The notes under the pieces were generated by a model. That model was not told where the DNA came from and did not search any database. It saw nothing but the letters and a program-made list of their open reading frames with translations. Below are positions 1 through 64,000 of a stretch of DNA of 64,000 bases, piece by piece. This DNA comes from Symbiodinium sp. CCMP2592 (taxonomy: Eukaryota > Sar > Dinophyceae > Suessiales > Symbiodiniaceae): contig CAJNDT010003846.1 in NCBI GenBank assembly GCA_905221615.1, positions 371,001 to 435,000 of the forward strand, in the 5' to 3' direction. How positions within the stretch are numbered: position 1 is the first letter of the stretch; each line of letters opens with the position of its first letter. Position numbers and translations under genes: made by a program.

Positions 1-1230
1 CTCATCCTCCTCCTGCTGGTGCTGCACAGTACCAGAAAAGTGAACCCCAGATCGCTGGAACATGGATTTAGGATGATTAGTGCCGGGATCTCCTATACTT
101 TACCTTAAGGGAATGAGGAGAATCCCTAGGGATCTAAGGACTCATATATTAAGGCTTTTCAGCCCAAAGACCATACTATATAAGGCTTTTGGGCTATTTT
201 GATCCCTATAGGGAATGATGTTTCAACTTTCTGGCTACTGTACAATAACTCAAGGCTGGTGTGTTCCTATGATTCGTGCTATCCATGTTAGGGTTTAGGG
301 TTTAGGCTTTAGGGTTTAGGGTTTAGGGCAGCAGTTGCGCAGCGGTTGTTGAAAACGATACTGCTGTTGGCAGTAGTATACTACCATTCTGTAAGATCGG
401 GCCTTGATCATGAGAACCGGGGATATTTGTGCATGGACTTTACAGCACTTTCACGACTCAATCGCCCAGGCCCAGAAAGGATTTTGGGAGTTTAAGGCTT
501 CTGGGACAGAGCAACTGGATTCTTGTTGGATTCTTGTTATTAACTAAGTTACCATGATAAGGAAAGACATATGATTGACTATAGTGACTATAGATCCCAA
601 GTATGGTACCTTAAGCTAATTCCTAAACAACAACCCAGATAGTCTCGAGCAACCTCCACCAAGGCTCCAAAGGCCCCGATGCTGCGCCTCTACTGACCCC
701 AGCTGCGCACGCACCCGGCGAACGGCCAGGTCCGTAGCAGACATGGCTGAAGGCTTCTGGTGAAGGGCGTGCTCTGGTGAGCTAAGCTCCGGGGTTCGCA
801 ACCAGGCTGGCCGCGGGTACACCGAGTTGTCCAGGACTGGTGATTTTTCAGACTTTCTCTGCGTGCTTTAAGGTCTTCAGTCAAGCAGGCCTTAAAGCTT
901 TCATGCCAGGTAGGCCCAAACCCAACAGCGTAAACCCTAAGTAGTCGACCCCATGTGGACCGTGGGTCTAAAGATCGGCTTCAAGCCAGGATGGCTGCAC
1001 ACACATGCACGGCTTCCACATATTCGGCTGGGGGCTCAAAGCTGAGCTCGAGGGGGAGTGAGCCAGGCAGTGGCCTGAATGCAAAAGCCTAGTTCGGAAG
1101 TGCCAAACCTCTAAGTCCTACTCCCTACGTGTAGCCCAAAAGGCCAAACCTTTTCGCGGCCCTTCGCTCTTAGACTCGCTCCGTCGGAGAGCGGACGAGT
1201 GCTTTCAAAATCTGAATTCGAGGTTCCAAG
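1..1230. other. Gene-poor left end
   Basis: No convincing gene is visible. A short run of telomere-like TTTAGGG units lies at about 290-330. The stretch 640-840 is GC-rich and open in more than one minus-strand frame, so it could hold an exon, but no family pattern such as the PPR spacing seen further right is recognisable. The remainder is AT-rich sequence with short TTTAAGG/GGATCC-type words like those in the palindromic elements elsewhere in the window. Confidence 0.5.
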
Positions 1231-1246
1231 CCCTACATACCTTTAG

Positions 1247-1291
1247 GTGTGTACACATACATATACATGTACCTGTATTCACATTGTTCTG

Positions 1292-1377
<86 letters not shown>

Positions 1378-1560
1378 ACATATGTATATACATATGTGCA
1401 TATATATATATATATATATACACACATAAACATAGATATCACTGTGAATATACATGCTTACACATATATATATATATATACACATGCAAACATATCTATA
1501 TCTATATCTGTATATATATATGTATATATATATACACATGTATGTACAGATATACATATG
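1247..1560. repeat. (CT)n plus (TA)n compound microsatellite
   Basis: A CT dinucleotide run covers about 1293-1377 with one interruption near 1365. It is followed by several TA runs up to about 1535. The Ser-Leu, Arg-Glu and Tyr-Ile open frames here are products of the dinucleotide repeat and are not genes. Confidence 0.95.
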
Positions 1561-1762
1561 CGTGTGTTAGAAACATGAGTGCAAGTAAGAATATACATGA
1601 CATTACAGATGTACGGGTACAAAGAGACAGAAAAGCATCGGTTTGCGTTTGTGTGTGGATGGGAGGGGAGGGGGGATGCATTGGTGCATACGCCGCATTA
1701 CATTTCTTGACATTACATTGCTTGTATGAAAAGCATGTCATCACACCTTGGATTGCATTGCA

Positions 1763-2040
1763 TTACAGCATACATACAACTATGTGCATATGACACACCT
1801 GCTGGTATGAATGTATTGCCACATAAGCCTTTGGTCGGTTCGTTGTACAGGTATACGTATGCGAATACATGTACGCACCGTGCCTAAAAACACACACCAC
1901 ATGCACGTACACATAGTCGCAAACATACACATACACATGCATACATTCATACATGCATACATACATACGAACGCAAAACGTTAGATGCATGCAAGCGTGT
2001 GTATACATATGCTGCATATTGTTGAACGCGCGCACAAACA
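1763..2040. repeat. Degenerate CATA/ACAT-rich tract
   Basis: The tract is rich in CATACATA and ACACAT words, a decayed tetranucleotide microsatellite. No coding signal is visible in it. Confidence 0.6.
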
Positions 2041-2200
2041 CTCAGACACTCTGTTTCGTCGAGCAGATCTTGGATGATGCCAGGGTCTCCCTTGGAAAAT
2101 GTCGTCGCTGCCCGGGGAAGCTGAGACCAAGGGAACGGCTGCAAGCCTTCCCTCGAGCTTACCAGCCTATGCACCACAAAGTCTGTAGCCTCAACCCCGA
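2040..2200 (-). CDS. Possible exon, unrecognised
   Basis: The minus strand is open and GC-richer than its flanks. It reads an amphipathic segment including FSKGDPGIIQDLLDETE. The position downstream of the PPR gene and the composition suggest an exon, but no family is recognised and no clear splice sites were fixed. It could also be chance. Confidence 0.25.
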
Positions 2201-2213
2201 AACTAGGGGACAG

Positions 2214-2290
2214 TAATATGGTACCCTCAATAGTAGGATCCTTATTATAAGGACCCTTAAATGAGGTACCCCTAAATTTCAAAATTACAA
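2214..2290. repeat. PAL-E palindromic element, partial
   Basis: It carries the PAL-E core (TAGTAGGATCCTTATTATAA, then GGACCC and GGTACCCCTAA). It lacks the outer TTTCCGAAA/TTTCGGAAA arms, so it is a degraded or truncated copy. Confidence 0.6.
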
Positions 2291-2548
2291 AAGCCACGAT
2301 GTGCTTGATGTTTCTGTCCAGGAGGGGTCTGCTCAAAGCGTTTCTGACCCTTTTTTTGAGAGCCCTTTGTGAATCAAACGCCGATCGCATTTTGCCGGGT
2401 TAGGCTGTGGCAGATCTACTGCTTCTACTCCGTTTCGGGTTTGGGGGTTTAGGGGTTTAGGGTTTGGGGATTAGGGGTTTAGGGTTTAGGGTTTGCGGGT
2501 TTAGGGTTTAGGGGAAGTTCTACTCAAAGTGCCTCACAAGGCTGCATG

Positions 2549-2660
2549 ATGTGGAAGTTTCCGAAAGAAGGGGGCCCTAATATAGTACCCTAAACAGTAG
2601 GATCCTTATTACAAGGACCCCAAAACAAGGTAACCCCTAATTTTCGGAAACTCCCATGTG
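2549..2660. repeat. PAL-E palindromic element
   Basis: The terminal inverted arms read approximately GAAGTTTCCGAAA and TTTCGGAAACTCCCATG. Between them lies a second symmetrical core around GTAGGATCCTTATTACAAGG. At about 110 bp with no coding capacity it looks like a MITE, or a foldback element, and can form one long hairpin. Confidence 0.8.
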
Positions 2661-2749
2661 AGGGGTTTTAGGCTTCGGATTCGGGCCGCCCCTGCGATGC
2701 ATAGCTGTCCGTGGTGGGATTCCTCGTTAGGGGCGCAGCCCCAAAACCT

Positions 2750-2840
2750 AAACCCTATGGATCCCATTAAGGAACCCTGTAGATCCTTTTAGGAGCCCTT
2801 TAAGGAACCCTGTAGATCCCTTTAAGGACAAAAGCCGAAA
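2750..2840. repeat. Tandem ~32-bp repeat
   Basis: The phrase AAGGAACCCTGTAGATCC recurs with TTTTAGGAGCCC or TTTAAGGAC spacers. It is part of the TTTAAGGG/GGATCC simple-repeat background of this genome. Confidence 0.6.
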
Positions 2841-2938
2841 CCCTAGGAAGGCGGACCGCTCCTGGCAGGACAAAGAAGGAGATCCCGGCTGCCTGTACAA
2901 CCACTCAACGCCTCAAAATTCATTCTAGAAATTCCACA

Positions 2939-3048
2939 CTTGGAGGATCATGGGACTTAGTAACTAGGGTTATAAATAAGGTAACTATACTTATAACTCC
3001 AATTAGGGTACTTATAACCTTAGTTACTAAGTCCCATGATCCTCCAAG
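2939..3048. repeat. PAL-B variant palindrome, copy 1 of an identical pair
   Basis: This is a 110-bp near-perfect palindrome with arms CTTGGAGGATCATGGGACTT and its complement. By eye it is identical along its whole length to the copy at 21394-21503. It has no open reading frame. Exact identity between copies 18 kb apart points to recent movement or conversion. Confidence 0.9.
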
Positions 3049-4018
3049 CAGGGTCTAGGGCTTTTAGTTAAGGACCCCTTTTTTGCATGTGCACGAGGTT
3101 CAGGGTCTAGGGTTTAGGGCTTATCGTTTAGGGTTTATCGTTTGTGGTTTGGGGTACAGTTCAGGACGAGTCCGCGGCTGGGGGATTGCGGCGTCTCTGC
3201 CGCTGGGGTCTTTCGCTCCATCAAGAGGACCCTTAGGGGGTCCTTATTAGGTCCTTATTATGGGCATTAAGGCCCCCTACCCGCCCTCCCCCTACCTTTG
3301 TAGGAGTCCTTATGACTCCATCTGCGCGACTCGCGGAGTGCCCGCCACTCCCGCAAGGCGATGCGACGTCCAGACAAAGTGAAGGAACCTCCGAGTGGTT
3401 CGGGGGTTCTAGGGGTTATAGGGTTTGTAGGGCTTCTAGGGCTTCTAGGGTTTATAGGATTTAGGTTTTTTTCGGATTTAAGGTTTAGGGTTTGGGGTTT
3501 AGGGTTCATTTGGCTTTACTTCAAGTCCAAATGGGGCCCACAAGATATCTCATTTGGTGCTGCGTGCTGTTCACAAGGTCAGGGAAAGGCTTATGGCGCT
3601 TATGGAGTCTCATTGAGATTCTGCCAAGGCTTTTGGGTTATGAGTCAGGGTTTGGGATTCAGGGGCATATCGGCCGAAGGTTTGAGGCTCTATTCCTTGG
3701 GGAACAAGTTGGAGTTTGAGCTTCTAGCCTCAGGGCGTTGTGCCTGAAGCCCTAGACCCCAAAACAAAAACCCTAAAGCTAGTCAGTAGAAATATGCCGT
3801 GGATACAAGTTCGCCACGGCTAGCTGCGACATGCCCCCGCAAGTGAAGAGGAACTCTGTACACCTCGACATATCCACGCATAAGCCTGCCCCAAGACATG
3901 GGCCCATGATACTTATTCCGTATTGCTGTTTGGGGTACCACATAGGGTCCATGAACCCCTGCATCCTGAACGGATCCAGCGGAGCCTGCCGCAGCAAGCA
4001 CAAGCTCCAGCCCAACCA

Positions 4019-4801
4019 TCAGAGCCCAGAAGCTGGAGCAGCGTGATGGATCTGCCCATGCTCAGCTTGCAAAGTCATCCTGCGCGTTTTGGTCCTCTGC
4101 AGAAGGAGCTGGGCGGGACCACAGTCGATGTCGTGGATGAGGGACGCGGCAACGCCAGCGGACGATTGTCGCTGGTGGCATCCTACCCGGCAGAACCTGA
4201 TGTGACGGGACGGGTCGTTGTCGCGGTACTGGCCGATGAAAACGTTGCCGTCGTCCCTTGTTCTCCAAGCAGCGCTGCCGGAGCCTTCCTAGCTCGGCGG
4301 TTGCAGGGAACGGACCTTCTCCAACTCGCCAAAGAAAAGCAGGGAATACTGCCACTTGGACCCCTGCTCGCAGGCGTTGATGGCCAAGTTGTAGAGAGCG
4401 GCATCAGGCTCCCAACGCTGGAGATTCACATCCTGAAGCAGTTCAAGGACATGCTGCCAGCGCCCTCGCTTCTCGCAGGCGGAGGCAGCGGCAGAGCAGC
4501 AGATCAGGTTCCCGGAAACCTTCCTGGAGCCCATCTCTCGCAAATGTTGGAGGGCCTCTTCCCAGAGCCCACCCATGCCGCAGGCATTGATGGCGGCTGT
4601 GTAAGAAACGACGCCCCGCTGCAGAGACTGGCCTTCCATGGACGCAAAAACCTCCAGGGTGCTTTGCCACTTTCCGCCATTCGTGCAAGCAGCCATCGCT
4701 GTGGTACAAGTCTTGGCATCCAAGGCCAGGCGCGCCTTCTCCTTGAATCGGGACTTAAGTATCTCCATCTCTTCAAGATAGTGGTATACGAAGTACACCA
4801 T
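4019..4801 (-). CDS. PPR protein, C-terminal exon with in-frame TAG
   Basis: This exon encodes four consecutive PPR motifs: a first around CTTAMAACTNGGKWQSTL, then YTAAINACGMGGLWEEAL, SAAASACEKRGRWQHVL and YNLAINACEQGSKWQYSL, at about 35-residue spacing. PPR proteins are helical-repeat RNA binders, usually acting in mitochondria or plastids. An in-frame TAG lies at 4289-4291. The same frame then stays open for 89 more residues (including DDGNVFIGQYRDND and SLIHDIDCGPAQLLLQ) to a TGA at 4019-4021. The right edge abuts a (TA)n microsatellite with an in-frame TAG just before the ATG at 4801, so 4801 may be a splice boundary and not a true start. The large plus-strand open frame here is its antisense shadow. 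The PPR assignment is firm. Whether the extension is translated is open. Confidence 0.8.
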
Positions 4802-4831
4802 CTACATATATATATATATACACACACACTC

Positions 4832-4880
<49 letters not shown>

Positions 4881-4965
4881 GTGTATATATGTATCTTAGA
4901 GTTTATATGCTTGTACCCATATAGGTATTACATATATACATATATATATATATGTACTATAGCTA
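4800..4965. repeat. (TA)n microsatellite
   Basis: TA/TG-rich runs lie directly upstream (minus strand) of the PPR terminal exon. They probably belong to the preceding intron. Confidence 0.9.
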
Positions 4966-5089
4966 TGTTTGTTTAGATGAAGTTGGCACACAACAGACCA
5001 CACCAAACAACCCGGCTCCGTTGCATTAAACCGGCGAAGGAGATCCCAAAACCCTAAACCCTAAACCCTAAACCCTAAACCCTAAAACT

Positions 5090-5174
5090 TCCGGTTCCAG
5101 CCGAGGTGCCAGGTTCCAGAAAAGGCCGAGGGCGTGAGACCACTGCCCACCCTTCCTTGATCAAGCAGGAATTC
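5090..5174 (-). CDS. Possible PPR exon fragment
   Basis: A short GC-rich minus-strand segment reads NSCLIKEGWAVVSRPRPFLE. This resembles helix A/B of a PPR (N-S-C, then E-G-W). It is flanked by CCCTAAA repeats on the right-strand left side. It is a weak call because only about 20 residues fit. Confidence 0.35.
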
Positions 5175-5391
5175 GCTTTCAGGCTGTTCAGGGTTCGGGG
5201 CTTAGGAGTTTAGGAGTTTAGGAGTTTAGGGTTTGGGGTTTGAGGTTGAAGATTTAAGTTTAGACTTCATGATTTGGGGCTTCAGGTGGAGGGTGCAGGT
5301 TTGAGGGCTCTGAACCCCAAGTAGAAACCAAAGCCGTGCAGTACAAGCCCACCGGACCCCAGGCCAACTCCACAAGACCCTAAAGGGAACT

Positions 5392-5476
5392 CCAGAAAGT
5401 TGGAATATGGTTTCAGGGTAGGATACCTTATAATTTACCATAAAGGGTTTAGGATAATCATATTCCAACTTTCTGG
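5392..5476. repeat. Palindromic element with CCAGAAAGTTGGAATAT arms
   Basis: The arms CCAGAAAGTTGGAATATG and CATATTCCAACTTTCTGG are exact complements around an AT-rich centre. It is non-coding, MITE-like, and distinct from PAL-A to PAL-E. A diverged relative lies at 42262-42362. Confidence 0.8.
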
Positions 5477-5726
5477 CTTTTACTTTAGACCCATGTCAAA
5501 ACAAAAACCCTGAGCTTCAAGTATGTTCCGAGGCCCTTAACCCCAAGAGACCTCAACCCCCAAACCCCTAAACACCCTCAAACCCTAAAGATCCCTTTGA
5601 AGGAATCCCTCAAAACCCTACAGACCCCTTTAAACGGAACCCAAAAAACCCTAAAATCCCTAAAACCCCTCAAACCCCTGAAAACCCTAAACCCTAAAAC
5701 CCCTAAAACCCCTGAAACCCCGCCCC

Positions 5727-5817
5727 CAGTGAAGCCCCAGCCGCTCGCATGAGCTCATGGCCAGGCCGTAGGTGACCACATCCGCCGGCAGCGCCCGGCT
5801 CAGGCACCTGGAACCAC
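5727..5817 (-). CDS. PPR protein, internal exon
   Basis: The minus strand reads ADVVTYGLAMSSCERLGL. This is the classical PPR helix A (D-V-V-T-Y, then S-C) followed by the start of helix B. It lies in the same direction as the terminal exon at 4019 and has TTTAGGG-type intron sequence on both sides. Confidence 0.65.
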
Positions 5818-5821
5818 CCAG

Positions 5822-6828
5822 TAGTTTAGGGTTTAGGGTTTAGTTTTTTAGGGTTTAGGGTTTAGGGGTTTAGGGTTTTGGGGTTTAGGGTTTTAGGGTT
5901 TAGTTTTTTAGGGTTTAGGGTTTTGGGGTTTAGGGTTTTTGGGTTTAGGGTTTTAGGGTTTAGATTTTTAGGGTTTAGGGTTTAGGGGTTTAGGGTTTTG
6001 GGGTTTAGGGTTTTAGGGTTTAGTTTTTTAGGGTTTAGGGTTTAGGGGTTTAGGGTTTTGGGGTTTAGGGTTTTAGGGTTTAGTTTTTTTAGGGTTTAGG
6101 GGTTTAGGGTTTTGGGGTTTAGGGTTTAGGGTTTAGGTTTTTAGGGTTTAGGGTTTAGGGGTTTAGGGTTTAGGGGTTTAGGGTTTTGGGGTTTAGTTTT
6201 TTAGGGTTTAGGGTTTAGTTTTTTAGGGTTTTGGGGTTTAGGGTTTTAGGGTTTAGTTTTTTAGGGTTTAGGGTTTAGGGGTTCAGGGTTTTGGGGTTTT
6301 GGGTTTAGGGTTTAGTTTTTTAGGGTTTAGGGTTTAGGGGTTTAGGGTTTTGGGGTTTAGGGTTTAGGGTTTAGTTTTTTAGGGTTTAGGGGTTTAGGGT
6401 TTTGGGGTTTAGGGTTTTAGGGTTTAGTTTTTTAGGGTTTTGGGGTTTAGGGTTTTAGGGTTTAGTTTTTTAGGGTTTAGGGTTTTGGGGTTTAGGGTTT
6501 TTGGGTTTAGGGTTTTAGGGTTTAGATTTTTAGGGTTTAGGGTTTAGGGGTTTAGGGTTTTGGGGTTTAGGGTTTTAGGGTTTAGTTTTTTAGGGTTTAG
6601 GGTTTAGGGGTTTAGGGTTTTGGGGTTTAGGGTTTTAGGGTTTAGTTTTTTTAGGGTTTAGGGGTTTAGGGTTTTGGGGTTTAGGGTTTAGGGTTTAGTT
6701 TTTTAGGGTTTAGGGTTTAGGGGTTTAGGGTTTTGGGGTTTAGGGTTTAGGGTTCAGTTTTTTAGGGTTTAGGGTTTAGGGGTTTAGGGTTTTGAGGTTT
6801 AGGGTTTTAGGGTTTAGGGGTTTAGGGT
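5822..6828. repeat. Higher-order TTTAGGG-derived tandem array
   Basis: About 1 kb is built only from variants TTTAGGG, TTTTGGGG, TTTAGGGG and TTTTTTAGGG. Larger blocks of about 65-75 bp (ending in GTTTAGTTTTTTAGGG) repeat many times. It is interstitial, inside a PPR intron, so it is not a chromosome end. Confidence 0.95.
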
Positions 6829-6935
6829 AAGAGTAGCCCTTAAGGGATCCTTGAGACGTTGCGGATGGCGGCTAGCCCAGGGTGCGGGGTTTAAGAACTA
6901 GGATTCAGGGCTTCGGATCTGCTCACTTCTCCATC

Positions 6936-7026
6936 TGGGTAGTTGTCAAAATGATGGTCCCTTTCGGGTACCCTTAATATTAGGTGCCGTATTATCTGAG
7001 GGACCCCAATTTTGACAACCACTCAT
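6936..7026. repeat. PAL-A palindromic element
   Basis: The arms TGGGTAGTTGTCAAAAT and ATTTTGACAACCACTCA enclose a centre carrying TTAATATTAGGTGCCGTATTA. It is about 91 bp and non-coding. It ends 25 bp from the next PPR exon. Confidence 0.85.
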
Positions 7027-7051
7027 CCAGCAAACTCCCTACCTCAAGCAT

Positions 7052-7140
7052 GTGCTACTGCAGCCCTCGTGCCTGGCAAGGAGTAGAAGAGCCACTTGCC
7101 ATTGGCCGCTCGACACGCAGGATCTCCTTGAGGTCTGGTA
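7052..7140 (-). CDS. PPR protein, internal exon
   Basis: The minus strand reads SSGQWQVALLLLARHEG, a PPR helix B signature (G-Q-W-Q-x-A-L-x-L-L). Only half a repeat is present, as for other exons here. The left edge is close to a PAL-A element. Confidence 0.6.
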
Positions 7141-7739
7141 GTACTCTTCTGAGGTTTCTGTCAGGGGCTTGGGATTATTCAAAGGGTTGCTGGAAGGGTG
7201 GAGGGTGTGACGTTTGCGGCGTCAGACTTGGTGTCGCTTTCGAGTTGCATTAGATCCTTCTACCAGTTTAGAGACCCAAACAGAATGGTCGGCTGAAGGG
7301 TTTGGGGCCTGCAGTTGGGGATTCAGCGTCCAGCATTTCAGGTGTTCGAGGGATCGGGCTCGCGTTTGATATCTGGAGTTTCGGCTTAGGGCTCAGGGAT
7401 GCGGTCTGGGATTTTAGGCACAGGTTCAGGTTGTTGCCTTCAGCGTGCGAGATCCCGAGGCACGGCACCAGCCGACGTATTATATAGACGAGCTGTGAAG
7501 GTAGATGGAAGCAAACCGACAAGAGAATTAACAAGGTTGCAACACGGACACAAACATTCATCAAGAACCCTCCGGCAAAAAAGGCTCCCTCAAGCAGGGA
7601 CACACCCGCATGGGGAAGACCACAAAGAACGTCCTAATCCACACCCCGTTCAACACCTGCTGTTTACTAAACAGCACGGCGCACCTTGAAATCACCTCGC
7701 GCTGGACTGACTTGAAACGCCAAAACACTGAACAACGAT

Positions 7740-7812
7740 TCGAAGCAGAATTTAATTTATTATTATTATTATCATTATTAATAATATTATTTGATGATAT
7801 TTTAAATAAATA
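7740..7812. repeat. AT-rich (ATT)n tract at an intron start
   Basis: TTATTATTATTATCATTATT-type sequence begins immediately 3' (minus strand) of the GT that closes the exon at 7815. It belongs to the intron. Confidence 0.7.
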
Positions 7813-7814
7813 AC

Positions 7815-7987
7815 CTCCAACAGGTACTTCCATGCATCTTTCCGGCTCAGGGGCAGGGCCGAATTGTAGGTGATCACGCTGCTGCGCAAGTCTTCCTCCA
7901 CCGACACTAGCAAAGAGACAGCCACCTGCCAAAGATCGCCACCTGCCAGTGAGGTTAGTGTTGTAGCAACAGCTGAGGGCAGCACCA
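7815..7987 (-). CDS. PPR protein, internal exon
   Basis: The minus-strand reading includes GGDLWQVAVSLLVSVEED and SSVITYNSALPLSRKD: helix B of one repeat, then helix A of the next. The exon closes at a GTTATT donor (7814 leftwards). The ATG at about 7985 is internal and not a gene start. The exon lies in line with the other minus-strand PPR exons. Confidence 0.65.
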
Positions 7988-8159
7988 GTTCATTGGATGG
8001 ACCAAACGAGACACCTGTTCTGCTGCATCCTGGATGATTCTTCCTCTGACTCTTCAGGTTACTCTGCTAGAGTGCTAACAGCGCCAAGGCGGACAAGGAC
8101 CAGCGGCACCAACTTCAAACGAACTGCATCAGCCACTTTCAAGGTCGCAGCTGACTATC

Positions 8160-9020
8160 GCCATGAACCGCAACAATATCATCATCGACATCCTCATCAC
8201 CGTCATTAGCATCATCAGCATCATCATCATTATCAACACCATGACCTTGAAGGCCATGTTCATGGTCATTACCACCACCACCACCACCACCACCACCACC
8301 ACCACCACCACCACCACCACCACCACCACCACCACCACCACCACCACCACCATGATCATCATCGTCGTCATCATCAGCAGCCGCAGCTTCAGCACCAGCA
8401 ACGCCATCATCACCACCACCACCACCACCAGCATCACCCTCACCACCATCGCCATCAACATCCAAAGCACCATCACTAGTATCATCATCATCATCATCAT
8501 CGCCTTCATCGTCATCATCAGTACCAAGATCATCATCTTCTCTATCACCATCATCCTTGCCATGATATCGTTATTGCCACCACCATCATCGCCATCACCA
8601 TCAAAACCATAATGGCCGCCGTGATCATCACGATCACCGTCATCATCATTTGCTGCAGCAGCAGCAGCAGGAGGAGGAACATCATCAACCGAACCACCAC
8701 CACTGCTGTTGTTGGTGCTGTTGGTGTTGATGTCGTCGTAGTAATCATGGTGACTTTGTTGTTGCAGCTGTAGTCGTCGCTGTCGTTGCTGTTGTTGTTG
8801 TTGTTGCTGCTGTTGCTGCCGTTCTTGCTGCCGGTGTTGCTGCCGCTGTTGTTGTGGTCACTGTTGCTGATGTTGCTGTTGCTGCTCTTGTTCTTGGTCT
8901 TGTTATTGCTCTTGTTCTCGTTGTCAGTATCGCTTTTGTTCTTGTTGCTGGCGTAGTTGCTGTTGTTGTTGGTGTTGTTGTTGATGCGGAGTCTCTCAAA
9001 CATGTTGACAGCAATACTAA
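8160..9020. repeat. Trinucleotide microsatellite field
   Basis: This holds a CAC run (about 8269-8353), ATC/CAT runs to about 8620, then GTT/CTG/TTG runs from about 8700 to 8990. All frames give homopolymer or two-letter peptides. It is an intron of the PPR gene. Confidence 0.9.
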
Positions 9021-9058
9021 CTTACTAGCAGTAATCACAACAACAACAACAACCATAC

Positions 9059-9149
9059 CTTGCGCATCTTCGGCAAAGTCGCTCGCTGCTGCGCGGATAG
9101 CCACGTTGTACGCGAGCACGTCGGCCTCCAAGTTCTCGCCCTGCAGCTC
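9059..9149 (-). CDS. PPR protein, internal exon with clear splice sites
   Basis: The minus strand reads ELQGENLEADVLAYNVAIRA, then AASDFAEDAQ, helix A of a PPR. The exon is bounded by an acceptor CCAG before GAGCTG and a donor GTATGG (9058-9053). The PAL-A element at 9171-9274 ends about 20 bp from the acceptor. Confidence 0.7.
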
Positions 9150-9152
9150 CTG

Positions 9153-9298
9153 GTCCGGGAGTTTAGCATGTGGGTAGTTGTCAAAATTAGGGTCCCTTTT
9201 TGGGGTACCCTTAATATTAGGTGCCGTGTTATAATAGGGACCCAAAAAGGGACCCTAATTTTGACAACCACCCATGTAGGGTCTGGGAGTTTCGGATG
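9153..9298. repeat. PAL-A element with 18-bp imperfect direct-repeat flanks
   Basis: The palindrome occupies about 9171-9274 with arms TGGGTAGTTGTCAAAATTAG and its complement. Flanking words at 9153-9170 and 9281-9298 match at about 15 of 18 positions (GTC-GGGAGTTT core). They are a candidate decayed target-site duplication. Confidence 0.75.
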
Positions 9299-9599
9299 CC
9301 GGGGTTGGGGTTTAGAGATGGAGGTCTAGGGTGCTGCCACGCCTAGTGCTAAAGAGGCGACATCCAAGCGCAATCAGAAGCTGCTGCAAAGTTACTGCAA
9401 CGACGGGACGTCTTCTGACATGTGATACATAACACGACATCGAATGCCGCCAAATAAACTTGGCCAAGAACAGCTTCATCCATGGGCAATCAAACATCAA
9501 AACCAAATCACCAAGCGTTTCACCCATAACCGTTAACAGCAGCACTACCGTCAACCTGAGTTTTGACATGATGGCTTCCATCTTCATTAGCAAGCCAAA

Positions 9600-9751
9600 G
9601 AACAACCACAACCACCACCTCCACCACCACCATCATCACACCACAACAACAACCACACCAACACCAATTAACTTAGGATCCAAATCGTCCACAACTTCGC
9701 CGGCGCCACCCAAATCAGTATCATCATGTTTATCACCACTCACCCCATGCA

Positions 9752-9788
<37 letters not shown>

Positions 9789-9860
9789 GCCGCCACCAGC
9801 ATCAGCAACAGCATCACGATTGCCATGGTCGCAAACATCACCATCATCCTCATCGTCATG
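9600..9860. repeat. (CAC)n and (CAT)n trinucleotide tract
   Basis: CCACCAC and CATCATCAT runs occur, the latter at about 9749-9788. They are intronic, and the predicted proteins are low-complexity artefacts. Confidence 0.85.
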
Positions 9861-9875
9861 AGCACTACTAACTAT

Positions 9876-9980
9876 CGCTGCCTGCTCCCGCCCCCTAAAC
9901 TCCTCCAGAAGACCCATGGCTCGAGCCCAGAACTCCGAGGTCTCGCACGCCGCGGCGGCAGCCGTGCGGGCGGGCAGGTC
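9876..9980 (-). CDS. PPR protein, internal exon
   Basis: The minus strand reads AACETSEFWARAMGLLEEF, the A-C-E helix A end followed by a helix B with the usual W-x-x-A spacing. It continues to GREQAAIV before a likely GTTAGT donor. Confidence 0.65.
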
Positions 9981-10169
9981 CAGGGGCAGGCCTTGCTTGG
10001 GTTTCGGGGGGTTTTGGAGGGGGTTTCGGGGGGGGTTAGGGGGGTTTCGGGTCCAGCGGCAGGCGGCTTCTGTTGCTTGGACTCGCCGGGTTTAGGGTTT
10101 GTGGGTTTAGGGGTTTTACGGGTTCAAGGGTGGAGCGCTTGGGGTGTAGAGTTTTTGGCTCCGTGCCTG

Positions 10170-10270
10170 TTTGCTCCAGGTCCTCGAAGACCAGCGCAGC
10201 CTGCTGCCACTGGGTGCTGGTACCACAGGCACTGAGCACAGCCGTGTAGGTGTCAATGCCCACGAAGCGC
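10170..10270 (-). CDS. PPR protein, internal exon
   Basis: The minus strand reads IDTYTAVLSACGTSTQWQQ, then ALVFEDLEQ. This is an almost complete PPR (T-Y-x-A-x-x-S-A-C-G, then W-Q-Q-A). Left of it is TTTAGGG-type intron. Confidence 0.75.
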
Positions 10271-10694
10271 GCCTCATCAATCCACCATACTTACCCAAAA
10301 GGATCAGACCCCAAAAGCCTAAACCCCAAACGTTCCCTACATCGTTCATCGCAGGACCTCCCCAGAAACGGGCTCCCCCCTGCTACCTGGAGGACCAGAT
10401 ACTTGAGGCCTGCCTGTCTACGTACTCCGGATTTGAAAAAGCTAGATCCCAGCTACCACGGGCGACGACGGAAACTTATCATCGCCAACGATGCCCTACT
10501 ACAATCGTTCGATCGACAAGGATTCGGTCTTTCACTGCACAATCGCAGATGACCCTGCAGAAGGTTTCGGATGGGTTCTACGTAGCTGTGTGCCCACATA
10601 TCCTACCGTCAGAAGCATACGCCGATGCGACGAAGCCACCTAATCAGTCTCCAGCACCCCTATGCCAAAGCAAGAAAGCCCGCTAACACGCCCC

Positions 10695-10788
10695 CAGACT
10701 CCAATATCTATACCTTAAATCATATAAGGGATCCTACTATAATAATTTAAGGTATATTCCTTAATTTAGTGATATTGGAGTCTCTGGG
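10695..10788. repeat. PAL-C palindromic element
   Basis: The arms CAGACTCCAATATC and GATATTGGAGTCTCTGGG carry inner words ACCTTAAATCATA and TAATTTAAGGT. About 94 bp, non-coding. Its right end touches the PPR exon at 10790. Confidence 0.85.
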
Positions 10789-10789
10789 C

Positions 10790-10935
10790 ACTCTCCGCGT
10801 TTGTTCGACGGAAGCTTCGGGAGCCTGCTGTAGCTCGGAAAGCAGGGCCAGCGAATGGCTCCACTGCCCCGCCCGGCCACAACTGACAATCGCGGCGTTG
10901 GTGGCCGCAACTCGCCCATGCAAGTCTGCTACTGC
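10790..10935 (-). CDS. PPR protein, internal exon between two palindromes
   Basis: The minus strand reads ATNAAIVSCGRAGQWSHSL, then ALLSELQQAPEA, a full PPR. A PAL-C element abuts its left side and a PAL-D element its right side, so both adjoining introns consist largely of palindromic element. Confidence 0.75.
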
Positions 10936-10938
10936 AGA

Positions 10939-11037
10939 GGCCTTAATAATTAGAATCGGGTTTTGGGGCCCGGTATACTACAATTATAATAAGGACCCCC
11001 AAAATAGTATAGGTAATTCTTTGGGCCCCTATATTAT
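10939..11037. repeat. PAL-D palindromic element
   Basis: The arms GCCTTAATAATTAGAAT and AATTCTTTGGGCCCC flank inner words GTTTTGGGGCCC and GACCCCCAAAAT. It fills most of the intron between the exons at 10790 and 11088. Confidence 0.85.
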
Positions 11038-11087
11038 GCATAGACCGGTACAAGGACGGAAGCAATGGGGGCTTTTGTGTGTTTAGG

Positions 11088-11255
11088 AGGCCTGGCCTCC
11101 GTCCCGACATCAGCAAGCAGAGACAGCCCCTTCTGCCAGAAACCACCCAGCGCGCAGGCTCGCACTAAGACGGCTCGTGTCACGTCGTTGCTGCGCAGCT
11201 GCCGCTGCTCCATGGTGTCGAAAAGCACCAAAGCCACCTCTGGGAGCTCAACAAA
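11088..11255 (-). CDS. PPR protein, internal exon
   Basis: The minus strand reads ELPEVALVLFDTMEQRQLRS, then AVLVRACALGGFWQKGLSL. These are helix B of one repeat and a complete following repeat. Its right edge is within about 20 bp of a PAL-E element. Confidence 0.75.
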
Positions 11256-11270
11256 GGCGGACCATATTAT

Positions 11271-11377
11271 GCGAGTTTCCGGAAATTAGGGGGTTACCTT
11301 ATTTTAAGGTCCTTATAATAAGGATCCTACTATTTAGGATACCATATTAGGTTCCCCTGCTTCCGGAAACTCCCATA
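11271..11377. repeat. PAL-E palindromic element
   Basis: The arms GCGAGTTTCCGGAAAT and CTTCCGGAAACTCCCAT carry the core AAGGATCCTACTATTTAGG. It is inverted relative to the copy at 2549. Confidence 0.85.
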
Positions 11378-11554
11378 TACTAGGAAGCTTGTCAGCAAGA
11401 GCAACAGCAGTCAGAAGAAGAGCAAGAATCGCACTCCCACCAAAAAGCTTAAACCAACAATCCACCCCCTATTATACAAGCCCTCCCAAGAAAACTCCCT
11501 CTAAAATCTCCGAAAAGGAATGTATAGGAATCCCAAACCCCAAACCCTAAGCCC

Positions 11555-11683
11555 CCCACCTCCCAGCGCCCTGCGGCGACGGAGGCCTCCATGGCCGCCC
11601 CGTACGCGGCTCCAGGAGCCCCCCTGGAACCCCGCTCGGCTTCGGAGAGAAGCTGCAGCGTCGCCTTGCTCAGAGACTCCAAT
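11555..11683 (-). CDS. PPR protein, internal exon
   Basis: The minus strand reads LSKATLQLLSEAERGSRGAP, then YGAAMEASVAAGRWEV: the end of one helix B and the helix A/B of the next. A PAL-C element begins inside its right boundary region. Confidence 0.65.
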
Positions 11684-11806
11684 ACCCCTTAACTAAGGGA
11701 TAGACCTTAAATTATGGTAGGTAGGATCCCCTTAAATTATGGGGTAGGTAGGATCCCTAATATGATTTAAGGTATATTCCTGAATTAAGGGATATGGGAG
11801 TCTGGG
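11671..11806. repeat. PAL-C element with internal duplication
   Basis: It has PAL-C arms (CAGAGACTCCAATA; GATATGGGAGTC). The core word TTAAATTATGG-GTAGGTAGGATCC occurs twice, making this copy about 40 bp longer than its relatives. Confidence 0.8.
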
Positions 11807-11875
11807 GGCTTGCTCAGATTTGGGTTAAGGTTGCGGGTTTAGCGTAGAGGGTCAGGGCTGTATAGTAGGGTTGGA

Positions 11876-11935
11876 GGGCTTCAGGGCTTCGGGGCTTCAG
11901 GGCTTCAGGGCTTCGGGGCTTCAGGGCTTGGGAAC
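11876..11935. repeat. GGCTTCA/GGCTTCG heptamer tandem repeat
   Basis: Seven-base units GGGCTTC-A/G repeat about seven times. It is intronic. Confidence 0.85.
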
Positions 11936-12039
11936 AGCGGCTTGTTGAAGAATCGGGGTCTGGGGCTTAGTGGTTGATCAGTTTTCGGCTTTCTTCACGT
12001 TAGGGCTTGGAGTCTGTGGGCGTCATTGAAAATTCGGCG

Positions 12040-12041
<2 letters not shown>

Positions 12042-12076
<35 letters not shown>
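12042..12076. repeat. Uninterrupted poly(G), 35 bases
   Basis: A G homopolymer lies in an intron of the PPR gene. Its length may be affected by sequencing error. Confidence 0.9.
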
Positions 12077-12156
12077 CTTCCCTGAACCCGAAACTCGAAA
12101 CCTTAAACTCTAAACTCGAAACAAAATAAACCCTAAAGGCCCCTAAACCCCAAAGC

Positions 12157-12250
12157 CTCCCAGCGCCCTGCACGGCCACAGGCGAACATCGCCGAGGCAT
12201 AGGTCACCGCGTCCGCTGTGAGGCTGGAGCCGTGGATCCGGTCCACCAAG
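12157..12250 (-). CDS. PPR protein, internal exon
   Basis: The minus strand reads ADAVTYASAMFACGRAGRWE after LVDRIHGSSL. This is a textbook PPR helix A plus the start of helix B. The next intron appears to open with GC (GAG then GCTTTG), a non-GT donor of the kind known in dinoflagellates. Confidence 0.75.
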
Positions 12251-12259
12251 CCCCTTGGA

Positions 12260-13090
12260 AGGGCATTCAGGTTTAGGGCTTTGGGGTTAGGGAATAGGGT
12301 TTCGGGTTTAGAGGTTCAGGTTTAGGGTTGAGGGGATAGAGGTTCAGGGTTTAGGGTTTAGGGTTGAGGGAATAGAGGTTTAGGGTTTGGAGTTTAAGGT
12401 TGGGGGAATCGAGGTTTAAGGTTTAGGGCTTTGGAGTTTAGGGTCTAGGGTTTAGAGGTTAAGGTTTAGGGTTGAGGGGATAGAGGTTTTAGGGCTTAGG
12501 GCTTCGGGAATAGAGGTTTAGGGTAGTTTAAGATTTAGGGTTTAGGGTTGAGGGCATAGAGGTTTACGGTTTAGAATGGCGTAAAAAATCTGGGCCTTAT
12601 AATGAGAAGACTGTTTTGGAGTATGAAATACGATTACTACAAGGCCCCCCCCTTGGCAGGGCAAAATGATCAGGATGAGGTTTTGGAGTAATGTAGGAAT
12701 CTGATTAAGAAACCTTGGGCCTTTATTAGGGTTCCTTATATGAATCCTACTATTTTTGGGTTATATAGGACCCAGGGGTTCCTACATTTAACTTTATACT
12801 AGTACTATAAGGCTTGAGCAGTTTAAGGGTTCAGGCCTCAGTTCAGGCTTGAGGCATAAAGAACGGCGAAGAAGCACTGAAGCGCTTAGGTTTGGGGGGT
12901 TTAGGGTTTAGGGTACAGGATTTAAGGTTTAGGGTTTAGGATGTAGGGTTTAGGGTTTAGGATTTAGGGTTTAGGGTTTAGGATTTAGGGTTTAGGGACA
13001 TGCGCGGCTTTGTTCCACATCAAAAGCTCCCTGTGAGCTGCCTCTTGAAACTTTTGGTCCTAAACAGCCAACAAAAGGAGCTCTAATAAC
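12260..13090. repeat. TTTAGGG-type degenerate repeats and AT hairpins
   Basis: About 12260-12580 and 12895-13000 are degenerate GGTTTAGGG/GGGATAGAGG units. Between them are AT-rich segments with short inverted words (TAGGAATC, GGATTCCTA-like). No exon is visible. Confidence 0.75.
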
Positions 13091-13092
13091 TC

Positions 13093-13214
13093 TACTTGGA
13101 GGTTCATGGGTAGTTATAGGTGGGCTTATAATTTATACGTCGTAACTGTAGTTACAATAACCCACATCAGGGAACTCACAAGCCCACCTACAAACCACCC
13201 ATGAACCTCCAAGT
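13093..13214. repeat. PAL-B-like palindrome
   Basis: The arms ACTTGGAGGTTCATGGGT and ACCCATGAACCTCCAAGT are exact complements. The interior is diverged from the 110-bp pair at 2939 and 21394. Confidence 0.85.
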
Positions 13215-13225
13215 ATTGATGATGT

Positions 13226-13333
13226 AATATAGGAGCCTTAATAATTAGAATAGCGTTTTGGGGCCAACTATACTGTAATTCTAACAAGGAGCCCCCAAAA
13301 GAGCATCGGTAACTATTAAGGCCCCCATAGTGG
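13226..13333. repeat. PAL-D palindromic element
   Basis: It has the PAL-D arms (AGGAGCCTTAATAATTAG; TAACTATTAAGGCCCCC) and the core GTTTTGGGGCC with its complement. It ends about 12 bp from the PPR exon at 13345. Confidence 0.85.
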
Positions 13334-13344
13334 GTCATGAATGC

Positions 13345-13475
13345 TGAACTCCTCCAAGAAGCAAGGCCCTCTGCCACGCGAGGGCCTTGCCGTAGGCGCT
13401 GATGGCGGCGTTGTAGATCTCGACGTCCAGGCGTGTGCACCTTTCGGCCTGGCCGGGGTCTGAGTGCACCGGCTT
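13345..13475 (-). CDS. PPR protein, internal exon between two palindromes
   Basis: The minus strand reads EIYNAAISAYGKALAWQRAL, a full PPR helix A/B. PAL-D flanks it on the left and PAL-C on the right, as for the exon at 10790. Confidence 0.75.
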
Positions 13476-13496
13476 AAAGGGGTCATCTAGGAAACC

Positions 13497-13616
13497 CCAG
13501 AGACTCCAATATCCCTTAATTAAGGAATATACCTTAATTTATAGTAGGATCCCGAATAGCCTACTATGACTTATATAAGGAATATTCCTTAATGAAGGGG
13601 TATTGGGCTCTCTGGG
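13497..13616. repeat. PAL-C palindromic element
   Basis: The arms CCAGAGACTCCAATATCCC and GGGTATTGGGCTCTCTGGG enclose inner TTAAGGAATATACCTTAA and its counterpart. It is about 120 bp. Confidence 0.85.
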
Positions 13617-14151
13617 ACTAGGCTTTCAGAGATTCAGGGGTTGGGGCTTGCTGGGATTTGAAGTTTCGGGGATTGAAGGTTTGTGGATCTAGGGGCTTGG
13701 GGCTTCGGCGCAGCTTCCATGCGATGAGAGCAGCCCTTGCTGGAAGTTCATTGACGTCGGTCGGCGGCCCTCCGGGGTCGTCTCTCTGCAGGTTCGTGCC
13801 GGACTCACGCGGAGCTCGAACCGAAATAATCGTTTTAAGGTTCAGGGTTTAGGGTTTCGGGGTTTAGGGTTCAGGGTTTAGGGTTTACCCTTCACCCTAT
13901 CTTCAACGTGCAACACCAAAGCTTCGACACTCGCCTCGCTAAGCCTCGCAAAAGCCCGAAGCCAAGAGCGAAATCTTACCCTAAAGGATCCTAAAAGTAA
14001 CAAAAAACCCAAAACCCCCCAAACCCTACAGTCCAAAACCTGAAAGCCCTAGACCCTTCAACTTGAAGCCATACATGAACCCGTAAACTTGAACCTTAAC
14101 CTTAGAGCCCTGAACCCTTAAACTCAAGCTTGAAGCCCTGTACGAACCCGT

Positions 14152-14258
14152 ACTTAGAGGTCCAGGAGACTTAGTAAGTAGGATATAAGTAGAGTTATAC
14201 GTACCCTAAATGGAAACTCTACTTATAACAGACTTACTAAGTCCCTGGGCCTCTAAGT
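14152..14258. repeat. PAL-B palindromic element
   Basis: The arms ACTTAGAGGTCCAGGAGACT and AGTCCCTGGGCCTCTAAGT carry inner TAAGTAGAGTTATA and AACTCTACTTATAA. Its right end lies about 10 bp from the PPR exon at 14268. Confidence 0.85.
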
Positions 14259-14267
14259 GAAGGAACC

Positions 14268-14335
14268 CCAACACCCCTGCCTGCGCCAGGAGCAGCTCCG
14301 CCTTCTCCCAGTTCCCCGCCTTATCCTCGGCTTTT
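14268..14335 (-). CDS. PPR protein, internal mini-exon
   Basis: The minus strand reads AEDKAGNWEKAELLLAQAG, half a PPR (G-N-W-E-K-A helix B). It is about 68 bp long. Confidence 0.6.
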
Positions 14336-15100
14336 ACAAGTCATTTGGCTTAGGGGTTGGGGGGGGTTTGGGTTTTGGGGGCTTAGGGGTTTAGGGTTTT
14401 GGGTTTAGGAGTTTAGGGGTATAGGCTTTTAGGGTTTAGGGTTTTAGGGTTTTAGGGATTTTAGGGTTTAGGCTCTCTTCTTCAACGACCGGGCCCAAAA
14501 AGTTCAAACTTTCTAAGATAGAGCAAGCATATAAGGCCAATTAGTTTCAAGTTCCCCCGTTCACTATCTAAGTAGGGTAAGTAGGGCTTCGGAGCGTTAT
14601 GGTTTGGGGCTTGGGTTTTGGTAGGATTCGTCGCTTCGGGCTTTGAGTCTAAGGTTTGGGCCCTTGGCTCCGGGGCTTGAAGGGCTCAGGATCTCAACAA
14701 ATAGAACTCGCCATGATTAGGGCCCTTTACTTGCTGCGCAAAGGGACGCTTAATATACCACTGATCACCATGATGGTCATTATCATAACAATAACACGAA
14801 CAAGGTCCGACGATCTCGGAGATTGACCGTAGCTCAGCAGGAACCCAGACCTCAGGTAACCTCTGGTAGCAAGCACGCTAGAAACAGCAATTTAGCAGCC
14901 TGATAATTACTCCTGTTCCTCTTGCAAAGGGCGTCTTGCTACTAATCTTAGATTTCAATTCAGTTTCGGGTTTCTATAGCAAATTGAAAGGCGAGGTGGG
15001 ACCCATGCACGGTTTTTGTGCATGGAGCTGCCTCTTATGTGGGTTTCGGTTTAGTAACGGGATACCCCCCCCCCAGAGCTCACAAAAAAGGAACAACAGC

Positions 15101-15187
15101 GCTGCTCCAACCGAAGGTCGCAGGCCGCGAGTGCCGCGCAGAAGGTCACCACGTCGCGAGGGATCGTGTGGCCCACCATGTCCTGTA
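15101..15187 (-). CDS. PPR protein, internal exon
   Basis: The minus strand reads LQDMVGHTIPRDVVTFCAAL, then AACDLRLEQ. This is the end of a helix B, the loop and the next helix A. Confidence 0.7.
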
Positions 15188-15282
15188 GGGCTTTTGGGGC
15201 TCAATTAAGGGAGATCTATAGGGCAAAGGGGCTCTAATATTGCTTCGAAGGGTGTTTCCCCGTCCACGAATTTCGCACTTAG

Positions 15283-15322
15283 TATACCCCTTAACTAAGA
15301 AGGGACACTGGAGTCTGTGGGT
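15283..15322. repeat. PAL-C element, partial
   Basis: Only one half remains (ATACCCCTTAACTAAG, then GGACACTGGAGTCTGTGGG). Confidence 0.5.
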
Positions 15323-15779
15323 TCGCGATTTGGCGATGGCCGCATAGCACCACCATTGTTGGCCCCTACATGTTGGATGCACGGACATGCCATCGCGAAT
15401 GAGTGCGTGAGCTTTGGTGTTTACAATTTCAGCCAACCTTAATTTATCAGGGCGCAAGGCTTTTGGGTTTGGGGTTCAGGAAGCAATTTACATGATGAGA
15501 TCTTGGAGCCAGGTACCTTGTTCTGCTGGAGCAGCACAGCTGTCCGGCCACACACAATCCTATCCCACTCACGTTAGGGTGCGGGGTGAGGAGTTACAGG
15601 GGCATTCATACATCTATGGTGTGCCGTGTTGGTTGTGGGCCGGGGTTGTAGGGCTCGGTGAGTCTAACCGTTTCAAGCCTGCACCTCTGACTCAAACCCC
15701 TAAAACCCGCAAGGCCTGAACCGCCAAAGCCCTCAAACGCTGAAGCTCACGAGCCTCTTTCGTTACTCATGACTAGGTC

Positions 15780-15970
15780 CTTGTTAAAGAAGTAGTATAA
15801 GTTACCACAATAGGCATGTTTGGTAAATAATATGGATTCCTTATTGTGGTAACTTCTATTGAATTCCTTAACTATGGTTGATGATATAAATCCTGCATTA
15901 CCTCAAGGACCCTAAACTATGGGAAATGTGGTATATTCCTTGTTATGGGTAATGCTGGATTTATGTTCAT
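15780..15970. repeat. Two side-by-side hairpins
   Basis: The first hairpin pairs AAGTTACCACAATA with TATTGTGGTAACTT. The second pairs ATAAATCCTGCATTACC with GGTAATGCTGGATTTAT. Together they resemble a decayed palindromic element of a further family. The surrounding 15190-16260 holds no recognisable exon. Confidence 0.7.
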
Positions 15971-16268
15971 CAGCCGTAGGACCCAGCTACGCATGACCAA
16001 ATCAAAACCAAAGCGTTGCAGCGAAACTCATTCAACCCTTGGCCCTTCCCTCGACAAGCCTCAACCTGTCAATCAGAAGCCTTGCGGAAAACAAGCCTTA
16101 TGAGGCTTTAGATTTTTTGTGAATTTAAGGTTTCGGGTTTTTAAACTTATTTATGAGTTTAGGGTTTCAGGTTAGGTAAACTCACGGTTGAAAGCTGAAA
16201 ACAGGACTTGAGAGAACCAACAAAACGTCTTCTTTCGCCTGGCTCCCCTCAGAATGCAGGAAAGCTCT

Positions 16269-16378
16269 TGGATGGTTGTCAAAATTACAATCCCTTTTTG
16301 GGTACCTTAAACAATAGGTGCCGTATAATAATAGGGACCCAAAAAGGGACCCTGTTTTTGACAACCACCCTCTTGGAG
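16269..16378. repeat. PAL-A element with 8-bp flanking repeat
   Basis: The arms TGGTTGTCAAAATTAC and TTTTTGACAACCACC are bordered on both sides by CTCTTGGA, a candidate short target-site duplication. Confidence 0.8.
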
Positions 16379-16386
16379 GCCTCAAA

Positions 16387-16471
16387 AGGTGGGATGAAGG
16401 TGGTAGGATTAAGGGTCTCTTGCGTAAGGACTCTTATTTCGGGATTAGCCCACCTACCTTCATCCCACTTG
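16387..16471. repeat. Palindromic element with GGTGGGATGAAGGTGGTAGG arms
   Basis: It pairs with CCCACCTACCTTCATCCCAC about 45 bp away. It begins about 10 bp after the PAL-A element and is of a different family. Confidence 0.75.
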
Positions 16472-16779
16472 CCTCGAATAAGGAGAGGGCATTCCGCCAG
16501 TGCTGCCCCCGGCCGTACCTTGCTGGGCTTAAGCTTTAGGACTGTACGGCTGTTGGGATTAGGGTCGAGGGTTTAAAGTTTTTAGTTTAGAGCTCTTTGG
16601 TTTCGCAGTTCGGGCTTGGGTTTGGGGTTTCCGTGTGGGAGTTTAGGGTTCATGGGGTATCGGAATGCTGCGGGTTTGATGCATCCACTCCTGGGTATCC
16701 CTATAAACCCCCCATAGACTATAGACCTTAGGCGCTGACACCCTAAACCTAAAGCCTAAACCCTAATCCCTAAACCCAA

Positions 16780-16868
16780 GCTGCGCAGTGATCGCCGCGT
16801 TGTAGAGGCGGGCAGTCCCCCGCTGGGCTTTGGAGGCCGTCCAGAAGACCTGGCCCCGGAGCACCCCG
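16780..16868 (-). CDS. PPR protein, internal exon
   Basis: The minus strand reads FWTASKAQRGTARLYNAAIT. The L-Y-N-A-A-I-T segment is PPR helix A. It is short, and both edges run into CCCTAAA-type repeats or a diverged flank. Confidence 0.55.
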
Positions 16869-17063
16869 TGTTGCCTTACGAAAGTTAGGGTTCAGGGTTT
16901 AGGGACGTCTTACGAAAGGTTTTATAAAAGGGTCTGAATGACCCCCGACAGCGGCCCTTTAAGACACTGCTCAACCTGCCCCCATAATCATAAAGGGAAG
17001 AAAATAAGTTTCATTCGCACATTGATAGGCCTTTTAAGCAGAACCCTCCTTTACAGTAGAAAG

Positions 17064-17150
17064 GTGGCCCACCTCCAGGACATTTTGCCACAGGGAGGCC
17101 TTGGAGAACGCGCGCACCGCGCGGTCCTGCGATCTTTGTTTGCCCCTCAG
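17064..17150 (-). CDS. PPR protein, internal exon
   Basis: The minus strand reads VRAFSKASLWQNVLEV, an A-F-S-K helix A end with W-Q-N-V-L helix B spacing. Confidence 0.6.
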
Positions 17151-17374
17151 AAGAGGGGAGAGCGACTTGGCCCTTTAGGGTTTATGGTTTGGGGTTTAGG
17201 GGGGTTTAGGGTTTAGGGCCCTTTAGTCATAGGGAGCCTTAGGGACTTAGGGGGGTATACTTCCTTACATGATTGAGTCCTTGTCATAGGTACCAGAGCC
17301 CCCTACGCCCCCCCATCCCCCTACACCCCTAAGGGTCCTTGTGATTTAGGATTCCACTAGCATTCTAGTAAGTG

Positions 17375-17452
17375 TGTAGTAAGGTACTATTAAGGTTATA
17401 TTAAGGTCGTATTGAGGTTGTATTGAGGCTGTATTAAGATTATACTAGGGAG
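17375..17452. repeat. Tandem ~12-bp repeat (TATTAAGGTTG-like)
   Basis: TATTAAGG-TTATATTAAGG-TCGTATTGAGG-TTGTATTGAGG units follow each other about six times. Confidence 0.75.
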
Positions 17453-17581
17453 GGATTTACTTGCTACTAGGGCTAGAGTATAAGGGTTTTGTTTGTGTTT
17501 CACTGCAAAGGAGTTTCATTGAGCTTTATTGGTCGTATTCGGGTGAAAGGGCTGACATTTGGGGTTTGGATTTGGGGTGTA

Positions 17582-17687
17582 TAGGAGTTTCCGCAAATAG
17601 GGGAGCCAAATATAATACCCTATATAGTAGGATCCTTATTATTAGGACCCCACAATAAGGTACCCCTCATTTTCGGAAACTCCGGTA
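17582..17687. repeat. PAL-E palindromic element
   Basis: The arms TAGGAGTTTCCGCAAATA and ATTTTCGGAAACTCC carry the core TAGTAGGATCCTTATTATTAGG. Confidence 0.85.
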
Positions 17688-17874
17688 TACAGTGCGGTAG
17701 GTGTGCTTCAGTGAGACTGGGGTCGGAGGCACTCTCACGCTCAGGGTTGAAGGCTCAATCCACGAACCCTGCTGAGGGGCAGCGATTCGCTGCCGGCATC
17801 ACTACTCTGTGGAGCTTCAGGAAAGGTTCAGCTACTTCTCCTGAGGAAGATGCACGTCAACCCTTATCTATCTG

Positions 17875-17926
17875 ATATATATATATATATATACATACAT
17901 ACATACATACATACATACATACATAC
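17875..17926. repeat. (AT)n(ACAT)n microsatellite
   Basis: A TA run leads into about nine ACAT units, directly beside a PPR exon. Confidence 0.95.
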
Positions 17927-17954
17927 TCCTAGCCCAGAAATACATCCTCGGGCG

Positions 17955-18075
17955 TGAAACCGTCTCGAAGGCTCCTCGGTTACCGCATTGGGCTGCAGAC
18001 CTCTGGCGGGGAGCTCGGCACAGAGCAGCAGAGCCTGGCGAGGGACTCGCTCGCAGATCGGCGGAGGAGTCGCTG
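17955..18075 (-). CDS. PPR protein, probable exon
   Basis: The minus strand reads ICERVPRQALLLCAELPARG, then LQPNAV. This is a helix B (R-Q-A-L-L-L) followed by the G-L-x-P-N-x-V loop typical of PPR motifs. Confidence 0.6.
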
Positions 18076-18199
18076 AGTTCAGGGTGTAAGGAGGCACTTA
18101 GGGTTTAGGGCACTAGGACTTTCTACCCGGATTTTATGAGCGGGGAACGGCTAGAGCACTATGTCAAATAAATACATTAAATTATACATACATGTGTGT

Positions 18200-18208
18200 A
18201 TATGTATG

Positions 18209-18261
<53 letters not shown>

Positions 18262-18262
18262 C
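18200..18262. repeat. (TA)n microsatellite
   Basis: TA dinucleotide runs with a few TG interruptions. Confidence 0.95.
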
Positions 18263-18734
18263 GTGTTTCCTATCTGTCTGATGACTTTGAACCGCATCCC
18301 GCCTGTTGCCAAGCACCTGCCCGGGCGCAAGCGTCCAAAGCTGCTCCGAAGGTGACAATGGTGCCTGCGTTTGTCGATGTTTCCGGTCTTCTCAATAGTC
18401 GTGTGTCCCAAGATTGCCCCGGCTACTAATCCTGCCGTTGTGCTAGCAGGAGTATGGTCTCGGGCGCTGTCGGCTGCAGTTTTCAACGGGCAACAGAGCC
18501 ACGAGCCACACTCATCTTGACAATTTTTGTCATGGTGATTCTTAAACCCCGACTGAACCCGAAGCCCGAAACCAAGCAACCCCAAACAGCCACAAAAAAA
18601 AAACAAAAATCTGTGACTCTTAAATCCGGACTCAACCCCAAACCCTGAACCCGGAACCCCAAGCCCTGAGAACCCCAACCCCAGAACCCTAAAAAGCGGA
18701 ACCCCGAGCCCTTCAAACCCCTCCCGTCCTTGCA

Positions 18735-18803
18735 GGGACACCGCGTCGAGACCTGCAAGGACCGAGAGGGCCAGGCTCCACTGCTCCGCCTGCCGCAGGG
18801 AGT
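18735..18803 (-). CDS. PPR protein, internal mini-exon
   Basis: The minus strand reads LRQAEQWSLALSVLAGLD, a PPR helix B half-repeat. Confidence 0.55.
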
Positions 18804-18804
18804 G

Positions 18805-19110
18805 TTGGGGTTTAGGGGTTTAAGGGTTAGGGTGTTAGGCTGGTTTAGGGGTTGAGGGGTTTGAGGGGTTCAGGGGTTTAGGGGCTGGGGTGTTAGGCTG
18901 GTTTAAAGGTTGAGGGGTTTAATGGCTTAAGGGGTTTAGGGGTTAGGGTGTTAGGCTCGTTTAGGGATTTAGGGTTGAGTGGGTTTGGGATTTGTATAGT
19001 CTTATCGCATGCTCATGGAGGCTTTATAGCGTGGCCTCTGCACTTGGAAGTTTAGGGTACATATTTGGATCCTACTATTCAGGGTACTCTTTTAGGGGTT
19101 GAGGGTTTTT
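18805..19110. repeat. TTTAGGGG/GGTGTTAGGCTGG degenerate repeat
   Basis: A composite unit of about 70 bp containing GGGTGTTAGGCTGGTTTA occurs two to three times inside TTTAGGGG background. A PAL-E-like remnant follows near 19050-19100. No exon is visible from 18810 to 19440. Confidence 0.7.
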
Positions 19111-19440
19111 ATGGTTTCGGGCCCAGGGTGTGACCTTTCCTGCCGGGGGCTCTCTGCAAAGGATGTTAATTGAGCTCTCCGTGTCAAGGCTTCCACACAT
19201 GTTTGTTGAACGGTTCCGTCGGCTGTCAAATAAAATATTTTTGAGGCTTGAACCCTAAATCCTCAACCCGAAAGCAAGAAGTTTACGATGTGCAGGTTAA
19301 GGCCTTCTTCCCTTGCACCATAACCAGTCATCTGGCAAGTGCAAATGCAACCATTCTCATCAATTCCGCCCTCCGTGATGAAACCCCATGCCTTGACAAC
19401 CCTAAGAAAAAAGGCAAGGTCCCCGATTCATGCTCCTACA

Positions 19441-19543
19441 TGGGTAGTTTTCAACATTAAGGTCCCTTTTTGGGTACCCTAAATCATAGGTGCCGTATTA
19501 TATCAAGGACCCAAAACGGGACCCTAGTTTGGACAACCACCCA
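19441..19543. repeat. PAL-A palindromic element
   Basis: The arms TGGGTAGTTTTCAACATTAA and TTTGGACAACCACCCA carry the centre AAATCATAGGTGCCGTATTA. Confidence 0.85.
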
Positions 19544-19734
19544 TCTAGACATTGAGCTCGTTGAGACAGAAGTTTTGGAACCCTGTGAAAGCCTATTGAC
19601 ACCCTCTCAAAGCCGACAATATGCTAACACCCTGTTAAGCCCGAATGAAACAACAAAATATACAACCCTTTGGAACCCTCTTAGACGGCACAAAAGCGGT
19701 TTGAAATCTTAGACGTGTCAAAAAAGCCTATGGA

Positions 19735-19805
19735 AAGACCCCAGCGTGTCCTTGCTGCACGCGCTGATGGCAGAGTTATGCGAGATGATGTCCTTGGTGC
19801 TTGAC
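19735..19805 (-). CDS. PPR protein, internal exon
   Basis: The minus strand reads KDIISHNSAISACSKDTL. The N-S-A-I-S-A-C-S-K helix A is a very typical PPR phrase. Confidence 0.65.
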
Positions 19806-20281
19806 GGCTGAGCTTTAGACGTTCAGAACTCCGGGTTTAGGGTTTTGCGGCTTGAAGAAGAAGAAGAAGCGTTTCCTTGACATCAGCGGCATTAGTCTTC
19901 AAGTATCAACATAGGGACAAGACGAACAATGCCAGAGGTACTAGTAAGCACCAACAGAAACATTGGCAATACGACGAAAGCTAAACCCTCGACTCTTTTC
20001 CCTCACTTTGACACCTTCGACACTCTCAATCTTAGCATGCAGCTCTGTAGATTAAGGTCACTTTCCCAGCACCACAAGGCTATGTTGCTGTTGCAATGAG
20101 GAAAGGAACCACAAGGGTACCCTACCCAGGCCTCCAAGAAGGCCCTACTCGAAGCCTATAAAAGCCCTATAAAAAATGATTATCTTGAAAAATCTTTAGA
20201 AGCCATGTAAAACCTTATCAACACCCATAAAGCTCTATGAGAGCTCTAGAAAAACCTGAAACAAGCCTCTAAGCGGGTCAT

Positions 20282-20358
20282 GCCCAGTCTCCCCTTGCAG
20301 CGACCTCTGGGGAAGCGCCACCAGCAGCTGCACAGCTCGGGACCAGGCCTCGCGTCTG
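20282..20358 (-). CDS. PPR protein, internal mini-exon
   Basis: The minus strand reads EAWSRAVQLLVALPQRSL, a helix B half-repeat with W-x-x-A-V-x-L-L spacing. Confidence 0.6.
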
Positions 20359-20849
20359 GGCGTAGTTTGTTTTGGGTTTAGGATTTAGGGTTTAGGGTTT
20401 AGGTTGTTGTGTTTTTAAAGAGTTTAGGGTGTAGGGTTTAGGATGTCGGGTTTAGGTTTTCTGTTGTTTTTAAACAGGGTTTAGGGTGGAGGGTTTAACA
20501 TGGGGCTTAGGGCTTGGGGTTTAATGTATGGCAAACGGCCTCAATCCTAAGCCGCGAAAGCAATGCCATCTTTAAACCTGAAAGCTAAGCCACGACAGTA
20601 AATCCCAGACCCAAAAAACTCCACAACCAAAAAACAAAGCTCTGAACGCCAAGCGGTTTAAGGCTCGACCGGCTGATTGGCAGGGCTCAAGAGTTCGGGG
20701 GGCTTGGCGCCTCAATACGAAGGTCAGATATATAATCTGATATAATCTTGCATAACCTTACAAAATCTTATATAATCTTATATAATTTAATCTTAGATAA
20801 TCTCAAGCAATCTCAAACAACAACATTGTGTGTTGGATTTAGAACCTTC

Positions 20850-20900
20850 GAGCCGAAGTGCAGAAGCACGCTCGCAGGCGCTGATGGCGGAATTCCTGGG
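20850..20900 (-). CDS. PPR protein, internal mini-exon
   Basis: The minus strand reads NSAISACERAS, a helix A fragment. Only about 15 residues support it, but the phrase is highly characteristic and lies between other PPR exons. Confidence 0.5.
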
Positions 20901-20984
20901 ATTCAGGTTTGCTGTAGTTGTTGTGTCGGACAGTCGGAAGTGGCAGTCGCATCAGCGGCCATCGAAGCCGCCGTGTTCGAAACA

Positions 20985-20986
20985 AT

Positions 20987-21023
<37 letters not shown>

Positions 21024-21120
21024 GCAGCGGCAGCGGCAGCGGCAGCGGCAGCGGCAGCGGCAGCGGCAGCGGCAGCGGCAGCGGCAGCGGCAGCGGCAGC
21101 GGCAGCGGCAGCGGCAGCAG
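20985..21120. repeat. (AGC)n followed by (GGCAGC)n
   Basis: About a dozen AGC triplets are followed by about 16 near-perfect GGCAGC hexamers. The Ala- and Ser/Gly-only frames across it are not genes. The hexamer has expanded as a unit. Confidence 0.95.
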
Positions 21121-21277
21121 TAGACGTAGAACGCAGTGGCAGGCTGATGACAGGTTTTTTTGTTTTCTGGGGTTCCCGGACCTTTGAGGTTTGAGGCTCA
21201 GGGTGTAGGGTTTAAGTTTACGGTGTACGGTTTAGGCTTAGGGCCTTCGGGGTTTCGTTTGTCGGCCGTGTTCGTGC

Positions 21278-21362
21278 TTGCAACAGAGCTTCCAAATCAC
21301 CAGGTCTCCTCGCACCGACTCCTTCGCCATGCTCTGAAGCACCGCCAGGGCCTGACGAGGCT
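21278..21362 (-). CDS. PPR protein, internal exon
   Basis: The minus strand reads PRQALAVLQSMAKESVRGDL, then VIWKLC, a helix B, loop and start of the next helix A. The identical 110-bp palindrome lies about 30 bp to its right. Confidence 0.65.
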
Positions 21363-21393
21363 TTGGGCCTACCATCAAGTACCAAAGATACTA

Positions 21394-21503
21394 CTTGGAG
21401 GATCATGGGACTTAGTAACTAGGGTTATAAATAAGGTAACTATACTTATAACTCCAATTAGGGTACTTATAACCTTAGTTACTAAGTCCCATGATCCTCC
21501 AAG
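21394..21503. repeat. PAL-B variant palindrome, copy 2 of an identical pair
   Basis: It is identical by eye to 2939-3048 over 110 bp and the same in its arms (CTTGGAGGATCATGGGACTT and complement). It lies in the intron just upstream of the PPR exon at 21278. Confidence 0.9.
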
Positions 21504-21854
21504 TAGGACTGTTGCTACAACCAGGCTATAAGGGCTTTGGGTGTATGACTTGAAGGCCGGGCAGAGGGTTCTAGGATGCAGGAGGGTTTAGGGTTTAGGG
21601 TTTAGGGGTTCAGGGTTTATTGGTTTAGGGGTTTAAGGTTTAGGGTTTAGGGGTTAAGGGGTTTAGGGGTTTAGGGTTTAGGTCGAGCCGAGTACCTCAT
21701 ATCGGAGCATGAGCTGCTACAGACATCGCAAAAGCCATGGCTCAGAAAAGGGGGGATGTTGAATAGGTATTGGCCCACCTGACAAAAAATGTCGAGCACC
21801 TGCAAAAGCAACACCAGCCGAACTCCCACTCTGCTGGATTGAATAAAGTATGCT

Positions 21855-22015
21855 CTATATATATATATATATAGATATGCATATGGTACCCCCCCATATA
21901 TATATATATATATAGAGAGAGAGATCATGAAAAATGTTGTAAAAGCCAATATAACATAATATAATACAATGTAACATAGTATAACTGTATATATATATAG
22001 AGAGAGAGAGAGTCA
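21855..22015. repeat. (TA)n and (GA)n microsatellites
   Basis: Three TA runs separated by GAGAGAGA runs and AATATAACATAAT-type sequence. Confidence 0.9.
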
Positions 22016-22061
22016 GAGAAAGACTTCCATATCAAATATTGTAACCCTAAACCCCTATGAA

Positions 22062-22145
22062 ACGTCAGCACACGCCTGATCCCAGCGTCGGCCCTTGGAA
22101 CAGGCGACCACCGCCGTGCTGAAGACGACGACATTCCTCCAAGGC
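22062..22145 (-). CDS. PPR protein, internal exon
   Basis: The minus strand reads VVFSTAVVACSKGRRWDQA, helix A plus helix B start. A likely acceptor (TTGGAG before GAATGTCG) is within about 15 bp of the PAL-A element to its right. Confidence 0.7.
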
Positions 22146-22148
22146 ATG

Positions 22149-22253
22149 TGGGTAGTTGTCAAAATAAAGGTTCCTTTTTGGGTACCCTAAATATTAGGTG
22201 CAGTGTGTTACAATAGGGACACAAAAAGGGACCATAATTTTGACAACCACCCA
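22149..22253. repeat. PAL-A palindromic element
   Basis: The arms TGGGTAGTTGTCAAAATAAA and TAATTTTGACAACCACCCA. The word ATGTGGG borders both ends. Confidence 0.85.
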
Positions 22254-22724
22254 TGTGGGTCGTTCTCCAAACTGTCGGGTCCCTCTGCCTAAACCCTAAG
22301 CCTAAACCCGAAATTGCAGGCCTCCTTTAGCTTATCCTAAGTTGCAGGGTTCCTTTTTAGGGTCCTCTTTATGAGGGTGCACCCATCCAAGGCATGTCGG
22401 GAGGCAGGGCTTTGGGGCTTAGGGTTTCGGACCTACCCCGATTCCGGGATTACGTCACGGAGTTCAAGTTGTATTTTTGAAGGCTTTTGCTCGAAGGGGT
22501 TTCGGTGGAAAGTGTCGTTTTGAACAATTAGCCCGCCAACGACAAGTACCAAGAAATAGAAAAAGCAAGAACAACCATCACCATCGCAAAACAAACGCAG
22601 AAAACACAAGTGAGGTTGTAATACTAATACTAATGCTGATGCTAATACAAATACTCAGACGAATAGTGGTTAGTAATACTCATGTGCATACTGGTACTCA
22701 TAACAATGACAAGAATAATGACAA

Positions 22725-23345
<621 letters not shown>

Positions 23346-23514
23346 CTAACAATAACGACAACAAATAACAATAACAGTAACAAAAATAGTAACAGCAGCA
23401 GTAGCGTAGCAGTCACGGTAGAAATGTCAGGAACAGTAACTATAGCCGTACAGTGACAGTAATAACATTAGTAGGTAATATGTAAGCTAATGGAACCCAT
23501 ATCAGAAGTGCGCT

Positions 23515-23612
23515 TGACCTGCCGAAGCTTTCCGGGCCTCTGGACAGATCTTTGCGAAAGCTCCGAGAAGACACACATCGCCTGCTGCCACTGCTCGTAG
23601 CGGGCCTGGGCA
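23515..23612 (-). CDS. PPR protein, most upstream clear exon
   Basis: The minus strand reads YEQWQQAMCVFSELSQRSV, a PPR helix B with W-Q-Q-A-M and the following loop. This is the right-most convincing exon of the PPR series. The true 5' end was not found. Confidence 0.65.
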
Positions 23613-24348
23613 AGAAATTGTGGGTTTAGGGATCATAGAGACTTTAGATTTCTAGACAAGGTCCCAATTCAAACGAAACAGCCATGAACACTTCTTTCGG
23701 GCTTGGGGGCTCGGACAGTACGCTTGGGAGTTTCAAGTGTAGGGTTAGGGCTTGATGCAGGGAATATGCTCTAGTCCTACTGCACCTGCACCTTTCGAAA
23801 TTAAAACAACTCCACAAAATCACCCACTGCCACAAGGAGAACTGTCAGCAGCAGTAACAGAAGCAGCAGCAACGGCGACAATGAGCAAAAGCTAGATTTT
23901 CTGCTGTCGGGGATTACATGGAGCAAAAAATACGTCATGGCTTGGGGTGCAAAGTGTACTTGCTTAGGCCAACAACAGGACTCAAGGTTTGTCTCGTTAC
24001 AGGAGCCTCAGAAACGAGTACGAGATTTCTCGGTGTCATTCGAATAGAACTTGACAGTACAATACACCTTGCAAGCCTGTTTGGCTCTGTGATGACCCAA
24101 GAGCAACCTAGGAATAAAAAGGGTGCCCTTTTTGGTGTTAAAGGGGCTTATAAGGGTGAACCCTAAAAACAGGACATAAGGGCCTACTCTAGGTCCGAGG
24201 TGATGACCCTCGACCTTTGCTGCTCAAGCTGCCAAGGTCTTCATGATGGAGGTCACCGACATCGCATCTGTCTGGATCCTGCACTCATGTTGCTTAAGGA
24301 TGTTGGTCTGCCGGCTCCTTGCACATCTATGACTCCCTGAAAGGTGCT

Positions 24349-24465
24349 CAGAGGCCCAGGGGACTTAGTAAGTCGGTTATAAGTAGGGTTATAGCTGGGG
24401 TATCTCCATTTGGAGTACTTATAACTCTACTTACAACCTACTTACTAAGTCCCCTGAGCCTCTAA
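24349..24465. repeat. PAL-B palindromic element
   Basis: The arms CAGAGGCCCAGGGGACTTAG and CTAAGTCCCCTGAGCCTCT carry inner TTATAAGTAGGGTTATA and ATAACTCTACTTACAA. Confidence 0.85.
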
Positions 24466-24599
24466 GTAAGCCCTCTGACTCCAACTTACAATGTCCCGGA
24501 TCTCTACAAGGCCCAAGTTGTGGGAAAGGCACGAAGCTTCTACCAAGAACTAGTTTAGGCACGCCCTGAGAGCCCCGAACCTCAACACCAGCGCCTGAC

Positions 24600-25000
24600 A
24601 ACATGTTATAAGATGACATGCAACAGTACAACGCAATAAGATCTAACAATATAGTTTGATACCATCCGATACAAGCTGATGTGATGTAGGTATAATGTAA
24701 TATTACGATATGATACAAAATAGGACGATGCTACATCACATCGTATAATATCATATAACCTAGCAGACCCCAGTAGAGTACATGCAGTACATGAGTATAG
24801 CACGGTATAACGTAGCATAGTATAGCGTAGTATAGCATAGAAAAGCATAGTACAGCATGTTAGAGCATGGCATGGTATAGTATAGTGCGGTATAATCCAG
24901 TATCGTATAATATGGCATTGCTCGTGTAACACAACATTGCATAACATAATGTAGCATAACACAACATGATACGATATAACAAATTATAAACAAATGGGGC
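24600..25000. repeat. Degenerate ATAGCATAGT/TATAACGTAG tract
   Basis: AT-rich sequence in which five- and ten-base words (TAGCATAGTA, TATAGCGTAG) recur irregularly. No gene is visible between 23620 and 25470. Confidence 0.7.
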
Positions 25001-25470
25001 ACTGGAAGCTAGTAGAAGTTTACACCGTGGGTACGTCATGGGAACCGAATAGGGTCGACAAGAGCGCTGGGTAGATCATCATACAGCTACCAACGAAAAG
25101 ATCGATTCCATTGCCCAATCCCACCTTCTGATCACGTAAACCCTAAACCAAAATCCTGAACCCTACCACGAACAGGATTCAGAACCCCAGGCCCCAAACC
25201 CTCGAACAGAGGATTTGCGAAATCCCAGACCCCCTGACCTCCGCGTCCAAACTTCCGACCAGAAACGCTTGCTATTGCCGTTTGTAGGAAATCCCTATGC
25301 ACGGAGAACTCATACTCCCAACCTCTTTGAGCCTTACATGAACTCCCTCGAAACACATCTGCGTGAATTCGATAGGGCTCCGCAAAGCAATTCGGAATAT
25401 CCCTTAGCCAAAGAGTACGACGGTTTAGGATTTTGACGCCCGCAGCGTTACTCATGTTGAGCATTTAATT

Positions 25471-25573
25471 TGGGAGTTTCCGAAAATAGGGACCCTCATA
25501 TAGTACCCTAAATAGTAGGTCCATATTACAAGGACCTCCACATATGGTGCCCCCGAATTCTCGGAAACTCCCA
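25471..25573. repeat. PAL-E palindromic element
   Basis: The arms TGGGAGTTTCCGAAAATAGG and GAATTCTCGGAAACTCCCA. Confidence 0.85.
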
Positions 25574-25794
25574 TATAGTGTTTTTGAGTGCTTAGGCTTC
25601 AGGGGCCAGGGCTCCCAGTTTCGGTGCTCTTCGACGTGTAAGGGGGAGGAAGGATTTCGGCAATATAGTGGCGTAAGTAACTCGCCTCGGCCCCGGCCGA
25701 AGCGGTCAGAGGCTCCTGTTCGGATTCCCTCTGTTCCCCACTTCTTACACCCGTTCCGGTGAACCAAACAGATATTGGCTCTCTGCATGCAGTC

Positions 25795-25880
25795 CCACCC
25801 ACCCTACCCCTTCACCCGCCCCCCACCCCCTCCCCTCCCCCCCCTCCCCTCCCTTCCCCCCCCTGAGCTTCCCTCCCCCC
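25795..25880. repeat. C-rich tract
   Basis: CCCACCCCCTCCCCTCCCCC-type sequence. The proline-rich plus frame and glycine-rich minus frame across it are compositional. Confidence 0.85.
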
Positions 25881-26332
25881 ACACCTCTGCGCAAAAAGCA
25901 TGTTCCGCGTCCCAAACAGGCAGCGGTCGTTGGTGCCAGCGTAAGCTCCATCCGCTGCTGATACGACTTGTACAAGGCTCAGAAACTGAAGCTTGCGAGC
26001 TGTCGGCTACAAAACTTACAAGCTCGGAAATTTGGCCCGACCGAGCATGGCATCGATGCCGCCGTTGAGTTGAGGAACATGCTGCGAAGAATGAGGGTTT
26101 AGGCTTGAGAGATGAGGCCTTGAGGTCTAGCGTCTTAGGAGCAAGTCGTTACGGGATAAACCACAACCCCCGGCACAGGACAAACACAAAAACTGAGCAT
26201 TTGCCCAGCTACGGGGTTTCCCACCATCCTCCCTGGAGCCGGAATGTTGCACGAAGCCAAGGCATACTCTCAAAATCAGTCAGCAAACAATGCAGACGAT
26301 TAAAGGAAAAATGCCCAAAGGGACAATTCGAA

Positions 26333-26408
26333 ATATGGCTCCGATATGGGAACGCTTTGCGCCAGGCAAAATATGGCCCCGATTCGGGAACGCTTTGTGC
26401 CGGGCAAA
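26333..26408. repeat. Two tandem 38-bp units
   Basis: ATATGGCTCCGATATGGGAA and the rest of the unit are followed at once by a second copy beginning ATATGGCCCCGATTCGGGAA. The copies differ at a handful of positions. Confidence 0.85.
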
Positions 26409-26689
26409 ACTCATCTTCGGGCTTTTTGAAAAATCAACTTTTTCAAAAAAGGAATCAGTAGAAATAAAACTTCATCACCTTCGGTGAGTTTCGCCAGCAC
26501 CTGTGCCTTCAGGCATGGTTTCATCCTGCACTGCACCAGACACAATCTCACCTGGAGCAATTGGCAAAGCAGCTCGTGGACTGCGATGTCTTCGGCCCTA
26601 CATTAGCCCTACACGCACTTGCAACAATGGCATGTGTTGGGGTGGTTGGTCCCCAGAATTTTAAGCCCCCCGGGCGTGCTGCAGCCATC

Positions 26690-26965
26690 AGCCGATGAGG
26701 CAACACGCCGGACCTCTCCGAGCACATCCTCAGCCATGGCACATAGCAAGTGGTGCAGGTGGGGGAGTTCATAGGGCTGAGAACAGTACTGCCAGAAAAG
26801 AGCAATGATGCTGGTGCACAGCGCCGATGGAAGGGCCCTGATTGTGGCTCGCAGGCACGAGAGTATGCCATGGCAAAGACAAAGCTGTTGCATCGCAACC
26901 GAGTACTCAGCGCTGAAGAAGAAGAGACTTGCCCTTCGCGCTTCTCAAAAGATTGCTCACCGCAC
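26690..26965 (-). CDS. Exon of an unrecognised helical protein
   Basis: The minus-strand frame entering near 26960 reads SLFFFSAEYSVAMQQL, then HGILSCLRATIRALPSALC, YELPHLHHLLCAMAEDVLG and EVRRVASSADG. The alternating hydrophobic pattern indicates helices. Two other minus frames are also open, but only this one has protein-like texture. An in-frame stop precedes an AG near 26958, which suggests a splice acceptor. The 3' end is not fixed. No family is recognised. Confidence 0.45.
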
Positions 26966-27299
26966 GTCCAAGATGCAAGATTTATGCAATAACCGACAGA
27001 CAAGCTGAGGCGAGAGCTGAGAGCACCCGGCACACATGCAGGCGCACACAGCCGAGGACAGACCTCGACGTGCAGCGCAGCTAACATGTTATGCTCTGGA
27101 CAGCTTGTCCCAGTCCACGGAAGGTAAGCCCGTGACTCAAGCCCTGCACATTACGCTGTATGTCTCCAGCAACCTGAGAGCTCGGAAATGCTTGCAGCTG
27201 GGTAGTGCAATACGCCTGCCACGCATGCCTACACTCGAGCAAGGCCTGGGTGGCCACAGACACGTCGAACTGGTTCCGATCGGGGGCCAACCAAACTTC

Positions 27300-27482
27300 T
27301 GCTCGAGGATGACCCGAAAAAAAAAACAGGGGCTCTGAGCGACAACGGCCTATCCGCAAACATGTACAAGTCGGAACAAGCACACACCACGCCAGCCGGG
27401 CCTTCCGCGTCCTCCCGCTCTTCAACGCGCAAGTCGCCATTGGCATCCAATGAGAGAATGTAAGAGTTGCTAATGGCACTTG
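27300..27482 (-). CDS. Exon of an unrecognised protein
   Basis: The minus strand reads KLRQATSAISNSYILSLDAN, then GDLRVEEREDAEGPAGVV and YMFADRPLSLRAPVFFF. An in-frame stop just upstream of CCCCCAAG suggests an acceptor there. The texture (beta-strand-like YILSLDANGDLRV) is convincingly coding. No family is named with confidence. Confidence 0.5.
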
Positions 27483-27545
27483 TTGCCTGGCGCAGCTTGG
27501 GGGAAGAACATCAATCCTGACTGCCACTACACGGATTAGAAAGCC

Positions 27546-27725
27546 GTGGGTGCCGGCCTCACGCCGAACTTCCAGAACTTCTACCCAACACGACATGTCT
27601 TCCTCCACAGCTAACCGCTCCGTCCATAGCCTCATCTTCTTCGGCGTTGCGCAGGACCGGTCTGCACTGAGATTTGTGTTTCGACTGCAAACCACATCAT
27701 CACACAACTCGCGCACAAGCAAATC
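27546..27725 (-). CDS. Exon of the same unrecognised gene
   Basis: The minus strand reads EELDLLVRELCDDVVCSRNT, then MRLWTERLAVEEDMSCWVEV and REAGTHGFLIR, followed by GTGTAG as a possible donor. It sits between the exons at 27300 and 27790 in the same direction. Function unknown. Confidence 0.5.
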
Positions 27726-27789
27726 AAGTTCCTCTTCAAATCAAACAAGCACGGCTCGTCACATCATGTCACCTGCTGTGAAATCTTGG

Positions 27790-28054
27790 TTTCATGTTCA
27801 ACCAAGGGCGTGACGGCGACAGGCATAGCATTTCGTGATCGTGGCCGTCAGGGGGCACCAGCATCAGGACGTCGCCGAGCTGCATCTGCAAACCGCGGGG
27901 ACTGAGCAAGCCTACCGAAGCCGCCAAAGTTGAAGTCTGACAATTTCGACTGTGCCTGGGATACGAAGCTCAGCACTTCCTCCATGTCTTCCCTGACAAA
28001 CATCAGTGACAACAGCGCATTCCGAATGAAGGAATCAATCCTTCCTGGCACCAA
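27790..28054 (-). CDS. One or two exons of the same unrecognised gene
   Basis: The right part reads GRIDSFIRNALLSLMFVRED, then MEEVLSFVSQAQSKLSDF and NFGGF. The left part, in another frame, reads LQMQLGDVLMLVPPDGHDHE, then MLCLSPSRPWLNMKPRF, and closes at an AGCAG/GTGACATG donor. The frame switch near 27900 implies a short intron or a frameshift. Confidence 0.45.
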
Positions 28055-28399
28055 GGCAGACCAAAAACTAAAACCCTAAACCAAAATGCCAAACCCTGAA
28101 CCCTGAACCCCAAACCCTAAGCGCTCTTGCTGACTTTTGAGCCATGCCGATGTGAGTCTACATTGACGTACCTCCGCAGCCACAAACAGTGCTGCTAGAA
28201 GTCCAATAATTCAGTGGGGTTATGATTGAAATAACTACAGCCATACAATTTCAGCCGTATGTATTGTCATTAGCAAAGCCTGCAAGTAGGAAAGCAAAAC
28301 GCCCAGGTCTCAAGGTCTTACCGAACACGCAGCAAATGCTGCTGAAACGTGAAACTCTAGAGCATAACGGGGCAGGTTGACATTGTTTACCTTCACCGT

Positions 28400-29040
28400 T
28401 TTAGGACCGTTTAACCGAATTACGGACTCTGACTCGGGCTCGATAAACGTTGAGTGATTTCACCGTTTAACCGTTTAACCGAAACATGGACTCGGACTCG
28501 GAATTGGATCCGGCTGCTGATCTTGCAGGCATAAGGGGAAGGGAAGGGGGCTCGGACTCCACATACTCCGCTCCAGTTGACCGAATTAGTTCAAGGCAAA
28601 CCTATTTTTGTGTTTTCACTTTCGCGGCCAACTTGGAAGTCATCCAACATCGTGCACAGTTTGAACTTTTTCGATGGTTTCGAGGCTCCCATACCCCAGA
28701 CTCGGACTCGGATTGCGGCCGCGAGGACCCAGACTCGGACTCCTGTCCATCGGACTCGGACTCGGATTTCGGCCCCACGTACTGGGCCCCCAGTCGCAGT
28801 CGCACGAACTCGTTGTTGGGTTCCCGTCCCATGAACTCAGACTCGGGTTCCAGCCCCACGAACTCGGACTCGGACTTGATGAAGCGGTTAAAGGTGAATC
28901 CTTGGACTCGGACTCGGACTTGAAACAAATACTGTCAGACGGCTAAAGCGGTGAAGTGATTGATCGGTTAATCTGCTCACCGAAATTGGCCCTCAAACTC
29001 GGACTTGGCAAAACCGGTAAAACGGCTGAAACGAGTAGAA
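28400..29040. repeat. GACTCG hexamer field with ACCGTTTAACCG words
   Basis: GGACTCGGACTCGGA-type runs recur at 28484-28502, 28699-28770, 28827-28920 and 28998-29010, between CCGTTTAACCG motifs. The plus frame 28486-28923 reads Asp-Ser repeats. It may be a real acidic-serine protein, but the hexamer explains it equally well. Confidence 0.6.
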
Positions 29041-29318
29041 TTGATTTGTTTGGTCACCACTTCCCGATAAATTGCAACTCTAGCTGACTCTAGGTGCTGC
29101 GTAGCCGACTAAAGAATCAAGGGTCGGCATTTCGGTGTATCCCCTAAAGAATCTACAATCACCCCAGTGATTCGGCTGCTGCTGTCCTTGGAACTACCAG
29201 TAAGGCAAACAAGGATTGTAACAAAGCTATCTGCGCAAGTTTGGAGTGGAAACACTTCCGAGGCTTCTTTCTGGGCCTAGAGAGTTTGCTCAGGTGGACC
29301 AATGGCAAACCTTGTCCC

Positions 29319-30721
29319 TCAAACGCATGGCGAGCCTCTGAGGCCGACGTTGCTGCGCGGACTGCCCGTACCCGCGGAGTCATCCGCTGACCTCACCGCA
29401 TTCCGAGGGAAGGGCATGAAAGGGTGGGCTTCCTCATCTTCAGTATTTATGCTTCGCAACGAGCATGTCTCCAGAATCTCGGGCTGCTGCTGAGAACATG
29501 TGCTCGAGGACGAACATCCCGGCATCCTTGACATGTCAAAAAGGGTTGTCCCTCGACACTGACGCAAAAGAGTAAGCTGGTGCTCCGCCTACTACTCGAC
29601 TACTCAACTACTAATTATCATCTCAGGCTGTGAGAATGCATGTTCAGGTGCGGGAACCACAGTAGCTCTTGAGACACCAGCGTCCGGCAGAAACCCTACA
29701 CGGAGTCCGCGAACCAGCCTCGCGGCGTTGGAGTCGAGCCGGGCAGCATCAGTAGGGTCACCCATACCTGCAAGAGGTCATCTGGAAAAACACGTCTGAG
29801 GACTCCTCCCGCAAACGCAGCGCCAGCCTGTGTTCTGCGGATGGGTCTGGGAAACCTCTGCTGACCTCGTCGCAGTCTGAGGACAGGGCAGGACAGAGCA
29901 CGCTTCATAGCAAGTATCACCCGAATCTCGGGTGGCGGCTGGGACCGTGTCTTGGACCAAAAACCTACCAATATCCTTAACATATGATGGCTGTCCTTGT
30001 CCCTCATGCTGACATGGAAACAATAAGCTTGTGCACAGCCTTAGCAGCGATGCCACAACGTCAGCTCCTACACAAGATCGGCTGCAAGAGCGTGAAGTTC
30101 ATGGGAATGTGTCGTTTGGAAGTTTTTTGGAGCACTTCTGATGGTTCCTATCAGGGTCCGAGGACCACCCCCCCTTCCGCAACGCTTGTTCCTGACATGC
30201 AGCACAAGCCTCTGCGGTATTCAGAGCGGCAGCTGACACCGCTGAGTGGATGGTCCTTGGGCGCATCTGCTGACCTCGTCGCACTGGCTGCAGTTGTTGT
30301 CCACAGCACCTTTTGTCGCAGCAAGCATGTTTCATGAACCTCGGCTGGCTGCCGGGAGCGCATCGTCCACGACGGGCTCTCCGAAATTCTTGATACCTCG
30401 TGACTCGATCGTCCCTCGACACTGAGCGCAAAACCGGAATTGAGCTGGTTGCCCTGCCTTCGTGAAGAAGCTGTGTCGTTTTGCACAGCAGGTGGAGCAG
30501 CTGGGCCACGAGGGAGTGGAGTTTGTTGGTTCTAGACACCAAGACAGCGGGCCCTCTACCAGCTTCCGAGCCAGAAGATGAGACACAATGCGAAAGTTGT
30601 ACCGCAGAGGCTTGATCCAGGGTTCATCCTGCCGGCAATAGCACAGCGCTGGTGCGAAGAGCTCAGACGTTTCAGACGCGGTCTTTACATGTCCTGAAGA
30701 ATTCTCACCGAGTTCGGCCAA
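29319..30721 (-). CDS. Three diverged copies of a ~430-bp exon-like module
   Basis: Minus-strand frames at about 29319-29567, 29778-30056 and 30151-30721 align to one another. Matching phrases are QPEILETCSL, ATRDSGDTCYEAC and QPAEVHETCLL, then RNAVRSADDS, TATRSAEVSQ and SATRSADAPK. The DNA shares CTGCTGACCTCGTCGCA-like words at the same relative place. The third copy changes frame between PAASRGS and AEVHETC. It also carries an upstream segment with LRYNFRIVSHLLARKLVEGP, two CxxC-type pairs (CSTCC; CAQC) and a helical texture. This could be a multi-exon gene with repeated domains, or a decayed tandem duplication. Unrecognised. Confidence 0.4.
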
Positions 30722-31018
30722 TTAGCACTGGATCTCGTCCTTCAAGCAAACGCTGCTGGAGCTGCAGCAGCAGCAATGAAACAACTGCTGCAGGTCCTGC
30801 TGCAAGCCTGAAAAGAACTCGCTCGCATTTCTGGAGAAAAAGATTGGTGAAACTTCGTACCGGTGGCCGGTGGCCTTCGGAAGCTCTCCGAAGTACATCC
30901 CGGACACATACCTCACTTCGCGGAACGCGAGCTTGTGCCTGCCGGCAGACATCACGCAGGACCAACCCCATCCCCAATGCCGCACCAGCCTCTTGATGTC
31001 GCCTCTGACCTTGTACAC
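30722..31018 (-). CDS. Probable exon, unrecognised
   Basis: The minus strand reads KLAFREVRYVSGMYFGELPK, then ATGHRYEVSPIFFSRNASEF and FSGLQQDLQQLFHCC. The mixed polar/hydrophobic texture suggests real coding, continuous in direction with the modules to its left. The opposite strand is also open, so the assignment is moderate. Confidence 0.4.
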   Translation of the reverse strand: MYKVRGDIKRLVRHWGWGWSCVMSAGRHKLAFREVRYVSGMYFGELPKATGHRYEVSPIFFSRNASEFFSGLQQDLQQLFHCCCCSSSSVCLKDEIQC

Positions 31019-31919
31019 CTACCTGGTCGAAGCAAAGACGTGCGGCCGCTCAAAAAGTCAGCGCTCTGCATCTGCCGCCTTGGTCGATATGCTGGATGCA
31101 GCCCGACAGGTAGCACGGAGCTTCAGGCCGTCACTTCCCTTGGCAAAACGAAGTAGATCCTCAAGACACGATGCGAAACCATACGAAGTCATACAGCGTA
31201 AAATTCATTCTTGCGAGCCAAAACTCTGCAAAGTGTGCCAGATTGTGCAGCAATCTCAGTGTAGCAATGCAGCTGCTAAACTGAGACTGTGCAGCTTGCT
31301 GGTCTTGCTTGCTGTCCAGACGCTCCGGGAAGAGACGGCTGGACCCGCGTCGGAGCTCCTAACCAAGTGCTTGGCCACGCATGTTTCCGCCTAGGTGTTT
31401 CTGTGAGCACAGACTGACCGAAGAAAACCGTGGGCTACTCATGTTGCATTCGCTGCTGTGCCTGCTTGTGACAGCAGTGGCAGCTGCCGCTTGCTCATGG
31501 ATCTGCACAGGCGCAAACTGGCCAAGAATGTTCGCACTCAGCTTCGTTTGGGAATGGCCTCGTCTTCCTTCCGGCTGGCGACCAGCATCGCAGAGGCAGT
31601 GCTGCTCAGCGAGGCCTTGCGCATCATCAGCCAGCATGCATGTTCGTGCAAGTGGTCTCATCCCGATCATGGTTTCCTCCGTTGATTGATACTACACCGG
31701 GATCACGATATCCAGGGAAAGGCGCGGAGAGCTCATGGTTGCGCAAGGCGAAATACATGTCAGAGACTTACTCCGCATGCCTCCATCTGGTGGGATGGCT
31801 CATCAGCTGCCGGGAAGCGGCGCCATGGGAAGCCTCAGCGAAGAGTCAATGCGCCACTTTACGCGAAAACCAAAGGCTGACCTATGCCAACTGCATCAGC
31901 GACTGCCGCATTAAAAGCA

Positions 31920-32266
31920 CCTCAAGTCAGCGCCACCACAACAACTGGGACAGGCTGAAGAAAGAGCGCCAAGCGGCATGACAAGGCACTCGCAAACGAC
32001 ACCGCCACGAAGCTACGAATTTGCAAAGTTGTGCAGGTCTGCCGGGCACAGGCTTGCCGCAGCTCCGGGGTGTTCCCGAGGAAAGGCCCAGACAGGGCCC
32101 TCGACAGCATTCTCGAAGTAGGCTTTAACTCGAAACCCATGATCAGACCCCCAGTGAGATTGATCAACCAGGCCACATCGGACCGGGTCACAGCCTGACC
32201 CGAGGCAATGTTGCACGGTAGCTGGGAAATTTTGTCAAGACGACCTGGCTTGTTCTCAACCGTCAA
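31920..32266 (-). CDS. Probable exon, unrecognised
   Basis: The minus strand reads ENKPGRLDKISQLPCNIASG, then VTRSDVAWLINLTGGLIMGF, ELKPTSRMLSRALSGPFLG and TPELRQACARQTCTTLQIRS. The protein-like texture is good and a compact hydrophobic segment (WLINLTGGLIMGF) is present. Family unknown. Confidence 0.45.
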
Positions 32267-32646
32267 GATACCACCAAAACAATCTCAGCCAAGCCTAACG
32301 AAACCCCTAAGGAAACCACCTTTGAGTCAAGGGAACGAACTTTCGGCCGGACTTCGCGTAAGTTCAATCGAATAGGTCCAGCAATCTCATCAAGATTTTG
32401 TTTAGCAGAGAGGCTGCCGGTTTGCTATAGAAAGATCCGAACGGCAAGCCTTTTGCCAGGTAGAACTCCCACTCTCCCGCAGGGTTCGGTAAGCCCAGCA
32501 CAGCATGCTCACGCGTAAGTGCTCATTCTGCATACCTCAACCAACCCTAAGAGCCAGGAAAACAAAAAAGGATACCACTTAAACCTAGGTTTCAGGGTTT
32601 GAGGGTCCCTCAAGGACGCCTTCACAGTGCGTTTGCTTCCGTCACG

Positions 32647-32766
32647 GCCGGGCCGAGGCGGACGACGCGAAAGCGTTTTTAAATTACCAATACTATGTTG
32701 GGGGTTCCTTATTCTAATTATAGTATATGGGGCCCCAAAGCCCCATACTAATTATTAAGGCCCCTA
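32647..32766. repeat. PAL-D element next to a duplicated 22-bp word
   Basis: The 22 bases starting GCCGGGCCGAGGCGGACGAC (32647-32668) also occur at 39265-39286. A PAL-D palindrome (about 32682-32766, with GGGGGTTCCTTATT and GGGGCCCCAAAGCCCC) follows. Confidence 0.75.
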
Positions 32767-33060
32767 GATTAAGCTGCGGCTCCTTTGGCCCACTCCCTGC
32801 CAGTAGAGGCTCAGCGCCTGCCTCAGACAAACCCTACCGGGACCCTAAACACGACTCCATTTTTAGGATTCCTTGTTATGCTTTCCTTTGCAGGGCCTTG
32901 AAAAAGGTAATTAAGCCATTTAGGGTTAAGTATACGGCTCAGGTAAACCCTATAAAATCCAACCCGACTTGAAGCCAGGAAGCCCTGCGATCAAGACGAA
33001 AACCACCAGCTTTGGAGACTCAAGTTCAGCTACTGTAGAACTTTCAGCCGGACCGTAGGT

Positions 33061-33187
33061 TTTAGGGTGTAGGGTTTAGGGGTTTAGGGGTTTAGGGTTT
33101 AGGGTGTAGGGTTTAGGGGTTTAGGGGTTTAGGGTTTAGGGTGTAGGGTTTAGGGGTTTAGGGGTTTAGGGTTTAGGGTTTAGGGTA
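33061..33187. repeat. TTTAGGG-type array with 37-bp period
   Basis: Three units begin TTTAGGGTGTAGGG at 33061, 33098 and 33135. A small clean example of higher-order telomere-like repeat. Confidence 0.9.
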
Positions 33188-33336
33188 AAGTGTCGGTTTT
33201 CCTATTTTTGGCATAAACCAAAGACCATCACCTAGCATTCTTGTCTTGCTGTCCGTAAAAAGCCAGCCCTCAAGCTAAAGCGCTGAACCTTTTCCCCGCT
33301 GCCACTGGCTTGAGCCCGGGAGAGTCCTTCTGTTTA

Positions 33337-33505
33337 GGGCCCCCAAAAAAGCACATAAGCAAAAATTAGGATAGGGATATCCCATATAAACCCCCTTATA
33401 AGGAAGCCCCATAAGGTAGGGATATACCATATAAACCCCCTTTTATAAGGAAGCCCACTAAGGTAGGGATATCCCTAGCTTATGCTTATGTGCTGTTTTG
33501 GGTCC
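33337..33505. repeat. Palindromic element with two internal ~58-bp tandem units
   Basis: The ends pair (AAAAAAGCACATAAGCA with TGCTTATGTGCTGTTTT). Inside, GGTAGGGATAT-CCATATAAACCCCCTT-ATAAGGAAGCCC occurs twice. A relative with only one unit lies at 36178-36300. Confidence 0.8.
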
Positions 33506-33544
33506 CTACCGTTTGCAGCCCGGAGGCTGCCATTGGCCGGAAGA

Positions 33545-33600
33545 TCGCATGGCCTCGTCCCACTCCTTCCTGGCGGAGGGAGCCGGCCGAATGCAGAATC
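33545..33600 (-). CDS. Possible PPR-like mini-exon
   Basis: The minus strand reads APSARKEWDEAMRSSGQWQP. W-D-E-A-M and S-G-Q-W-Q resemble PPR helix B phrases, but the segment is short. Confidence 0.3.
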
Positions 33601-33664
33601 GCTGGGATCCCTTTCAAGGGTCCTAGAAGGGTTCCTGTAAGGGATCTATGAGGGTACTATAATG

Positions 33665-33756
33665 TAAGGGCCTAATAATTAGAATAGAGTTTTGGCGCCC
33701 GTATACTCCATATAGTTATAGTAAGGAACCCCCAGAATAGTCTAGGTAAGCCCCTC
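33665..33756. repeat. PAL-D palindromic element
   Basis: GGGCCTAATAATTAGAATAG and GTAAGCCCCTCCATT arms with the core TTTTGGCGCCC and AACCCCCAGAAT. Confidence 0.75.
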
Positions 33757-34109
33757 CATTAACCCTAAACAATTCTCGAGACACCAGTCGCTAGACTCGA
33801 TCCTGAACCTCCCGATGCAATGCAAGGACATGAGTACTTGGGCTGGTCTCAAAAAAGTTCTGCCGTATCTGAATAGGAATGAATGACAACCTGAGGACAG
33901 TACTAGTTTCTTGGGCTCCTGTGTCAAGCTAGCCATGTAACACCTTCGAAACACTAAAACCACTCCACAAGACCAAAACCCCCCTTCAGGCCACCCAACC
34001 TTTGCCAAACCCCAAACCAAAGGCCCACTCGACCCTCCCCAAACCCTAAACCCTACACCCTAAACCCTAAACCCTAAACCCTGAACCCTAAACCCTAAAC
34101 CCCTCCCCG

Positions 34110-34190
34110 CTTCGTGTGCACTGCCGCCAGGAGCTGTGCGTCGCAGGAGGCCCAGGGTCGTGCAACGCCCCAGGCCTCGCAAAGAGATGG
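34110..34190 (-). CDS. Possible PPR-like mini-exon
   Basis: The minus strand reads SLCEAWGVARPWASCDAQLL, then AAVHTK. It has weak PPR texture between TTTAGGG-type repeats. Confidence 0.3.
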
Positions 34191-34532
34191 ACGGTCTCTG
34201 TAGAGTTTAGGGTTCGCGGGTTTAGGGGTTTAGGGTTTGGGGGTTTGGAGTGCAGGGTTTAGGGGTTCACGGGTTATGGGCCATGGGGTTTAGGGTTTGG
34301 GGGTTTAGGGTGTAGGGTTTCGGGGTTCGAGGGTTGTGGGTCATTGCTATTATCCAGCATGTTTGTACTTGCTTGACATTTGCTCACTCGGTCTTGAGTT
34401 ATCACCTTCATCCAAGGCCCAACCTCGCCATCGGCCCTGCCCGCATTCGGCACACCGAAGCCGCAGTTGTGCATCGCAGCTTCGGCAAACGTCGGGATTC
34501 GCGCAACTTCAAAGGGATCCTCTATACGGGTA

Positions 34533-34640
34533 TAGTATAGGGGCCTGAATGATTACAATAGGGTTTTGGGGCCCATTATACTTTAGTTATAATAAGGAAC
34601 CCCCAAAATAGTATAGGCAATGATTTAGGCCTGTATAGGA
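34533..34640. repeat. PAL-D palindromic element
   Basis: TATAGGGGCCTGAATGATTA and ATGATTTAGGCCTGTATA arms with the core GTTTTGGGGCCCATTATAC. Confidence 0.85.
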
Positions 34641-35175
34641 GATAGTAACTATACCCCCCTTAGAACCATAACAAAGATAATATGTTTAATATTCCCTTGG
34701 GTTTTATGTGAACAAAAATACATAATAATTCCTAAGGGGACTATGGGTAAAGGTCTCGGCTAGACTGTAGAGTCCCATCTCTTCTGAAGAGTTGCGAGGC
34801 CTGCTGTAAAGCCGCACTGGGACTGCAACCGGTGCCAACCCGGAGTGGGACACGGTCTCTGGGCACTGTGAAAAGCCGAAAGAATGGACTGCAACTTGAG
34901 GGTTCAAGGTACATTCCGGCTGTTGTATGCATGTTGATAAGCGGTAATTAGCCAGGAGCAGGGTTGCCAACGCGCTCTCTCACAAGCAATGCGGTAGATG
35001 AGTGCCCCTTTGACTTGGCAAACATCCTGGTCCTGTTCCGGGGGCAGCGGGGTCTTTTGTGTCCCTAGGCGTGGGGGTGCGCTGGGCGAATGTAGTGGCC
35101 TTCACAATAATTAGAATAAGATCTTGGACTATGCTGTAGTATACCTAAAAGGAGGAACCCTAGGGAACAACATCG

Positions 35176-35240
35176 GGAACTAATGTATGGCGAGCAGTTC
35201 GTTTGCCAGGTCCCGGGCCTGCCATGCCAGGTGTCTTTTG
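35176..35240 (-). CDS. Possible PPR-like mini-exon
   Basis: The minus strand reads KRHLAWQARDLANELLAI, an amphipathic helix with PPR helix B spacing. Confidence 0.4.
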
Positions 35241-36177
35241 TCTTCTGTTTTGGGGTTTACGGTTCATGGTTCAGGGTTTGGGGTTTCGGATTGATCGTCG
35301 AGGGCCCCAGCCACAACGGGAACGTCCGATAATCTGAGACTGTTTGCCGCATTGCAACGCATGGAGATGCTGAGCTTAGCCTCTGCGGAACGGCTCAGGG
35401 TTTACGGTTTAGCCTGAAACCGAATTTTGTGGCTTTGGACCTTTTCATGGAAACCTCACACATGGGTCCCCTTTTGCCGGGAGCCTGGCGTCGTGCGCGG
35501 CAACGGAACATGCACAAGAGCCCCGATGGAGCCGAGATGCCATTGAACCCCTCATCGGTTTTATGCGAACCCCCCTTCTCCTAATAGAAACTTACAGAAA
35601 AGTTCTACCTGCAAGATGTGGTTTTATAAAGCTATTACAGGGATAACACAAAGAGCCTTCCTTCATGTGCACTTTCACCTGTTTCCGAGAAAAAAACTGG
35701 ATGGAGTATCTTAACATCCCTCTTTGTAAGATTAAGGTTATTCACGACAAGGCTTGCTCATCAGGGGTCTACATTAAGCGTGGAATGGTGGCTCGGGGTT
35801 TAGGTTTGTCTGTTTGAATCCCATGACCGGCACGACCGTCAAATTCTGTTGCGCACAGTCGCAATTGATTCGCACGACGAGTTGTGAATGCAAGTGTTAT
35901 TTTGAACATGTTGCTCGGATTTGTTACTAAGATAGCAGCTGTTGCTGCATTGCTCCGTTATTTCAGGGCCTATGAAAACCGTAAACTAACCAGCTCTATG
36001 ATACAATGACGACAACTCTGAGAAGTCATGAGCTTCTTCAGGGGCTCGACCGGGGGCTAACGGAGGATACTTTGTCCCGCCGGGTGAAGCTTAAAGTCTC
36101 TTCAAAAGGCGGGATTTCCACGGAGGCCCTACTAGTTCGGATTTGGCGCGGGTATATCGCCATGAGGACACTGTTAT

Positions 36178-36300
36178 TAGGGACCCAAGAAGGTACGTAA
36201 ACAAATACCAGAAGGTTGGGATATCCCATAAGCCCCTCTATAAACAAAGCCATGAGGCAGGGATCCACCCAAAAGTTGATGTTTGGGTCCTTTTTTGGAA
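36178..36300. repeat. Palindromic element related to 33337-33505
   Basis: It contains GGTTGGGATATCCCATAAGC and CCCCTCTATAAACAAAGCC between GGGACCCAAGAA and TTGGGTCC ends. Confidence 0.6.
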
Positions 36301-36387
36301 CCCCAACTATTGCTAGCTGCTCAAACCGATACAATTGACTTGGACCCAGCCGACGAGCTAGGGTTTTTCTATGTTTTGTTGGCTTAA

Positions 36388-36473
36388 ATGTAGGGCCTTA
36401 CTGGGGCCCATTATACTATCATTATAATAAGGAACCCCCACAATAGTATAGGTAACTATTTAGGCCCCTATGT
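36388..36473. repeat. PAL-D palindromic element
   Basis: TAGGGCCTTACTGGGGCCCA and TAACTATTTAGGCCCCTA. It lacks part of the left arm. Confidence 0.8.
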
Positions 36474-37009
36474 TAAACGATTAAGGGCCGTGGACGCCAG
36501 CTTTGCACTCGATGTTTGGCAAGATAAAGGCTGCAGCGCATGGTCGCAAGCTACCAGCGCTGTTAGAAGCAACCGCGAGCTCCGAAGACTCGCACACTCA
36601 CAGGCGAGCAGGGCCGCTGGGGGTTTGGTTTTGGGCCTTGGGGTTTCGGGTTTGGGCGGCTGTAAGGTCTAGTTGTACAAAGTCGAAAACCGTTGCAGGG
36701 CTCCGATGGGATACAACAACCACAACAAGGACCACGACCACCACCGCCACCACAACCGCCACCACGCCAAGAGCAGCAGCAGCAGCAACAACAAACTGCA
36801 AAGCCAATTGCATGCAAAAGTACCCACCGCCTCCAGCTCCGGCATTTCCTGACACAACTGCAGCTTGAAGTGGGCGCTTGGCTCTTCCCGGGACGGGCAA
36901 GAGCATGAGCGCAGCACAACACCGTCTTGTGGCAGATAAGGCATGGTCGTCTATGCAGGCTTCAATGATGTTCGTTCTATCTGACAGGACTGTGCAAGAG
37001 CAAGACCAA

Positions 37010-37260
37010 CACCTACTACAAAAGCAGCAGGAGCAGGAGCAGCAGCATCAATAGCAGGAATATCAATGGCAATAGTCATCGAAAACCATAATGATATCGG
37101 TTAAAGTTCATGGAGAAATAGCAACACTAATACTAACAATAGAACTAGTAATGATCAGAATCATATTCATAATGAAGATGAGATTGAGAATGATTACAGC
37201 GGCAAAAACCAACATACTGATGATGACAGCAAGTCAATAAACAAAACAACATAACTTTTG
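37010..37260. other. AT-rich low-complexity stretch
   Basis: AGCAGGAGCAGG, AATACTAACAATAG and AATGAAGATGAGATTG-type sequence with no open frame of interest. 37260-37470 is CCCTAAA-type repeat. Confidence 0.5.
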
Positions 37261-37544
37261 CCAAACCCCGAACCCTGAACCCTAAACCTCAGAGTAACCC
37301 GCATAGTACCCCCAAGCTGCACTACCAGTAGCCTCCACATCCTAAAGCCCAAACCCTAAAACCCTAAACCCCTAAAACAAGTAAACCCCTAAACCACAAA
37401 ACTCCTAAACCCCTGAACCCCTAAAGCCCCAAAGTCCTAAACTCCTAAACCCCTAGACCCTAAACCGTGAAACGCTGTGTGTATCGATCCTCGGAGCTTT
37501 GATGAATCTTTGCATCCTGTGATCGGGTTTCCCCAAAAGACGGG

Positions 37545-37685
37545 GATGGATCCCTTTACGGGGGTTCCTTTAAGGGTTCCTTTAAGAGATCCTTTAAGGG
37601 TTTCTTTTGAGGTTCGAGCTCCTTTTCGGGCTCCTTTAAGAGATCCTTTGAGAGTTCCTTTTTGGGTTCCTTTGGGGTTTGAGGC
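37545..37685. repeat. Tandem ~12-bp repeat (GGTTCCTTTAAG)
   Basis: GGTTCCTTTAAG, AGATCCTTTAAG, GGCTCCTTTAAG and GAGTTCCTTTTTG units follow each other about ten times. The plus frame gives a repeating P-L-R-(V/D) peptide that is a repeat product. Confidence 0.85.
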
Positions 37686-38751
37686 TCTGGGTTTGAAACT
37701 CAGGAGTTTAGGGCTCTAGGGCTTTGAGAGTTTTGGGAGTTTTGGGTGTCAGCGTTTAGGGTCTAGGAATTCAGAGGGCTGATCCCTTTAGGGTTTAGGG
37801 GTCCGGGTTTAGAGTCTAGGAAAGTCCCTCTCGCAGGGCACCCACTCCGCCCGACTCCTATTTGATAATTTGCTTGGTTCCTCAGCCTTGTTCCTACGAT
37901 TCTTTTAATAAAGGGACCGCAAAACAGAAAGGGCAAAAGGGTACTACTACGGAACCTAGTTTGGGGAAGCCCCAGGCATGTGTACACACTCCAGGGGTCA
38001 AACCTGGATGTCAGCAATTAGCTAGGTTCCCCAGCCGCAACCCCTCAACAAAGAAGGGCCCTTCTTCTACGATTCAGTTTTAAACCGAAGATCCAAAACA
38101 AACAAGTGCAATGTAGGGACCTTAATAATTAGAACAGGGGTATGGGTGATGTTCTACTACTAACTAGATGTGGACTGTTATCATTACGAATGATTCCCAC
38201 CGTTATACTATAAGCCTAGATCCCAAACCCTAAACCCTGAACAGGGTCCGACGGGGGAACCTAGAGTGACTGCAAAGTGCACGGAGACGAATTCAAATCT
38301 GCGGAGCTTGGCACTTCCTGACGATAAGGGCACTTCGTCACTATAAGGGGTAGTAGAATGGCTGTCATAAGCGATTAAGGGTGCCTTTAAGCGATTCTTT
38401 AAGGGATCCCTTTGACGGTTAAGATAAGAGCTACAACAAGGGCTGCTTGTAATGGGGCTACTGTCCCGACACCGGCACTCGAAATCCCTTCAGCGGTTTA
38501 AGCTTCACAGCTTTCGGGCTCCGGCCGGGCATAGGGTTTGGGGGGCAGAGGCATCCAGAAGTCGGTATAAATAAGTAGAACTCTGCAGAACCACAAGGGA
38601 ACATCGTAAAACAAGCTACTAGTAAACGAAACCGTAAACCCTAAACCTAACCTAAACCCTAAATCCAAGAAGAGCCCCCAAACCACCTTAATGCAGACCC
38701 CAAACATCCTGAGCCCAATAAGCATCATCGTCCGTAACGGATTTTGGCACC

Positions 38752-38850
38752 CTCCCCCCCCCCCCCCCCACCCCCCCTCCCCCCCCCCCTGCCCCCCCCC
38801 CCCCCCCCCCCTCCCCCCTCCCTCGCCCCCCCTTCCCCCTTCCCTCCCGC
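38752..38850. repeat. C-rich tract
   Basis: Long C runs broken by A, T or G. The Pro-rich and Gly-rich frames are artefacts. Confidence 0.95.
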
Positions 38851-39264
38851 CGCTCCTCCGCTCGCTGACAGGTGCGAGCTTTCTGGAGTTTTCGACGACA
38901 CGGGACTGCAATGTAGCATGTTTATGTGCGTCTCAGGCTTGTTTTAGACGCCCTTTCGTTGGGATAGGCGGAGTAACGTGGTTGAAAAGGGTCTGATGCT
39001 TCCCTAATCCAAGACGCCCGCGAAATCCACAGCCTCAACGGCCCATACTTGAGGCATCCCGCCGCTTGCGAGAGTCTTGGTATCCAGTGTTTCGGAATGA
39101 CGACACCAAAATTCGTGCTGATACTACCACTACTAATACTACTCACAATCATCCTGCTTCGTGTTGCTATGAACAGTACTTTTACTATAAGTGCGATTCC
39201 AACTGTTACTTTTTTCCTACAAGAGCTTGCTGCAGATAGTAGCCACTCGCCGCATGCGCGTACA

Positions 39265-39385
39265 GCCGGGCCGAGGCGGACGACGCACAGCGTTTCAAAT
39301 TAGGGTCCTTTTTTGGGTACCCTAAATATTAGGTGCCGTTTATAATAGGGACCCAAAAAGGGACCCTAATTTTGACAACCACCCA
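39265..39385. repeat. PAL-A element next to the second 22-bp word
   Basis: The palindrome covers about 39293-39385 (TCAAATTAGGGTCC and GGACCCTAATTTTGACAACC). Its left arm is shortened. The 22-bp word shared with 32647 lies at 39265-39286. Confidence 0.8.
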
Positions 39386-39645
39386 TATAATGATAGTCGT
39401 GGCCTGAACACTTAGATCAGGGCTTTGAGGCTAATGTAGACTGATGATATCAGCGAACTCCAAGGTATAAGATTAACGGATTAACTTGTACAGTGCCCTC
39501 TCAGATTGCCCAAGCTCCCTCGTAGGTCATGAATAAGACCTTGGAGCGGTTCGGGAGGGGGGGGAGTGGGGCCTTAGCTCCCAGCGATCAAGGGGCTAGG
39601 TTTTCGGGTTTTGGGCAGGGTCTGGCGATGAGCGCTTGGGGCTTC

Positions 39646-39735
39646 TTACCTTTGGTTAGTAGGGAATGGAAGAATGGTAGTAGTAGTTGTTGTAATTGTA
39701 CCCCATTCCTCCATTCCCTACTAACCAAAGGCAAG
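39646..39735. repeat. Palindrome with CCTTTGGTTAGTAGGGAATG arms
   Basis: A near-perfect 22-bp stem pairs with CATTCCCTACTAACCAAAGG around a (TAG)n-like loop. Confidence 0.85.
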
Positions 39736-40417
39736 GCCTAGGGCTTAAGGGACTTCGGCCTTTGGCTTTCAGGGTTCGGGAGGCACGGCCATGGCATCGG
39801 AGGCTGCGATTTCATAATTTGGGGTCTCGGGGTTCAGTGGGATCTTGAGTGTAGACCTCGGGACCGGGGTGGTTTAGGGGTTAGGGGTTTGTTTAAAGTG
39901 CACTAACTCTTTCTCCGATCGCCCAACGAGGGTTTGGGGTTTAGGGTTTGGGGTTTAGGGTTTAACCCTGGTGCGGATGAGGCACATGGTTCGAGAGCAT
40001 CAGCATTGTCAGTGCCAGGCACAAGCAGCTGCAGAGCCTCAGCCGCTCAAGGCTGGATTTGTACCTGAAACACAGGGCTCGGCTTGAACCCTAAACCCTC
40101 AACTCTTTACCCGCATGCCCAGCTTCAAGTTTGCCTTCGGAGAACTGCGGAAATTGTAAATCCTTAAATCCCAGAAGCTGGCTCGGGGTTTGGGATGTAG
40201 AGTTTCAGGCTTCAGTTTCTTAAAGGTTTTGGGGTTCCGAAACCTAGGGATGCAGGCAGGCGCAGAGGTCTAGGGTTCAGGGGTCGTAGGGGTCACTGCT
40301 TGAGCAACATAGTATGGCAAATTCTAAACCCTAAACCCCAATCTCTAAACCGTCCATCGGAAAGCGGAAGAGCCTCAACCTCAGACTTTCCCCTCAAAAT
40401 CGCAGGTCCGGGAGCCA

Positions 40418-40520
40418 AATACAGGGGCCTTAATAATTACCCATACTATTTTGCTGGTTCCTTATTATAGTTATAGTATGCAATGGGCCCCAAAACCCTA
40501 GTCTAATTATTCAGGCCCCT
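40418..40520. repeat. PAL-D palindromic element
   Basis: CAGGGGCCTTAATAATTACC and CTAATTATTCAGGCCCCTG. Confidence 0.85.
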
Positions 40521-41427
40521 GTACTATAGCAACCTTATAGCTCCCTTATACACCCCTTTAACAGGAACCCTACACCTTTTAACAGAGGTACCTGTATCAA
40601 ATCCCTATCTAGAATGCCCCCAGAGGTTTAACTTGTTTGATCGACTTTAAATTTAGCAGCACTCAGTGGACCACTGGACAAATTGTGGGTGCAAGTCTCT
40701 TGCATAGACAGGCCGGAGTGTTGAGTGTTGAGATTTCGCCTATATAGCTGTTCTTGCATGTGTTAGGGTCGCCTATTTTCGGAAACCCCCGCTGCTGAAA
40801 TACAAACTGCTCAACCAAAAATCGTAATTTCGACTGAAACGCTACACCGCCAGACCCGAACCCCAACTCCTCGCAACCCGTGCGGAAGTTGCGACCATGT
40901 GGCGCCGCGAGGATCAGGGAGCTGGACACACAAACCAAGATAAAGACGCTGGCCGCCACCTCGGCTGCGTCACGCCGAGCACTCCTGAGCAACGGAAATA
41001 ATAACACCAAAACAATGAGCAGCAACAAGAGCAGACAATAGTAAGAATGAAGCCGAAGTCTCAAAACGAAGGCAACCCGTGTCAACTGCGGTATCTGATC
41101 TGACAAGAAGAGCAGCGCAACGAGACTTGTAGGAGCTGCATCAACAACATCACCCAGCATGCTACACCAGCAGCAACAAGAAGCATCGTAAGAGCAAACT
41201 AGGGTGAAAGACCGAGCAACACTGCAGCTCTACAAACAAGTATGTGTAGAACCTGTGGATCTGCAAACCGAAAACTCTACAGCCCTGACGCTCGTATTCA
41301 TCCCTTCGAATGCTCAGCTTACTATGCGTACCAGAGGGGTCTTCACAAGAAAAAAGGGTTATTTCAAAAGGTTCTTAGAAAGGGTCCTATTAGGCTTACT
41401 ATAAGGGGTATTATGGGGCTGTAATAC

Positions 41428-41535
41428 GAGGGCCTGAATAATCGAATAGGGTTTTGGGGCCCATTATACCATTAATAATTATGACATGAGAAGGAAACCC
41501 CTATATAGGATAGGTAATTATTTAGGACCCTGTGT
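41428..41535. repeat. PAL-D palindromic element
   Basis: GAGGGCCTGAATAATCGAAT and GTAATTATTTAGGACCCT with the core GGGTTTTGGGGCCCATTATA. Confidence 0.8.
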
Positions 41536-41547
41536 TAAATTCCTGTG

Positions 41548-41632
41548 GCCCACACCAACGTGGCCAACGTGACAAAGCTGACGGTGGAGAGGTCTGCCAC
41601 ACAGAACTCGCCGAACGCCTGAAGTTTCGGAT
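41548..41632 (-). CDS. Possible exon of a helical-repeat (RAP/FASTK-like?) protein
   Basis: The minus strand reads LQAFGEFCVADLSTVSFVTL, then ATLVWA. This recalls the F-x-x-L-A-x-L-x-W-A texture of FAST-kinase/RAP family helical repeats. Family placement is a guess from about 26 residues. Confidence 0.25.
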
Positions 41633-42020
41633 TTAGGCGTTGACGGGACAACTTGGGCGTTAGGATTTGGGCGCAGCGCTAAGGCTTTAAGTCCTTGGGT
41701 TTGGGCTTCAAGTTTGGGATTTGGTGTCTAGGCTTAGGAGCTATTTCAAGCTTCTTGGAAGATGGCTTGGACTTCAACAGCCAGCCGACAGGGGCCTTGA
41801 AATAAAGGGGGGTTCGAGGATTTCGCGGTCTATTCTGGTTATGACAATGTGGGGCTCTGAGGAAATCCTCGACTAAAAACCCTTCCAAAACCTTCCAACC
41901 CTTCCTAAACCCGTTTAAAACCCTAAACCTTCGTCGAAATCCCACAAACAACTACAAAACCTCATCAGACCCAGTTAAAACTCTTTTCGGACAGTCACTC
42001 AGCTCTGCGTGACCCTGCTT

Positions 42021-42254
42021 AGAGGCCCAGGCGACTCAGTAAGTAGGTTATAAGTAGAGTTATAAATACACTAACTGGAAATATCCCAATGATAACTCTA
42101 TTTATAACAAGGGTGGTTGTCGAAATTAGGGTCCCTGTTTGGGTCCCTAACAAAATACGGCACCTTGTATTTGGGGTACCCCAAAAAGGGGCCCTAATTT
42201 TGACAACCACCCGACTCTATTTATTACAAACTTACCAAGTCCTCTGGGCCTCTA
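42021..42254. repeat. PAL-B element interrupted by a PAL-A element
   Basis: The outer arms are AGAGGCCCAGGCGACTCAGT and AAGTCCTCTGGGCCTCT. At 42111-42213 a complete PAL-A (GGGTGGTTGTCGAAATTAGG to CTAATTTTGACAACCACCC) sits in the right arm. ACTCTATTTAT-A-ACAA (42095-42110) and ACTCTATTTAT-T-ACAA (42214-42229) flank it directly, a 16-bp duplication with one mismatch. Confidence 0.9.
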
Positions 42255-42261
42255 CAGTAAA

Positions 42262-42362
42262 CCCCAAAAGGTTGGAAACCGGATAAAGGCCAAATAGTGT
42301 TGGGATTCCCTATACATTACTCTTAGGGATTGAGGCTATTGGGTTTCCAACTTTTGGGCTTC
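42262..42362. repeat. Palindrome with AAAGGTTGGAAACC arms
   Basis: CCAAAAGGTTGGAAACC pairs with GGTTTCCAACTTTTGG around a TTCCCTATACATTA centre. It is related in style to 5392-5476. Confidence 0.8.
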
Positions 42363-42365
42363 TAC

Positions 42366-42500
42366 CGTAAGTGGCACCAGGATACCCAGTAACCTAAGAA
42401 CAAAAAGGCCTCTCTTTTTTGGTATTGGGTAACTTTATAAGGAACCTAGGACTACAAAAAAGGAATAAGGGTACTACTGGGCATCCTAGACTGTAAGTGG
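42366..42500. repeat. Composite direct/inverted repeat
   Basis: TAAGTGGCA occurs at both ends. GGATACCCAGTA and TACTGGGCATCC form an inverted pair between them. Confidence 0.6.
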
Positions 42501-43448
42501 CAACCTGCGGGCCGAGCCACGCTGAACTCCGAGAGATCCGTCCGATGGTCGTGGCACCTGGCCATCTTAGGGCTCAGCTTTAGGGTTTAGGGGTTTGGGG
42601 TTTAGGGTTTAGGGGTTAGGGGTTTAGGGTTTAGGGTTTAGGGGATCGCGGTGGTCTTGCGATGGTTTTTGTGGAGGGTTGTCAAAGCTGTCTACGGGCT
42701 TTACAGTGCTTAACGCGGTTTCTTCTGCTGTGAACAGGGTTCTGGGGTAGACCATATTCGCTGTATCTACTAATTAATTTAGTCTGTCAGGACCATAAGA
42801 GGATAGATTTACCAATTCGTTGGACCTTTCATTAAATACGGGTTTTGGGGTGGAGAGCTTTAGGGGTGAAGGGCTTGAGGATTGGGCACTTGGGCAGTTC
42901 TCAAAGTCAGACTCCTTGTGGGGTCCGTTTTGTGAGGGTGCTGTACTATTTGGGGACCTAGAACGGGATCCTAACTATTAGCCCGCATTTAGATAAGTAC
43001 CCGTACCCATTTAAGGTTTCAGACGCTTGGGCATTCGAGTTCTGAGGTTCGGGGGTGTTTGGGCTTCGGCCGTTACCGGTTGTGCGCATAGACCCTAGCC
43101 TAGACTGCCTTGACACCAAGAAGTATACGGGCGCACCTGGGGCAAACCTAAATTTAAAACAAGAGCAGGAGCATGTTTCAATCATCGAGGCACAGGCCCC
43201 CCTTCCTTTGATTGACTTGCTTGAGCGGTTCAGGGCTTTGGGTTTAGGGTTTACGGCGTTCTTTCAAAAGTCTTCCTTCTGCACGCCTCAAGAACTGAGC
43301 CCAAGAGTAAAAGTCAGACCTCAGACGCCTCCACCCTAAACTCCCCTCAGTTCCTGAAATGCCCAATTGAAACCGCCTATGATTGCCTACAAAGCTCTAC
43401 AGAACTTCGGATTTCATCAAATCCCTCAGCCTACATCCAAAAAAGAAC

Positions 43449-43470
43449 CCAACCCCCCCCCCCCCCCCCG
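43449..43470. repeat. Poly(C) run
   Basis: About 20 C residues before GGCCCCCC. Confidence 0.9.
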
Positions 43471-43971
43471 GCCCCCCTGTAAGCCCTAAACCCTGAACCT
43501 TAAACCCTCAACCCTACCTTAAGCCCAAATAACCTACCTTGTTTTGGGACTTATATAAAGAAATCATATCAGGGGGCCCTAAAAAGGTAGGTTCCTGGTA
43601 ATCCCCCTCTGAGCCCTGAGCCCCTGCCTCTCCACTTCTGACCCGGGGCGCTTAGACTCGAGCTTGCCGGTCTCGTGCCTCCGACGCCTGGATTTCCCCA
43701 AAGGCTTCTTTCGTCCTTTGGAGTTTATACTTGGTTTCGGTGTATAGGGCCTTAGGGGATTTAGGTAGTCTGTAGGGATCTTGGGATCTAGAAGCTCAGG
43801 GGTGTTCTGGTGTTTGGTTTGGGGAGGGTTTATGTATAGTTTCGGCTTTCAGGGCTTCAGGGGATTTAGCGGCTTTATAGAGCCTTTTTAGGGGCTTTTT
43901 AGGGAGCTTTGATTGGGGTGTGAGGGGCGGGTTCAGCACAGATGGTGCCGTCGGGCGACGAAGCTTGTTCG

Positions 43972-44094
43972 CAGAGACTCCAATATCCATTAAGTAAGGA
44001 ATATACCTTATAAATTATAGTAGGGTCCGATATATGGGTTATGGTTTAAGGTATGTTTTCTTCGTTAAGGGATATTGGCATTGGAGCCTCTGGG
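43972..44094. repeat. PAL-C palindromic element
   Basis: CAGAGACTCCAATATCC and GGATATTGGCATTGGAGCCT. An ATTGG word is duplicated in the right arm. Confidence 0.8.
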
Positions 44095-44171
44095 TTATAA
44101 TGAAGGTGCGGGAAGTGACGCGTGCGAGGGTGTCTGGAACTCGGAGGGTGACTGCCGGTCCGGGAAGTGCA

Positions 44172-44355
44172 GCTACTATAGGGGCCTTATTAACTAGAAC
44201 AGGGTCTTGGGGCCCAGTATACCGTAATCATAATAAGGAATCCCTACAATAATCTTCCCTATATGGGACCTTCCGATAATAAGGGGTACCTTAGTTTGGA
44301 TCCCACTATTTAGGGTACTATATTAGGGTCCCCCTATTTTCGGAAAGTCCCTATA
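44172..44355. repeat. PAL-D element followed by half a PAL-E element
   Basis: PAL-D arm and core at 44174-44262 (GGGGCCTTATTAACTAGAAC) run straight into the right half of PAL-E (GGTACCTTAGTTTGGATCC to ATTTTCGGAAAGTCCC). A chimaeric junction. Confidence 0.7.
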
Positions 44356-44433
44356 CTAGCCCGGCATAAAAAAAGGCGAGCAGTTTTTTTGCTGGTCCGC
44401 CTGGGCTTTCTCTGAAGCCCAAGGCGGTGTACA

Positions 44434-44528
44434 TGGGTAGATGTCAAAATTGGGGTCCCTTTTTGGGGCACCTTAAATGTTAGTATAATAAGGAAGCAAA
44501 CAGGGACCCTAATTTTGAAAACCAGCCA
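44434..44528. repeat. PAL-A palindromic element
   Basis: TGGGTAGATGTCAAAATTGG and AATTTTGAAAACCAGCCA. More diverged than the other copies. Confidence 0.75.
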
Positions 44529-44659
44529 CATGGATGCTGAACCCGGTTTAGGGTCGCCGTGCCGAAACCAGAACCTGTGGACGCTTTACCCTCAACGGGT
44601 GGGCCTCAGACCCCAAAACCCTATGAGCCCTGAAGCCCCAAATCCTCTTCGCCACCGGA

Positions 44660-44768
44660 CCCAGAGACTCCAATATGCCTTAATTAAGGAATATACCTTA
44701 AATTATAGTAGGATCCCTAATATGATTTCAGGTATGTTCCTCAATTAATGGATATTGGAGTCTCTGGG
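44660..44768. repeat. PAL-C palindromic element
   Basis: CCAGAGACTCCAATATGCC and GGATATTGGAGTCTCTGGG with the inner AAGGAATATACCTTAAATTA. Confidence 0.9.
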
Positions 44769-45916
44769 GAGTAAACCCCAAAACCCTGTCAGCCCTCAAA
44801 CCCGAGACCCTCGCACCAGAACCTCTGATACAGTAAGCCCAACAGCCCTACAGCCCGAAACCCCTCGAACCCTAAACCCTAAACCCTAAACCCTGAACCC
44901 TAAACCCTAAACCCTAAACCCTAAACCCTAAACCCCAAACCCCTAAACCCTAGAGATCTCCTGAAACCCTACTGGTAAGCGCCGGGGGGCTTGGCAGACC
45001 ACTCGACGCTCTCTTCTCCGAGCCGCCGCTTGCATCTCCACTCGGACACCGGGCCACTGCCGGCCTCGTTGAGGGCTTGGGGGTCAGGGCTTCGGGTTTG
45101 GGGCTTTAGGGGTTTTAGGGTTTGGGGTTTAGGGTTTCGGGTCCTGGGTTGAGGGTTTAGGGTTTCGGGTCCTGGGTTGAGGGCTTAGGGTCCAGGATTG
45201 GTTTCAGAGAAGTAAGGTACGTTGCTTGAGCGTCCGTGTGCTAAGGATCCTAGCTGCGAGCCCTATGTTCTGAAACTCACACGACGCAACTTCTAAGTCA
45301 TACGACATACTCTAGTCTAGGACAGCTTACTTTATAGCCCAACATATTGAAAGTGCCCAAAGACTGGAACCGCGACCTGCTACGAAGCTGGACTCGAATT
45401 CTGAGCCGAATGCAGCAATTCTGCCGACTAGTCTATGTATGTTGCTGCATTTTCATTGAAGAAGGACATGATCGCTGTCGCTATTGCTGCCATGGATGCA
45501 CAAGACACAATAGTACAAATAGTGGGAACTGTGGGTAACCGCTGCAACGAATACACTGAGGACGAAAGATAGCAAAAGCTGCAAGATAGGTCCACTTACT
45601 AAGACCTGTTGTCGCCAGGAGCAGCAGCAACCACCAATGCCGGCATCTTAAATGGTCAGCTTGTCATTGGGTGTAAGACGATCTCGTAGGGTAGCAGTGA
45701 CAGAGGGCGACAAGTAGCGAGAGCGGTTCTACACGTCAGGCTTGATAATAAAACAAACAAATGCAGGAGACGACTTTCAATTCTTAATCGGCTTGTTGGC
45801 AATGGCCGAAACAGCAAGACCAACCAGAACATCAAATATCAAATAGCCAACCCTATATAAATCCTGCGCCCGCGAGCTAACCTCCAAACCCTAAGCCTCA
45901 CGCCCAAACCCCAAAG

Positions 45917-45990
45917 CCTGGGGCCTTAATAATTAGAATAGGGTTTTGGGGCTCAGTATACTGTAGTTATAATCAGGAACTTATTGAGGC
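45917..45990. repeat. PAL-D element, shortened
   Basis: GGGGCCTTAATAATTAGAAT with the core GTTTTGGGGCTCAGTATACTG. The right arm is reduced to TTATTGAGGCC. Confidence 0.7.
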
Positions 45991-46774
45991 CACTCTGCCA
46001 GCCTCCGGAAGCAGACCGACAGCAAACGGCAGGAACCTCAGCCACTGTTGGGGCGAGAAGGCTCGGACTTACAATTTAGGCGCGCAGTTTAGGGTCTAGG
46101 GTCTGGGGGTTTAGGGTTTATGGTTTAGGGCAATGTCAAGGGGATCAAGGTTTGGGGGCCTTGGTCCGTTGCAGGCAGTACCTTAAGCAGGAGTAACAAG
46201 AGAAAGACGCGGTGATGCAAGGAGGTTGTGGTTGCTTGACGTTCCCGCTCAAGGCCCTGAATACCTCGGAAGAATAAACTTAGCCCATACGTCGTGCTCT
46301 TCAGGAGGAAACCAAAGGGATCCAGATAGTCTTCGCTGATAAATGTCGTATGATCAGCCTTCTATTTCGCTTTCTGGAAACACCACCACGCCCCGCAGAT
46401 GGGGTATATAGGCGGTAGGTAGTAGGCGCCTCACTAGAAGCAACCCTGAATTAGGCAGTTCAGGCGGTGATAGTTTAGGGTTAAGTTTAGGTTCATGGCT
46501 TGGAGTCACAAGAACGACGATCCGAGTTGGAATTGGCGTAAGGCGATACCGCAAAGAAGAGAAGCCAGCTCCTCAAAAGGATCAGCTCAACATGACGGCG
46601 GGTGATATAGGATCCTTAAAGATTAGAATAGGGTTTTGGGATACACGTCTCTCTATCTGTACGTTTTTATGTATGAAAAGAAACGCTGAGGAAGAATAGT
46701 GGTAATTATGCATGCTTCTAAAGTATCACAATAGCGTGATCACTAGTATGGCACCCGTTCTCGTTCTAGAACTA

Positions 46775-46818
46775 GAAGCAACGACAACAACACGCATACT
46801 ACCACTACTACTACGAAG

Positions 46819-46911
<93 letters not shown>

Positions 46912-46912
46912 G
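46775..46912. repeat. (ACT)n microsatellite
   Basis: About 38 near-perfect ACT/CTA units from 46797. The poly-Leu frame is an artefact. The flanks do not match the ACT tract at 58869. Confidence 0.95.
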
Positions 46913-47784
46913 CCAGTGCCAAAAAAAAAGATCTGCGATCATTCTCAGGTGCTTTGCCGCCAGGCTACGGCCACGTCACCTGCTCGTCTACCATGGCAGC
47001 CATTGCAGCACGCAGCACAATGGCGAGGCTTCGGCTTGATGATTAATGATTGGGGATGATGCTGTGATGGTAACTATTATACCGCCACTGACGACCAGAA
47101 TGATCTTGATGCCACAGTCATTAAAGCAAAAGTCGCAGAATCACGGGCAATAGCTTCGTAAGACTGAATGGATAGGAGGGCTGCTTCCATGCCTCAACAC
47201 GACCATGCTGAAAGCCGAGATGCGACACACCATCCGCTCCAAGAGAAGTATTTACAGCACGGCGCAATAGCATCATGCAGTAACCGACGGTAATGTGCTT
47301 AGATCTAGCTAAGTCAACTTTACCGACCCCAATGCAGAACTTACGTGCAACATTTCGCGCTACTCGCTGTACTGCATCCTGACTTTGGCGCCTCGTTGGA
47401 GCCTACTTGGAGGCTCAGGGGAGTGGAGTGGAGAGTCAACGGGGACCTCTACCCTATAATGGGCTATATTTGGTATATAATCATAGCTATATTAAGGGTA
47501 TATACCTAGGGGTTATTATTACGGGTCAGCCATCGCGGGGAATCTCGAACACACTGCTTTACATCTTAAAGCTGCTGTAGGTGTAAAACCGAACACGCAT
47601 GCACTCTTAGAACGTCGTAGCCTGCAGAGATGCAGATTCAAATCGCACGCGAAGGCCATGCCGAACAGACAAACCTCCATCGCTGTCAGCAAACTCCCGA
47701 CTCAGAAGAAGTAGAACGAGAAGCAACCACAAACAAGCAAAACGAAGAAACCTAAACAAAGAGGAGTAATAAAGATGATCAGTT

Positions 47785-49040
<1,256 letters not shown>

Positions 49041-49111
49041 GGACAGTAACGAACACACCTGGGAGGGCCGTAGCCGTAGCCCGACACCCATAGCACAGCA
49101 AGCGCGTCCGC

Positions 49112-49912
49112 TTAACGACTGTACCCAGATGTGACGTGGAGCCGTACCAGGTAGACACCGTGCTGGAACTGAAGACGTTGGCCAACTCTGCTGAACCTGA
49201 GTCCCAGTGTCCCAATCTGCGCCTTGTCTTGTAGACAAGTCTGGCCCGGCGGCCCCCGAGAGGCCTCCCCCTCAAGAGAGGATAGCCCCTCTAGGCCCTC
49301 AAGGGCACCCCATAGCAAGAGGAGTCCCTGGAATGCCCGTCGGGGCCAGCATTGGGAGGATGCTGACGCGTTGTGAGTCACCACGTTGCGCCTAGCCTGT
49401 CCGGAGTCTGACTTGCTCCCAGGCGCTGGCGGCTGAACAGAAGTGAAGCGCAGAAAACACTCAACCGTGACGAAGAACTCTCGATCGCACTGGCTTCGTA
49501 GCAGCCGGTGGCAGTCCACTGTGCCGTTGAAGGAAAAACTAGTGCTCGAAGAAGACTGCATGAGAATACCAGACGATCCGTGTCCTTCTTGCGGAGGTGG
49601 ACCAGTTAAAGCGCAAAACCAGAGCGCCAGCAAAACTGCGCAGGAGAGACCGTGAGCTGTACCTGGGTGTCTTGTCGTGTAGCTGGAAAGTCGAAGAGAG
49701 GAGCGGAACGAGGCCTCAAATCGAAAGCTTCCTTCAGGATACCCAGGTGCAGAAGATGGCCAACCCATGACTGGGGCCGCCCCTTGAATGGCTTGGTGCG
49801 GCAGGTCCTTTTGTAAATGTAAAGGCATCGGCGGAGAAAAGCACTGAGGCACAGTCGACGCGCCTTCCGCTAGTTTCGCCGGAAAGAGAGAACTCGATCC
49901 GACTCCCATCAC
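49112..49912 (-). CDS. Open frame, doubtful
   Basis: A 266-codon minus-strand frame with one hydrophobic segment (LSCAVLLALWFCALTG). Length alone is notable in this stop-rich region, but the texture is Ser/Pro-rich, other frames are partly open, and no family is recognised. It might be a host exon or a decayed part of the element to its left. Confidence 0.25.
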   Translation of the reverse strand: MMGVGSSSLFPAKLAEGASTVPQCFSPPMPLHLQKDLPHQAIQGAAPVMGWPSSAPGYPEGSFRFEASFRSSLRLSSYTTRHPGTAHGLSCAVLLALWFCALTGPPPQEGHGSSGILMQSSSSTSFSFNGTVDCHRLLRSQCDREFFVTVECFLRFTSVQPPAPGSKSDSGQARRNVVTHNASASSQCWPRRAFQGLLLLWGALEGLEGLSSLEGEASRGPPGQTCLQDKAQIGTLGLRFSRVGQRLQFQHGVYLVRLHVTSGYSR

Positions 49913-50575
49913 CCCGCGGAAAGGTGAGAACCCTACCGCTTACCTCTTGCCAAGGTTGTATAACTGCAGAGAGAGGCCCGGGAATTGGGACCCGGTAGAT
50001 CACAGCGGCGCGCGGCTCCGGGAATAGCTATGGCTCAATAAGAGGACAGTCCCTTAAGCTTCGCAGAAGGGGGCCGTTGCGAGCCTCTAGCGTTGGTACC
50101 CAGAGCCCTGTTAGCAATGCTACACAGCCTGCTGTGATCCATAGCGGCTACAACAACAACAACAACAACACCGGAAGCAGCAGCAGCAAACGCAAAAACA
50201 GCAAGAATAATAAAATCGTGGATTTGTTTTCCCCCCCCTCGAAAAAAGCCTTAGCGAACGCTTGCCAAAGCCTCGGCAAGACATGTGTCACAGTAGCACC
50301 TCGGGAAGGCCTCTATCTTGGTTGCGTAACCTTCACACGAAGCCTCCCACGGCCCTGATTGGCCGGGAGGTTCTGACAGGGCCTGAGGCCTTGCTGAGGC
50401 CTTGCTAAGGCCTTGCTGCTGCTGAGGCCTTGCATGCTGTTGGCCTGCCCGGCCGAGAGTTTGCCAAGCAAGACTCACATGTCGGAACTGTCATTTCTCA
50501 CTAGACGCTCGGAGGCATCGCTTGAAGGGGGGTCTAGGGGGGTAACCAAGCCATGATAAAATGAAGAAGAACATG

Positions 50576-50998
<423 letters not shown>

Positions 50999-51437
50999 AA
51001 GCCCTGAACCCTTTGGCTCGCACGTTCTCTGAATTCCTCCTTTTTCCAATCGCAGAAATCCAACGGCCTCAAGCTGTACCTGACTCTCGCATCAGCTTCG
51101 TTGAATGTCGGCCTTGGCGTTCACGGGTTTCGGGGGCCTAGACTTGGGTTAGGCATTCATGCTTTCCGATCTGAGGGTCAAGGGTCATAGTAACCATCAT
51201 CGTCTGATCTGAAGATTCGAGGGTCTAGCGGCATGGTTAAGAATTAAGCTTTCTTGTGTGAAGGTAATTTTCTGCACGGGTCGCTAACAGAAAATCCTGG
51301 GAAGGGCGGGCAGTTGCCCGGACCCTCAGATCATCTACCCAAGACTCTTCTCACAACCGCTTCGGCGAAGACGTGGGTACGATGGAGCGTCCTGTTTCGC
51401 GATCGTCGGGCTCTTGGAGGATGACCCACCGATGCTC

Positions 51438-51545
51438 CCATGGACTCCAATATCCCTCAAATAAGGAATATATCGTAACTTATAGTAGGATCCCTCTTAT
51501 GATTTAAGGAATACTCGTTAATTAAGGGATATTGGAGTCTCTGGG
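51438..51545. repeat. PAL-C palindromic element
   Basis: TGGACTCCAATATCCC and GGGATATTGGAGTCTCTGGG with the inner TAACTTATAGTAGGATCCC. Confidence 0.85.
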
Positions 51546-51989
51546 CTCTTGCGCGAGCCCCAGAGCTGAAGCGCACTCTGCGGCTCGTGGTAACCCCAGG
51601 AAGCTCACGCGGTCTGGACAGAGCAAGCCCCTTTTTAGTACTGTTACATTACTAATAACTATAACAATGCGACTAAACCCATATACTACTCATACAGTCT
51701 AGCCTACCAATATACTATAATACGACCAAACCCTTAGAATAATCATACAGTCTAGCCACTCGTTCCTGCGCTCTGGTCACTCTGGTCTCGAAGCCTGTAC
51801 AGTTCCCGTCGAAGGCGCTCTTGAGCTGACCCTAAACCATGAGCCCCAAACCTTGAACCCTGAACCCTGAACCCTAAACCCCAAACTCCAAACCTTGAAC
51901 CCTCAACCCCTAAACCCTCAACCCCAAACAGTGAACCCTAAACCCTGAACCCCAAAAAACCCTAAACTCCTTTTGAGCTGAGGCCCGAA

Positions 51990-52045
51990 CCGGCCTGGAA
52001 AAGCTCCATGTAAGGCCCAAGCCTTGCCAAAGAGGTCACAAGGCG
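51990..52045 (-). CDS. Possible exon of a helical-repeat protein
   Basis: The minus strand reads LVTSLARLGPYMELFQA, an amphipathic helix between CCCTAAA and TTTAGGG repeats. It could belong to the same gene as 41548-41632. Confidence 0.25.
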
Positions 52046-52054
52046 GGGGGGGGG

Positions 52055-52330
52055 GAGCCTTAGGGTTTAGGGGCTTTGGGGGTTTAGGGTTTAGGGGCTT
52101 AGGGTTTAGGGGTTTAGGGGTTTAGGGCTTAGGGTTTAGGGGTTTTGAGGGTTTAGGGGTTTAGGGTTTAGGGGCTTAGGGTTTGGGGGTTTAGGGGTTT
52201 AGGGCTTAGGGTTTAGGGGTTTTGAGGGTTTAGGGGTTTAGGGTTTAGGGGCTTAGGGTTTAGGGGTTTTGGGGTTTTGGGGTTTTAGGGTTTAGGGGTT
52301 TTGGGGGTTTGGGGGGTTTGGGGTTTAGTA
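52055..52330. repeat. TTTAGGG-type array with long units
   Basis: Blocks of about 75 bp (GGGCTTAGGGTTTAGGGG to GGTTTTGAGGG) repeat about three times. Confidence 0.85.
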
Positions 52331-53264
52331 ATTAGAATAGGCATCCCTTTAAAGGGGTCTAGAAGGGTGTACTACAAGGGATCTATAAGGGTACAATAAT
52401 ATAGGGGCCTTAATTATTAAAATATGGTATGTATGACTGTTGAACAACATCGGAGTCCATGGCAGGCCAGTGGAAATACTGCGCTAAGGAAAACACTAAA
52501 ATGAGGCTTCGTGTCGGTGAGGATGAATAGCGGTGTTTTTGTTTCGCCACACCACCACTTAGACAACTTCCCAAAGCTGTGCCGCTTTGTCAGGTGGAGC
52601 GAGTCAACACCAGAATGCAGCATAGCACTGACTAGCGGAATTGTCGCTCCTAGACTCCAGGCCCCAAGCCCTACAATCCTAAAAACCACAACCGAAAGCA
52701 TTGCACACCACCACAACTCCATTCTGACTGTCAAGACCCCTATACAACCCAGAAAACTCTCGAAGGAACCACATAATAGCCCGATTCCTATCATGAAGGC
52801 ACCTTGCGCTATCCACTGAACCCCTAAACCTTAAACCCTAAACCCCAAACCCTGAAACCCCAAACCCTAAACCCCAAACTCCAAACCCCAAACTCCAAAC
52901 CATGAACCCTCAACCGTAAACCCTAAACCCCAAACCCCTGAAACCCAACCCCAACCCCGAATCCCCCGCTCTTTCGCTGCCCTGCTCCACCTGAGCGGCG
53001 ACGGCAACCGCGAAGACCGACCTGGGGCTTAGGGTTTTGTGTGTAGGGTTGAGGGCTTTAGGGTTTTAGGGTTTAGGGTTTAGGGCTTTAGGAATTTAGA
53101 GTTTTAGGGTTTAGGGTTTAGGGCTTTAGGAATTTAGGGTTTTAGGGTTTAGGGCTTTAGGGCTGTAGGGCTTTAGGGCTAAAGGTTGTAGGGTTTTTAG
53201 AGTTCAGGGTCTAGGGTTGAGGGTGAAAGCAAATAAGGATGAGAAAAGGAGGTTGAATGCTTAG

Positions 53265-53350
53265 TAGGTATACGACACTATACCCTCAAACCCCATTCCT
53301 GGAAAGGAATCCTTCTTCATCCTTTAGTGGAATGCGGTTTGAGGGCGTTG
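53265..53350. repeat. Hairpin with CCCTCAAACCCCATTCC arms
   Basis: It pairs with GGAATGCGGTTTGAGGG across a GGAAAGGAATCC centre. Confidence 0.7.
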
Positions 53351-53617
53351 TCTAGTATGACTATATCCAGGGACCCCAACGGAATAACACTGGCAATTAC
53401 CCGGCTTCTGGATAGGACGGTTCCCCAAACTGGAAGGGATTTGGTGTTTTAGGGTTTAATGCGGTTCAAGGATTGCGGCTCTGCCATCACGGTTACTGTG
53501 CGAGCTGGATCAATGGCAGCGATGTCACAGATCATGAAGACCATGCCCACATTAACGACCACGACGAAGATGATACAGAAGAGCGAAAACGTACTTTTAA
53601 CCTCATCATCAGCAGCA

Positions 53618-53657
53618 TGATGATGAGGATGATGATGATGATGACGATATCATGACC

Positions 53658-53689
<32 letters not shown>

Positions 53690-53735
53690 CATCAACGTCA
53701 CCACCACCACCACCACCACCATCACCAAACAAATA
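53618..53735. repeat. (ATG/CAT)n and (CAC)n trinucleotide tract
   Basis: GATGATGATG, then CATCATCATC and CACCACCACC runs. The tract is itself partly self-complementary. Confidence 0.9.
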
Positions 53736-53904
53736 CTATTCTGTATGATTTGTTTTGGAATTCCTAGTCTTGTTCTTATTGTCATGTTTTTTGCTGTCAT
53801 TGCTGTTATTCTTCTTCTTATCCTCATCATTACACGTTTTCTCTTGCTACTATTCTTGTGATTAGTACAACTTTTGCGATCACTATTATTGGTGTTTTTT
53901 ATTG

Positions 53905-54006
53905 GGGTGGTTGTCAAAATTATGGTCCCTTTTTGAGGTCCATAATATCGTACGGTACCTAATATTTAGGGTACCCAAAAAGGGACCAAACTTTTGACAA
54001 CCACCC
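53905..54006. repeat. PAL-A palindromic element
   Basis: GGGTGGTTGTCAAAATTATG and ACTTTTGACAACCACCC. It is followed at 54131-54203 by a truncated PAL-E. Confidence 0.85.
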
Positions 54007-54309
54007 ATAATCAGTCTTCGAATCCTCGAAACTTTGGGTAGGGATTCCTTAATATGAACTCTATTACAGGAACCCTGACCCCTACTAAACCCCCATAGGC
54101 TAAAACCCTTCTGGCCTCCTATGATTGCAATCCTATAGTACCCTATTAGTAGGATCCTTACAGTATCATGAGGACCCCAAATTTTCGGAAACTCCCGTTC
54201 GAATCCTCGAACCTTTGGCAAAAGCCTGCAATCCTCGAAGCAACGACACCTCTAAGGCAGGGTCCTCCTCCGTAGCGGAGCGCCAGTGGCAGTCGCCCAT
54301 CCTGTCATG

Positions 54310-54722
54310 TAAGGGCCTTAACAATTAGAATAGGATTCTGGGGCACATGTATACTGTAATTGTAGTAAGGAACCCCCAACACCTAGGGATTGGGGGCGTA
54401 GATTATACTATAATCCTGAAACGGCGCCCCCAAAACCGATGGTTTTGGTGTATATTACACTATAATCATTATACTATAATTATGAAAAGGAAGCTCTAAA
54501 ACCAAGGGTTTGAGGGTATATTATACTATAATTATGAAAAGGAACCCCCAAAAACCTAGGGTGTTGCGGTATATTATACTATAATATTAAAAAGGAACCC
54601 ACCAAAAAAGTAGGGTTTTGGTGTATATTATATTTTAATTATGAAAGGGTTTTGGGGTATATTAAACTAATAATTATGAAAAGGAACCCCCAAAACCCTT
54701 TACTAATTATCAAGGTCCCAAC
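54310..54722. repeat. PAL-D element with tandemly multiplied core
   Basis: The ends are ordinary PAL-D arms (TAAGGGCCTTAACAATTAGA; ACTAATTATCAAGGTCCC). The core, TATATTATACTATAATTATG followed by AAAAGGAACCCCCAAAACC-type sequence, is repeated about five times with a period near 65-75 bp, making the element about four times normal length. Confidence 0.85.
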
Positions 54723-54912
54723 AGTAGACAGCGGTGCGAAAAGATCTACGGATGAGGATTTCAGGGTGAAAGCTTAAGAGTAAGGGTGGTTCTTTCTCGA
54801 CGGATTAGGATTTAAGGGTGCGCATGGGGATTTAACGGTGAAAGCTTAAGATTCAGGGCGGATCTTTCGCAACGGATTAGGGATTTCAGGGTGAAAGCTT
54901 AAGATGTATGGT

Positions 54913-54942
54913 ACTTCTCTCTCTCTCTCTCTGTCTCTCTCT
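54913..54942. repeat. (CT)n run
   Basis: A short CT microsatellite with one G interruption. Confidence 0.9.
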
Positions 54943-56234
54943 TGTTTTTTCTGTAGGTCATAGGTGTAGCCTCTGCTTCGAGGGCTTCGGGGGTGCCTTT
55001 CGGGATGTTGAGGGCTTCCGGGGTCAACTTTTAAGCTGAAGTCAGAACCCGAATCCCAAAACCGCAAAACCCGAAAACCCTCAGAAAAAAAAAATCTAAA
55101 AAATCTGAAAGCCTCAGGGGCTGCGCTCCCAAGCCATCGAAACCTAAACCTGAAGACTCCGCTTCTCTGGAATTGGGGCTTCGAGATTCTTGTCCTCAGG
55201 GTCTTGCAAGGTTTTTGTAAGGGTTGTATAAGGATGCTATACGGGTTTGACAGGGTTTTGTAGCGATTTAGAGGAGATGGCCTAGCTCCCTAAACCCTAG
55301 ACCCAAAACCCTAAACCCTATGTCCATCCAACCCTTCGGCTCCAAAAACAACAGCGGCGGCACCTCTTCGCGAGGCCTTCGCGGAGTTCAGTCTCAAACA
55401 GTTTAGGGTTTAGGGTTTAGGGCTTAGGGCTGAGGGTTTAGGGTTGAGGGTTGAGGGTTTAGGGTGGAGGCATCAGTTTGGATTGATTGGGCCACGACAT
55501 GAGGCACGAAGATTCTGGGCAGGGCTTAGACAAGACCAGAGGGGAAGAACGGCGGAGACAGACACAGACAGCTTTAGCCAGCCAGCTTACTTGCTTGCTA
55601 GATGAAGTAGATAGACACGTAGATACTTATGTACGGAGATACATAGATCCATAAAAGCATTGGTACAAAGATACATAGGTATATGGTTGCATAGATGCAT
55701 AGATGCATACAAACAACCTTTGTCCGTTTATATGTCTGTACGAACATCACGAGATGAGATCTATTTGTGCATCCCATCCCTAGCCACAGGGACATGCAGT
55801 TTTGATGCTCGGATTCATTCCCCCGAACCCGTAAAGTTTAGGGCTTTTAGGGTCTAGGGTTTAGGTTTTCTTGGGCTTTGGGTTTAGGGTTTCTTCGGCA
55901 CCGGGTTAACCGCTCCGGTTCTTCCTTGCATGCTCGTTAATGCACGAGCTGCTCTTCCTGCGAATGCTGCTGCGCTATAACTCTGGCTCTTGTTACCGGC
56001 TGTTGATGTTAAGAACATGAGCGCAATTATCATTAGCGAGACCATGGTTGTGATTCCTGGAGTTGTGGGAAACAACAGTGCGCGTTACTACTACTGTGAG
56101 CCCCAGAAACAGCAGCAAAGACAACACGAGAAGCAGGAGCAAATGTAGTAGCACTAGTCTCCGTCTTCGAAGTCGCAGGCGTAGTTTTGCTCGTTGTTTT
56201 CGTGGTACTGCGACACCCCAAACCCGACTGCCTA

Positions 56235-56345
56235 CCACCACGATTATTACGATTATTGTTATTACAATTATTATGATTATTCTTATTGTTACTATTATTC
56301 ATATTATTGTTATTATTGTTACTATTATTGTTCTCATTATCTATG
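56235..56345. repeat. (ATT)n-like tract
   Basis: ATTATTACGATTATTG and related triplets. The Ile/Leu/Val plus frames here are artefacts. Confidence 0.8.
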
Positions 56346-56449
56346 AAGCTGCACAGCCAGAGCGCAACATGGCATCGTTTGAGGCCCCGTCGGCAGCTCG
56401 CTGGGCTCCCCGAAGACGACGTGCCAAAGGAACTCCATGACCTCATAGA

Positions 56450-56504
56450 AAAATATAATACAATATAGTGTAATATAATATAATCTAATAATAATAATAT
56501 AATA

Positions 56505-56537
<33 letters not shown>

Positions 56538-56810
56538 ATATATTATATTATATATATATATATAGATAGTGTGTTAATGCAGTATAAAAATATTGAAATA
56601 TGTTAATATAACAGGACAACAATATGATAATATAATAAGAAAAACAAAAAATGTAATAACAAAAAATTGTTAATGTAACAATAAAATAACATAGCAGCAT
56701 GATAACATAATAATATACTAATATAAAAATATCATAATAGAATAATCTAATATAATAATATGATTATATCAAAAAATATAGCGAAATATAATGCAAAATA
56801 GTGTAATATG
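56450..56810. repeat. AT-only low-complexity block
   Basis: TAATATAATATAATAATAT and (TA)n runs (56500-56566). No coding capacity. Confidence 0.95.
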
Positions 56811-57359
56811 ATGTTGATTTAAAGGTTTAGAGGTGTTAGGGGAATTAGGAGTTTTAGTGTTACGAAACAAAGGCTTGGGGTGCGGGGCTCTAGGACTCTA
56901 GGGCTGTAGTGTCTTCGGGTTTAGGAGTTTCAGGGTCTTGAAGTTCCTTGCATTGTGGCTGCGGTATGTCTTGATACATTCTCCTTCAAGCATGTAGGTG
57001 TTTTTGACAAGTGGGGATTCGGAAGCTTAAAGTTGAAAGGTCCTTGGGAATTGAAGGGTTCAGAGCACCCGGTTTAGTAGTGAAGTTTACGGCTTTTCAC
57101 TGATAGAGTCTGGGTTAGGGCTTGGGGATAGCGGCATTGCCAATACAGCGTGTAAGAGTCAAGTGTCGTGTAAGACTGAAGAGAGCAAATAGCAATCATG
57201 GGAGCAACACAGTCTTCATCGTGCACTGACATCAACAACACCAACGCCATCGTTATCCTAACCATCCTCAGCTGCAGCGTGGTGATCTGTATGAACCATT
57301 GTTGCAGACAGACCCCATCCTGAAAAGCACAAGCGTGACGATGCAGTCTTCTTATTCAT

Positions 57360-57520
57360 TCATCATGCTACGACGACGACTGCGACGGTGGTCACGACCA
57401 CGACCGCACCTGTCACGACGACAACAACAACGAGGACGACTAATATTACCACTGCTACCAGCTGCCACTACGGCCACTGCTCTCCTCCTCTTACTGCAAC
57501 ACACCAGGCACCACAACGAC
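57360..57520. repeat. ACG/CAC-rich trinucleotide tract
   Basis: CGACGACGACTGCGACGG and ACCACGACCGC-type sequence, a decayed microsatellite. Confidence 0.6.
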
Positions 57521-57789
57521 CAGCAACTGTCTTAAGAAACGGTGGCCCGCAGCATGCAGAGGCATCCTTGCAAACAATGGCTGTCCCTAAACCTTAACCC
57601 GAGGTTCCAGCATAGCAGGGCTTGGACCCAACCTCGGACGGGTGCATGCACAGCACTCGGTTCACATGGGAGTGTGCGAAAATTAAGGGTACCTTAGTTT
57701 GGGGTCCCTATAACAGGCCTCCATATCAGAAAAGCCGTCGAGGGCTTAGGACTTGTAGGTAGCGGGATTCCGGATTGGGAGCTTTGGGG

Positions 57790-57930
57790 TTTAAGGTCAT
57801 ATTAGTATACTGTTGTATTACCATCTTCGTATATTACTACATGATTATTGTTTTATTCTAATATTAAATTAGTGTATTATTGCATTACTATATTATTGTA
57901 TTATTATACTATTATACTATTGGTTTCGAG
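57790..57930. repeat. (ATT)n-like AT-rich block
   Basis: TATTATTGTATTATTATAC and similar. Confidence 0.85.
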
Positions 57931-58599
57931 CTTCTGAGGCTGAAGGGATTGCGGTGTAGCCTACATACATTATAGTTTTTGGCCTGTGTTTCCGAGACCA
58001 TGAAGAATCAAATTCCTCCAGCAAAATGGTGCCCGCATGTGCAAGTATGTATGCATCTGAAGCATTCGATAGCCACAGAACTTAAATGGACCCTTAAAAA
58101 AACAAAGCCCCGACCCCGAACCGCCCTTGAACCTCAACCCTAAACCCTCAACCCCAAACCGCCCTTGAACCTCAACCCTCAACCCTAAACCCCAAACCCC
58201 AACAGCCCTTGAACCTCAACCCTAAGCAGACCCAAGCACTCCCTGGCGCTCCGGCACGGCATGCGCCGCCGCGGTCGCTGCCATAGGAGACCTGGTTAAA
58301 CGGGGTCTTTAGGGTTTAGGGTTTCGGATTTAGGGTTTAGGGTGATTCAGGAGTCTAAATCGAAACCCTGAACCGGTCAGGGTTTTAGGCGCTTAGGGGT
58401 TCAGAGTGTGAAATTCTAAAGGGTTCAGGGTCTTTTGGGCCTGCCTTGAAGGACCCCTGATAACTCGAAGAGGGTATCGTGGCAGATTTCAATACAAGAA
58501 ATGGACACCAAGCCTTCCTGTTAGATACACATGGGGGTTTCCGAAAACAGGGGGGTACCTGATTTGGGGGTCCTTATAGCAAGGATCCTTACTCCCACA

Positions 58600-58695
58600 T
58601 CCTCAGAAGCCCGGGGCACCTCCGCCACCATGCGCCCCAGGTGCCGATAGAAGTCGGAACCGTGGGCCTGCACTCGCACCCGGAAGCAGCGCAGC
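58600..58695 (-). CDS. Possible exon, unrecognised
   Basis: The minus strand reads LRCFRVRVQAHGSDFYRHLG, then RMVAEVPRAS. The texture is coding-like and GC-rich between CCCTAAA and PAL-E-like sequence. Family unknown. Confidence 0.35.
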
Positions 58696-58868
58696 CTCCC
58701 CCAAAAGCCTTCGAAAACCCAAACCCCTCAACCCCTAAGCCCCAAACGAATTAGCCTCTGAAAACTAACTGATGTTGACACTTTGGGTCTTCAAAAACGC
58801 TCAAACCCATGCCTGAATCTGAATTTACTGCGTCTCAGCTCGAGAGCACTGGCAGTGGCAGTAGCGGT

Positions 58869-59012
<144 letters not shown>

Positions 59013-60219
59013 ACTATTTCAATTGAACGCTGCGCGAGCGTGCTCTGCGCTTTGCGGGCGCCTTTGGTCCCGTGCACTCGTGAAACTGGTTATCTGCTAG
59101 CATTCATCGCTCTTATTCCTCTCAAACTGCTCAGTTGAGTAAGACTGTACATCTATGGCTTCCTCCTCCGCCACCTTGTTGTGAACAGACGCGTCCGTCT
59201 GTGCACCTGTCCCAGCAATTAGGTCGTACTTCGGGCGAAGCCGGCGCCTAGAGTATCCGTCTTGTGGCGTCCCACACGGATTACTCATGCTGGAGACAGA
59301 AGGCCGTAAGGGTCACATGTGCGTAAACCTACATACGACTCGGAGTGCTTGTCGTGACTACCCCCCAATAAGCGACGCTCATGCTCTTGGCTTTCCTCGG
59401 ACTGCTTCCGTTATTCTGGGTAGGTTTCCTGCAGAGCTGAGTGAGTCAAACAGCCGACAGCTGGCTGACCATATCGGCTCAGGCGAAGTGCAGTGTCCTG
59501 CATTTTGCCGTGGCTAGCGCGCTGCTCTACAGCTCCCGAAGAGATTTGCAAAAGCGTCGGAAGAGCACCGAATTCCCAGAGGCTGTGCCATACGGGATTT
59601 GAGGAGTCTGTGACATTTACTAATTGCTCCCGTACTAAAATGGGTGCTTAGCCGAAGCGCCCATATTGGGGCAAGAGCAATTCAGCACTAAGCTGGACTA
59701 AAAAAGTGGCGCACTAGGGAGCGGCATTCTCGCCGACGCTAAAAGTGATTGCAAGGCGTGCTGGGCCCTAGACTGATCTTGAGTGAACCTAGCACTAGGA
59801 GCCATGTCCTTTGGGGAGAGCGCGGCAGCCTTCAAAGCGCGAGCCAAAGACACTGGGGTGTCGGATGAGAGCATCGCGAAGCTTGAGGCGGAAGGGTTGA
59901 CAACGATGGCAACTTTTGCCTTCTGTTGTCATTTCAACCCGGCTGCGACAGATGCTTGTGCTCCGGGCTCGTGGCAGTAGCAGGCGAGGCAGTCATGACG
60001 GCCAAAGGGAGTTGGGGGGAAGCTGACTAAATAAAAAGAGCTGATTGAGAGTAAGGAAATTACAGAGTGTGCATGTCCGCGTGCGCTCATGACACACTTG
60101 GCCTTGACGTGAGGCGGCCTGCGTCAACATGAAATTGACGACGGGCTTCTCACGCACGGGCGCCCTGCTTAGCCTGAGGGCCGAGGTTGGGCCGGCATGC
60201 ATCGCCTTAAGCGATGATG
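59013..60219 (-). mobile_element. Region downstream of the RT gene, copy Y of a shared element end
   Basis: This lies between the RT stop and the (AGT)n run. Blocks near 59028-59067 and 59255-59315 match copy X at 48.2-49.0 kb. If the region is the 3' UTR of the RT element, the element ends in a simple-sequence tail, as many non-LTR retrotransposons do. The 1.2 kb length and the unrelated plus-strand frame at 59804 leave room for a composite of two insertions. A small stem (CATCGC-CTTAA-GCGATG) lies at about 60200-60216, just past the stop codon. Confidence 0.45.
59804..59980 (+). CDS. Short dinoflagellate retroelement-associated ORF fragment
   Basis: From the ATG at 59804 the frame reads MSFGESAAAFKARAKDTG, then VSDESIAKLEAEGLTTM and ATFAFCCHFNPAATD, ending at a TAG. 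The pattern A-F-K-x-R-A, then I-x-x-L-E-x-x-G-(L/V)-T-T-x-x-x-F-A-F resembles, from memory, an N-terminal module that recurs at the start of retroelement-type proteins in dinoflagellates. It is on the strand opposite to the RT gene and stops after 58 residues, so it is a truncated fragment or a separate insertion. An alternative GTG start lies at 59783. Confidence 0.4.
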   Translation: MSFGESAAAFKARAKDTGVSDESIAKLEAEGLTTMATFAFCCHFNPAATDACAPGSWQ

Positions 60220-63200
60220 CTAACGAGTTCGTTGCAAGAAAAGCATGTAGACGTTTCGGGAAAGTGATTGAACCAAGGCCGCTGAGGCCCTCTCCGGAAG
60301 CTTGTAGTCATCGCAAATCCACACCTGAGATCTCGCATCCGCGGGGTCCTCTGGCCAGAAGGCTCGGTAGTGCCCGGACGCTAGGGAGTCCCCAAAGTGG
60401 GCAACTCCTGCCAGGACTTGGTAGGATCGTTGGGCAGCGTGCTCGCTGGATGTCCACACGGACACCATGGCACGGCCGGTCCAGGCGCACGGCTGGGTAT
60501 TCTTGACACCGTCTTGCCATCTGCAAATCACAACAGCTAGGAGTTCTGGGGCCCATACCAGCGCTCGACTAAAAGTTTGCGATTCCCAGAATCTTAGGCA
60601 GGCTTGGAGAGACAGAGGTCCCGTCGGAAGGGGAAGGAGAAGAGGACTGACTCCCACATCCGACTCCTCAACGATTCCCCCAGTACGACCCTGCCACTGA
60701 GTGTGCTGAAGGGATCCCATGGGCTTTTGCTGCAGATGGTGAAGAAATTCTGAGACATCGTGTTGCCTGCCATCTAGTCGCCAACCGGCAATGGCATGGC
60801 GAAATTCAAACAGGCCGAACAAGTTCAGAAGTCTAGGGGCACTCTCATCCCCGAGATGGGTTAAGACAGATTGAAAAGCACCCAGATCATACCCAAAGCT
60901 CGATACTTGATGCAAGGCCTGGAAGAGAGCGTTAGCGTAGCAGGAGTTTGCCGTGTTAGACAGTACGCGTTTGTGTAAGCCTGTAGGCTGTGGCTCTGTG
61001 TTCCTGGGGGCCTGCGCCACAGACTCCTGGTTCGAGTCTGTTGTAGGATGACGAGCTGTGCTCGACGAGTTGGAGGCTGTGCCATTCGACCTAGGTCTAA
61101 AAAAGCTGGCCAACGACTTTGTCTGAGGCTTGGGAGGCGGGGCGACGGGATCGACGTCCGCGTCAGGCTGCCCTCGCAGCCACTGCGTGCTTACCTGATA
61201 GAGCACCGGACACTGCTCCGGATGCAGTCTGCGGTCATAGACCTTGTAGCCACAGAAGGGACATGAGTGGCCCTTGGCTAACTGGGGCGAGTAGCCCTGA
61301 CAGATATTAACAGCCCGCCTGTGTAGGCGTGACCAGTCCTTAGGATGCGCCTGACGAAAGTGCGACTTGACTTTGGTGTGGTCAAAAGTCCAGAAGTCAC
61401 ACGTTAAGCACCGATGATTAAGGACCTTGGAATCCGCAGTCCTCGAGAGCTCCGCGATGCGGTGTTGTGGGAGCAGAGCAATGTCCTGTCTCAGCTGGAA
61501 GAGAGTCCTAATATCGGGATGGTTGGACTGTTTGTCTGCTTCTTTTAGTGAACGGAGCTTCTGAGGTTCCGGACATGCCCCCGAAAGCAAGTGGTCACGT
61601 AGGCCTTTCCATTGATGGAATTTACGCTTACATGCCGCACATTGCGGCATCCCATCCACAGCGTGGAGCTTTCTATCGAAGCTTGAAGGCACAAAGCGGT
61701 CAATGCTCGCCGGATGAACCCTCGACTTATGCAAATGTAGTCCATTTGACGTCTGAAATGAAGCCGCGCAGAGCGTGCACTCGTATGAGGTTACCGGATG
61801 TTCCTCGGGCTCAGGGAGTTGTGACAGGACCAACAGCTTATCTCGGATAACCTGCAGAACCGAGGGGTCTGTCGTGATGTCCGGGCTTTGCACTGCTCGT
61901 CGCTCCAGTTTGCGAAGCCGCTTCCTTAGCTTGGACTGCAGTGCGTGGACAGGGTCCTGGATGTTGTAGAGCTGGAAAAGATCCTTAGTGGTGATCCGAG
62001 TGGTGTGAGCCGGCAGGTTCAGCACCGATCGTACCTTGTAGGCGTGCCAGCTGCGAAGCTGTTTGGCCGACTCTTCGCTTAAACCGACGTCAGATAGGCC
62101 AGTCGTCAATGTGCCCAGGACAGTACTCTGCCACACCTTAAGGCGCGACATGGTACTTGCATACCTGCGGTTGTAGACGAATTGGCGAACTTGATGCAAC
62201 TTTTGCTTCGCCTCCCCCATCCGAAAATGCAGGGTCTGCAACTCGAAGTGGTTGTAGGAGATCATAACTCCTAAGTACTTGCTTGAGGAGACCCACTGGA
62301 AGGCAGGGAACGACTTGTTGGGCCCGATGCGCCACCCTCTGACTGGCTCTCCTTTGGGGTTGGTAATCCAGCAGCTGTGTTTGTTCATCACATTTTGTGC
62401 TTCTCTACCTGCCAGCTTTACCAAAATGACGCACTTGCCGATGTTGACTCTGAGTCGATGTTTGCGGACCTCCTCCAACAGGGCAGCTATAAGTGCATGG
62501 ATGGCCTTGAGGTCCTTCTCAGAACGAATAGTCCTATGAAGCGTCAGGTCATCGGCGTAGCCCGTTAAAAACTTCAGAACCTGTTCAGCACCGAACAGAT
62601 CAACCAGAGACCGGAAGAGGTCACCTGTGAGGAACGAGAATAGGGTGGGAGCGAGCTTACATCCTTGTTTAATGCCTGCTGTGGTTTCGATAGAAGTGGA
62701 ATCGCCTTGGGCATGTAAGACGTATCTGGATCCGTCATGGAGAGCTTGAACGAGGTGGACTGTGTCCTGATCGGCCCCCTCGCGCTGAAGGAGACCGATA
62801 ATCTCTTGGCGAGAGACTGTGTCAAACGCCTGGCTTAGGTCTAAAGCAAAGGTCAGACCGCCTACTAGAGATGGCACCTGTGTGCCTTGCTGTATAGCAT
62901 GTCTCGTAGGATGAGCCTGCTCCAACAAAGACCGAGCCTCCCGCAGATGGCACACGACTCTTTCCAGCGCATCTGAAAGCCCACGACCAGGAAGGTAGGC
63001 AAACTGTGGCATATGTTTTAGGAACGAGAGGGTCAGGGGTTGTAGCGCCTCTCTTGCCGCTCCAGCCAGTCCTTTAGCATCCGGTCTCAAAATGCCCAAA
63101 GGACGCAAGTTTGCTGGCTTGTCCGAAGGCTTGCCCGGTTTGGGGATTAGACACAGATCTGCGTCGATGAGATCAGATTCTAGTCCATCCTCTACTTGTT

Positions 63201-64000
63201 TAGCAGCCACATGTCGGGAAAGGACCGGTGCAATGACGTCACTGCAAAGTCTCCAAATGGCAGCAGGTGCAGCTCCGTCAGGCACAGCTTTATTAGGCTT
63301 GATGGAATGAATGTGAGCGGCTAATTTGGATGACTCCAAAACCGGAAAAGCTCCAGTCATTGGCCTCAGCGGGGGGTGAGCCGCGAAAACCTGGTTCGCG
63401 TACTCCCTGAGTGCCGCAAGCTCCTGCGCTGGGCCTAGAAGATGTCCTGTGCTGTCCTTGAGCTGAGCCCGACGCGCCGGCTGCCAAGGCTGCAGCTTTT
63501 TAAGGGTTTGAAACGAAATATGTTGGTCGCCCTCCGCTATGCTGGCGTCAACTTCAGCTATGAAACCCGCTATTCTGTCCTTTTTTGCTTGCTTCACAGC
63601 TTGTCTGTGCGCAACTTGCGCCAGCTCCACCTCAGTTTCTGGTTTGGGGAGTGTGTTCAACCCAGGAGGCTGTGCCATTGGTTGATGAGGCTCGATCAGC
63701 TGTGCTGAGGGAGCTGTGTTGTCTGCCCTGCAAAGGGTCCTGGCCCTCCACATACGTCGAGTCTCGGATTCAAGCGGGATCAGTCGTCTTTTGGGGAGTT
63801 TGGGGAAGAAACGTTCTGCACCCTCCAGCAGCAGTGCATTCCAATCTGAAGGGTCCTGACAGGACTCCATTCTGGATTTCACCCAACTATGCAGTGCCTT
63901 GGCTGTGTCGTCCTCCTCACGGACTGCGGCCTGAAGAGCTAGGGAATCATAACGGCGTGTGCTTCCCTTGTGCGGTGGGAGTAACCAGTGGTGCTGGAGG
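60220..64000 (-). CDS. Non-LTR retrotransposon protein: RT + zinc fingers + USP-type protease, 5' end beyond window
   Basis: The frame is open from the window edge (64000) to a TAG at 60220-60222. A GTG at 63880-63882 is used only for numbering (1220 residues), because 39 further upstream codons are open and no start is visible. Residues 155-490 form a LINE-type reverse transcriptase: LIPKPGK and LRPLGI (244-264), motif A FALDLSQAFD (Asp348), motif B GIKQGCKLAPTLF (403-415), motif C YADD (442-445), then SSKYLGVMIS (533-542). Four zinc-finger motifs follow: C702/C705/H718/H723, C748/C751/H764/C770, C825/C828/H841/H846 and C874/C877/H887/C891. A linker holds TKSLASFFRP (921-930). Residues 968-1217 match a ubiquitin-specific protease: Cys box NTANSCYANALFQ (Cys981), QHDVSEFL (1040-1047), His box SGHYRAF (His1171), WICDD (Asp1191/1192) and a YMLFLQR end. 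By family knowledge the RT would copy element RNA by target-primed reverse transcription. An endonuclease is expected upstream. No internal stop or frameshift is seen, so the copy may be young. Confidence 0.9.
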   Translation of the reverse strand, partial: LQHHWLLPPHKGSTRRYDSLALQAAVREEDDTAKALHSWVKSRMESCQDPSDWNALLLEGAERFFPKLPKRRLIPLESETRRMWRARTLCRADNTAPSAQLIEPHQPMAQPPGLNTLPKPETEVELAQVAHRQAVKQAKKDRIAGFIAEVDASIAEGDQHISFQTLKKLQPWQPARRAQLKDSTGHLLGPAQELAALREYANQVFAAHPPLRPMTGAFPVLESSKLAAHIHSIKPNKAVPDGAAPAAIWRLCSDVIAPVLSRHVAAKQVEDGLESDLIDADLCLIPKPGKPSDKPANLRPLGILRPDAKGLAGAAREALQPLTLSFLKHMPQFAYLPGRGLSDALERVVCHLREARSLLEQAHPTRHAIQQGTQVPSLVGGLTFALDLSQAFDTVSRQEIIGLLQREGADQDTVHLVQALHDGSRYVLHAQGDSTSIETTAGIKQGCKLAPTLFSFLTGDLFRSLVDLFGAEQVLKFLTGYADDLTLHRTIRSEKDLKAIHALIAALLEEVRKHRLRVNIGKCVILVKLAGREAQNVMNKHSCWITNPKGEPVRGWRIGPNKSFPAFQWVSSSKYLGVMISYNHFELQTLHFRMGEAKQKLHQVRQFVYNRRYASTMSRLKVWQSTVLGTLTTGLSDVGLSEESAKQLRSWHAYKVRSVLNLPAHTTRITTKDLFQLYNIQDPVHALQSKLRKRLRKLERRAVQSPDITTDPSVLQVIRDKLLVLSQLPEPEEHPVTSYECTLCAASFQTSNGLHLHKSRVHPASIDRFVPSSFDRKLHAVDGMPQCAACKRKFHQWKGLRDHLLSGACPEPQKLRSLKEADKQSNHPDIRTLFQLRQDIALLPQHRIAELSRTADSKVLNHRCLTCDFWTFDHTKVKSHFRQAHPKDWSRLHRRAVNICQGYSPQLAKGHSCPFCGYKVYDRRLHPEQCPVLYQVSTQWLRGQPDADVDPVAPPPKPQTKSLASFFRPRSNGTASNSSSTARHPTTDSNQESVAQAPRNTEPQPTGLHKRVLSNTANSCYANALFQALHQVSSFGYDLGAFQSVLTHLGDESAPRLLNLFGLFEFRHAIAGWRLDGRQHDVSEFLHHLQQKPMGSLQHTQWQGRTGGIVEESDVGVSPLLLPLPTGPLSLQACLRFWESQTFSRALVWAPELLAVVICRWQDGVKNTQPCAWTGRAMVSVWTSSEHAAQRSYQVLAGVAHFGDSLASGHYRAFWPEDPADARSQVWICDDYKLPERASAALVQSLSRNVYMLFLQRTR

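Follow-up and report, generated by a model that had tools for sequence, protein, structure and literature searches.

A Symbiodinium LINE in TAG microsatellites encodes a single protein that ends in a predicted ubiquitin-specific protease

We analyzed a 64,000-nucleotide stretch of Symbiodinium sp. CCMP2592 DNA (the window; G+C about 49%), in which a single uninterrupted minus-strand frame encodes the C-terminal part of a LINE protein (Table 1). Because the frame runs off the end of the window, its true start lies outside; in other copies, such as L002, the complete ORF has 1618 amino acids, and the first 359 residues of the window copy lie in sequence that is masked in the contig past the end of the window. 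A sequence-only reading of this DNA had proposed that a reverse transcriptase (RT), four zinc fingers and a ubiquitin-specific protease (USP) are joined in one open frame. The joint frame was borne out in the window and in other copies, and every motif named in that reading (FALDLSQAFD, YADD, the zinc fingers, NSCY, QHDVSEFL, GHYRAF and WICDD) was located in the translation. The window protein matched RVT_1 (E=1e-21, Pfam), and in copy L002 the ORF also encodes an endonuclease (Exo_endo_phos at 26.3 bits, E=7.3e-6; cut-off 24.5), so that an APE-type endonuclease and an RT are encoded together in one ORF, as in APE-type LINEs. Among sequences in the PDB, the window protein came closest to L1 ORF2p. 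The greater length of the protein, with its endonuclease, and the location of the element in TAG microsatellites go beyond the earlier reading.

Table 1. Features of the element in the window
Feature	Position	Strand	Basis or remark
LINE ORF, C-terminal 1259 residues + stop	60220..63999	-	translation; full ORF 1618 aa elsewhere
Reverse transcriptase domain, residues 285-579 of window frame	62263..63147	-	Pfam RVT_1
FALDLSQAFD (RT motif)	62821-62850	-	translation
YADD (RT motif)	within 62548-62565	-	translation
Zinc finger 1, C2H2 motif	61714..61785	-	motif in translation; Pfam zinc-finger matches below cut-offs
Zinc finger 2, CCHC-like motif	61573..61647	-	motif in translation
Zinc finger 3, C2H2 motif	61345..61416	-	motif in translation
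Zinc finger 4, CCHC motif	61210..61269	-	motif in translation
PIP-box-like motif PQTKSLASFFRP, linker between zinc fingers and USP	61093..61128	-	degenerate: canonical Q position without Q
USP (UCH, C19) domain	60238..60963	-	Pfam, predicted fold
USP Cys of NSCY	60940-60942	-	translation
QHDVSEFL (USP motif)	within 60742-60768	-	translation
GHYRAF (USP motif)	within 60355-60381; His 60370-60372	-	translation
WICDD (USP motif)	within 60301-60324; Asp-Asp 60307-60312	-	translation
3' untranslated region, ends at shared 3' end GCGTTCAATTGAAA	59017..60219	-	copy comparison
(TAG)n microsatellite abutting 3' end; target site or tail	58872..59016	-	TRF: period 3, 48.3 copies

The Pfam search proposed for the C-terminal domain gave a significant UCH match in the window protein, which scored 28.1 bits (E=1.9e-6), above the cut-off of 23.9, and covered positions 3-253 of the 254-position profile; scanned alone, the USP domain reached E=1.3e-8. 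UCH was also matched at E<=0.01 in all 18 rows of an alignment of relatives; among four relatives scanned whole, P0004 and P0007 scored above the UCH cut-off and P0033 (20.5 bits) and P0066 (23.7 bits) below it. Structure prediction, likewise proposed earlier, yielded a confident fold whose best matches were cellular USPs. Across 44 near-complete domains, the catalytic Cys, His and Asn were each kept in 43, and what we take to be the third triad position was D or N in 41, with the Asp next to it kept in all 44. Relative P0045 has lost the Asn. Profile, catalytic boxes and predicted fold together support the assignment of the C-terminal domain as a putative USP (peptidase C19). Like cellular USPs (USP30, USP46/12, USP2, USP21), it has the USP fold with its Cys, QxD, His and Asp boxes, but differs from them in spanning only about 250 residues, in being part of a LINE protein and in having no conserved zinc site in the fingers, since apart from the catalytic residue the 18-row alignment showed no cysteine at an invariant or nearly invariant position.

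The retained residues bear on the idea that the domain persists as a non-catalytic module for ubiquitin binding or dimerization. Relative P0061 keeps the domain with S and Q in place of Cys and His, as this idea would allow; pure binding would not require both residues, however, and their retention in 43 of the 44 domains makes it very unlikely. A processing role, in which the USP would cut the element's own protein in the manner of some viral papain-like proteases, is also unlikely, though less so. The USP is indeed part of a long single-ORF protein, and polyprotein 1a fragments appeared among the matches in a viral structure library, but with weaker scores (rank 36 and below) than the giant-virus USPs that ranked first. 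USPs recognize the folded body of ubiquitin, and Pfam found no ubiquitin-like domain in the ORF; the best fold matches, to cellular and giant-virus USPs, also argue against processing. The giant-virus USPs at the top of the viral library do not reveal the origin of the domain, and a single scan of IMG/VR, run with P0002 as the query, gave no relative that would point to a viral source.

In the same genome (search space 1.098 Gb), 36 of 37 scored places, the window included, reached the last USP residue and one held a stop. Across the copies of the window element, some of them near-identical, no break in the frame separates RT from USP, and both of its subfamilies, A and B, carry the USP. More distant families in this genome had the RT-USP pair in one frame in 34 of 50 cases and not in the other 16, and relatives in other records carried the USP at 18-50% USP identity; those whose record names the organism were all from Symbiodinium. 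The expectation that the same architecture would be found elsewhere was thus upheld, distant relatives having it with the catalytic residues kept. No USP was found in 13 of 58 RT rows with a sufficiently long tail, and on the RT tree of the 58 rows the USP label was weakly clustered, with at least 10 changes. The USP is widely spread across the LINE clade.

These data weigh against an artefact of assembly and against a LINE that reads through by chance into a USP gene of the host. Either arises as a general possibility only, and we consider both extremely improbable given a USP complete at 36 of 37 places, in two subfamilies and in relatives at such divergence. We rejected a chance fusion on the copy counts and the relatives in other records, and splicing between RT and USP was not needed, the genomic reading giving one open frame. 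The findings that could have spoken against the sequence-only reading (no USP match, no second copy, splicing between the two enzymes) were not made, splicing being judged on the genomic frame.

Selection on the fusion had also been claimed. Between subfamilies the dN/dS of the USP was well under 1, which supports selection on the domain at that level; the ratios are rough because dS between A and B (1.24 in the USP) is near saturation. Within the young subfamily A there was no constraint on the USP, with dN/dS of 0.80 and 0.95 in two comparisons and, among 11 copies, 3 synonymous and 11 non-synonymous variants.

A TAG repeat adjoined the 5' side in 17 of 18 copies, the remaining copy lying in a TTG-type repeat. 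On the 3' side, where counts cover subfamily A only, the TAG fraction of the 60-mer was at least 0.31 in 10 of 12 copies; one of the other two was cut by a gap and one had three TAG units only. One simple repeat type therefore flanks both sides, as in microsatellite-specific LINEs. All 12 subfamily-A copies read stopped at a common 3' end, after which came two or more TAG units, and a short A run, with no long poly(A) tail, precedes the TAG repeats. Target-site duplications are indistinguishable inside a microsatellite. Clear 5' truncation was seen in one of 20 copies (L032) in a search that favored long copies; L025 kept its 5' end and has an internal deletion, and the 5' side of L027 runs into a gap. 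Variable 5' ends had suggested many truncations, a reading rejected because the repeat flanks had blurred the alignments. No spliced-leader relic was found at the 5' end in 20 copies, the best match (6 mismatches in 21) lying inside the ORF. Taken together, the element is probably an APE-type LINE that targets microsatellites, has been active recently and encodes one protein, with a C-terminal USP predicted to be active against host-placed ubiquitin.

The linker between the zinc fingers and the USP is fast-evolving. It contains a motif, [T/Q/E]xx[L/I]xx[F/Y/W]F, called with what we take to be the PIP consensus: TKSLASFF in the window element and EKSLAHFF in subfamily B. The motif raises a rather doubtful alternative in which the target of the USP would be a factor of replication or repair present at the nick, with ubiquitinated PCNA as the foremost candidate; the motif would dock PCNA, the USP would strip the ubiquitin, and repair polymerases would be kept from displacing the RT. 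Matches also occurred in P0001, P0002 and its kin, P0006, P0009, P0030 and P0033 (with the canonical Q), and in the five shuffled linkers that hold the motif it arose by chance in 0.4-3.5% of shuffles. Human L1 has a PIP box whose binding to PCNA is required (PMC10830420), and L1 is restricted by RAD18, the PCNA ubiquitin ligase (PMC6203705). However, only 17 of 46 linkers held the motif, nine of them from the P0002 group and three (P0068, P0073, P0087) in distant families, perhaps by chance; most distant families lack it, as do four of the nine linkers that were shuffled (P0028, with A at position 1, P0035, P0041 and P0054). The canonical leading Q is mostly absent, and PCNA docking is only predicted.

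Several known systems resemble the window element in part. Nematode non-LTR elements with an Ulp1-like protease likewise combine zinc fingers, RT, a ubiquitin/SUMO-type cysteine protease and target-specific insertion, but their protease is N-terminal and their endonuclease restriction-like, whereas here a USP is C-terminal and the endonuclease APE-type; Pfam matched neither of the families that mark NeSL/Utopia, which carry an Ulp1-like protease and, behind the RT, a restriction-like endonuclease. SymbioLINE-Dnmt is, like our element, a Symbiodinium LINE with endonuclease, RT and an acquired enzyme under purifying selection, and is described as old and present in many copies (PMC5890265). What it has acquired is not a USP but a DNA methyltransferase, located in ORF1, and the words ubiquitin or UCH are absent from the main text of that report (PMC5890265). 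Because its 5' end lies about 292 nt upstream of the ATG, the window element has no room for a Dnmt-type ORF1. Human LINE-1 shares the APE endonuclease and RT, but has an ORF1 and no protease, while the window element has a USP and lacks both an ORF1 and a long poly(A) tail. Mobile-element proteins are also joined to deubiquitinase-type domains in Ginger1 transposons, which carry OTU or Ulp1, and in a single Trichomonas protein, mentioned in the discussion of the same report, with transposase_11 and Peptidase C19, the peptidase family of our USP; these are DNA transposons and not retrotransposons, and the authors proposed a role for the ubiquitin pathway in transposition (PMC2836005). The literature searched yielded no LINE with its own ubiquitin-removing enzyme.

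Mammalian LINE-1 is subject to restriction by ubiquitin ligases of the host (PMC5570191, PMC6203705). From what is known of the family, the element protein would bind its own RNA and the endonuclease would nick a TAG repeat, where reverse transcription would be primed. The USP, if an active deubiquitinase, could then strip host-placed ubiquitin from the protein-RNA particle or from factors at the insertion site, and the particle might be spared degradation or restriction; with the USP tethered in cis, each particle would bring its own antidote. Its carriage suggests a LINE family that may long have been obliged to undo a ubiquitin-based host defence or repair signal. More tentatively, and with a rather low probability, the USP may define a clade of dinoflagellate LINEs that is ancient and rich in species, and its task there would be to counter restriction where the element inserts: the RT protein would carry it to the nick, where in one sub-clade the PIP-like motif might dock it on PCNA, and ubiquitin would be erased from particle or clamp.

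Retrotransposition is held to have helped dinoflagellate genome expansion (PMC11453091). LINEs that conserve a deubiquitinase throughout a lineage would form the retrotransposon counterpart of viral deubiquitinases, and the compact USPs (about 250 residues) come linked to an RT with a defined microsatellite target. A USP-bearing LINE makes ubiquitin control of dinoflagellate retrotransposition directly testable.

The minus-strand frame at 60220-63999 runs without interruption and is open at the window end, and both RVT_1 and UCH were matched within it, in agreement with the sequence-only reading, which had claimed a single unbroken frame joining a reverse transcriptase (RT) to a USP. The motifs named in that reading were all found in the translated frame, and the USP run scored above the Pfam cut-off. 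Among solved structures, LINE-1 ORF2 proteins came closest by sequence, with E values of about 1e-11 to 1e-10. In the window copy the contig is masked over the first 359 ORF residues, and intactness is readable only after these. The ORF of another genomic copy, L002, is 1618 aa long and has an APE-type endonuclease at its start, matched by Pfam Exo_endo_phos (E=7.3e-6).

Domains of the window frame and features at the 3' end of the window copy
Feature	Position	Strand	Remarks
RVT_1	window frame	(-)	Pfam E=1e-21
UCH	window frame	(-)	Pfam 28.1 bits against a cut-off of 23.9, E=1.9e-6; spans profile positions 3-253 of 254
3' end of window copy	59017	(-)	adjoins TAG array
ACT/TAG array	58872-59016		48 units, directly at 3' end of window copy

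The protein was searched against the genome to which the window belongs (5383 contigs, 1.098 Gb in all), and 37 of 4255 candidates were scored, window copy included; 17 were at 98-100% identity, one at 90% and 19 at 85-86%. The USP domain is present in other copies, as 36 of these 37 places reach its last residue, and a stop was present in one. Twenty copies were read with their flanks (12 of subfamily A, the one at 90%, and 7 of subfamily B), and the stop-to-stop frame was at least 1617 codons in 16 of them and 1418-1565 in the remaining four. Six key residues were intact in all 18 copies read for them (L025 and L032 left out). Among 11 subfamily-A copies the median nucleotide difference in the ORF is 0.29%, which points to recent activity of the element. 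Subfamily A has only the first 268 nt or so of its 3' UTR in common with L028 (the copy at 90%) and subfamily B, beyond which its 3' part is unrelated to theirs; the subfamily-B 3' part continues for more than 2.1 kb, its end not being reached within that distance. The stretch G000:C1182:19999-21319, upstream of one element copy, is repetitive in its own right, being found at 12 other places at 96-99% identity.

The sequence-only reading had also proposed selection on the fusion, and we evaluated this by the Nei-Gojobori method on copy pairs, with the ORF split by domain. Between subfamilies A and B (L016-L029), where dS is near saturation (1.24 in the USP), dN/dS was 0.055 in the endonuclease, 0.031 in the RT, 0.091 in the zinc fingers and 0.085 in the USP, and 0.150 in the linker before the USP. 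The USP and linker values were 0.089 and 0.255 for L016-L028, 0.079 and 0.176 for L028-L029, 0.096 and 0.310 for L029-L035, and 0.106 and 0.310 for L029-L033. Within subfamily B, the USP variants among six copies comprised 39 synonymous and 12 non-synonymous changes. The proposal held between subfamilies but not within subfamily A, where 3 synonymous and 11 non-synonymous USP variants among 11 copies gave no visible constraint and the USP dN/dS was 0.954 (L016-L027) and 0.797 (L016-L026), on 8 and 7 changes, respectively. Drift of the copies after insertion would explain the missing constraint within subfamily A. The element is a LINE whose USP looks intact and is under selection between subfamilies.

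A common 5' start, GCCGCCACAAGTG, was found in 18 of the 20 copies. The distance from it to the ATG was 291-293 nt in all but one of the 11 subfamily-A copies having that start, the exception being L025, which has an internal deletion, and 292 nt in five of six such subfamily-B copies (286 from the A-type ORF start, adjusted for a B ORF two codons shorter). The 60 nt upstream of the start held a TAG-type repeat in 17 of 18 copies, with a 3-mer fraction of 0.43-1.0, and L033 was surrounded by a TTG-type repeat; 0.11% of window 60-mers reach a fraction of 0.3. On the 3' side the fraction was at least 0.31 in 10 of 12 subfamily-A copies, the other two comprising one cut by an assembly gap and one with three TAG units. 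Judged from these flanks, the element would either insert into (TAG)n or carry (TAG)n with it. Insertion into a TAG repeat already there appears the better reading, because the 5' flank is the same repeat as the 3' flank. This apparent (TAG)n target specificity (58872-59017; L016-L035) was absent from the sequence-only reading. The start of L032 lies about 600 nt inside the ORF and adjoins a TAG repeat, as expected under target-primed reverse transcription. By eye, the 3' microsatellite of L027 leads directly into the apparent 5' coding part of a further related LINE resembling P0002, as if two elements shared one target array. Elsewhere in the window, a long trinucleotide-repeat array (22642-23416) is open on both strands, with Q, N and T runs in one frame.

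The USP part as a query found eight proteins, five of which carry RVT_1 and UCH annotations together; the RT part found 76 at E<=1e-10 among 7987 scored candidates (those sharing most words), and a distant USP found nine, the query counted. In the resulting set of 87 relatives plus the window protein, a local profile (E<=0.01) detected USP sequence in 54 of 88, near-complete in 44 and short and weak in P0011, P0019 and P0034. Twenty of the 34 proteins lacking a match end within 400 residues after the RT. The catalytic Cys and His were retained in 43 of the 44 near-complete USPs; in P0061 they are replaced by S and Q, and its USP is likely a dead enzyme retained at full length.

An RT tree of 75 rows, made by a quick method without outgroup and having long branches, comprised 45 rows with USP, 13 without USP but with a tail of at least 540 residues, and 17 with a shorter tail. 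Each deep split had USP rows to either side, but the USP label was only weakly clustered, changing at least 10 times over the 58 rows whose USP status is readable (23 of 500 shuffles clustered equally well). USP-less rows were found near close USP-bearing kin (P0037 and P0039 by P0036, P0046 by P0045, P0076 by P0068, P0019 inside the P0002 group) and on long branches (P0048, P0050, P0055, P0062, P0074, P0078 and P0079), where they may be genuine losses or broken gene models. Pfam (E<=0.05) detected no UCH in any of the 10 scanned among the 13 long-tailed USP-less rows. RT and USP distances among 32 representatives, whose mean identity was 31% in the RT and 24% in the USP, were correlated (r=0.74; none of 5000 permutations as high), although the nearest neighbour agreed in only 14 of 32. 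The simplest reading is that the USP would have been gained long ago and passed on mostly vertically, with scattered loss or decay; it may instead have been gained independently a few times.

The same RT-USP order also recurs in further families of the window's own genome. Distant USP and RT queries gave the best 138 scored places of 2141 candidates and the best 111 of 2969, respectively, and at least 50 of those 111 RT places have a same-strand USP place within 6 kb downstream, an undercount because both lists hold best candidates only. The pair shares one uninterrupted frame in 34 of the 50. Frames of 3000-5100 codons with LINE RT and/or USP matches, far exceeding the element ORF, were also seen in this genome.

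As to mechanism, L1 ORF1p is reported to be polyubiquitinated and degraded via TEX19.1 and UBR2 (PMC5570191), L1 to be restricted by RAD18 (PMC6203705), and co-expression to reveal ubiquitinated ORF1p (PMC6203705, PMC10830420); L1 is also reported to need PCNA binding by ORF2p (PMC6203705, PMC10830420). The tethered USP would strip ubiquitin off the element's particle or off factors at the nick. The linker beside the USP carries a PIP-box-like motif in the window element and its closer kin, with the canonical Q once (P0033, QSQLQRWF); shuffling five motif-bearing linkers gave the motif by chance in 0.4-3.5% of shuffles. Since the motif occurs in 17 of 46 linkers examined, nine of which belong to a single group of close relatives, and is absent from most distant families, it would be at best a feature of one sub-clade.

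Among the matches listed, mostly from non-subscription literature and without Repbase, none describes a non-LTR retrotransposon that encodes a USP. A DNA transposase of Trichomonas that has a Peptidase C19 domain is mentioned in the Ginger paper, whose authors propose that the ubiquitin pathway is involved in transposition (PMC2836005), and Ulp1-like proteases are noted in nematode NeSL and one Utopia element (PMC4640811). Symbiodinium LINEs with DNA methyltransferases, as reported in PMC5890265, resemble the element in having an acquired enzyme under purifying selection. LINE-UCH sequences are already public and, to the extent of the searches, undescribed: Symbiodinium protein records include P0004, P0005, P0080 and P0085, listed as unnamed products or ‘Pol’. 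The RT-USP protein architecture is real and widespread, and is a novel combination in a type of element already known; the USP of the LINE has a putative function that is open to experimental test.
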